Origin: an uncultured Eubacteriales bacterium
Lineage (GTDB): Bacteria > Bacillota > Clostridia > Saccharofermentanales > UBA5734
Direction of reading: 5' to 3'
DNA: 37,675 nucleotides
Assembly (NCBI GenBank): GCA_903919045.1
Contig: CAIXGU010000043.1
Span: forward strand, 1 to 37,675
Under the pieces are notes generated by a model. That model searched no databases. It was not told the origin of the DNA and saw nothing but the letters and a program-made list of their open reading frames with translations. The translations under genes and the position numbers were made by a program. Shown here in pieces: positions 1 to 37,675 of the stretch (positions are counted from its first letter, which is position 1; the number at the start of each line of letters is the position of its first letter).

Positions 1-395
1 AGGAAGATGACCGGCGACACCTTGGTGACCTGCCCGTCGAGGGCGAAGGTCGCGCCGGTGATGAAGTCGATGACCCGCTGCGCGGTCTTCTGGTCGATGC
101 GCTCGAAGTTGCAGACGACCGTGCGCCCCGCCCGAAGATGATTGCAGGCCTCCTGCGCCGTCTCGATGCTGCCGGGATGGAGGAATACGATCTGCTGGCC
201 GGACGGGGCGCGCATGTCGACGACCCGGCCCTGGCGGCGGAAGAGACCGCCGCGCTCGCGCGACGGCTCGTTGGGGACGCTGATCTCGGACGCCGGCTCG
301 TAGGCCTCCTCCGAAGCGTATTCCTGGTCTTCGTACGGATCCTGCGAATCCCAGCCGGTGACCTTGCTGAAGAGCTTCTGCATGAATTCGGCCAT
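1..395 (-). CDS. sepF: Cell division protein SepF (3' end beyond window)
   Basis: SepF anchors FtsZ to the membrane and helps build the division septum. Reading the minus strand from the ATG at 393-395 gives 131 codons without a stop, so the C-terminus lies outside the window. Residues 1-12 form a short amphipathic start (MAEFMQKLFSKV) expected to be the membrane anchor. Residues about 18-50 are an acidic, low-complexity linker. The globular SepF core starts near residue 58 and contains the family signature around TVVCNFERIDQ (about 92-102), followed by the conserved helix and the ITGATFALDGQV segment. The start is favoured by GGAGGG five bases upstream; Met5 is less likely because it would remove the anchor. 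The gene sits directly after yggS, as in many Bacillota, but has its own promoter. Confidence 0.95.
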   Translation of the reverse strand, partial: MAEFMQKLFSKVTGWDSQDPYEDQEYASEEAYEPASEISVPNEPSRERGGLFRRQGRVVDMRAPSGQQIVFLHPGSIETAQEACNHLRAGRTVVCNFERIDQKTAQRVIDFITGATFALDGQVTKVSPVIF

Positions 396-432
396 CTCGA
401 CCCTCCTTGCGCGCGGAACGCGTCCAAGGCTG

Positions 433-462
433 ATTATAGGAGGGGTTCCCGTCGGAACACAA
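433..462 (-). promoter_or_regulatory. Promoter of sepF
   Basis: On the minus strand there is an exact TATAAT (433-438) preceded, with an 18-bp gap, by TTGTGT (457-462), a partial -35. The predicted start of transcription is near 426, about 30 bases before the sepF ATG. It lies in the 116-bp gap after yggS, so sepF can be transcribed separately from the genes upstream. Confidence 0.6.
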
Positions 463-511
463 CGCTTCGGGGAAGATGTAAGGCGCTTGTAAACGTCCGG
501 CAATACGCGTC

Positions 512-1255
512 TCAAGGCCGCGGAGGACGCTCCCCGAGCACGGCGGTGCCGACGCGGACGTGCGTCGCGCCGCATGCGACGGCGGTCTCGAAGTCGTGGC
601 TCATGCCCATCGACAGGACATCGAAGGCCGCGGCGGCCGCCGGGTCCATCCCGGCGAGCAGCCGAGCCTGGAGGGCGGCGAGGCCTTCGAAGACGGGCCG
701 GACGTCCGCGGGATCGTCGGAGAGCGGGGCCATCGTCATGAGGCCGCGGACGCGCACGCCCGTCAGCGCGACGGCGGCCTGCAGGACGCCGGGGCACTCC
801 GCGGCGTCGAAGCCGTGCTTCGTCGGTTCACCCGAGACGTTGACCTGCAGGAGGACGTCGGTGACGACGCCCATCGCGGCGGATCGTGCGGAGACCTCCG
901 CGAGCAGCTCCGGTCCGTCGATCGAATGGATCATGGCGACGCGCCCCGCCACGTACTTCACCTTGTTGCGCTGGAGCGTCCCGATGAGGTGCCAGCGGAC
1001 GGTCCGTCCCGTCGCCTCGAAGGCATCCATCTTCGGCACGAGCTCCTGGACGCGGTTCTCGCCGAGGTCGCGCGCCCCGGCGTCGAACGCCGCGAACGCC
1101 GCGTCGACCGGGAACCCCTTGGTGACGGCGATCAGGCTCACGTCCGCCGGATCGCGCCCGGCCGCGCGGGCGGCCGCGTCGAGGCGAGCGCGGACGGCCG
1201 CGAGCCGGGCGGCGACGCCGGATCCGTCGTACGATGCGCCGGAAACCCCGTTCAT
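512..1255 (-). CDS. yggS: YggS/YlmE-family PLP homeostasis protein
   Basis: This family binds pyridoxal phosphate in a single-domain alanine-racemase-like barrel and controls cellular PLP and amino-acid balance; no catalytic reaction is established. The protein is 247 residues, slightly longer than the usual 220-235. The PLP lysine is in LIAVTKGFP (K46). Other family blocks are visible: LGENRVQE, RWHLIGTLQRNK, VNVSGEPTKHG, GLMTMAP and LSMGMSHDFETAV, ending with the phosphate-binding HVRVGTAVLGER. The ATG (1253-1255) overlaps the TGA of the upstream HlyD-like gene as ATGA, so translation is probably coupled. The order HlyD-like, YggS, SepF is a recurring Clostridia arrangement. Confidence 0.95.
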   Translation of the reverse strand: MNGVSGASYDGSGVAARLAAVRARLDAAARAAGRDPADVSLIAVTKGFPVDAAFAAFDAGARDLGENRVQELVPKMDAFEATGRTVRWHLIGTLQRNKVKYVAGRVAMIHSIDGPELLAEVSARSAAMGVVTDVLLQVNVSGEPTKHGFDAAECPGVLQAAVALTGVRVRGLMTMAPLSDDPADVRPVFEGLAALQARLLAGMDPAAAAAFDVLSMGMSHDFETAVACGATHVRVGTAVLGERPPRP

Positions 1256-2625
1256 CCGATGTAGTCCCCTTCCGCGATCGCGTCCGGGTCGACGACGAGG
1301 ACCGCGTGGGCCGAGACGGGGTACTTCGCCTCGGGGAGGGCCTCGACGATCGCCTCGTCGCGGTCCGCCGCGACCACCTTCACCTCGGAGAGCCGGACGT
1401 AGCCGTCCTGGACGATCTTCACGACCGCCCGCTTGCTATCGGAATCATACGAGACGAAGGAGGCCACCTCGACCTTCAGGCCGCGGTCGGTCTCCCGGAC
1501 CAGCAGGACGTCCTCGGTGCGCCGGTCGGAGAACCGCTCGACGAGCAGGTCGGTGCGGAGCACGAGCAGGAGCCCCTGTTCCGCGTTACGGGATCGGAAC
1601 ACGACGGCCCGGATCGAGAGGCCGGGGCTCGACGGGAACCGGACGGCGACGGAGGCGCCTTCCCGGAACGCCGAAGCGTCGACGCCGGAGACGACCATCG
1701 CGAAGTACTGGTAGGGTCCCTCGATCGTCTTCAGGACGGGTGCGCCCGCCTCCACCTCGCGCGCCGCATCCACGCGGGCCGGAACGGCCGACAGGCGGTC
1801 GAGGACGTCCCCTGCCGTCAGCGCGTCGACGCCAGCCGGAAGCAGGACGGCTTCGAGGCCGTCGGTCGCGTACGAGACGATGCCGGGGCGGGTGGCGGCG
1901 ACGGACGTGGAGGCGAGGCCGAGATCGGCTTCGAGGGTCGCCTTCTCGGCGAGCAGGCCGTCGAGGCTCGCGTCCTGGAAGTCGATGCGGGACAGGTCGC
2001 CGTTGCGGCGCGCGATCAGGATGCCGATCGAGGAGGAGAGGCGTCCGGTTCCGGAGAGGGTCCCGCGGGCGGCGTTGCGCCGCAGGACGTCCGCAAGCGC
2101 CGACAGGCTCTGGTCCGCATCGGAGAAGACGGTCCGCGCCGCGGACCCCTTGCCGCGCAGCAGGAGGTCCCGCTGCAGGTCGGCGATCTGCTGCTCGAGG
2201 TCGGAGATCTTCCGCAGCGTCTCCTGTCCGTCCTTCGGGGTGATGTAGGCGAGGAGGCCCAGTGCGGGGACCCGCGCGCCCTCGGCCGCCATGGGGCGGA
2301 AGACGCCCTTCGCGGGCGCCGCGTAGACGGTTTCGTCGCGGATCAGCAGGGCCTTCGCGGCATGGGTGCGCTCGAGCGTTCCGACCTGGAGGAAGGCGAG
2401 CTCCGGCCGGGGCGCCGCGCCGCCCGAGGCGAGGAGGAGGATGACGACCGCGGTCGTCACGACGAGCACGACGGACACGAGGATCAGGACCGCGCGGAAG
2501 CGGGCCCGCCGCGCGCCGATGCGGCGCAGGGCGGCGTCGGCCTCCGCCCGTCCGGACGGAGGCGCGGACCGGTAGGCCTTCCGGTCGACCGGACGGGCGG
2601 GCGAAGAGACGGACGGCGGCCTCAC
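1252..2625 (-). CDS. HlyD-like membrane-anchored protein of the yggS-sepF cluster
   Basis: Predicted 457-residue protein with a basic cytoplasmic N-terminus, one transmembrane helix at about residues 45-67, and a long outer part. After the helix comes a barrel-sandwich-like segment (about 75-125, with LLIRDETVYAAP), a helical stretch with DLEQQIADLQRDLL (about 140-230), then a second beta-rich half that includes GPYQYFAMVVSGVD and VAVRFPSSPGL. This resembles the HlyD/RND adaptor fold found beside yggS and sepF in many Clostridia; no transporter partner lies nearby, so an export role is doubtful and an envelope or division role is possible. I chose the GTG at 2623-2625 because it overlaps the upstream TGA (GTGA) and has AGGAG eight bases before it; the open frame continues upstream only inside the ynbB-like gene. 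Confidence 0.75.
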   Translation of the reverse strand: MRPPSVSSPARPVDRKAYRSAPPSGRAEADAALRRIGARRARFRAVLILVSVVLVVTTAVVILLLASGGAAPRPELAFLQVGTLERTHAAKALLIRDETVYAAPAKGVFRPMAAEGARVPALGLLAYITPKDGQETLRKISDLEQQIADLQRDLLLRGKGSAARTVFSDADQSLSALADVLRRNAARGTLSGTGRLSSSIGILIARRNGDLSRIDFQDASLDGLLAEKATLEADLGLASTSVAATRPGIVSYATDGLEAVLLPAGVDALTAGDVLDRLSAVPARVDAAREVEAGAPVLKTIEGPYQYFAMVVSGVDASAFREGASVAVRFPSSPGLSIRAVVFRSRNAEQGLLLVLRTDLLVERFSDRRTEDVLLVRETDRGLKVEVASFVSYDSDSKRAVVKIVQDGYVRLSEVKVVAADRDEAIVEALPEAKYPVSAHAVLVVDPDAIAEGDYIG

Positions 2626-3893
2626 CGGTCCGTCTCCTCTTCCGCGGAAGCCAGCATCACGGCGGCCTTGACCTGCTCGTAGACGAGGCCGCCCTGGAGA
2701 TGCACGCGGTAGGGCGGGCGCACCGGTCCGTCCGCCGACAGCTCGAGCGAGGCGCCCTGGACGAAGGTGCCCGCGGCCATGACGACCGGGTCGGCGTAGC
2801 CGGGCATCGCCCAGGGCTCGGGCGACACGAAGGCGTCGACGGGCGACATGCGCTGGACCGCGCGGCAGAAGCGGACCATCCGCTCCTCGCTGCCGAGCGT
2901 CAGGGTCTGCACGATGTCCCCGCGGGGATCGAAGGGTCCCGGGTCGGCGGCGTGTCCGGCGGCCGTGAGGTACGCCGCGGCGAAGACCGCGCCCTTGAGG
3001 CTTTCGGCCACGGCGTGCGGCGCGAGGAAGAAGCCCTGCGCGAGCAGGCGCGACAGGCCGAGCGTCGGCCCGACGTGGGAGCCGGTCCCGGGCGCCGTGA
3101 GACGGGACGCGGCGCGCTCGACGAGATCCCGGCGTCCCGCGGCGTAGCCGCCGGTGGGCGCGATGCCGCCGCCGGGGTTCTTGATCAGCGAGCCGGCCAC
3201 GAGATCGGCGCCGCAGAAGCCGGGCTCGGTGTCCTCGACGAACTCCCCGTAGCAGTTGTCGACGACGACGTCCGCGCCGCACTCCGACGCCCGCACCGTG
3301 CGGACGACCGCGGCGATCTCGGCGGCGAGGAGCGACCGGCGCGGGCCGTAGCCGCGCGACTTCTGGACGTACACGACGCGCGGCTTCGAAGCCAGCGCGG
3401 CCCGGAGGGCGTCGAGGTCCGCCCCGCCGTCCGGGGCGCACGCGACCTCGGCGTAACGCACGCCGAAATCCGCGAGAGAGCCCGACGCGCGGCCATCCGA
3501 AGGGCCGATCACGGCGGCGAGGGTGTCATAGGGAGTGCCCGTCGCCGACAGGAGGAGGTCCCCTGGCCGGAGGAGCCCGAAGAGGCAGAGCGCGAGGGCC
3601 TGGGTGCCGGACGCGATCTGCGGACGGACGAGCGCCGCCTCGGTGCCGAAGGCCTCCGCGAAGGCGGCCTCGAGCGCGTCCCGCGCCCGGTCGTCATAGC
3701 CGTAGCCGGTGCTTCCCCCGAACGCGCTCTCCGCGATGCGCGCCGAGCGCATGGCGGACAGGACGCGGATCTGGTTCGCCTCGCGGACGGCCTCGATGCG
3801 CGCGAACACGGGGCGGACGGACGACTCCGCGGCTTCGGCCGCGAGAATGGCCCGGTCGGGGATGCCGAGACGGCGGTACGCGTCGGCGTTCAC
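2622..3893 (-). CDS. ynbB: YnbB-type PLP-dependent enzyme (methionine gamma-lyase / 'aluminium resistance' family)
   Basis: A 423-residue fold-type I PLP enzyme of the Cys/Met-metabolism class, in the subgroup called YnbB or 'aluminium resistance protein'. Its true reaction is not settled; carbon-sulfur lyase activity is suggested by homology only. Family blocks are clear: STGYGYDD (61-68), RPQIASGTQALAL (about 90-102), LLRPGDLLLSATGTPYDT, VDNCYGEF (about 211-218, the cofactor Asp), and the PLP lysine in GSLIKNPGGG (K238). The start is GTG at 3891-3893. It lacks its own good ribosome site but overlaps the TGA of a 20-codon leader ORF, suggesting coupled translation. It heads the operon leading into the HlyD-like gene and yggS. 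Confidence 0.88.
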   Translation of the reverse strand: MNADAYRRLGIPDRAILAAEAAESSVRPVFARIEAVREANQIRVLSAMRSARIAESAFGGSTGYGYDDRARDALEAAFAEAFGTEAALVRPQIASGTQALALCLFGLLRPGDLLLSATGTPYDTLAAVIGPSDGRASGSLADFGVRYAEVACAPDGGADLDALRAALASKPRVVYVQKSRGYGPRRSLLAAEIAAVVRTVRASECGADVVVDNCYGEFVEDTEPGFCGADLVAGSLIKNPGGGIAPTGGYAAGRRDLVERAASRLTAPGTGSHVGPTLGLSRLLAQGFFLAPHAVAESLKGAVFAAAYLTAAGHAADPGPFDPRGDIVQTLTLGSEERMVRFCRAVQRMSPVDAFVSPEPWAMPGYADPVVMAAGTFVQGASLELSADGPVRPPYRVHLQGGLVYEQVKAAVMLASAEEETDR

Positions 3894-3952
3894 GGCCGGA
3901 GATTCCCGGCGGCGCCGATGCCCGTCCGTGCGCGTTCCCCGCTGCTCCGCAT
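3890..3952 (-). CDS. Putative 20-residue leader ORF coupled to ynbB
   Basis: ATG at 3950-3952 opens a short frame encoding 20 residues, rich in Arg and Gly and ending in NLRP, whose TGA (3890-3892) overlaps the GTG start of the ynbB-like gene as GTGA. A purine-rich GGAAGGGCGGG lies upstream of the ATG, whereas the GTG start of ynbB has no clear Shine-Dalgarno. It lies downstream of the predicted minus-strand promoter, so it should be in the transcript. The frame stays open upstream, but only across the promoter and tRNA, which are not part of this mRNA. It may serve only to load ribosomes onto ynbB. No known peptide is recognised. Confidence 0.4.
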   Translation of the reverse strand: MRSSGERARTGIGAAGNLRP

Positions 3953-4001
3953 GTCGTTCGTCCCGCCCTTCCGCACCGGCGCTTCCCGCCGGTTCTCCGC
4001 C

Positions 4002-4030
4002 ATTATACGACAGCCCCTTTCAAGTTGACA
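4002..4030 (-). promoter_or_regulatory. Promoter of the ynbB-hlyD-yggS operon
   Basis: Exact TATAAT on the minus strand at 4002-4007. With the optimal 17-bp spacer the -35 would be TGTCAA (4025-4030), a poor match, and it is the same six bases used on the other strand as TTGACA for the tRNA gene. Transcription would begin near 3995, leaving a leader of about 100 bases that contains the short ORF at 3890-3952. Confidence 0.5.
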
Positions 4031-4053
4031 CTCCGGAGAACCATCGATATAAT
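4025..4053 (+). promoter_or_regulatory. Consensus sigma-70/sigma-A promoter of tRNA-Leu
   Basis: TTGACA (4025-4030), exactly 17 bases, then TATAAT (4048-4053): a perfect consensus promoter. The expected start is near 4060, about 35 bases before the mature tRNA, which fits a strongly expressed stable RNA. The spacer holds the palindrome CTCCGGAG (4031-4038), part of a 9-bp inverted repeat with 3991-3999. Confidence 0.9.
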
Positions 4054-4094
4054 CAACCATGCCTTCGGAGACCCCCCTTGCCGGAGGACCGCTC

Positions 4095-4177
4095 GCGGTC
4101 ATGGCGGAACTGGCAGACGCGCACGTTTGAGGGGCGTGTGGGCAACCGTATGGGTTCAAGTCCCATTGACCGCACCA
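4095..4177 (+). tRNA. tRNA-Leu, anticodon GAG
   Basis: Folds as a class II tRNA. The acceptor stem pairs GCGGTCA (4095-4101) with TGACCGC (4167-4173), the discriminator is A and CCA is encoded (4175-4177). The D arm has the leucine-type TGGCGGAACTGGCAGACGCG. The anticodon stem CACGT/GCGTG encloses loop TTGAGGG, giving anticodon GAG with G37, which reads CUC/CUU. A long variable arm follows, and the T arm is ATGGG-TTCAAGT-CCCAT. Confidence 0.95.
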
Positions 4178-4182
4178 GCAAC

Positions 4183-4216
4183 GAAGAGGGTCCGTCGGCG
4201 ACGACGGGCCCTCTTC
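4183..4216 (+). terminator. Hairpin terminator after tRNA-Leu, possibly bidirectional
   Basis: GAAGAGGG-T-CCGTCG, loop GCGA, CGACGG-G-CCCTCTTC forms a 15-bp stem with one T-G wobble, followed on the plus strand by the pyrimidine run CCTTTCCTT. It starts six bases after the tRNA CCA. It also lies just past the stop of the GH13 gene (4232) on the other strand, so it may serve both transcripts, although the minus-strand T run is weak. Confidence 0.65.
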
Positions 4217-4231
4217 CCTTTCCTTCGGCTC

Positions 4232-6169
4232 CTACGGTTCGAGCTCCAGGACGGGGACGCCATCCGCCTCGATCCGCGCGGTCCGCAGGGCGCGGTCGAA
4301 ACGGCCGACGACCTCCGCGGGACCATCCCTTGCGACGCCGAAGGCGTCCCGTCCGCTGCGCAGGAAGCGACGGAACGCGAAGCGGTCCCCCGCGGCCTCC
4401 AGCGTCTCGTATTCCCCCGTCCGCAGCACCGGCGTCTCCGACCGCATCCGCCCGAGGGAGCGGAACGCCGCGAGAAGGACGCGGTCCTCGAGGCCCCACG
4501 GATACGTGCGCCGGTTGAAGGGGTCTCGGAACCCCTCCATCCCCGCCTCGTCGCCGTAGTAGACGCTCGGGCTTCCGGGATAGGCCATCTGGAAGGCCAC
4601 GGCGACGCGCAGCCGCTCCGTCCCGAGGCGGCGCTCCTCGCCGGTCAGCCGACGCTGCGCCTGGGCCGCCCGGTCCCCCGGATCTTCCGCGCCCGACAGC
4701 ACCGTCAGGGCCCGCGGGACGTCGTGGCTCCCGAGCAGGGTCATGCCGGCGTGGAAGCTCTCCGGCGGGTAGTTCTCGCGGATGGATTCGAGCCGCCGGT
4801 CCGCGGCGGCCGCGTCGAAGGAGCCGGAGAGCCAACCGAGGAGCGCCTCCCGGAAGGGATAGCCCATCACGGCGTCATGCGTGCGGCCGAACAGGAAGTC
4901 CCGATACGAGCCGTAGCTGACCTTGCGGCTCGCATCCTCCCACACCTCTCCGAGGGTGAGCGCGTCCGGCCGCACCCCGCGCACGCAGGCACGCAGCTCG
5001 CGCAGGAACCCGTCCGGGAGCTCGTCGGACACGTCGAGCCGGAAGCCGGACGCTCCGCGCTCGAGCCAGTGCCGCAGCACGCCCTCCGCTCCGAACAGGA
5101 ACTCCTTGAACGACAGGTCGTTCTCGTGCACGGCCGGCAGGTTCTCGAAGCCCCACCAGCTGTCGTAGACGAGCCGTCCGTCCTCCGTGCGGCGGATCCC
5201 GTACCAGGACCGGTAGGGCGAACGCCCCTTCCCTTCCGCCTCCTGGTAGGCGCCGATGCCCTCGTAGGTCCCGTAGCGGTTGAAGTAGCGGCTATCGTCG
5301 CCCGTGTGGGAGAAGACCCCGTCGAGGACGACGCGGACGCCCTTGTCGGCCGCCGCCCGGCACAACGCGCGGAATTCCGACTCGTCGCCCAGCAGCGGAT
5401 CGACGCGGAGGTAGTCGGCGGTGTCGTAGCGGTGGTTCGACCGGCTCTCGAAGATCGGGTTCAGGTAGAGGACACCGGCTCCCAGGGAGGCCAGGTGGTC
5501 CAGCCGGGAGCGGATCCCCGCGAGCGAGCCCCCGAAGAAGTCCGTGGCGGCATAGGCGTGGCCGGCCGGGCCGACGTGGTCCACCTCCTCGTCCCACCCG
5601 GCATGCACGGTGCGAAGCGGGTCGGCGCGGAGCGCGCGCGCCTTCTCGACGTCGAAGGCGGCGTCCCGGGCGTACCGGTCCGGGAAGACCTGGTACATCA
5701 CGGCGCCCTTCGCCCAATCGGGGGTCCGGAAGGCCGCGTCGTATACGGTGATCTGGAACGGGAAGCGGTCGCCCTGCGCTTCCGCGGCGTAGTCCGGCGC
5801 GTGGGCGTCGGTCCTCCCCTCCCCGCCGAGCCGGTCCGACGGACCGATCAGGAAGAAGGGCGGTGTCTCGTCGCCTCTGGCACGGTCGGGCCGGACCTCG
5901 AACCAGTAGAGGAACAGCCCCGGCTCGCCGGGCATGCGCAGGGATGCCGAGAATCGCAGGGCGCCGTCCGACGGCGCCGGCACGGTCCGCTGGACGCTGC
6001 GCACGAAGCGCTCGAGGCCGTAGACGTAGTGCAGCAGCACTTCGGGCGCCGGCCGCGGGTCGCCCTCGGGCCGGTCCACCTCGCAGGCCAGCACCACGGT
6101 CGTCCCGCATGGGACGGCGCCGAAGGGGCGGCGGAACCGGAGGTCCCTCGTGTCGTGGCGGGCCGTCAT
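4232..6169 (-). CDS. GH13 alpha-glycosidase (neopullulanase / maltogenic-amylase-like)
   Basis: Predicted 645-residue cytoplasmic enzyme cleaving alpha-glucan or maltodextrin links. The N-terminal ~130 residues form a beta-rich domain like that of neopullulanases and cyclomaltodextrinases. The catalytic barrel starts at about WAKGAVMYQVFPDRY (152-166). The four GH13 regions are present: VVLDGVFSHTG (280-290), GFRLDVSDE with nucleophile D379, LTLGEVWED with acid/base E408, and LLGSHDVPR (near 497). A C-terminal beta domain follows. No signal peptide is seen. The ATG (6167-6169) overlaps the TGA of glgA, so it is the last gene of the glycogen operon and probably trims or degrades the stored glucan; no glgP phosphorylase is present here. 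Exact specificity cannot be read from sequence. Confidence 0.9.
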   Translation of the reverse strand: MTARHDTRDLRFRRPFGAVPCGTTVVLACEVDRPEGDPRPAPEVLLHYVYGLERFVRSVQRTVPAPSDGALRFSASLRMPGEPGLFLYWFEVRPDRARGDETPPFFLIGPSDRLGGEGRTDAHAPDYAAEAQGDRFPFQITVYDAAFRTPDWAKGAVMYQVFPDRYARDAAFDVEKARALRADPLRTVHAGWDEEVDHVGPAGHAYAATDFFGGSLAGIRSRLDHLASLGAGVLYLNPIFESRSNHRYDTADYLRVDPLLGDESEFRALCRAAADKGVRVVLDGVFSHTGDDSRYFNRYGTYEGIGAYQEAEGKGRSPYRSWYGIRRTEDGRLVYDSWWGFENLPAVHENDLSFKEFLFGAEGVLRHWLERGASGFRLDVSDELPDGFLRELRACVRGVRPDALTLGEVWEDASRKVSYGSYRDFLFGRTHDAVMGYPFREALLGWLSGSFDAAAADRRLESIRENYPPESFHAGMTLLGSHDVPRALTVLSGAEDPGDRAAQAQRRLTGEERRLGTERLRVAVAFQMAYPGSPSVYYGDEAGMEGFRDPFNRRTYPWGLEDRVLLAAFRSLGRMRSETPVLRTGEYETLEAAGDRFAFRRFLRSGRDAFGVARDGPAEVVGRFDRALRTARIEADGVPVLELEP

Positions 6170-7647
6170 CCGCCCCGCCCCGTCCGGCCGGCGCGCGGTC
6201 CGGCGAGGAGGGACGCGTACAGCTCCTTGTAGGTCCCGGCGGAGCGCCGGAACGAGAAGTCCTGGGACATCGCGGACAGCACGAGGCGCGCGAAGGCCTC
6301 GGGCTCGTGCTTCCGGGCGTCCTGCGCGCGCCGGACGGCGTCGAGCAGCTCCCCGGCGGACGGACGCGAGAAGGTGAAGCCCGTGCCTTCGCCCGTGAAC
6401 CGGTTGAACGGCGCGACGGTGTCCCGGAGCCCGCCGGTCTCGTGGACGACCGGCAGCGACCCGTAGCGCATCGCGATCATCTGGGAGATCCCGCACGGCT
6501 CGAAGCGCGACGGCATCAGGAAGAGGTCCGAGCCCGCGTAGATCCGGTGCGCGAGGCCCTCGTCGAACGCGTTGGCGAAGGCGACGCGGCCGGGGTGGCG
6601 GGCCTGCGCCTGGCGCAGGGCCGCCTCGTAGCCCGGGTCCCCGCTGCCGAGCACCGCGACCTGGACCCCCTCGGCGACGATCGCGTCCAGCGCCTCCAGG
6701 ACGAGGTCGACGCCTTTCTGGGCATAGAGACGCGTCACCATCCCGGCGAGCGGTGCGACGCACTCCTTGAGGCCGAGCTCCTTGCGCAGGGCTCGGCGGC
6801 ACGCCTTCTTCCCGGCCAGCGCGTCGGCCTCGCCGTACGTCGCTGCGAGGTACGGATCCGTCCGCGGGTCCCACGCCGCGGTATCGATGCCGTTCAGGAT
6901 CCCGGACAGCCGATCCTTCCGCTCGCGCAGCAGCCCGTCCAGGTTCTCGCCGAACGACGGCGTCAGGATCTCCTGCGCGTACGTCGGGCTCACCGTCGTC
7001 ACCGCGTCCGAGAAGCGGATGCCGGCCTGCAGGGGATTGGCGGCCGGTCCCGCGAGGACGGCGCCGTCGTTCAGGTAGGCCGTGGGGATGTCGAAGAGGT
7101 CCGCGGCGAGGTCCTTCGCGCATAGTCCCTGATACATGAGATTGTGGATCGTGAGGACGGTCTTCATGCCTTCGTGGTAGCCCTTGGACCGGAACTGCGC
7201 GGAGAGGAGGAACGGGACCATCGCCGCCTGCCAGTCGTTGCAGTGCAGGACGTCGGGCAGGAAGCTCATCGGGTCGCCGAGCGCGTCGAGGACCGCCCGC
7301 TGGTAGAAGGCGAACCGCTCCACGTCGAAGCCGTACTCCACATAGACGCGGTCGTGGCCGAAGTAGTACTCGTTGTCGATGAAGTAGACCGGCACCCCGT
7401 CGTGGTTCATGACGTAGAGACCGCTGTACTGCGACCGCCAGCCCAGCCGCACCGAACGCTCGTCGAGCAGCGTCATCCGGTCGAGGTACCGGCGCTTCAC
7501 CGGCGCATAGAGCGGCAGGATCACGCGCGCGTCGACGCCGAGCGCGCGGAGCGCGGCGGGCAGCGTGCCGACGACGTCGGCGAGGCCGCCCACCTTGGCG
7601 AAGGGGGTCATCTCCGACGAGAGGAAGAGGACCTTGGTCCGGCTCAT
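6166..7647 (-). CDS. glgA: Glycogen synthase GlgA
   Basis: Transfers glucose from ADP-glucose to the growing alpha-1,4-glucan (GT5, GT-B fold). The 493-residue product is close to the usual 470-490. The N-terminal domain has the sugar-nucleotide loop FAKVGGLADVV (about 16-26, with K18), and the C-terminal domain has the family pattern MPSRFEPCGISQM, with the conserved glutamate, followed by GSLPVVHETGGLRDTV. The ATG at 7645-7647 was chosen because it overlaps the glgD TGA (ATGA) and begins the conserved KVLFLSSEMTPFAKVGG. The open frame upstream of it belongs to the antisense-like reading of glgD/glgC and is not coding. Confidence 0.97.
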   Translation of the reverse strand: MSRTKVLFLSSEMTPFAKVGGLADVVGTLPAALRALGVDARVILPLYAPVKRRYLDRMTLLDERSVRLGWRSQYSGLYVMNHDGVPVYFIDNEYYFGHDRVYVEYGFDVERFAFYQRAVLDALGDPMSFLPDVLHCNDWQAAMVPFLLSAQFRSKGYHEGMKTVLTIHNLMYQGLCAKDLAADLFDIPTAYLNDGAVLAGPAANPLQAGIRFSDAVTTVSPTYAQEILTPSFGENLDGLLRERKDRLSGILNGIDTAAWDPRTDPYLAATYGEADALAGKKACRRALRKELGLKECVAPLAGMVTRLYAQKGVDLVLEALDAIVAEGVQVAVLGSGDPGYEAALRQAQARHPGRVAFANAFDEGLAHRIYAGSDLFLMPSRFEPCGISQMIAMRYGSLPVVHETGGLRDTVAPFNRFTGEGTGFTFSRPSAGELLDAVRRAQDARKHEPEAFARLVLSAMSQDFSFRRSAGTYKELYASLLAGPRAGRTGRGG

Positions 7648-8756
7648 ACGACGGCCCCCTTGCCGATGACCACCGGATACGCCGCCTGCCCGACGAGCTT
7701 CACGCCCGGACGGAGGAAGCACGCCTTGTCGAGGATCACGTTCTCGAGCTCGCAGCCTTCGGAGATGTAGGCGTCCTGGAAGACGATGCAGTTCTTCAGG
7801 CTCGACCGCGCGCCGATCGTGACGGCGCGGAAGACCATGCTGTCCTCGACCCGGCCGTGGATGCGGCAGCCGTCGGAGATCATGCTGTTCGAGACCTCGC
7901 AGCCGCAGCAATAGTGCGAGGGCGCCTCGTCCTTGACCTTGGTGTACACCGGCAGCGCCGACCAGAACAGCGACTTGCGGACGGGCTTCTCGAGGACGCG
8001 CATCGTCGCGGCGAAGTAGCTCTCGACGGAATGGATGCGGAGGCAGACGCCCTCGAAGGGCTGGGCGAGGATGCGCAGGTGGGTGTGGCGGCGCAGGATC
8101 CGGTCCAGCGACAGGACATGCTCGCCGCGCGCGATCGCGTCGGAGAGGAGCTCGATCAGCAGCTGGCGTCGGAGCAGCATCACGTCGAGGGAGACCTTCA
8201 TGCCGGCCCGGCTCTCGGGGCTGAGGAGGATCTCCTTCACCCACCCTGCCTTGTCCGTCGTGAGGACCGTGGCCGACCGGTTGGCCTCCGCGCCGTCGGT
8301 GTCGTACAGGAACGAGACGTCCGCGCCGGCGTCGACGTGCCGCTTGTAGAAGTCGTCGAACGTCGTCGTGAAGACGTTGTTCGCGCCGCACACGAGGACG
8401 TGCGTCCAGTGGCTCGTGCGCAGCAGGTCGAGGACGGCGGTCATGTCGCCGATGTCGCCGGAGCTCGAGAGGCTGTCGCTTTGGGCGTTCGGCGGGAGGA
8501 TGAAGAGTCCGCTCTCCTTCCGGCTCAGGTCCCACGCCTTGCCCGAGCCGAGGTGGTCCATGAGCGAGCGGTACTTGTTGAACGTGACCACGCCGACGCG
8601 GGAGATGCCGGTGTTGACGAGGTTCGAGAGCATGAAGTCGATCAGCCGGTAGCGGCCGGCGAACGGCAGGGCGGCCTGCGCGCGCTTCGAGGTGAGTTCC
8701 CCGAGACTGAGCCGGCGGTTCTCGGCGAGGATGAGGCCCATGGCGTCGATGAACAT
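7644..8756 (-). CDS. glgD: GlgD, regulatory subunit of ADP-glucose pyrophosphorylase
   Basis: A 370-residue GlgC paralogue. The nucleotidyltransferase fold is kept (GRYRLIDFMLSN, NTGISRVGVVT, then a left-handed helix of hexapeptides in the C-terminal third), but the glycine-rich substrate loop of GlgC is replaced near the start by AENRRLSLGELTS. In Bacillota, GlgD forms a mixed complex with GlgC and is thought to modulate rather than catalyse. The ATG (8754-8756) has GATAGGGGGGAAG just upstream, in the 12-bp gap after glgC. The stop overlaps the glgA start. Confidence 0.95.
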   Translation of the reverse strand: MFIDAMGLILAENRRLSLGELTSKRAQAALPFAGRYRLIDFMLSNLVNTGISRVGVVTFNKYRSLMDHLGSGKAWDLSRKESGLFILPPNAQSDSLSSSGDIGDMTAVLDLLRTSHWTHVLVCGANNVFTTTFDDFYKRHVDAGADVSFLYDTDGAEANRSATVLTTDKAGWVKEILLSPESRAGMKVSLDVMLLRRQLLIELLSDAIARGEHVLSLDRILRRHTHLRILAQPFEGVCLRIHSVESYFAATMRVLEKPVRKSLFWSALPVYTKVKDEAPSHYCCGCEVSNSMISDGCRIHGRVEDSMVFRAVTIGARSSLKNCIVFQDAYISEGCELENVILDKACFLRPGVKLVGQAAYPVVIGKGAVV

Positions 8757-8768
8757 GTCGCTTCCCCC

Positions 8769-10025
8769 CTATCGGACCGGGTTCCGGCGCTCGACGACGT
8801 TGCCCTCGGAGAGGTCGTCCCGCCATTCCACCATGCAGTTGCCCGGGATGTCGGCCTTCGCGCGGATCTGCAGCCCACGCTCGATCACGGTGATGTCGTC
8901 GGAGCAGATCCGGCTGAGATACGGGCTCGAGCCGACCGACGCGAAGCCGATCCGCGCCTTCTTCCCGATCACCGCGCCGGCCCCCACGATCGCCTTCTGG
9001 ACGTAGGCGCCCGCCTGGACGACGGCGCCGGGCATCAGGACCGAGTCCTTGACGATCGCGCCCGCCTCGACGACGACGCTGTGGAAGAGGACGGAGTGGT
9101 CCACTTCGCCTTCGATGATGTCGCCATCGGTCAGGCAGGTGTTCTGGAGCCGTGCGCCGCGCGCGACGTAGTGGGCGGGCTTGACCGGGTTGCGGCTGTA
9201 GATGCGCCACGACCGGTCGAACAGGTTCAGGTCGTCCGGGCGGTCGAGGATGTCCATGTTCGCCGACCAGAGGCTCTCGACGGTCCCGACGTCCTTCCAG
9301 TAGCCGCTGAACCGATAGGTCTGGAGGTTCGCGCCCGCGGCCATCATCCTCGGGATCACGTCCTTCCCGAAGTCGTTGCTGGACTTCGGGTCGTCCTCGT
9401 CCTCCTGGAGCGCCTTCTTCAGGACGTCCCAGGTGAAGATGTAGATGCCCATCGAGGCGAGGTTGCTCTTCGCCTTCGCCGGCTTCTCCTGGAAGTCGAC
9501 GATCCGCCCGTCCGCGTCGGTCTCCATGATGCCGAAGCGCGAGGTCTCCTCCCATGGGACCTCGATCACGGCGATCGTGGCGTCCGCGTTCCGGTCGAAG
9601 TGCGCGCGCAGCATCTTCGCGTAATCCATCTTGTAGATGTGGTCGCCGGAGAGCACGAGCAGGCATTTCGGGTCGTAGCCGTCGATGAAGTCGGCGTTCT
9701 GGTGGATCGCGTTGGCCGTGCCCTTGTACCAGTCGCTGCGGCTCGACTTCTGGTACGGCGGCAGGATGAAGGCGCCGCCGTCGTTGCGGTCGAGGTCCCA
9801 GGGCTGGCCGTTGCCGATGTAGGTGTTCAGCACCAGGGGCTGGTACTGCGTCAGGACGCCGACGGTGCTGATTCCCGAATTCGAGCAGTTGCTGAGCGGG
9901 AAGTCGATGATCCGGTACCGGCCGCCGAACGGCACGGCGGGCTTGGCGAGATGCTTCGTCAGGGCGCCGAGCCGGCTCCCCTGCCCTCCCGCGAGGATCA
10001 TCGCGACGATGTCGTTCCTGGCCAT
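8769..10025 (-). CDS. glgC: Glucose-1-phosphate adenylyltransferase GlgC
   Basis: Makes ADP-glucose from ATP and glucose-1-phosphate, the committed step of glycogen synthesis. The 418-residue protein has the intact pyrophosphorylase loop [14 protein letters not shown] (about 10-23), [20 protein letters not shown], the metal-site motif HIYKMDY, and a C-terminal beta-helix with hexapeptide repeats. The ATG at 10023-10025 is preceded by AAGGAGG six bases away. It lies 34 bp after glgB and 12 bp before glgD. Together with GlgD it should form the heteromeric enzyme. Confidence 0.97.
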
Positions 10026-10059
10026 TCGCTGCCTCCTTGGACGCTGCGGCGCGCCCGAC

Positions 10060-11958
10060 CTACTGCTTCGGGTCCGGCTCGCGCCGGACCAGGATGCCCG
10101 ACAGGGGCGGAAGGGTCGCGTCGATGCTGTACGGCTGGCCGCCGGCGGGGACCGGTTCGGCGTCGAGGAGGGCCGGGATGCCCTTCTCCGCGAGGTAGCC
10201 GCTCCCGCCGTACGCGGCGTCGTCGGAATCGAGGACTACGCGGTACCGCCCCGGCCGCGGGACGCCGATCCGGTAGCCGTCGAAGGGGCCGGTCAGGAGG
10301 TTCAGCGCCGCCACGGTGAAATCCGCCGAATCCCGCGCCCGGCGCAGGAAGACGACGACGGCGTGCTCCGCGTCGTCGACCGAGAGCCACTGGAAGCCCT
10401 CCCATGCGTCGTCCACCTCGTGCAGGGACGGCGCGGCCCGGTAGAAGCGGTTCAGGTCGCGGACGAACCGCTGGATTCCAGCGTGCGAGGGGTACCCCAG
10501 GAGGAACCATTCGAGGGACTCGTAGAAGCGCCATTCGATGTACTGCCCGAACTCGGCGCCCATGAAGAGGAGCTTGCCGCCGGGGTGCGCGTACATCGCT
10601 ACGTACATCGCCCGCAGCGAAGCGGCCTGCTTCCAGGGGTCCCCGGGCATGCGGCCGATCAGGGACCGCTTCCCGTGGACGACCTCGTCGTGCGAGTACG
10701 GGAGGACGTAGCGCTCGGAGAAGGCGTAGACCATCGAGAAGGTGAGCTCGTCGTGGTGCCAGCGGCGATAGATGTAGTCGCGCGAATGGTAGTCGAGCGA
10801 ATCGTGCATCCAGCCCATGTTCCACTTGTGCGTGAAGCCGAGGCCGCCGTACTCCGGCGGGTGGGTCACCTTCGGCCAGGCCGTCGACTCCTCGGCGACG
10901 CGCAGCACGCCCGGGTACCGCTCGGCGACGATCCGGTTGAATTCCTGCAGTAAGGAGACCGCCTCGAGGTTCTCCACGCCGCCGTATTGGTTCGGCGAGT
11001 ATTCGGAGCGCCCGTAGTTCCGGTAGAGCATGCTCGAGACCGCGTCCACGCGCAGCCCGTCGACGTGGAAGACGTCGAGCCAGAAGACGGCGCTCGACAG
11101 GAGGAACGAGCGGACCTCCGCCCGGGTGAAGTCGAACACGAGCGTGCCCCACTCCTTGTGCTCGCCCAGCCGCGGGTCCTCGTACTCGTAAGTGCAGCCG
11201 CCGTCGAAGCGCGCGAGTCCGTGGGCGTCGCGCGGGAAATGGCCCGGCACCCAGTCGAGGATCACGCCGATGCCGAGCGAGTGGAGGTGGTCCACCAGGT
11301 ACCGGAAGTCGTCGGGCGTCCCGAACCGGCTCGTCACGCTGAAGAAGCCCGTCACCTGATAGCCCCAGGAGTCGTCGAGGGGGTGCTCCATCACGGGCAG
11401 GAGCTCGACGTGCGTGAAGCCCATGTCGACGACGTACTCGCCGAGCCGGTGCGCGAGCGTCCGGTAATCGAGCACGGTCCCGTCGTCGTTGCGGCGCCAC
11501 GAGCCGAGATGCACCTCGTAGATCGCGAGCGGGGCGGACGGAGCGGAGGCGCGGCGCGACAGGAAGTCCGCATCGCTCCAGGCGAACGCGGGGAAGTCGT
11601 AGCAGATCGAGGCGTTGTCGGGCCGCGTTTCGCAGTGGTACGCGAGAGGGTCCGTCTTCTCGAAGGAGGCGCCGTCGGCGCCGACGATGCGGTAGCGGTA
11701 GCGGTGCCAGAGCCGCGCCTCCGGGACGACGCCCGTCCAGATACCGGTCGACCCGAGGGGGGCGAGCGGGTGGGCATCGGGATTCCAGCCGTCGAAGTCC
11801 CCGACGGCCGAGACGGAGCGGGCACGAGGCGCCCAGACGGCGAAGGAGTACCCGTCCTCCACCCGCGCGCCGGCCCGCCGGGATCCGAGGAGGCGATAGC
11901 ACATGCAGTCGTTGCCGCGGTTGAACAGATAGGCCTGTGCGATCCTGTCGTCCTGCAT
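10060..11958 (-). CDS. glgB: 1,4-alpha-glucan branching enzyme GlgB
   Basis: Introduces alpha-1,6 branches into glycogen. The 632-residue protein has an N-terminal CBM48-like domain ([21 protein letters not shown], about 38-58) and a GH13 barrel: DWVPGHFP (235-242), [12 protein letters not shown] with nucleophile D305, RVAEEST with the catalytic Glu at 356/357, and [11 protein letters not shown]-terminal beta domain follows. It belongs to the shorter branching enzymes with one N-terminal module. The ATG at 11956-11958 has AAGGGGG five bases before it; an in-frame TTG at 11971-11973 is possible but less likely. It is the first gene of the glycogen operon. Confidence 0.96.
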
Positions 11959-11987
11959 GGGAGCCCCCTTCAATGGGACTTTCCTCC

Positions 11988-11993
11988 ATTATA
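11988..11993 (-). promoter_or_regulatory. -10 element of the glgBCDA-GH13 operon promoter
   Basis: Exact TATAAT on the minus strand, followed after about 24 bases by the glgB ATG. At a 17-bp spacing the -35 position reads GTTCTT, a poor match, so an activator or other promoter contacts may be needed. That upstream part overlaps the terminator hairpin of the oxidoreductase operon. Confidence 0.55.
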
Positions 11994-12008
11994 CCGATTC
12001 CCCCGCGC

Positions 12009-12055
12009 AAAAGAACCTCCGAAAAGCGCCGTAAAACGCATTCGCGGAGGTCCTT
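12009..12055 (-). terminator. Rho-independent terminator of the 2-oxoacid oxidoreductase operon
   Basis: On the minus strand AAGGACCTCCG (12045-12055) pairs with CGGAGGTTCTT (12011-12021), an 11-bp stem with one G-T wobble and a 23-base loop, followed by TTCTTTT. It lies about 55 bp past the gamma-subunit stop and just before the glgB promoter, insulating the two operons. Confidence 0.75.
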
Positions 12056-12108
12056 CGCGGGAACGGACGGCCGGCGTCGGCGGGGCGTCCGGGATCGACG
12101 GGGATGCG

Positions 12109-12647
12109 TCAGGGGCCGGCGAGGGTCCGGCCGAGGTCGAAGGCCTCCATCTCCTCGGGGATCAGCGCGTGCTTGGAGGCCGGCAGGATCTCCGCCAGCG
12201 CCTTCTCGAAGCTGTCGCGGCGGAAGCCGCCGGTCGCCTGCGCGAGGGCGCCCAGCAGGATCACGCCCGCATAGGTCATGTTGCCCATCTCCGACGCCTT
12301 GGCCGACGCCTCGATCGCGATCAGGCGGACGTCGGAGCGCGCCGGGGCCTCGGGGACGAGCGTCCGGTCGATCAGGATCGTGCCGCCGGGACGGACCATC
12401 GATTCGAACTTCTCGAGCGACGGGGCGTTCAGGGCAATCAGCGCGTCGCACTCGTTGAGGACGGGCGACCCGATCGGCTCGTCGGAGACGATCACGTGGC
12501 AGTTCGCGGTGCCGCCCCGCATCTCCGGTCCGTACGACGGCAGCCAGGAGACCTCGCGCCCCTCGAGCAGTCCGGCGGCCGCGACGAGGCGCCCCGCGGA
12601 CAGGACGCCCTGCCCGCCGAATCCGGAGACCACGACCTCGAGCGGCC

Positions 12648-12651
<4 letters not shown>
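12109..12651 (-). CDS. 2-oxoacid:ferredoxin oxidoreductase, gamma subunit
   Basis: A 180-residue gamma subunit (KorC/VorC type) of a thiamine- and ferredoxin-dependent 2-oxoacid oxidoreductase. The family opening GFGGQGVLSAGRLVA (about 10-24) is present, as is SYGPEMRGGTANCHVIVSD (about 39-57). The GTG at 12649-12651 overlaps the beta-subunit TGA (GTGA), with GGAGGTGGAG just upstream. It is the last gene of the operon and is followed by a terminator. By context it completes a four-subunit enzyme with the three genes before it. Confidence 0.93.
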
Positions 12652-13400
<749 letters not shown>

Positions 13401-13401
13401 G

Positions 13402-14478
13402 TCACGTCCCCCCTTCCGGACGGGCGATCGCACGGATCCTCTCGAGGATCTCGCGCTGGGTGGGCAGCATGCCGCCCATCCGGCCGTGGAACTGCACCGG
13501 CTTCGCGCCGTTCACGGCGAGGCGCACGTCCTCGACCATCTGCCCGGCGTTCAGCTCGACGGACAGGAGCGCCTTCACGGACGGGTGTGCGGCGGCGGCC
13601 GCCACGGCCTCCGACGGGAACGGCCAGAGGGTGATCGGACGGATCAGGCCGACCTTGATCCCCTCCTCCGCCGCCTGGCGGATCACGTTCCTCACGATCC
13701 GCGCGGTGGTCCCGAACGCCGTCACCACGACCTCGGCGCCTTCGACGCCGACGCTCTCGCAGCGGACCTCGTTCCGGGCGATCTTCGCATACTTCGCCTG
13801 CAGGTGGAGGTTGTGCGCCTCGAGGCGCTCGGGGTCGATGTAGATCGAGGTGATCGTGTTGTGGAAGCGCTTCCCGCCCGTCCCGACGGTCGCCCACGGC
13901 TTGCCGGCCGCCGTCGCGTCCTTCGGCTCGAGGTGCGAGACGGGCTCCATCATCTGGCCGAGCGTGCCGTCCGCGAGGATCAGGACGAGCACGCGGTAGC
14001 GGTCGGCGAGGTCGAACGCCTCGACGGTCAGCTGATACAGCTCCTGGACCGACGCCGGCGCGAGGACCGCGTTCCGGTAGTCGCCGTGCCCGCCGCCCTT
14101 GGTCGCCTGGAAATAGTCTCCCTGGGCGGGCAGGATTCCGCCGAGCCCCGGACCGCAGCGCGCGACGTTCACGACGACGCACGGCAGCTCCGCGCCCGCG
14201 ATGTAGGAGAAGCCCTCCTGCTTGAGGCTGATGCCGGGGCTCGAGGACGTCGTCATCACCCGCGCGCCGGCTCCGGCCGCCCCGTAGACCATGTTGATCG
14301 CGGCGACCTCGCTCTCGGCCTGCAGGAATACCCCGCCGACGCTCTTCATGCGCTTCGCCATGTAGTGCGCGATCTCGGTCTGCGGCGTGATCGGGTAGCC
14401 GAAATAATGGCGGCAGCCCGCGCGGATCGCGGCCTCCGCGATCGCCTCGTTGCCCTTCATCAGGACCCTGTCCGGCAA
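13402..14478 (-). CDS. vorB: 2-oxoacid:ferredoxin oxidoreductase, alpha subunit (VorB-like)
   Basis: A 358-residue alpha subunit. The N-terminus (VLMKGNEAIAEAAIRAGC, then FGYPITPQTEI) and the block QAESEVAAINMVYGAAGAGA closely match the group annotated as VorB, the 3-methyl-2-oxobutanoate (branched-chain) enzyme. A 2-oxoglutarate specificity (KorA) cannot be excluded. The enzyme converts a 2-oxoacid, CoA and oxidised ferredoxin to acyl-CoA, CO2 and reduced ferredoxin. I chose the TTG at 14476-14478, which gives the usual short tail before LMKGNEA and has AGGGGAG eight bases upstream; a GTG three codons earlier sits too close to that site, and the ATG at 14460 would trim conserved residues. 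Confidence 0.92.
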   Translation of the reverse strand: MPDRVLMKGNEAIAEAAIRAGCRHYFGYPITPQTEIAHYMAKRMKSVGGVFLQAESEVAAINMVYGAAGAGARVMTTSSSPGISLKQEGFSYIAGAELPCVVVNVARCGPGLGGILPAQGDYFQATKGGGHGDYRNAVLAPASVQELYQLTVEAFDLADRYRVLVLILADGTLGQMMEPVSHLEPKDATAAGKPWATVGTGGKRFHNTITSIYIDPERLEAHNLHLQAKYAKIARNEVRCESVGVEGAEVVVTAFGTTARIVRNVIRQAAEEGIKVGLIRPITLWPFPSEAVAAAAAHPSVKALLSVELNAGQMVEDVRLAVNGAKPVQFHGRMGGMLPTQREILERIRAIARPEGGT

Positions 14479-14495
14479 GCGGTCCACTCCCCTTC

Positions 14496-14702
14496 CTACT
14501 TCTCGACCTGGATCACTTCGTCCGGGCACATGATCGCGCAGAACGCGCACCCGATGCACTGGTCCATCGCCTCGACGCCCGCCGGGTGGAACCCCTTGGC
14601 GTTCAGGACGTCGCAGCGCATGGCGACGATATGCTTCGGGCAGACCTCCACGCAGAGTCCGCAGCCCTTGCAGCGGTCCTCGCGGAATTCGACTCTGGCC
14701 AT
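14496..14702 (-). CDS. 2-oxoacid:ferredoxin oxidoreductase, delta subunit (2[4Fe-4S] ferredoxin)
   Basis: A 68-residue ferredoxin-like subunit with two complete cluster motifs, CKGCGLCVEVCP and CIGCAFCAIMCP, which should ligate two [4Fe-4S] centres and pass electrons from the TPP subunit to free ferredoxin. The ATG at 14700-14702 is preceded by GGAGG six bases away; the frame is open farther upstream but that part crosses the promoter. It is the first gene of the four-subunit operon, 17 bp before the alpha subunit. Confidence 0.95.
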   Translation of the reverse strand: MARVEFREDRCKGCGLCVEVCPKHIVAMRCDVLNAKGFHPAGVEAMDQCIGCAFCAIMCPDEVIQVEK

Positions 14703-14772
14703 CCTCGTCCTCCCCAGCCTTCCGGGCGGCGACCGTCCGGAATCCGCGGACCCGGCTCCCGGGTCCCGTCCC

Positions 14773-14778
14773 ATTATA
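14773..14778 (-). promoter_or_regulatory. -10 element of the 2-oxoacid oxidoreductase operon promoter
   Basis: Exact TATAAT on the minus strand, about 70 bases before the delta-subunit ATG and inside the 145-bp gap after the ATPase gene. No convincing -35 is seen at 16-18 bp. Just upstream, around 14797-14817, lies a short imperfect hairpin (CACCGG / CCGGTG) that might end the ATPase transcript, but no T run follows it. Confidence 0.5.
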
Positions 14779-14847
14779 CCCGTCCGCTCCGCGAACGCCA
14801 CCGGACACCCCGGTGCCTTGCGCTCCGGGCCGCGAGGCTCCGCCGCT

Positions 14848-15582
14848 TCAGGCGCCGTTCTCGTAAGGGTAGGTCAGGTGCCGCCGCATCCGCAGCAGCG
14901 GCGTCCCGTCGGGCAGCGCGTCCCTCCACTCGGGCGGCAGCAGGGCGTCGACGCCCGACGCGAAGGCGAGCGGGATCCCCCGTCGCGCACCCGCCGTCCG
15001 GACCTCGCCGACCGAGTCGAGGAGGAGCCGTCCGTCGGATTCGCCGAGGAGATTGGTGTTGTCGACGAGGGCGTCGACCGGCAGCCCGGAGGCCGCCGCG
15101 AGCTCGTCCGCCATGTCCGCGATCCGCCCCGCGTCCGCCGTGAAGGGCCGGCTGCGGTTCACGACCATCAGGACGAAGGCGCCGCACCGCGCGAACCCGT
15201 CGCGCAGCGACGAGACGACGCGCGCGCCCATGTCCTCCCCACCGATGTCGAAGACGAAGGTCCCCGCCGCGTCGAAGGCGCCGTGGACCTCGCCCGGGAC
15301 CGCCGGCACGTCGGCATTGGTTCCGGCGGTCGAGGGCGCGACCACGCGCACGCCCGCGGCCTCGAGGGCCGCCCGCGCGTCGTTCGAGCGGAAGTAGGGG
15401 TTGATCGTGTCGAGGTCGACGAGCGTCACGTCGTCTCGCGTGCGGCGCAGGAGCAGGGCCAGGTTCACGGCCACCTCGGACTTGCCGCTGCCGTAGGCGC
15501 CGAGGACGACGAGGACCCGGGCGGCCGACCATGGGCCGACGGGTCCTGCGGTTGCGTTCTCACGGGCGGGCGCTTCCCTCAT
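14848..15582 (-). CDS. P-loop ATPase associated with the 2-oxoacid oxidoreductase operon
   Basis: A 244-residue single-domain P-loop protein of the MinD/Mrp (SIMIBI) kind. The Walker A loop is GAYGSGKS (28-35); it has the standard GxxGxGKS form and not the KGG signature of ParA/MinD. It is followed by TLVDLDTINPYFRS (about 53-66), similar to the switch I region, and FVFDIGGEDMGAR as Walker B/switch II. Related proteins of unknown function sit next to VorB-type operons in Clostridia, so a role in assembling, loading or regulating that iron-sulfur enzyme is an inference. The ATG at 15580-15582 is the only possible in-frame start before the P-loop. No ribosome site precedes it, and a TATAAT ends just six bases upstream, so the mRNA is probably leaderless. 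Confidence 0.78.
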   Translation of the reverse strand: MREAPARENATAGPVGPWSAARVLVVLGAYGSGKSEVAVNLALLLRRTRDDVTLVDLDTINPYFRSNDARAALEAAGVRVVAPSTAGTNADVPAVPGEVHGAFDAAGTFVFDIGGEDMGARVVSSLRDGFARCGAFVLMVVNRSRPFTADAGRIADMADELAAASGLPVDALVDNTNLLGESDGRLLLDSVGEVRTAGARRGIPLAFASGVDALLPPEWRDALPDGTPLLRMRRHLTYPYENGA

Positions 15583-15588
15583 GTCCAG

Positions 15589-15597
15589 ATTATAGCA
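15589..15597 (-). promoter_or_regulatory. Extended -10 promoter placing the ATPase start codon at +1
   Basis: TGCTATAAT on the minus strand (TATAAT at 15589-15594, TG at 15596-15597) is followed by six bases and then the ATG at 15580-15582. A start seven bases after the -10 would fall on the A of ATG. No -35 match is seen, as expected for an extended -10. Confidence 0.65.
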
Positions 15598-15623
15598 TGC
15601 ACGTCCGGCGTACCTCCCGTTCC

Positions 15624-15653
15624 TTGCGCGGCGCGCGTCCGCTGTGCTACAAG
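15624..15653 (+). promoter_or_regulatory. Possible promoter of apgM
   Basis: TTGCGC (15624-15629), 18 bases, then TACAAG (15648-15653). Both boxes are partial matches. It would start transcription near 15660, about 38 bases before the apgM ATG, and is divergent from the ATPase promoter. Confidence 0.3.
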
Positions 15654-15697
15654 AGGGAAAAGGGACGCGGCACCCCGCGCCCGGACCGGAGGACCCC

Positions 15698-16960
15698 ATG
15701 GACGCCTCGACCCGCAGCTCCGTCAAGCACCTGATCCTGCTCGGCGACGGGATGGCCGACCTGCCGGTCCCCGAACTCGGCGGACGGACCCCCCTCGAGG
15801 TCGCACGGAAGCCCGCGATCGACGCGCTCGCCCGCCGCTCCGCCTGCGGGCTGGTCCGCACCGTCCCGTACGGCATCCCGCCGGGAAGCGACAGCGCGAA
15901 CCTGTCCGTCATGGGGTACGACCCCCGGCAGTGCTATACGGGCCGTTCCCCGATCGAGGCCGTGAGCATGGGCATCGACCTCGCGGACGGCGACGTCGCC
16001 TTCCGCTGCAACCTCGTGACGCTCTCCGAGGGCGCCGCCTATGCCGGCCGCACGATGGTCGACTACTCCTCCGACGAGATCCCGAGCGAGGAGTCCGCCG
16101 TGCTGATCGGCGCGCTGAACCGCGCCTTCGCCGACGACGAGATCCGCTTCTTCCCGGGCAGGAGCTATCGGCACTGCATGGTCTGGAAGGGCGGTCCGAA
16201 GGACTGCGTCCTCGTCCCTCCTCACGATATCCTGACCTGCGGCATCGCCCCCCACCTGCCCGCCGGCCCCGGCGCGGACCGCCTCCTGCGCATGATGGAG
16301 GCCTCCGTGAAGATCCTGTCCGACCACCCCGTGAACCGGAAGCGCGTCGCCGCCGGCCTCCGCCCCGCGAACGCCGCCTGGATCTGGGGCCAGGGCACCC
16401 GTCCGAAGGTCGAGCCGATCGCCGACCTCTTCGGGCTCAGGGGCTCCGTGATCTCCGCAGTCGACCTTGTGAAGGGCCTCGGCATCCTCGCGGGCCTGCG
16501 CGTCGTCGACGTCCCGGGCGCGACGGGCACCCTCGAGACCGACTTCGCCGGCAAGCGGGACGCCGCGATCGCCGAGTTCGCGTCCGGCCAGGACTACGTC
16601 TACCTGCACGTCGAGGCGCCCGACGAGTGCGGCCACCGCCACGAGGTCGACCGCAAGGTCGAATCGATCGAGCGCATCGACGCCGAGCTCGCCGCGCCCC
16701 TGTTCGCCTGGCTCGAGCGGAACCGGGCGGAGACGGGTCAGGAATACCGCATCCTCGTGCTGCCCGACCACCCGACCCCGCTGCCCCTGCGCACGCACAC
16801 CGCCGACCCCGTGCCCTTCGTCTGGCACGACAGCGCCCGGCCCGACGCCGCGCGCGGACGCGCCGCGGAGCGCTACGACGAGGCGTCGTGCGCCGCGACC
16901 GGGTACTTCGTGGAAGAGGGGCATACGCTGTTCGGGCGGTTCGTGGCGGGCGGATTCTAG
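15698..16960 (+). CDS. apgM: 2,3-bisphosphoglycerate-independent phosphoglycerate mutase, ApgM type
   Basis: Interconverts 3- and 2-phosphoglycerate in glycolysis; a member of the alkaline-phosphatase superfamily (archaeal-type iPGM) and not the longer GpmI. The 420-residue product is full length. Metal and catalytic elements are visible: LILLGDGMADLP (about 11-22, metal Asp), GSDSANLSVMGYDP (about 65-78, the phosphorylated serine region), YLHVEAPDECGHRHE, and LVLPDHPTPLPLRTHT with the late Asp/His ligands. The start at 15698 has GGAGG five bases upstream; an earlier ATG in frame at 15644 lacks one. Some relatives were annotated as phosphonopyruvate decarboxylase-like or homoserine kinase-like; the mutase assignment is preferred. 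It is a lone plus-strand gene that faces mutS2 tail to tail, 36 bp apart. Confidence 0.93.
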   Translation: MDASTRSSVKHLILLGDGMADLPVPELGGRTPLEVARKPAIDALARRSACGLVRTVPYGIPPGSDSANLSVMGYDPRQCYTGRSPIEAVSMGIDLADGDVAFRCNLVTLSEGAAYAGRTMVDYSSDEIPSEESAVLIGALNRAFADDEIRFFPGRSYRHCMVWKGGPKDCVLVPPHDILTCGIAPHLPAGPGADRLLRMMEASVKILSDHPVNRKRVAAGLRPANAAWIWGQGTRPKVEPIADLFGLRGSVISAVDLVKGLGILAGLRVVDVPGATGTLETDFAGKRDAAIAEFASGQDYVYLHVEAPDECGHRHEVDRKVESIERIDAELAAPLFAWLERNRAETGQEYRILVLPDHPTPLPLRTHTADPVPFVWHDSARPDAARGRAAERYDEASCAATGYFVEEGHTLFGRFVAGGF

Positions 16961-16996
16961 CGCCGACGCCGACCCCGGCGCCGGCCGTTCCCCTGA

Positions 16997-19426
16997 CTAC
17001 AGCTCCGCGATCGTGACGCCGCTGTCGCCTTCGCCGTACGCGCCCTGGCGGAACCGCCGGACGCGCCGGTCTGACTTCAGCATCTGCTGGACGGCGGAGC
17101 GGAGCGCCCCCGTCCCCTTCCCGTGCACGATCCGGACCGTCGCGATCCCCGCGAGCACGGCGTCGTCGAGATAGCGGTCGAGCGCCTGCGTGGCCTCTTC
17201 CACGGTCATCCCGAGGAGCTGGACCTCCCCGTTCATCGTGAGCTTCCGGTCCATCGCCAGCCCGCCGGCGCCGCCCTTCCCGGATCCGGAGGCCGACGGG
17301 CCGACCGGCGTGCGCCCTCCGCCCTTCTTCGCCTGCGGCGCCCGCGCGCCGGGCAGGCGCAGGGACGCGGCGGGCACGTTGACGCGCAGTGCGCCGTTCG
17401 CGAGGAGGCAGTTCCCCTTCGCGTCGGGAGGCGAGACGAGGCGGCCGGTCACGTCGAGCGCCGGCGCGTAGTACTCGGACCCGACGACGAGCCGCTCGGG
17501 CACGCCCTCGCCGGGCGCATTCCCGAGCGTCGCCCGGCCGATCTCCTCCTCGATGCCGGACAGGCGCGCGCGAAGCGTGCGGCGCATGTCGTCCGCGAGC
17601 GATTTCGCGGCGCGGGCGTCCTCGCCCGCGATCGCCTCCCGGAGCGAGGCGACGATCCCGTCGACCTCGCCGACGGCCTCCTCGAGCCAGGCGCGCGCCT
17701 CTTCCCGCGCCTTCGCGAGGATCGCGTTGCGCTTCTCCTCGAGCTGGCGCCGAAGCCCCGCCGCCGCTTCGGCGTCGGCCGCGGCCGACGCGCGTACGGC
17801 GTCCGCCTCGCGCAGCGCCTTCTCCGCGTCGGAGCGGCTGCGCTCGAGCCGCGCGACGAGGTCCTCGAACGCGGCGCCCTCCTCGGTGAGGAGCGTGCGC
17901 GCCTTCCCGATGATCGCCTCGGACAGGCCGAGGCGGCGGGAGATGGCGAAGGCGTTGCTGACGCCGGGCACGCCGATCAGGAGCCGGTAGGTCGGCCGCA
18001 GGGTCTCCGTGTCGAACTCGCAGCAGGCGTTCGTCACGCCCGCGGTGTTCAGGGCATAGCCTTTCAGTTCCTTGTAGTGCGTCGTCGCGACCGTCGAGCA
18101 GCCCTTCGCGCGGAGGAAGTCGAGGACCGCCATGGCGAGCGCCGCGCCCTCGGACGGGTCGGTGCCGGAGCCGAGCTCGTCGACGAGGACGAGGCAGCCG
18201 GGGCCGGCCTCCTCCGTAATGCGCACGATCGACCGCATGTGCGACGAGAAGGTGCTGAGGTCCTGCTCGATGCTCTGCTCGTCGCCGATGTCGGCCAGCA
18301 CCTTCCGGAAGACCGGAACGACGGAGCCGTGCCGTGCCGGGACGTGGAGCCCGGCCTGGGCCATCAGCTGGAAAAGGCCGCAGGTCTTGAGCGACACGGT
18401 CTTGCCGCCCGTGTTCGGGCCGGTCACGACGAGCGTGTCGTACCCGTCGCCCAGCGCGAAGTCGATCGGGACGACGCGCTCCTTCGGGATCAGCGGGTGC
18501 CGTGCGGACTTGAGGACGATCCGGCGTCCTCGGTCGATCTCCGGCGGGACGGCGTCCATCGCGAGCGACAGGCGGCCCTTCGCGGCGAGGAAGTCGATGC
18601 GGGCGAGCAGCGCCGCGTCGTGGAGCAGCAGCGCGTCCTCGGCGGCGACGAGCTCCGAGAGCCGTCGCAGGATGCGGTCGATCTCGTCGCGCTCGTCGGC
18701 GAGGAGCTCGCGGATCCGGTTGTTGGCCTCGACGACGGCCATCGGCTCGACGAACAGCGTCGCGCCGCTCGACGAGGCGTCGTGGACGATGCCCGGCACG
18801 TCGCCGCGGTATTCGGACTTGACCGGGACCACATAGCGGTCGCCGCGCATCGTGACGAGCGACTCCTGCAGCGCGCGGCCGTACTGCGGCGACCGGACGA
18901 TGCGGGCGAGGCTCTCCTTGACGTCGGCCTGGGCCTCGCGGATGCGGCGTCGCAGCGAGGCGAGCTCCGGGCTCGCGGCGTCGTGCAGGGCATCGTCGCC
19001 CGCGACGCACTGGTCGAGCGTCTTTCCAAGCGCCTTCGCCGGCTTCAGCCGCCCGACGAGGGCGTAGAGGCGGTTCTCCTGCCAGGCGGTCCCGCCGGGC
19101 TTCTCCGGCAGGAGCGACCGGCATCGGTCGACCGTCCGGAGGAAGTTCATCACGCGCAGCAGTTCCGCGCAGGACAGGGTCGCGCCCGCCGCCGCGCGGC
19201 CGACGGCCGGTCGCACTTCGGGGAGTCCGTCGAGCGGCGGCGCGCCCTTCTCGAGCAGCACGGCGAGCGCGTCGGTCGTCTCGGCGAGGGCTTCCGCGAC
19301 CGCGGCCGGGTCCGGCGACGGCGCGAGGTCCGCGCACTGCGAGCGTCCGCCCTCGGAGAACGCGAGGCGCGTCAGCTCGGCGAGGACCTTGTCGTATTCA
19401 AGGACGCGGAGGGTCCGCGGGTCCAT
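16997..19426 (-). CDS. mutS2: Endonuclease MutS2 / ribosome-rescue ATPase
   Basis: An 809-residue MutS2. It lacks the mismatch-binding domain of MutS1, has the core and clamp-like coiled coil, the ABC ATPase with Walker A TGPNTGGKT (335-343) and Walker B VLVDELGSGTD (about 413-423), a second charged coiled coil (about 505-610), a KOW-like segment and a C-terminal Smr nuclease domain ending near IVHGKGTGALR. Family work links MutS2 to suppression of recombination and, in Bacillus, to splitting collided ribosomes. The ATG at 19424-19426 has GAGGAG seven bases before it. The first 29 bases overlap the end of pgsA. It is the last gene of the pgcA-to-mutS2 run. Confidence 0.96.
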   Translation of the reverse strand: MDPRTLRVLEYDKVLAELTRLAFSEGGRSQCADLAPSPDPAAVAEALAETTDALAVLLEKGAPPLDGLPEVRPAVGRAAAGATLSCAELLRVMNFLRTVDRCRSLLPEKPGGTAWQENRLYALVGRLKPAKALGKTLDQCVAGDDALHDAASPELASLRRRIREAQADVKESLARIVRSPQYGRALQESLVTMRGDRYVVPVKSEYRGDVPGIVHDASSSGATLFVEPMAVVEANNRIRELLADERDEIDRILRRLSELVAAEDALLLHDAALLARIDFLAAKGRLSLAMDAVPPEIDRGRRIVLKSARHPLIPKERVVPIDFALGDGYDTLVVTGPNTGGKTVSLKTCGLFQLMAQAGLHVPARHGSVVPVFRKVLADIGDEQSIEQDLSTFSSHMRSIVRITEEAGPGCLVLVDELGSGTDPSEGAALAMAVLDFLRAKGCSTVATTHYKELKGYALNTAGVTNACCEFDTETLRPTYRLLIGVPGVSNAFAISRRLGLSEAIIGKARTLLTEEGAAFEDLVARLERSRSDAEKALREADAVRASAAADAEAAAGLRRQLEEKRNAILAKAREEARAWLEEAVGEVDGIVASLREAIAGEDARAAKSLADDMRRTLRARLSGIEEEIGRATLGNAPGEGVPERLVVGSEYYAPALDVTGRLVSPPDAKGNCLLANGALRVNVPAASLRLPGARAPQAKKGGGRTPVGPSASGSGKGGAGGLAMDRKLTMNGEVQLLGMTVEEATQALDRYLDDAVLAGIATVRIVHGKGTGALRSAVQQMLKSDRRVRRFRQGAYGEGDSGVTIAEL

Positions 19427-20036
19427 GCTGGTCTCCTCGGATCTGCGGGAGCAGGTTCTCCCGCCCGTATTGGACGTAGCTGAACAAGGAGAGGCCGATC
19501 GGGACGAGGAAGAGGAAGCCGGCCAGCCGGGCCTGTCCGGGGTCGATGAAGAGGATCGTGGCGGCCATCGCGACCGCGGTCAGGAACGTCGCGGCCTTGC
19601 CGTACCACTTCGCGTAGACGACCAGCTTGTAGCGGCGCAGCAGGAAGAGGCCGCCTACGATCATCAGCGCCTCCTTCACGAGGATGAACAGCGGGATCCA
19701 GAGCGGCAGGCGGCCGGTCACGAAGAGGAGGACCGCCGTCATCAGATGGAAGAGCTTGTCGACGAACGGGTCGAAGAGCTTGCCGAACGCCGAGACCTGG
19801 TGGAAGCGGCGCGCGATGAAGCCGTCGACCATGTCGAGCGCTGCGACGGCCACGAAGAGGGCCAGCGACAGCAGGCGCTCCCCGGCCGGGTCCATCAGCG
19901 CCCAGCCGAGGATGGGCAGGCAGAGGAAGCGGAAGAGCGTGATCGCGTTCGGGACGGTGAGGAACCGGTTGCGGCCCTCCGCGTCCGGATCCTGCGCGTC
20001 GGAAGACCGTCGCGCGTCTTCGGGTCCCCGGCTCAT
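19398..20036 (-). CDS. pgsA: CDP-alcohol phosphatidyltransferase (PgsA-like)
   Basis: A 212-residue integral membrane enzyme, probably CDP-diacylglycerol-glycerol-3-phosphate phosphatidyltransferase, making phosphatidylglycerol phosphate. The full CDP-alcohol motif is present: D68-x2-D71-G72-x2-A75-R76-x8-G85-x3-D89-x3-D93. About five or six hydrophobic helices follow the hydrophilic N-terminal 25 residues. The ATG (20034-20036) overlaps the TGA of the TVP38-like gene and has GGGGAGGG before it. The gene runs 29 bp into mutS2, so the two are likely coupled. A different alcohol acceptor, such as cardiolipin precursors or inositol, cannot be excluded. Confidence 0.88.
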   Translation of the reverse strand: MSRGPEDARRSSDAQDPDAEGRNRFLTVPNAITLFRFLCLPILGWALMDPAGERLLSLALFVAVAALDMVDGFIARRFHQVSAFGKLFDPFVDKLFHLMTAVLLFVTGRLPLWIPLFILVKEALMIVGGLFLLRRYKLVVYAKWYGKAATFLTAVAMAATILFIDPGQARLAGFLFLVPIGLSLFSYVQYGRENLLPQIRGDQHGPADPPRP

Positions 20037-20794
20037 GCGCGGCCCTCCCCGCCTGCCGGGCCCTGCGGCCCGGCGTCCGCGCCGGCCTCGGGCGGACCGC
20101 CCGGCCTGCGCTTCCCGATCCATTTCAGGATGCGTTCGCTGAAGAAGAAGGCCGGCACCGCCACGACCGCGACCGCGGCGAAGACGATCACGGCCATGCC
20201 GGTGTCGCCGGCGGCGAGCCGCGACCCGACGAAGGTCGAGCTGATCACGGAAGGGATCCGGGCGATCGTCGAGAGCAGCAGGAACCGGACGAACGGATAG
20301 CGCGACAGCCCGGCCGCGTAGGCGAGCGCATCCTTGGGCACACCCGGGATGAAGTAGAGGAGGAAGACGACCAGGTCGGCCCGTGCGCCGGTGACGAGGC
20401 CTCTCGCCTTCTCGAGCTTCTCGGGCTTGACGAAGACCGCCAGCATTCCGGCGCCGAGCCAGCGCCCGACCGCGTAGTTGACCAACGAACCGGCGGTATG
20501 TCCGGCGATGCATGCGAGGAATCCGCCCAGCGTGCCGTAGAGGACGCCGGCGCCCACCTCCAGGGCTTCCGCAGGCAGGACCGGGACGACGACCTGGAGG
20601 AAGACGAGGCCGATGAGGGTGGCGACGCCGGCCGCGCCCTTGTCCCGCAGGCTTTCGAGGAAGGCGTCGCGGACCGCGGCGTCGGTCGCGATGCGCACCA
20701 TCCAGGGCATGAGGAAATACGCCGCCGCCCCGATGCCGAGGACGAAGGCCGCGAGCAGGACGGGATAGAGGATGCGCCGGGCCCGCTTCTCCAT
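20033..20794 (-). CDS. TVP38/TMEM64 (DedA-superfamily) membrane protein
   Basis: A 253-residue multi-pass membrane protein with hydrophobic segments at about 9-30, 55-75, 80-105, 140-160, 165-190 and 200-220. The VTT/SNARE-assoc core is recognisable: GAGVLYGTLGGFLACIAGHTAGS, then FIPGVPKDALAYAAGLS, the hallmark of the family. Relatives act as lipid scramblases or flippases in the cytoplasmic membrane, some on undecaprenyl phosphate; the specific substrate here is unknown. It lies directly before pgsA with overlapping stop and start, which fits a lipid-related role. The C-terminal 30 residues are Gly/Pro-rich. Confidence 0.85.
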   Translation of the reverse strand: MEKRARRILYPVLLAAFVLGIGAAAYFLMPWMVRIATDAAVRDAFLESLRDKGAAGVATLIGLVFLQVVVPVLPAEALEVGAGVLYGTLGGFLACIAGHTAGSLVNYAVGRWLGAGMLAVFVKPEKLEKARGLVTGARADLVVFLLYFIPGVPKDALAYAAGLSRYPFVRFLLLSTIARIPSVISSTFVGSRLAAGDTGMAVIVFAAVAVVAVPAFFFSERILKWIGKRRPGGPPEAGADAGPQGPAGGEGRA

Positions 20795-20827
20795 CAGGCG
20801 CCCTCCGGGCGCACGGCGGCTCGGAGT

Positions 20828-21814
20828 CTACAGGGAGAGGATCTGCGCCACACGGAGCTCCTCCTCGGAGATCGTCTTCGTCATCGCCATCGCCTCCTGC
20901 AGGTCGAGGTCGACCACCTTGCCGCCCTGGACGGAGACGATGCGGTCCGCCCGGCCCTGGACGACGCACTCGACGGCACGGACGCCCATGTGGCTCGCCA
21001 TGACGCGGTCGCGGAGCGTGGGGCTGCCGCCGCGCTGGATGTGCCCGAGGATCGTCGCGCGGGCCTCGATGCCGGTCGACGCCTCGATCCGGGCCGCGAT
21101 CTCCACCGCGTCGCCCTTGCCTTCCGCCACGATCACGATGTAGTGCTTCTTGCCGCGGTTCCGCGCCTCGAGCATCGCCTTCAGCACGTCGCGGTCGAAG
21201 TCGGTCTCCTTCTCCGGGATGAGCACGATCTCCGCGCCGCAGGCCATGCCGACGTTGTGGGCGATGTAGCCCGCGCCGCGGCCCATCAGCTCGATCACGC
21301 TGCAGCGCTCGTGCGAGGAGGCCGTGTCGCGGAGCTTGTCGATCGCCTGCATCGCGGTGTTCATCGCGGTGTCGTAGCCGATCGTGTACTCCGTGTTCCC
21401 GATGTCGTTGTCGATCGTCCCCGGCAGGCCGATCACCGGCAGTCCGCGCTTGCTGAGGTCGAGCGCTCCCCGATAGGAGCCGTCGCCGCCGATCACGACG
21501 ACGACGTCGACGCCGAAGACGCGGGCCATCGAGACGGCCTTCTGCAGGCCGTCCTCGGTCATGAACTCCTTCGACCGCGCGGTCTGCAGGAAGGTGCCGC
21601 CGCGCTGCAGCGTCTCGGAGACCGACCGGTTGGTCAGGACCTCCATCTCGCCGCGCAGCAGGCCGTGGTAGCCCTTGTGGATGCCGTAGACGCGGAGGCC
21701 GTAGTAGTTCCCCGCGCGGACGACCGCGCGAATCGCGGCGTTCATGCCCGGGGCGTCGCCTCCGCTCGTCAGGACGCCGATGCTGGTGTACCTGGGGGTC
21801 GCGCTGTCCGCCAT
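20828..21814 (-). CDS. pfkA: ATP-dependent 6-phosphofructokinase PfkA
   Basis: Phosphorylates fructose-6-phosphate to fructose-1,6-bisphosphate. The 328-residue protein has GVLTSGGDAPGMNAAIR (about 13-29), VVIGGDGSYRGA, GLPGTIDNDI with the catalytic Asp, ELMGRGAGYIA, and GHIQRGGSP. The glycine after the aspartate in GGDGS and the glycine in PGTIDND are the residues typical of ATP-using rather than PPi-using enzymes. The ATG at 21812-21814 has GGGAGGAC before it. It lies 40 bp after dnaE and 33 bp before the TVP38-like gene. Confidence 0.97.
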   Translation of the reverse strand: MADSATPRYTSIGVLTSGGDAPGMNAAIRAVVRAGNYYGLRVYGIHKGYHGLLRGEMEVLTNRSVSETLQRGGTFLQTARSKEFMTEDGLQKAVSMARVFGVDVVVVIGGDGSYRGALDLSKRGLPVIGLPGTIDNDIGNTEYTIGYDTAMNTAMQAIDKLRDTASSHERCSVIELMGRGAGYIAHNVGMACGAEIVLIPEKETDFDRDVLKAMLEARNRGKKHYIVIVAEGKGDAVEIAARIEASTGIEARATILGHIQRGGSPTLRDRVMASHMGVRAVECVVQGRADRIVSVQGGKVVDLDLQEAMAMTKTISEEELRVAQILSL

Positions 21815-21854
21815 GTGCTTGTCCTCCCGGCCCCGGGGGCCGCTCTCCATTGTC

Positions 21855-24800
21855 CTACAGGAAGCCGAGGTTGTCGACGCCGTAGATCCGCGCGAGTTCA
21901 GCGAGCGTCGCGTCATCCGTGCGGACCCGGCATTCCGGGCCCGGGTCGACGAGGCGGCCCGACGGCTCGAGCCGAACGAGGCTGGCCGCGGACCCGGTGA
22001 AATAGCGCAGCGTCGCGAGGAGGCGCCGGTAGCCGTCGTCGCCCTCCTCCCCGCGGTAGCGGATGCAGAGCGTCCGCGGCGCGGTCTCCGGAACGGACGC
22101 CGCGGCGGGAGCCTCGTCCTCGGCGGGCGCCCCGACCGGAGGCGCGCCCCGAGAGTCCGGCGCGTCCGGCGCGGATGCGGTCCGCACGGCGGCCGGCGCG
22201 GCGTCGCGCTCGAGCATGCGCACCTCGTCGGCGACGATCTTCGGGACGTCGTCCTCGCGGACGCTCGCGCGCCCCTCGACCGCGACCGGCGCCCCCTCGA
22301 CGAGCAGCGCGGCGCAGCGCTGCAGCACCTTCGGGAAGACGAGCGCTTCCACCTGGCCGTACAGGTCCTCGAGCGTGACGAACGACATGAGGTCGTTCGA
22401 TCGCGTCGTCTTGTTCTGGCGCTTCACGACCATCCCGGCGAAGACGAGCCGCTCCCCGTCCGCGAGGCGGCGCTCGCCGACCGGCGCCTCGGCCGGCTCC
22501 GGCTCGCCTTCGCCTTCCTCGGACTTGTGGGCGGCGAACGCGGTGCTGTCGCAGGTCGCGACGGCGGCGATCGCGCCGGCGTAGGCGTCGAGCGGGTGTC
22601 CGGACAGGTAGAGGCCGAGCATCTCCTTCTCCATCGCGAGCCGCTCCTCGACGCCGAACTCGGGCTGGTCGGGGTAGTCGGGCTCGGTGAACGAGGCCTT
22701 CGACGGCGCACCGCCCGAGAGGTCGAACAGCGACAGCTGCCCCTCGAGGTTGCGTTTCCGCTCGGAGGCGAGCCGGTCCAGCGTCGCGTCGAGCACGAGC
22801 AGCATCCGCGAGCGGGGCACGCCGAACCCGTCCATCGCCCCGCACCGAACCAGCGACTCGAACGCCTTCCGGTTCATGTTCTTGTCGGCCATCCGCGACA
22901 GGAAGTCGCCGAAGCTCCGGAACGCGCCCTTCTCGCCGCGCTCCCGGATCATCCCGTCGACCGCGGCCTCGCCGACGTTGCGGACGCCGGCCAGCGCGTA
23001 ACGGATGCCCCGGCCTTCGGGCGCGAAGCGGGTGCCGCTCCGGTTCACGTCGGGCGGGAGGATCGGGATGCCCATCCGGCGGCAGATGCCGACGTACTTC
23101 GCCATCTCCCGCAGCGATCCCATGTAGCTGTTGAGCATCGCGGCCATGAACGCGACGGGGTGGTGCACCTTGAGCCAGCCCGTGTAGTAGGCGACGACGG
23201 CGTACGCGGCGGCGTGGGACTTGTTGAACGCATACCCGCCGAAGGCCTGGAGCTCCTCGAAGATGCGCTCGCCGGTGGCGAGGTCCACGCCGCGGGCGAT
23301 CGCGCCGTCGACGGGCCGCCCCGCCTCGTCCGTCCCGCCGTGCAGGAACAGGTCCTTGTACTTGGCGATCTCCTCTGGCTTCTTCTTCGACATCGCGCGC
23401 CGCACGTTGTCGGACTGTCCCATGGAGAGACCGCCGACGTCGCGGACGATCCGCATCACCTGCTCCTGGTAGACGATGCACCCGTACGTCACGTCGAGGA
23501 TCGGCTCGAGCAGCGGGTGGTCGTAGCGGATGCGCTCCGGGTGGTGCTTGGCGTCGACGTAGCGCGGGATCTGCTCCATCGGGCCCGGCCGGAAAAGCGC
23601 GACGCCGGCGACCAGGTCCTCGAGGCACTCCGGCTTCAGCTCCTTCATGAACGACGTCATGCCCGAGCTCTCGAGCTGGAAGACCGCCTCGGTGCGCCCC
23701 TCGCCGATCATCGCGTACACGGCCGGGTCGTCCATCGGGAGCGCATCGTAGTCGATCGGCGCGCCGCCGGAGGACTGCACGAACGCCGAGGCGTCCCGCA
23801 TCACGGTCAGCGTGCGCAGGCCGAGGAAGTCGAACTTCAGCAGGCCGATGCGCTCGACGTCGTTCTTGTCGAACTGGACGAGGATCGAGTCGTCGATGCG
23901 CGAAAGGGGCGCGATATCGGTCAGCGGGCCCCGCGAGATCACGACGCCGGCGGCGTGCGTCGAGGGGTGGCGCGGCAGCCCCTCGAGCCGGAGCGACGCG
24001 TCGAGCACCTGCTTCACGAGCGGATTGGCCTCGGATTCGCGCTTCAGGTCGGGATTGGCCTCCAGGGCCTTCGTCAGCGTCATGTCGAGGCCGAACGGGA
24101 CCATCTTCGCGATGCGGTCGGTCTCCGCATAGCCCAGGTCGAGCGCGCGCGCGACGTCGCGGATGCAGGCGCGGGCCTTCAGCGTCCCGAAGGTGATCAC
24201 CTGCGCGACGCGGTCCTTCCCGTACTTGGCCGTGACGTAGTCGATCACCTCCTGCCGCCGCTCATAGCAGAAGTCGATGTCGAAGTCGGGCATGCTCACG
24301 CGGTCCTCGTTGAGGAAGCGCTCGAAGATCAGGGAGAACTTCATGGGGTCGATGTTGGTGATCCGGAGGCTGTAGGCCGCGAGCGATCCGGCGCCCGAGC
24401 CGCGGCCGGGGCCGACGACGATGCCGCGCTCGCGGGCGAACCGGATGAAGTCCCACACGACGAGGTAGTAGTCGACGAAGCGCATCCGCCCGATCACGGA
24501 GAGCTCCGCATCCAGGCGACGGCGGTACTCCGCCTGCAGGACCGGGTCGGGGATCCCCTCCTTCGCGAACCGCTCCGCGAGGCCCGCCTCGCACAGCGAC
24601 CGCAGGTAGGCCGCGTGGTCCTGCCCGTCCGGGGTCTGGAAGTCCGGCAGGTGCACCTGGCCGAAGTCGAGCTGCACATCGCACATCGCGGCGATCCGCT
24701 CCGTGTTCGCGACCGCCTCGGGCATCGACGCGAACGCCGCCTCCATCTCCGCCGGGGACTTCACGTAGAACTCCTCGGACGGCATCCGCATGCGGTCCGG

Positions 24801-25493
24801 GTCGCTCATCCGCTTGCCGGTCTGCATGCACAGCAGGATCTCGTGGACCTTCGCGTCGTCCTTCTCGAGGTAATGGCAGTCGTTCGTCGCGGCGAGCGGG
24901 ATGCCGGTCTCGCGCGCGATCTCCGCCAGGGCGGCGTTCACGAGGTTCTGCTCGGGGATCCCGTTGCTCTGGACCTCGAGATAGAAGTTCCCGCGCCCGA
25001 AGATGCGGTCGAAGCGGAGCGCCGCCTCCCGGGCCCGCGCGCGGTCGCCGGCGAGGACCGCCTGGGCGATCTCGCCGGAGAGGCAGGCGCTCAGGGCGAC
25101 GAGCCCTTCGGCGTTCTCCTCGAGGAGCGCGAGATCGATGCGGGGGCGGTAGTAGTAGCCGTCCACGAAGCCGGCCGACACGAGCCGGTAGAGGTTCCGC
25201 AGCCCGGTCGCGTCCTTCGCCAGCAGGACGAGATGCGCCGGCTCCTTGTCGACGCCGGCGACCTTGTCGGTGCGGGCGCGCGGCGCGACGTAGCACTCGC
25301 ACCCCAGGATCGGCTTCACGCCCTTCTTCCGGCAGGCGAGGTAGAAGTCGATGATCCCGTACATCGCGCCGTGGTCGGTGATCGCGCAGGCGTCCATCCC
25401 GAGGGCGCGCAGGCGGTCCGGCAGGTCCGCGATGCGGATCGCCCCGTCGAGGAGGCTGTATTCGGTGTGCAGGTGGAGGTGGACGAAGCCCAT
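21855..25493 (-). CDS. dnaE: DNA polymerase III alpha subunit, DnaE1 type
   Basis: A 1212-residue replicative polymerase. Domains in order are PHP (1-~215), palm/thumb with the catalytic Asp pair in MPDFDIDF (D405/D407), fingers, a helix-hairpin-helix region (GVRNVGEAAVDGMI), an OB fold (VFAGMVVKRQNKT to VRED), and a short C-terminal tail domain. All PHP metal-ligand positions known from proofreading DnaE proteins are kept: H7, H9, D16, H41, E66, C137, D205 and H207. The ATG at 25491-25493 begins the usual GFVHLHLHTEYSLLDG and is only five bases past the pgcA stop, with no strong ribosome site, so coupling with pgcA is likely. Confidence 0.97.
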   Translation of the reverse strand: MGFVHLHLHTEYSLLDGAIRIADLPDRLRALGMDACAITDHGAMYGIIDFYLACRKKGVKPILGCECYVAPRARTDKVAGVDKEPAHLVLLAKDATGLRNLYRLVSAGFVDGYYYRPRIDLALLEENAEGLVALSACLSGEIAQAVLAGDRARAREAALRFDRIFGRGNFYLEVQSNGIPEQNLVNAALAEIARETGIPLAATNDCHYLEKDDAKVHEILLCMQTGKRMSDPDRMRMPSEEFYVKSPAEMEAAFASMPEAVANTERIAAMCDVQLDFGQVHLPDFQTPDGQDHAAYLRSLCEAGLAERFAKEGIPDPVLQAEYRRRLDAELSVIGRMRFVDYYLVVWDFIRFARERGIVVGPGRGSGAGSLAAYSLRITNIDPMKFSLIFERFLNEDRVSMPDFDIDFCYERRQEVIDYVTAKYGKDRVAQVITFGTLKARACIRDVARALDLGYAETDRIAKMVPFGLDMTLTKALEANPDLKRESEANPLVKQVLDASLRLEGLPRHPSTHAAGVVISRGPLTDIAPLSRIDDSILVQFDKNDVERIGLLKFDFLGLRTLTVMRDASAFVQSSGGAPIDYDALPMDDPAVYAMIGEGRTEAVFQLESSGMTSFMKELKPECLEDLVAGVALFRPGPMEQIPRYVDAKHHPERIRYDHPLLEPILDVTYGCIVYQEQVMRIVRDVGGLSMGQSDNVRRAMSKKKPEEIAKYKDLFLHGGTDEAGRPVDGAIARGVDLATGERIFEELQAFGGYAFNKSHAAAYAVVAYYTGWLKVHHPVAFMAAMLNSYMGSLREMAKYVGICRRMGIPILPPDVNRSGTRFAPEGRGIRYALAGVRNVGEAAVDGMIRERGEKGAFRSFGDFLSRMADKNMNRKAFESLVRCGAMDGFGVPRSRMLLVLDATLDRLASERKRNLEGQLSLFDLSGGAPSKASFTEPDYPDQPEFGVEERLAMEKEMLGLYLSGHPLDAYAGAIAAVATCDSTAFAAHKSEEGEGEPEPAEAPVGERRLADGERLVFAGMVVKRQNKTTRSNDLMSFVTLEDLYGQVEALVFPKVLQRCAALLVEGAPVAVEGRASVREDDVPKIVADEVRMLERDAAPAAVRTASAPDAPDSRGAPPVGAPAEDEAPAAASVPETAPRTLCIRYRGEEGDDGYRRLLATLRYFTGSAASLVRLEPSGRLVDPGPECRVRTDDATLAELARIYGVDNLGFL

Positions 25494-25498
25494 GCGGT

Positions 25499-27241
25499 CT
25501 ACTGCAGCCTCTCCCGGATGTGCTCGACCACGGCCTCCTTGCGTTCGGCGAGGCGGTTGCGGCATTCGGCCTCGGAGGGCCCGTAGCATCCGAAATAGAT
25601 CTTGAGCTTGGGTTCGGTGCCCGACGGGCGGACGCAGAACCAGTCCAGGTCCTCGAGCTGGTAGCGGAGGACGTCGGACGGCGGGAAGCCTTCGATCGGC
25701 GCGCTCGCTTCGGCGCACACCGTGCGCGCGAGCGCCAGGTAGTCGTCGATCGCGACGACGGGGAGGTCCGCCAGGTCGCCGCCCTTCTCGGCGCGCAGCC
25801 GCCGCATGGCGCCGGCGATGCGCTCGACGCCCTCGCGCCCCTCGAGGGTGATCGACACCGTGTCCTCGGCGGCGTAGCCGATGCGGGCGTAGAGGTCGCG
25901 GAGCCTCGCGCGGACGGTCGTCCCGGCGTCGCGGCTGGAGGCCGCGAGCTCGGCGAAGAGCATCGAGGCGACGACGGCGTCCTTGTCGCGGACGTCGGTG
26001 CCGACGAGGTAGCCGAAGCTCTCCTCGAAGCCGAACTGGAAATGCATCGGCCCGTTCTCGTCGAGCTCCTGGATCTTCTCGGCGATGAACTTGAAGCCCG
26101 TGAGCGTCCGCAGGACCGCGACGCCGTAGTCGGCGCCCACGCGGTCCGCGAGCGCCGTCGAGACGATCGTGGTGACGCAGAACGAACCGGACGGCAGCGT
26201 CCCCGCGGCCTTCCGCGCCGACAGGACGTAGTCCATCAGGAGCAGGCCGATCTGGTTGCCCGACAGGACCGAGAACGTGCCGTCGGGCTCGCGCAGCGCG
26301 ACGCCCATCCGGTCCCCGTCCGGGTCCGTCGCGATCACGAGGTCGGCCGCCTCGCGGGTCGCGAGGTCGATCGCGAGCTTCAGGGCGGTGCGCTCCTCCG
26401 GGTTCGGGAACGCGACCGTCGGGAAGGCGGGGTCCGGGCGCTCCTGCTCGGGCACGACGAGGACGTTGCGGAAGCCCAGCGCCGCGAGCGCGCGGCGGAC
26501 CGGCTTGTTCCCGGCGCCGTGGAGCGGCGTGTAGGCGATGCGGAGATCCGCCTGGCGTGCGATCGCGCCGCGGTCGACGGCGAGCGGGAGCAGCGCGGCG
26601 AGGTAGGCGTCGTCGAGGTCCTTCCCGAACGAACGGAGCAGGCCGGACGACTCGGCCTCGGCGCGCGTCGGCCAGCGCACGGACCGCGGGTCGTCGATCG
26701 AACGGATCGCGGCGAGGACCTTGTCCGCCGCCTCGGGCGGCAGCTGGCCGCCGTCCTCCCCGTAGGCCTTGTACCCGTTGTACTTCGCGGGATTGTGGCT
26801 CGCGGTCACCATGACGCCGGCCGCGGCCCCGAAGCGCCGCACGGCGAAGGAGAGCATCGGCGTCGGGCGCAGTTCGTCGGACAGATACGTCGGGATGCCG
26901 TGCGCCGCGAACACGAGGGCGGTCACGAGCGCGAAGTCGTCGGAATGCAGTCGGGAATCGTAGGAGATCGCGACGCCCCGCTTGTAGAAGGCCTCCCCTT
27001 CCGAGAGGAGGTAGCGGGCGAACCCCTCGGTCGCGCGGGCGACGGTGTAGGCGTTCATGCGGTTCAGGCCCGCCCCGAGGATGCCGCGCAGGCCGCCGGT
27101 GCCGAACTCCAGGTCCTTGTAGAACCGTTCCGCGATCTCGGCTTCGTCCCCCGCGATCCCCGCGAGCTCCGCACGCGTCGCCGCGTCGAAATAGGGGTCG
27201 GTCGACCAGAGCCGGAAGCGTTCCGAGACCAGCGGTTCCAT
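25499..27241 (-). CDS. pgcA: Alpha-phosphoglucomutase / phosphosugar mutase (PgcA-like)
   Basis: Interconverts glucose-6-phosphate and glucose-1-phosphate, the link to GlgC. The 580-residue length matches Bacillus PgcA. Motifs are FGTGGLRG (46-53), the phosphoserine loop VMVTASHNP (S148), the metal loop ATDPDGDRMG (around 310), the sugar loop FGFEESFGYL, and the phosphate loop RPSGTEPKLK near the end. The ATG at 27239-27241 has GAGGAGG five bases upstream. It leads the run into dnaE and has a promoter of its own. A phosphomannomutase activity is possible in addition. Confidence 0.94.
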   Translation of the reverse strand: MEPLVSERFRLWSTDPYFDAATRAELAGIAGDEAEIAERFYKDLEFGTGGLRGILGAGLNRMNAYTVARATEGFARYLLSEGEAFYKRGVAISYDSRLHSDDFALVTALVFAAHGIPTYLSDELRPTPMLSFAVRRFGAAAGVMVTASHNPAKYNGYKAYGEDGGQLPPEAADKVLAAIRSIDDPRSVRWPTRAEAESSGLLRSFGKDLDDAYLAALLPLAVDRGAIARQADLRIAYTPLHGAGNKPVRRALAALGFRNVLVVPEQERPDPAFPTVAFPNPEERTALKLAIDLATREAADLVIATDPDGDRMGVALREPDGTFSVLSGNQIGLLLMDYVLSARKAAGTLPSGSFCVTTIVSTALADRVGADYGVAVLRTLTGFKFIAEKIQELDENGPMHFQFGFEESFGYLVGTDVRDKDAVVASMLFAELAASSRDAGTTVRARLRDLYARIGYAAEDTVSITLEGREGVERIAGAMRRLRAEKGGDLADLPVVAIDDYLALARTVCAEASAPIEGFPPSDVLRYQLEDLDWFCVRPSGTEPKLKIYFGCYGPSEAECRNRLAERKEAVVEHIRERLQ

Positions 27242-27305
27242 GGGGACCTCCTCGCGGGGAATCGCAGCCCGGGTCCCGCCCGGACGCCGGCCGATCCTTG
27301 CCGAG

Positions 27306-27314
27306 ATTATACCA
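27306..27314 (-). promoter_or_regulatory. Extended -10 promoter of the pgcA-dnaE-pfkA run
   Basis: TGGTATAAT on the minus strand (TATAAT 27306-27311, TG at 27313-27314), between the uvrB stop (27321) and pgcA. The upstream part overlaps the uvrB 3' end and no -35 match is seen. The leader to pgcA would be about 55 bases. Confidence 0.6.
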
Positions 27315-27320
27315 TGCGGG

Positions 27321-29339
27321 CTATTCCGCGAGGCGTCCGCGGACGACGACGAGCAGGTCGCGCAGGCGCGCCGCGTCCTCGAAGGCGAGCTTGCGCGCCG
27401 CGTCCTTCATCTCCTTCTCGAGGCGGACCGCCAGCTTCTCGAGCTCCTTCGGGTGGAGGCGCGAGAGGTCCTTCGGGACGCTCCCGCCGTCGAGGATGCG
27501 GTCCGCGTCGGCACGGCCGAGGCCGGCCGCCTCCGCCGCGTCCTCGAGGGTGTCGATCACGTCGCGGACGTCCTTGCGGACGCTCGTCGGCACGATGCCG
27601 TGATCCTCGTTGAACGCGGACTGGATCGTCCGCCGCCGATTGGTCTCGGCGATCGCGCGGAACATCGCGTCGGTCACGTCGTCGGCGTACATGACGACCT
27701 TGCCCTTCACGTTGCGCGCGGCGCGGCCGATGATCTGCACGAGCGAGGTCGTCGACCGGAGGAATCCCTCCTTGTCGGCGTCGAGGATCGCGATCGTCGC
27801 GACCTCCGGGAGGTCCAGGCCCTCGCGCAGGAGGTTGATGCCGATCAGCACGTCGAAGGCGCCCGTGCGCAGGTCGCGCAGGATCTTCATGCGGTCGACC
27901 GTCCCGATGTCGGAATGCAGGTACTTGACCCGCATCCCCTCCTCCTTGAGGAAGCCCGTCAGGTCCTCGGCCATCCGCTTCGTGAGCGTCAGCACGAGGC
28001 ACCGTTCGCCGGATGCGACCGTCGTGCGGATCTCGTGCATCAGGTCCTCGATCTGGCCCTCGATCGGGCGGACGTGGATCTCGGGATCGACGAGGCCGGT
28101 GGGCCGGATGATCTGCTCGACGACCTGCTTCGCGTGCTCGGCCTCGTACTTCGACGGCGTCGCGCTGACGAAGAGGGTCTGCCCCATCCGCGCCTCGAAT
28201 TCGGCGAAGTTCAGGGGACGGTTGTCGTAGGCCGACGGCAGGCGGAAGCCGTACTCCACCAGCGCCTCCTTGCGGGAGCGGTCCCCGTTGTACATCGAGC
28301 CGATCTGCGGGATCGAGACGTGCGACTCGTCGCAGATCAGCAGGTAGTCCTTCGGGAAGAAGTCGATCAGCGTGAACGGCGCCGAGCCGGGCGCACGTCC
28401 GGCCATGTGGCGGGAGTAGTTCTCGATGCCCTTGCAGAAGCCGGTCTCGCGCAGCATCTCGAGGTCGTACCGGGTGCGCTGCTCGAGCCGGTAGGCCTCG
28501 ACGAGCTTGCCCTGGCTCCGGAACGCAGCGAGGCGCTCCTCGAGCTCGGCCTCGATGTCGGAGAGCGCGCGCTCCATCTTCTCCCCGGTGGTGACGTAGT
28601 GGGAGGCGGGGAAGATCGAGACGAAGCTGCGCGTGCCGCGCACCTTCCCGGTGACGCGCTCGACCTCGGCGATCCGCTCGACCGAATCGCCGAAGAAGGA
28701 GATGCGCAGGAGCTGGTCCTCGGCGTTCGCCGGCCAGATCTCGAGCGTGTCCCCGCGGACGCGGAAGCAGTTGCGCTTCAGGTCGAAGTCGTTGCGCGCG
28801 TACTGGATCCGGACGAGGTCGCGGATCACCTCGTCGCGGTCCTTCTTCATGCCCGGCCGCAGCGGGACCATCAGGTGCTTGTAGTCCTCGGGGTCGCCGA
28901 GGCCGTAGATGCAGGAGACCGAGGCGACGACGACCACGTCGCGCCGCTCGAGGAGCGACGACGTCGCGGAGTGGCGCAGGCGGTCGATCTCCTCGTTGAT
29001 CGCGGAGTCCTTCTCGATGTACGTATCGGTCGACGGGATGTACGCCTCGGGCTGGTAGTAGTCGTAGTAGCTGACGAAGAACTCGACGGCGTTCTCGGGG
29101 AAGAACGCCTTGAATTCGGCCGCGAGCTGCGCCGCGAGGGTCTTGTTGTGGGCGATCACGAGCGTCGGGCGCTGGACGCGCTCGATCACGTGGGCCATCG
29201 TGAAGGTCTTGCCCGATCCGGTGACGCCGAGGAGGGTCTGGCGGTCCATCCCCTGCTCGAGTCCGCGCACGAGCGCGTCGATCGCGGCGGGCTGGTCGCC
29301 CTTCGGCTGCATGTCGCTGCGGATCCTGAATTCGCCCAT
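27321..29339 (-). CDS. uvrB: Excinuclease ABC subunit B (UvrB)
   Basis: Damage-verification helicase of nucleotide excision repair, working with UvrA and UvrC. The 672-residue protein is full length: Walker A GVTGSGKT (38-45), the DNA-clamping beta-hairpin [17 protein letters not shown] (about 91-107), helicase motifs including the later [14 protein letters not shown] and QIIGRAARN, and a C-terminal UVR motif ([20 protein letters not shown]) that binds UvrC. The ATG at 29337-29339 has GGAGGAGGG upstream, and its promoter is so near that the leader is only about ten bases. No LexA-type operator is seen in the 134 bp before it. Confidence 0.98.
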
Positions 29340-29355
29340 CGCACCCTCCTCCCGG

Positions 29356-29364
29356 ATTATACCA
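29356..29364 (-). promoter_or_regulatory. Extended -10 promoter of uvrB
   Basis: TGGTATAAT on the minus strand (TATAAT 29356-29361, TG at 29363-29364). Transcription is expected near 29349, giving a leader of about ten bases made almost entirely of the ribosome-binding site. No -35 match is seen. Confidence 0.65.
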
Positions 29365-29416
29365 GAGGACGCCCTCCCGCCGGTCGCACCCGCCTGCGTC
29401 CGAATGGCCCGCTTCC

Positions 29417-29446
29417 TTGCCGCGCGGCCGACCGCACGGCTATAAT
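29417..29446 (+). promoter_or_regulatory. Promoter of ilvE
   Basis: TTGCCG (29417-29422), 18 bases, then exact TATAAT (29441-29446). Transcription would start near 29453, about 20 bases before the ilvE ATG. There is no room for a T-box or attenuator. Confidence 0.65.
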
Positions 29447-29473
29447 GGAACGGTCCGATAGGAGGGACACCCC

Positions 29474-30544
29474 ATGGCGATGCAGATCCGGATCGAACGC
29501 ACGACGGCCCCGAAGGCGAAGCCCGCCGACGCGTCGAAGCTCGGCTTCGGCCAGGTCTTCACGGACCACATGTTCGTGATGGACTACGTCGACGGCATCG
29601 GCTGGACGGACCCGCGCATCGTCCCGTACGGTCCCTTCAGCCTCGACCCCGCGACGTCCGTCCTGCACTACGGCCAGGCGATCTTCGAGGGCCTCAAGGC
29701 CTACCGCACCCCCGACGGCGGCGTGCAGCTCTTCCGCCCGCACGCGAACATGGCCCGCATCCAGACGTCGAACGACCGGATGGTGATCCCGCGGATCGAC
29801 GAGAACTTCTGCGTCGAGGCGATCAAGGCGCTCGTCGACGTCGAGCGCGACTGGGTCCCCTCCGCACCGGGCACGTCGCTGTACATCCGCCCCTTCATCT
29901 TCTCGACCGACGCGTTCCTCGGCGTGCGCGCCTCGAAGACCTACCGGTTCGTCGTGATCCTGTCGCCGTCCGGCCCGTACTATCCGAAGGGCCTCGACCC
30001 GGTCGCGATCTACGTCGAGCAGGACTACGTCCGCGCCGTGCGCGGCGGAACGGGCGCCGCGAAGACGCCGGGCAACTACGCGTCGAGCCTCAAGTCGCAG
30101 ACCGAGGCCTACAAGCAGGGCTTCGTGCAGGTCCTCTGGCTCGATGGCATCGAGCGCCGGTACGTCGAGGAAGTGGGCGCGATGAACGTCTTCTTCCTGT
30201 TCGGCGACGAGCTCGTGACGCCCGCCCTCGAGGGCAGCATCCTCCCCGGCATCACGCGGGCTTCGGTCCTGGAGCTGGCGCGCGGCTGGGGGATGAAGGC
30301 CGTCGAGCGGCGCCTCGCGATCGACGAGGTCGCGGAGCGCTACGACCGCGGCGAATTGACCGAGGTCTTCGGCGCCGGCACCGCGGCCGTGATCTCGCCG
30401 GTCGGGACGCTCGTCTGGGGAGAGAAGCGCATGACGATCCACGAGAACCGCATCGGGCCGGTCAGCCAGCGCCTGTACGACACGCTGACCGGCATCCAGT
30501 ACGGGACCCGGCCGGATCCGTACGGCTGGATCGAGAAGGTCTAG
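29474..30544 (+). CDS. ilvE: Branched-chain amino acid aminotransferase
   Basis: Transaminates leucine, isoleucine and valine with 2-oxoglutarate (fold-type IV PLP enzyme, class IIA BCAT, closer to the mitochondrial/Bacillus type than to E. coli IlvE). The 356-residue protein has [13 protein letters not shown] (about 66-78), the PLP lysine in [11 protein letters not shown] (K197), and [11 protein letters not shown]. The ATG at 29474 has AGGAGGG seven bases upstream. Its last bases, CTAG, also hold the stop of the convergent DUF975 gene. With the Vor-type oxidoreductase elsewhere in the window it could feed branched-chain 2-oxoacids to acyl-CoA. Confidence 0.96.
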
Positions 30545-31494
30545 CCCCTTCCCCGCCCATCCTCCGCCGGACGCGGAGACGGCGCGGCCTGCGCCGCCCG
30601 TTCCGCCAGAAGCCGTGCGTGGCCCTCGGCCCGCACGGCTTCCATGTAGGGTGCGACGAACGGGAGCCCGAGCCCGCAGACGAGCAGCGACGCCGCGATC
30701 CAGCCCGCCAGCGAGAGGTCGAGGAGCACGAGGTCCGTCCGCCGGCCCCGGGCGAGGCGCTCGGCCTCGGACAGGACGTCCGCCGGCGGGAGGTCGTCGC
30801 GTTCAGCGGCGACCCACGCGACGGGGCGGAGCTCGTAGGCGCGGATCCCGGCGGGGACCAGCGCGGCGAGGAATGCCGGAACGACGGTGAGGAAGGGCTG
30901 CAGGACGCCGGCGAGGCTTTCCGGCGGGACGTCGCCGATCGGCACCGGGTGCGGGATCGTCGTCGTGAAGCGCGAGGCGGTGATGACCGCGGCCAGGACG
31001 GCGATGATCGCCGCCGGGACGAAGGACGGGAGCATCGCGGCGGTGCGGCGGGCGGCGATGCGCAGGTGGCGTGCGTAGCGTCCGCCGCGGAAGGCGCGGA
31101 ACGGGTCGGGCGGCGGGGGCGCGGCATCGCCGCGGGCGGCGAGGAACCAGGCGGCCCGGCCCGCGTCGAGCGGCTGCGCGACCAGGATGGAGAAGGCCGC
31201 GGCCAGAGCCGCCGCCGATGCGACGACGGAGAGCGCGGCGGCGGCGAGTCCGAGCGGAGCGGCGAGACCGGGCGCGAGGGCCTCGAGCCAGGAAGCCGAG
31301 GCCCAGGGGACCGCGGCGGGCAGCAGCCAGGGCAGCGCGCGCGCCAGCAGCCGAACCGCCCCGGCGAGGGCGGCGAGGAAGGCGAGGCGCGCGAGCGGCG
31401 GCGCGAGAGCGGACGCGAGGGCCGCGCCGTAGCGCCCGCGCGAGAGCGAGAGCAGCGCGTGCGCCTTGAGTTCGCGGCGCGTCGGGGTCCGCAC
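30541..31494 (-). CDS. DUF975-like integral membrane protein
   Basis: A 317-residue, alanine-rich membrane protein with about six hydrophobic segments (near 25-60, 70-105, 155-175, 195-215, 255-285). The N-terminal RRELKAHALLSLSRGRYG matches the opening of DUF975 proteins, and the end (SEAERLARGRRTDLVLLDLS, then LAGWI and GLGLPFVAPYMEA) matches their conserved tail. Function is unknown. The start is GTG 31492-31494, because a stop lies two codons upstream; no ribosome site is visible, and the 98-bp gap after the aldo/keto reductase holds nothing I recognise. The stop shares CTAG with ilvE. The long alanine- and arginine-rich stretches make the exact helices uncertain. Confidence 0.72.
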   Translation of the reverse strand: MRTPTRRELKAHALLSLSRGRYGAALASALAPPLARLAFLAALAGAVRLLARALPWLLPAAVPWASASWLEALAPGLAAPLGLAAAALSVVASAAALAAAFSILVAQPLDAGRAAWFLAARGDAAPPPPDPFRAFRGGRYARHLRIAARRTAAMLPSFVPAAIIAVLAAVITASRFTTTIPHPVPIGDVPPESLAGVLQPFLTVVPAFLAALVPAGIRAYELRPVAWVAAERDDLPPADVLSEAERLARGRRTDLVLLDLSLAGWIAASLLVCGLGLPFVAPYMEAVRAEGHARLLAERAAQAAPSPRPAEDGRGRG

Positions 31495-31592
31495 GGTTCA
31501 GCGCGGGAGCGGGAACGCCGGGCCGGTCGCGTCGAAGGAGGCCGCGACCGTCGGCGATCCGGACAGCGCCTCCGAGCGCGGAACCGCAGCCG

Positions 31593-32573
31593 CTACCACG
31601 CGTAGGCGGCCGGCGCGGCGCCGCCCGGACCGGGGAAGATCGCGTCGAGCGCGGCGAGCTCGGAGTCGCCGAGACGGCATTCGAGGGAGCGCAGGCAGTC
31701 CCGGAGCTGCTCGGGCGTGCGCGGACCGACGACCGGCGCCGTGACGCCGGGCTGCGCAAGAAGCCAGGCCAGGGCGACGACGTCCTGCGGAGCGCCGAAC
31801 GCGTCGCAGAACCGCGCGAAGGCTTCGATCCGATCGCGCTGGGCTTCGATGCGGGTCCGGTTCTTCTCGGTGCGGGAGGCGTCCGCCGGGTGCAGCGCGC
31901 CGCGGCCGAGGAGCCCTCCGTCCAGGGGGCTCCAGGGGATCACGCCGATCCCGAGGGCCTCGGCGGCCGGCAGGACCTCGAGCTCGGGCAGGCGGCAGTT
32001 GAGGTTGTACTTGTGCTGCTCGGAGACGAGTCCGAGGAAGCGCCGGGCCTTCGCCTCGCCCTGCGCGACCGCGAGGTCCCAGCCGGCGAAGTTGCTCGAG
32101 CCGATGTAGTAGGCCTTCCCCTGCGCCACGAGGGTCTCGAAGACGCCCCAGAGCTCGTCCCAGGAGACCGAGCGGTCGATGTGGTGCATCTGGTATAGCT
32201 CCACGTGGTCGGTGCGCAGGCGCCGGAGCGACCCCTCGAGGTGACGGCGCACCTTGTAGGCGGACAGCCCGGCTTCGCGGTTCGGCCCGTCGATGTCGGC
32301 ATGCATGTCCCCGTAGACCTTCGTCGCCAGGATCGTCCGCTCGCGACGGCCGCCGCCCTGGGCGAACCAGCGCCCGAGGATCTCCTCGGTGCGCCCCGCG
32401 TTCACGCCCCAGCCGTACACGTCGGCGGTGTCGAAGAACACGATCCCGGCCTCGAGGGCCTCGTCCATGATGCGGAACGCGTCCTTCTCGTCGGTCAGGA
32501 CGCCGAAGTTCATCGTGCCGAGGCAGAGCCGGCTGACCTTCATGCCCGATCGCCCGAGATGCACGGAGTCCAT
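31593..32573 (-). CDS. Aldo/keto reductase
   Basis: A 326-residue NADPH-dependent oxidoreductase with a TIM-barrel fold. The catalytic tetrad is in place: D48 and Y53 in FFDTADVYG, K85 in ILATKVYG, and H130 in LYQMHHID. The cofactor-binding region follows in VIPWSPLDGG and the late SNF/LRD-type segments. It looks like the YajO/Tas-like group acting on small aldehydes or sugars; the substrate is unknown. The ATG at 32571-32573 has AAGGAGG six bases upstream. It lies 29 bp after the glycosyltransferase 2 gene in the same operon. Confidence 0.93.
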   Translation of the reverse strand: MDSVHLGRSGMKVSRLCLGTMNFGVLTDEKDAFRIMDEALEAGIVFFDTADVYGWGVNAGRTEEILGRWFAQGGGRRERTILATKVYGDMHADIDGPNREAGLSAYKVRRHLEGSLRRLRTDHVELYQMHHIDRSVSWDELWGVFETLVAQGKAYYIGSSNFAGWDLAVAQGEAKARRFLGLVSEQHKYNLNCRLPELEVLPAAEALGIGVIPWSPLDGGLLGRGALHPADASRTEKNRTRIEAQRDRIEAFARFCDAFGAPQDVVALAWLLAQPGVTAPVVGPRTPEQLRDCLRSLECRLGDSELAALDAIFPGPGGAAPAAYAW

Positions 32574-32602
32574 CGTCGTCCTCCTTCCGGCGGAAGCGGC
32601 GC

Positions 32603-33313
32603 CTAGCGGAGCGCCTTCCGCATCTTCGAGAAGTCCTGGACGGCCCTGAGGCCGATCCGCGAGATCTTCTTCAGGTTGATGGAGTTCTTGCCGGCCTGCC
32701 GCGGACGGAACGTGATCGGCAGGAAGAGCACGCGGTCCTTGCCGCGCCGCGCGAACAGGACGGTCAGGATCACGTTCGGGAGATTGTAGTTCTCCGGGAT
32801 GCGCTTCAGGTACTCCGCGAGGAGGTCCGCCCGCATCAGGCGGAACGGCGTGTTGATGTCGGACAGCCAGAGGCCGAAGACCACGAAGACGACGAGCTTC
32901 AGGACCTTGTTGACCACCTTGCGGGAGAAGCCGTCCTGCCGCCCGCGGCGGACGCCGATCAGGGCATCGGATTCCGAGCGCCGGTCCCAGAACTCCGGGA
33001 ACTCGGACGGGAGCGTCTGTCCGTCGGAGTCGGTCTGGAACACGAAGTCCGCGCCCTGCGAGACCGCATGGGCATACCCGAAGAGGCAGGCGCTGCCGTG
33101 GCCGCCGTTCGGCTTGTCGAGCGGGACGAGGCGCGGGAAGCGCGCGGCGAGCTCCTTCAGGACCTCGCCGGTCCGGTCCTTGCTGCCGTCGTTCACGACG
33201 ATAAGGCGCGATTCGCCCCCGGCCGCCTCGGCGACGGCATGCCAGCCCTCGACGACGGCGGGGAGGTTGTCCTGCTCGTTGTAGGCGGGGATCACGATCA
33301 TCAGCTTGTCCAT
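32603..33313 (-). CDS. Family 2 glycosyltransferase
   Basis: A 236-residue GT-A enzyme similar to dolichol-phosphate-mannose or polyprenyl-phosphate glycosyltransferases. It opens with the typical MIVIPAYNEQDNLP, followed by VVNDGSKDRTGE (first Asp pair), GGHGSACLFGY and the metal motif QTDSDGQ. A hydrophobic stretch near KVLKLVVFVVFGLW may be membrane-associated, but the C-terminal transmembrane pair of many relatives is missing. The ATG at 33311-33313 has GAGGAGG before it. Donor and acceptor are unknown; envelope or polysaccharide work is likely. Confidence 0.9.
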   Translation of the reverse strand: MDKLMIVIPAYNEQDNLPAVVEGWHAVAEAAGGESRLIVVNDGSKDRTGEVLKELAARFPRLVPLDKPNGGHGSACLFGYAHAVSQGADFVFQTDSDGQTLPSEFPEFWDRRSESDALIGVRRGRQDGFSRKVVNKVLKLVVFVVFGLWLSDINTPFRLMRADLLAEYLKRIPENYNLPNVILTVLFARRGKDRVLFLPITFRPRQAGKNSINLKKISRIGLRAVQDFSKMRKALR

Positions 33314-33361
33314 GGCGTCCTCCTCGCGGGCGCGCCGGTCGGAGCCGCGCGGTCCCACCCC

Positions 33362-33367
33362 ATTCTA
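33362..33367 (-). promoter_or_regulatory. Possible -10 element of the GT2-aldo/keto reductase operon
   Basis: TAGAAT on the minus strand, five of six matching, about 48 bases before the GT2 ATG in the 145-bp gap shared with the divergent ATL gene. No good -35 is seen. On the plus strand a TGGTACGAT (33412-33420) may serve ATL. Confidence 0.35.
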
Positions 33368-33458
33368 TCGCTCGCGCCCTGCCGGGGGAAGGTCCGCGAC
33401 GGCGGCGCCCATGGTACGATGGCGGATGAAGGCGCCATCGTCGTCCTCGGAGGTGCGC

Positions 33459-33815
33459 ATGGAATCGTTCACGGAACGCGTCGTCCGCACGGTCCGGTCC
33501 ATTCCGCCCGGTACCGTCGCCACCTACGGCCAGGTCGCCGGCCTCTGCGGCAGTCCGCGCGCCGCCCGCCAGGTCGTCCGGGTGCTCGTCTCGTGCAGCC
33601 GGACGCAGGGTCTCCCCTGGCATCGCGTCGTCGGCGCTCCCTGCCGCATCGCGCTCCCGCGCGGCGCGGGCTTCGAGGACCAGGCGGAGCGCCTGCGCGC
33701 CGAGGGAGTGGAGGTGCCGGAGGACGGGACGATCGATCCCGCCCGCTTCCAGTGGGGTCCCGGGCGGTCCGCTGTCCGGAAGGCTACCGGTTCCAGAACC
33801 GGTAGCGCTCGATGA
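33459..33815 (+). CDS. atl: Alkyltransferase-like protein (ATL), MGMT homologue without the acceptor cysteine
   Basis: A 118-residue protein with the MGMT DNA-binding fold: the GTVATYGQVAGLCGSPRAARQV helix-turn-helix, split here at its Arg finger (R37 region), and the active-site segment. Where MGMT has PCHRV, this protein has PWHRV (W54), the mark of ATL proteins, which cannot remove alkyl groups. Established ATLs bind O6-alkylguanine, flip the base and hand the site to nucleotide excision repair. A cysteine occurs at C62 but outside the PxHR motif. The ATG at 33459 has GGAGGTGCGC upstream. The last 32 bp overlap the convergent GT4 gene. UvrB is encoded about 4 kb away. Confidence 0.9.
   Translation: MESFTERVVRTVRSIPPGTVATYGQVAGLCGSPRAARQVVRVLVSCSRTQGLPWHRVVGAPCRIALPRGAGFEDQAERLRAEGVEVPEDGTIDPARFQWGPGRSAVRKATGSRTGSAR
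33783..33806. repeat. Perfect 24-bp palindrome across convergent gene ends
   Basis: GCTACCGGTTC, two bases, GAACCGGTAGC: 11-bp perfect arms. It contains the GT4 stop codon and is translated in both directions, as the end of GT4 (RYRFWNR) and as part of the ATL tail. In RNA it would make a tight hairpin on either transcript, but no T run follows on either strand, so it is at best a pausing or processing element. Confidence 0.7.
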
Positions 33816-35007
33816 CGTCTTCGTACTCCCCGACGGCCTGCGCCGCGATCTCGGCCCACGTCCGATGGAAGTCGCGCTGGGCGCCGAGCCCTGCGCGCCG
33901 CACGCCCTCGGGGTCGTCCAGCGCCCGGAGGACCCGGTCGGCGAACGCCTGCGGCGTCTCCTCGGACAGGAATCCGTTCTCGCCGTCGAGGATGCCCTCC
34001 GCCGTGTTGCTGCCCGCGATCGCGACCGTCGGGCACAGCGCCGACGCGGCCTCGCGCATCACGAGCGAGGACATGTCGTAGACCGACGGGAACAGCAGCA
34101 GGTCCGCCCTTTCGTACAGGCCGCGCAGCATCGTGCGGTCGCGGACCACGCCGAGGAAGCGCGTCTCGTTCGACAGGCCCAGTTCGGCCGCGAGCCGCTT
34201 CATCTCCTCCTCGGCCGCCCCGCCCCCGGCGAACAGCATGCGGAACGCCGGACGGCCGGCGGGCGACCCCTCTCGGTCGCGGCGCGACATCGCGGCTTTC
34301 AGGAGCGCCAGCGCATCGAGCAGCAGCCGCACGTTCTTCTGCCAGACGTGCTGGCCGACGTACAGGAAGACGGGGTCCCGCTCCGCGATGCCGAGGATCC
34401 GGCACGCGGCCTCGCAGGCGCCCGAGCGGCGGTGCGCCGGGTCGGCGGCCGGAAGGTCCGTGCCGTTGCGGACGACGGTGATCGGGCCGCGGTACCCGTA
34501 CTCGCGGAGCGTCCCGGCGGACGCTTCGTTCACGGTCCAGACGGCGTCCGCGGATTCGTAGAAGCGGACCACCTCCCCGACGAGCACGTCGGCGAGCGCC
34601 TCCGACCGCACGATCGGGAGGATGTCGTCGCGCAGCTTCGAGTGGAAGGTGGCCACCAGCGGGATGCCGCGCCGCCGCGCGAGGCCGCGGGCGATCTGGC
34701 CCGCGCTGAAGGGCGCGTGGGCATGGATGAGGTCGAACGGGATCGCGCGGAGCCGGAGCAGCAGGTGCGGGTCGAGGTGCGGCATGCCGAACCGGTAGGG
34801 GGGGCGGAGCGGGAACGGCAGAGAGGCGTACCGGATCACCTCGAAGATCTCCGAGGCGTCGGAATGGCCCGGCGCGTCGGGCGTGACGACGATGCAGCGG
34901 TGGTCGCCGCCGGGGGCTCGGGTGATCCAGTGGGCGTAGTTGCGGACGAGCGTCGCGACGCCGTCGGTGATGGGCGGGAAGGAATCGTTGAACTGTCCGA
35001 CCAGCAT
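33784..35007 (-). CDS. Family 4 glycosyltransferase
   Basis: A 407-residue GT-B enzyme. The acceptor domain opens with GQFNDSFPPITDGVATLVRN and has FDLIHAHAPFSAG (about 90-103). The donor domain has FLYVGQHVWQKNVRLLLDAL and the nucleotide-sugar site FPSVYDMSSLVMREAASA, with the EX7E-like glutamate. It resembles diacylglycerol glucosyltransferases and PimA-like enzymes of Gram-positives, so a membrane glycolipid product is plausible but unproven. The ATG at 35005-35007 has GAGGAGG eight bases before it. It is the last gene of the operon after Pr6Pr, 27 bp downstream, and its end overlaps ATL. Confidence 0.9.
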   Translation of the reverse strand: MLVGQFNDSFPPITDGVATLVRNYAHWITRAPGGDHRCIVVTPDAPGHSDASEIFEVIRYASLPFPLRPPYRFGMPHLDPHLLLRLRAIPFDLIHAHAPFSAGQIARGLARRRGIPLVATFHSKLRDDILPIVRSEALADVLVGEVVRFYESADAVWTVNEASAGTLREYGYRGPITVVRNGTDLPAADPAHRRSGACEAACRILGIAERDPVFLYVGQHVWQKNVRLLLDALALLKAAMSRRDREGSPAGRPAFRMLFAGGGAAEEEMKRLAAELGLSNETRFLGVVRDRTMLRGLYERADLLLFPSVYDMSSLVMREAASALCPTVAIAGSNTAEGILDGENGFLSEETPQAFADRVLRALDDPEGVRRAGLGAQRDFHRTWAEIAAQAVGEYEDVIERYRFWNR

Positions 35008-35034
35008 GGAGCGGACCTCCTCGTGGAACTGGCT

Positions 35035-35703
35035 CTAGTCTATCACACCGCTGGGCGCCGACCGTCCGAGGGCGCGGTCGGCCGCGAGCCCGATCGCCCC
35101 GAGAGCGAGGAACCCGGCGGCGAAGAGCGCGGCGTTGGCCAGGAAGCCCGGGATCCCGAGCGCCGCGGGGTCGACGAAGAAGTAGGGATAGCGGCCCGTG
35201 GCGGCGCCGAGGGGGAGCGAGACGGCGAGGAAGAGCAGCGGGAGGACGAGGACCGCGGGGAGGTTCCGCGCACGGAGGCGTCCGTGCGGCTCGAGGAGGA
35301 GCCAGTCGACCACGACCAGGACCGGGACGGCGCCGTGCATCAGGAAGTCGGCGACGGCGGAGGGCCCCTGCGGATTCCACAGCGGGGCGAGGACCGCGTA
35401 GTATACGGCGCCGGTGACGACGGACGAGACGAGCAGCGCGAGGGAGACGGCGGGCCCGGGACCGGCGCGTCCGCCGGGCGCCATGGCGCGCGCGGCGCCC
35501 CAGGCTGCCGCGGCGAGGGTGTTCTGGATCGTGAAGAAGGACAGCAGGCGGAGCAGCGACGCGGCGGCCTCGAGCGCCGGCTTCCCGTCGAGGGAGACCC
35601 AGGCCTGGAGGACGAAGCCGACGGCCCCGGCCACGGCGATCGTCGCGCGGAAGAGCCGGCGGAAGACGTCGCGGCCGAGCGGCGGTCCTTCCGGCGGCGT
35701 CAC
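35035..35703 (-). CDS. Pr6Pr-family membrane protein
   Basis: A 222-residue protein with about six transmembrane helices. The family landmarks are visible: LLRLLSFFTIQNT (about 42-54), VVTGAVYYAVL (about 82-92), LMHGAVPVLVVVDWLLLEPHG (histidine and aspartate in the fourth helix), and RYPYFFVDP near the end. Pr6Pr function is unknown. The start is GTG 35701-35703, overlapping the sensor-kinase TGA as GTGA, with GGAAGGCGGG upstream. The open frame continues far upstream only as an out-of-phase reading of the kinase. Being placed between a sensor kinase and a lipid-type glycosyltransferase suggests an envelope role. Confidence 0.85.
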   Translation of the reverse strand: MTPPEGPPLGRDVFRRLFRATIAVAGAVGFVLQAWVSLDGKPALEAAASLLRLLSFFTIQNTLAAAAWGAARAMAPGGRAGPGPAVSLALLVSSVVTGAVYYAVLAPLWNPQGPSAVADFLMHGAVPVLVVVDWLLLEPHGRLRARNLPAVLVLPLLFLAVSLPLGAATGRYPYFFVDPAALGIPGFLANAALFAAGFLALGAIGLAADRALGRSAPSGVID

Positions 35704-37526
35704 GCGTTCCCGCCTTCCGTCGGCGCGGCGTCCGCGCGGGCGAGCGTGAACGTGAAGGCCGCGCCCCGGCCGGGTTCGCTGCGGGCCTCGATCTCCTGGC
35801 CCATGGAACGGAGCACTTCGCGGGCGATCGCGAGGCCGAGGCCGCTTCCCTCTCCGTCCCGCTGGCCCTCGGCCTTGAAGAAGCGGTCGAACACGTGCGG
35901 CAGGGCTTCGGGCGGGATGCCGGGGCCTTCGTCCTCGACGCGGACGCGGTAGCGGTCCGCCTCGAGCGTCGTGCGGAGGAGGATCCGGCCCCCTTCGGGC
36001 GAGAACCGGAGCGCGTTGTCGACGAGAGCGACCAGCACCTGCTCGATGCGGTCGGGATTCCCGAAGGCCGGCGGCGCGTCGTCGGGCAGCGGTGCGACCT
36101 CGAGGCGCGCGCTCCGCTCCTCGAGCCGGCGGCGGAAGCGCTCTCGTATCTCGTCGTACAGGCGCGGCAGGCGGACCGGCCGGGCCTCGAAGGCCGCGGT
36201 GCGGCCCTGCAGCCGCGAGAGCTCGAGCAGGTCGTCGATCAGGCGGGTCAGGCGCTCCGTCTCCCGCAGGAGGAACGAATAGTAGCGCGCCCGGTCCGCC
36301 TCTTCCGGCACGAGGCCGTCGCGCAGCGGCTCGAGCAGGCCGCGGATCGACGAGACGGGCGTGCGGAACTCGTGGGAGACGTTGGAGACGTAGTCGCGCC
36401 GGGCCTTCTCGAGCCGCGCGGCTTCGGTGGTGTCCCGGACGAGGGCCACGGCGCCCGCGATTCCGCCGGCAGCGTCGAGGAGGGGCGTCGTGGCGACGCG
36501 GAGGACGCGCTCGCCGAGCGGGACCTCGCGCACGAGCGGCCGGCCGTCGCGCACCGTCGCGGCGAGGTCCGCACGGAGTCCGGGGATGCGGTCGACGTCG
36601 TCCGCGACCGTCTCGGCAGGAAGGGCGGCGTCCGCCGGAAGCGTCGGAGCGTTCCCGCCCGCGCCCGCCAGGGCTCGGACGGACGGATTGGTCCGCGTGA
36701 CGCATCCATCGGCGTCGACCGCCACGATGCCTTCGGCCAGCCCGTCGAGGACGAGCGCGAGGCGGTTCCTCTCCTGCGTGAGCTCCCCGATCGTCCTGGA
36801 CAGCTCCTGGGAGAGGCGATTGAGCGAGGCGGCCAGCGCCCCGAGCTCTCCGCGCGCCGTCTCGTCGGCGCGGACGCTGAAGTCCCCGCGGGCCATCGCG
36901 TCGGCCGCGGCCTGCATCCTGCGCACGGGCAGCACGAGCCGCCGCGAGGCGAAGTAGGCCGGCAGCAGCATCAGGAGGAACGCCGCGGTCATCGACAGGA
37001 GAAGGGTCCGGTTCAGGCCGCCCATCGCGGCGCGCACCACGGCCATCGACTTGACAAGGAGCACCGCTCCGACCGTCTCCCCGTCCTCGAGGACGGGGCG
37101 TCCCACCACGAGCAGCTCTCCGCCCGCGCCGAGCGGATTGCGCACGATGACCGTGTCCTTCCCTTCGAGGACCTTCCGGACGCTCGGCGCGAGACGCTCG
37201 AGGAACGCCCGGTTCGCCGCGTCGTCCGTCGGGTACATGCCGAGCGCCTCCGCTCCCTCCGCGTCGCAGACGACGGCCCGGGCGCCCCAGTAATCCGGCG
37301 CGGATTCGGCGAGATGCAGGAGCATCGCGGCCGGAGCGCGCCCCGCCCGCACGTCCGCGGCCATCTGCGCGAGCCCGTCGGCCGTCGGCGCGAGCTCCGC
37401 CGCGCTCATGCGCGCGAACACGCTCTGTGCGAGGACGAAATAGCCCGCCGCCGTGAGGAACGCGGAGATCAGGAGGGTCGCGAGGACGAGCAGGACGGTC
37501 CGACACAGGATCGAGCGACGCGTCAC
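35700..37526 (-). CDS. PhoR/ResE-like sensor histidine kinase
   Basis: A 608-residue membrane kinase. Transmembrane helix 1 is at about 8-33, an extracellular sensor domain at about 34-170, helix 2 at about 173-193, HAMP at about 194-246, PAS at about 255-365 (LDGLAEGIVAVDADG), then the HisKA H-box SNVSHEFRTP with H385, the N-box VDNALRFSPEGG, G1 EDEGPGIPPE and G2 GSGLGLAIA. This is the PhoR/WalK domain plan. The start is GTG 37524-37526, overlapping the response-regulator TGA. The stimulus cannot be read from the sequence; phosphate or cell-wall stress are family guesses. Confidence 0.93.
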   Translation of the reverse strand: MTRRSILCRTVLLVLATLLISAFLTAAGYFVLAQSVFARMSAAELAPTADGLAQMAADVRAGRAPAAMLLHLAESAPDYWGARAVVCDAEGAEALGMYPTDDAANRAFLERLAPSVRKVLEGKDTVIVRNPLGAGGELLVVGRPVLEDGETVGAVLLVKSMAVVRAAMGGLNRTLLLSMTAAFLLMLLPAYFASRRLVLPVRRMQAAADAMARGDFSVRADETARGELGALAASLNRLSQELSRTIGELTQERNRLALVLDGLAEGIVAVDADGCVTRTNPSVRALAGAGGNAPTLPADAALPAETVADDVDRIPGLRADLAATVRDGRPLVREVPLGERVLRVATTPLLDAAGGIAGAVALVRDTTEAARLEKARRDYVSNVSHEFRTPVSSIRGLLEPLRDGLVPEEADRARYYSFLLRETERLTRLIDDLLELSRLQGRTAAFEARPVRLPRLYDEIRERFRRRLEERSARLEVAPLPDDAPPAFGNPDRIEQVLVALVDNALRFSPEGGRILLRTTLEADRYRVRVEDEGPGIPPEALPHVFDRFFKAEGQRDGEGSGLGLAIAREVLRSMGQEIEARSEPGRGAAFTFTLARADAAPTEGGNA

Positions 37527-37675
37527 GGCAGGGCCTCGAACTTGTAGCCGACGCCGTACACCGTCACGATCGCCCAGGGGACGCCGTCCTCGGGGTGCTT
37601 TCGGCGGATGCGCCGGATCTGGGTGTCGACCGCGCGGTCGTCGCCGAAGTAGTCGTCGCCCCAGACGCGTTCGAG
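37523..37675 (-). CDS. OmpR/PhoB-family response regulator, C-terminal part only
   Basis: The last 50 codons of a response regulator; the receiver domain and most of the winged helix lie beyond the window. Visible are LERVWGDDYFGDDRAVDTQI, RRIRRK and VTVYGVGYKFE, the recognition helix and wing of the OmpR/PhoB DNA-binding domain. Its TGA overlaps the kinase GTG, so the pair is translationally coupled, and the genes after the kinase (Pr6Pr and GT4) are probably in the same transcript. Confidence 0.93.
   Translation of the reverse strand, partial: LERVWGDDYFGDDRAVDTQIRRIRRKHPEDGVPWAIVTVYGVGYKFEALP

Follow-up and report, generated by a model that had tools for sequence, protein, structure and literature searches.

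An extended -10 box next to the start codon of a P-loop ATPase gene predicts a leaderless mRNA in an uncultured Clostridia bacterium

The start codon of a P-loop ATPase gene in an uncultured, GC-rich Clostridia bacterium lies six bases downstream of a consensus -10 box, and this geometry is conserved in a sister species of the same genus, suggesting that the extended -10 promoter places the transcription start (+1) on the A of the ATG and that the ATPase mRNA is leaderless, a reading to which a probability of about 0.87 is given. RNA polymerase would use the extended -10 promoter TGCTATAAT, which has no -35 element, and would take the A of the ATG as its first base; the mRNA would begin with 5'-AUGAGG, and the ribosome would bind the 5' AUG directly without Shine-Dalgarno pairing. 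We infer where transcription starts and how the ribosome loads from what is seen in the sequence: the geometry of the -10 box and the ATG is unique in the intergenic region and is conserved in the sister species, a ribosome site is lacking, and the genus has a class of genes arranged in this way. The confidence in a leaderless mRNA comes from the focal geometry and its conservation. The ATPase gene is very probably a conserved further case of a minority start mode already known in Clostridia, involving no new mechanism. It would provide a compact case of how, within a single bacterial family, a gene switches between initiation with a Shine-Dalgarno site and leaderless initiation, and of a sequence-only prediction in uncultured GC-rich Clostridia that is checkable by comparison.

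Geometry of the ATPase start region

The window, which is the whole stretch of DNA analysed here (37,675 nucleotides), has a GC content of 70.8% and contains nine TATAAT hexamers. The minus strand from 15597 to 15580 reads TGC TATAAT CTGGAC ATG, that is, TGCTATAAT, six bases and the ATG (Table 1), confirming the extended -10 box ending six bases before the ATG that had been described in the initial annotation. The motif TGNTATAATN6ATG occurs once in the assembly (2.64 Mb, 308 contigs), at this site. At 71% GC, chance is expected to give 0.09 TATAAT hexamers at a spacing of 5–8 bases per 2400 starts, the latter figure being an assumed gene number. The focal TATAAT is the only hexamer with at least four matches to TATAAT in the divergent intergenic region. 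The TG is located one base 5' of the -10 box, and no TTGACA-like hexamer (at least three matches) is found at a spacer of 14–20 from the box, which fits an extended -10 promoter. Since the flanking neighbour is divergent, the promoter must be either in the intergenic region, which has one -10 candidate, or within the mutase gene, and read-through from an upstream neighbour on the same strand is not at hand. On the mutase side, a conserved -10-like stretch, CCGCTNTGCTANAAG, at 15638–15653 on the plus strand faces the ATPase promoter.

Table 1. Features of the ATPase start region and its neighbourhood
Feature	Position	Strand	Basis
P-loop ATPase gene, 244 aa, CbiA/MinD/ParA-like, under the Pfam cut-off	14848..15582	-	profile scan
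ATG start codon and predicted transcription start (+1 = A at 15582)	15580..15582	-	sequence geometry
Spacer CTGGAC, six bases; 4 of 6 bases changed in the sister species	15583..15588	-	alignment
-10 box TATAAT, 6 of 6 consensus matches	15589..15594	-	hexamer scan
TGC extension of the -10 box (extended -10 promoter, without a -35-like hexamer)	15595..15597	-	scan and alignment
Divergent intergenic region, 115 bp, ATPase versus phosphoglycerate mutase	15583..15697	.	gene positions
Cofactor-independent phosphoglycerate mutase (PhosphMutase, Metalloenzyme), divergent	15698..16960	+	domain scan
TATAAT between the ATPase gene and the ferredoxin/Vor genes, shared with the sister species; probably a separate promoter	14773..14778	-	
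4Fe-4S ferredoxin subunit, first gene of the Vor-type cluster	14496..14702	-	domain scan
2-oxoacid:ferredoxin oxidoreductase subunit (POR_N, PFOR_II)	13402..14460	-	domain scan

Over the 20 nt preceding the ATG, the strongest pairing with the anti-Shine-Dalgarno tail has an energy of -3.0 kcal/mol, compared with a median of -3.4 kcal/mol and a lower quartile of -5.8 kcal/mol for 2000 random 20-mers of the window, these energies being based on an assumed 16S tail that may differ from that of this genome. The focal pairing is therefore no better than the window median, and the start has no usable Shine-Dalgarno site. None of the codons ATG, GTG, TTG, CTG, ATT, ATC and ATA occurs in frame between the ATG and the P-loop, GAYGSGKS, at residue 28 of the protein. 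Both results agree with the initial annotation, in which no Shine-Dalgarno fit and no other in-frame start before the P-loop had been noted; its further statement that ribosome sites are strong at the other genes was compared with the TATAAT sites of the window, several of which are followed by AGGAGG-like stretches. The protein scores 23.7 bits with the CbiA profile against a Pfam gathering cut-off of 25.4, and so it resembles CbiA/MinD/ParA-type P-loop ATPases but is not filed as a member. A sequence search of the PDB with the ATPase gave no match at E values up to 1.

Start regions of the orthologues and alternative readings

The ATPase is present in 36 of the 58 genomes searched, the focal genome included, and in 19 of the 23 family genomes. 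One family locus (L006) is cut off before the start, and the start regions of 18 family orthologues, with start codons picked by eye, were compared, a comparison that the initial annotation had proposed as a check. The orthologue of the sister species (G001), which has 70% identity, shares CATGCTATAATC and CATGAGG with the focal gene, and four bases between them differ, its spacer being CGCCCC. The distance from TATAAT to ATG is 6 nt in the focal genome and in G001 and 7 nt in G007, a low-GC family member (locus L012: TGATATAAT, seven bases, ATG), whose ATPase gene has a possible independent leaderless start. The anti-Shine-Dalgarno energies of these three orthologues (focal, -3.0; G001, +1.9; G007, +0.6 kcal/mol) are the three weakest of the 18, whereas in the other 15 TATAAT is absent within 60 nt and the energies range from -3.7 to -11.3 kcal/mol (Mann-Whitney p 0.004 for the 3 against the 15). 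This contrast is clear for nine of the 15, with energies from -7.2 to -11.3 kcal/mol, while two (-5.8 kcal/mol) equal the lower quartile of the background and four (-3.7 kcal/mol) are near its median. Most family members start the ATPase gene with a ribosome site, and across the family the orthologues appear to have either a close -10 box or a ribosome site, one in place of the other. The leaderless prediction made in the initial annotation is strengthened by the conservation of the geometry in the sister species despite a changed spacer, by the weakest ribosome-site pairing in just the 3 of 18 orthologues with a TATAAT at 6–7 nt, and by the bimodal spacing class in the sister genome described below.

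Leaders without a Shine-Dalgarno site exist in bacteria, and so the ATPase gene might have such a leader made from an unrecognised promoter further upstream, the TATAAT being incidental. A purine-rich GGGAGG about 30 nt upstream of the ATG could be seen in the same light, though it is too distant for a ribosome site. However, the rarity of TATAAT in the window, its standing as the sole -10 candidate of the intergenic region and the conserved distance between TATAAT and ATG make such a promoter unlikely. Bacterial RNA polymerase also picks start positions across a range of a few bases, and the sequence would look identical if initiation were shifted by one to three bases from the A of the ATG. 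A short leader of 1–4 nt, starting on the A present at -2 in the window or on a neighbour, with start positions possibly mixed, is nevertheless quite unlikely, since in the sister species, given its spacer, no purine other than the A of the ATG stands at the usual distance. In agreement with this, the base 5' of the ATG is a pyrimidine in 16 of the 18 leaderless candidates and in 19 of the 34 long-leader starts tested (p 0.03; L197 and one of the 35 long-leader rows were omitted), a bias expected for a +1 on the A.

It is very improbable that translation begins at an upstream in-frame ATG on an mRNA from an upstream promoter. The focal frame is open upstream to 15912, with ATG codons at 117, 294 and 330 nt, a TTG at 144 nt and a GTG at 279 nt, and a crude gene caller reads its codons as coding-like. 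The ATG described in the initial annotation as the only usable one is therefore unrivalled downstream as far as the P-loop but not upstream. The nearest upstream ATG overlaps the start of the phosphoglycerate mutase gene on the other strand. In the sister species, however, the frame is closed by a stop 60 nt upstream with no ATG, GTG or TTG in between, indicating that the upstream starts of the focal genome are not conserved and that the proximal ATG is the conserved start. For want of an open frame at this place in the sister species, the upstream starts were rejected. The frame is antisense to the mutase gene, which may explain its codon pattern in a GC-rich genome, and its coding-like codons are taken for a shadow of that gene.

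The Vor-type genes downstream of the ATPase gene

The ferredoxin and POR_N subunits of the Vor-type cluster (Table 1; one domain scan of the POR_N subunit began one codon further up) are followed further down by TPP-binding and POR subunits. The ferredoxin gene is located at most about 0.9 kb downstream of the ATPase gene in 17 of 19 family loci, and in the remaining two the contig ends on the ferredoxin side. The ATPase was called Vor-linked in the initial annotation, which is right for the neighbourhood, but the TATAAT at 14778, present in the sister species too, suggests that the Vor genes have their own promoter. Since the Vor cluster has a TATAAT of its own, the ATPase gene is probably transcribed mainly on its own leaderless mRNA. 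When folded, the Vor leader (14778–14702, minus strand) opens with a strong hairpin, GGACCCGG, gag, CCGGGTCC; the Vor leader of the sister species keeps the TATAAT and does not keep the hairpin letters. A tblastn query, 'va', was discarded as an out-of-frame shadow of the VorB region.

Leaderless-type starts in the genus and in other Clostridia

TATAAT is so rare in these GC-rich Clostridia that its spacing to start codons can be read genome-wide. A scan of the sister genome for TATAAT-N0-30-ATG gave 102 matches, of which 100 were listed, and a filter for coding-like frames, based on frame length and third-position GC, kept 55 of 110 pairs and dropped 55. Among the matches listed, 14 coding-like ATGs are at a spacing of 5–8, none of them with a ribosome site, while 3 are at 0–3, none at 4 and 3 at 9–16; 35 are at 17–30, of which 22 have a ribosome site. 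Two of the 14, L186 and L191, could instead start further down, at a codon with a ribosome site, and one of the three pairs at 9–16 is the second ATG of the focal orthologue; the comparison of 12 unambiguous genes at 5–8 with 2 at 9–16 among the matches listed gives a binomial p of 8e-5. In the focal genome, 7 of the 19 listed sites at a spacing of 4–8 are coding-like, all of them at 6–8, and the other 12 were dropped as short or not coding-like. A histogram of spacings in the focal genome was set aside, as it rests on 50 of 79 sites.

A Pfam domain was found in 10 of the 11 candidates submitted from the sister genome, the exception being L197 with 70 aa, and in all 6 other candidates submitted from the focal genome. 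The S4 domain of L206 (sister genome) and the DUF5685 domain of L175 (focal genome) both begin at residue 1, which fixes the start codons of these two genes. Three leaderless-type pairs are common to both genomes, namely the ATPase, an alpha/beta hydrolase-like protein (L174/L196) and an M15 peptidase (L170/L184) with different N-termini. The leaderless-type starts look like a real minority class in the genus, and the ATPase is not a lone oddity within its genus. It is conceivable, though doubtful, that the leaderless start is selected and arose more than once, independently in the genus and in the G007 lineage, and that the genus keeps a small conserved set, comprising the ATPase, the hydrolase-like protein and the M15 peptidase among others, possibly co-regulated through loading at the 5'-AUG.

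The signal of this class is modest in unbiased gene samples. In 400 kb of the sister genome with 349 called genes, counting ATG starts only and -10-like hexamers with at least 5 of 6 matches, such a hexamer is at a spacing of 5–8 in 9 of the 349 genes, compared with 5 at 0–3, 2 at 9–12, 1 at 13–16, 1 at 17–20 and 4 at 21–24. The excess at 5–8 is near 2% of genes above background, a crude gene-caller estimate. When GTG and TTG starts were allowed in the gene-caller run, 14 were at 5–8 against 12 at 0–4. The same method applied to 170 kb of the focal genome gave none of 125 genes at 5–8, the focal gene being missed because the caller extended the coding signal of its frame upstream to 15921. The run with GTG and TTG starts likewise missed the focal gene in its sample of the focal genome.

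Counts of TATAAT sites at spacings of 5–7 and 10–12 are 36 and 11 in the genus (24 and 4 in the sister species, 12 and 7 in the focal genome), but 1149 and 1017 in the other 21 family genomes, and so leaderless starts as a property of the whole family are unsupported. The class-wide comparison covered 23 of 244 other genomes, picked by eye for low counts (60 or fewer at 10–12), and gave 1237 against 992; the genus differs from these 23 with a Fisher p of 0.004. The highest ratio among the 23, 77:29, belongs to G284, a Clostridia genome of another family, which may use leaderless starts more often.

The accessible parts of published 5'-end studies put leaderless transcripts at about 2–3% in three solventogenic clostridia (PMC9045289), at 15 genes in C. 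difficile (PMC7438776) and at 4% of intergenic sense TSSs in C. phytofermentans (PMC5171806), while a fourth study claims 212 leaderless transcripts among genes with identified proteins in C. acetobutylicum (PMC4533764). The view of the initial annotation that leaderless genes are uncommon in Clostridia is thus shared by three of these four sources, as excerpted. Like the transcripts mapped in the first three, the starts described here form a minority class, but they are predicted from sequence. According to the portions available of Zheng et al. 2011 (PMC3160421), leaderless genes occur in 56 of 209 Firmicutes genomes at an average of 4.2%, a TA-like -10 signal near the start codon replaces the Shine-Dalgarno site, as here, and a TG is found 5' of the -10 box in some low-GC genomes, e.g., Lactococcus. 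Those cases are concentrated in Lactobacillales and Mycoplasma, whereas the present genus is GC-rich and belongs to Clostridia. In the leaderless transcriptome of Mycobacterium tuberculosis (PMC3898074) the mRNA likewise begins at the start codon, but the title of that paper calls it extensive, whereas the class amounts here to about 2% of sister-genome genes in a crude sequence sample. Since the published rates are mostly 2–4%, the size of the leaderless class in the genus is ordinary. A search of one literature library found no paper on leaderless starts with Saccharofermentans.

At a spacing of 4, none of 6 sites in the sister genome and none of 5 in the focal genome has a coding-like frame. 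Several TATAAT-ATG sites with this spacing elsewhere in the genus have TTGACA boxes and may be promoters of RNA genes. In the window, at 4048–4177 on the plus strand, a TTGACA-TATAAT promoter is located directly 5' of a tRNA-Leu (GAG) gene.
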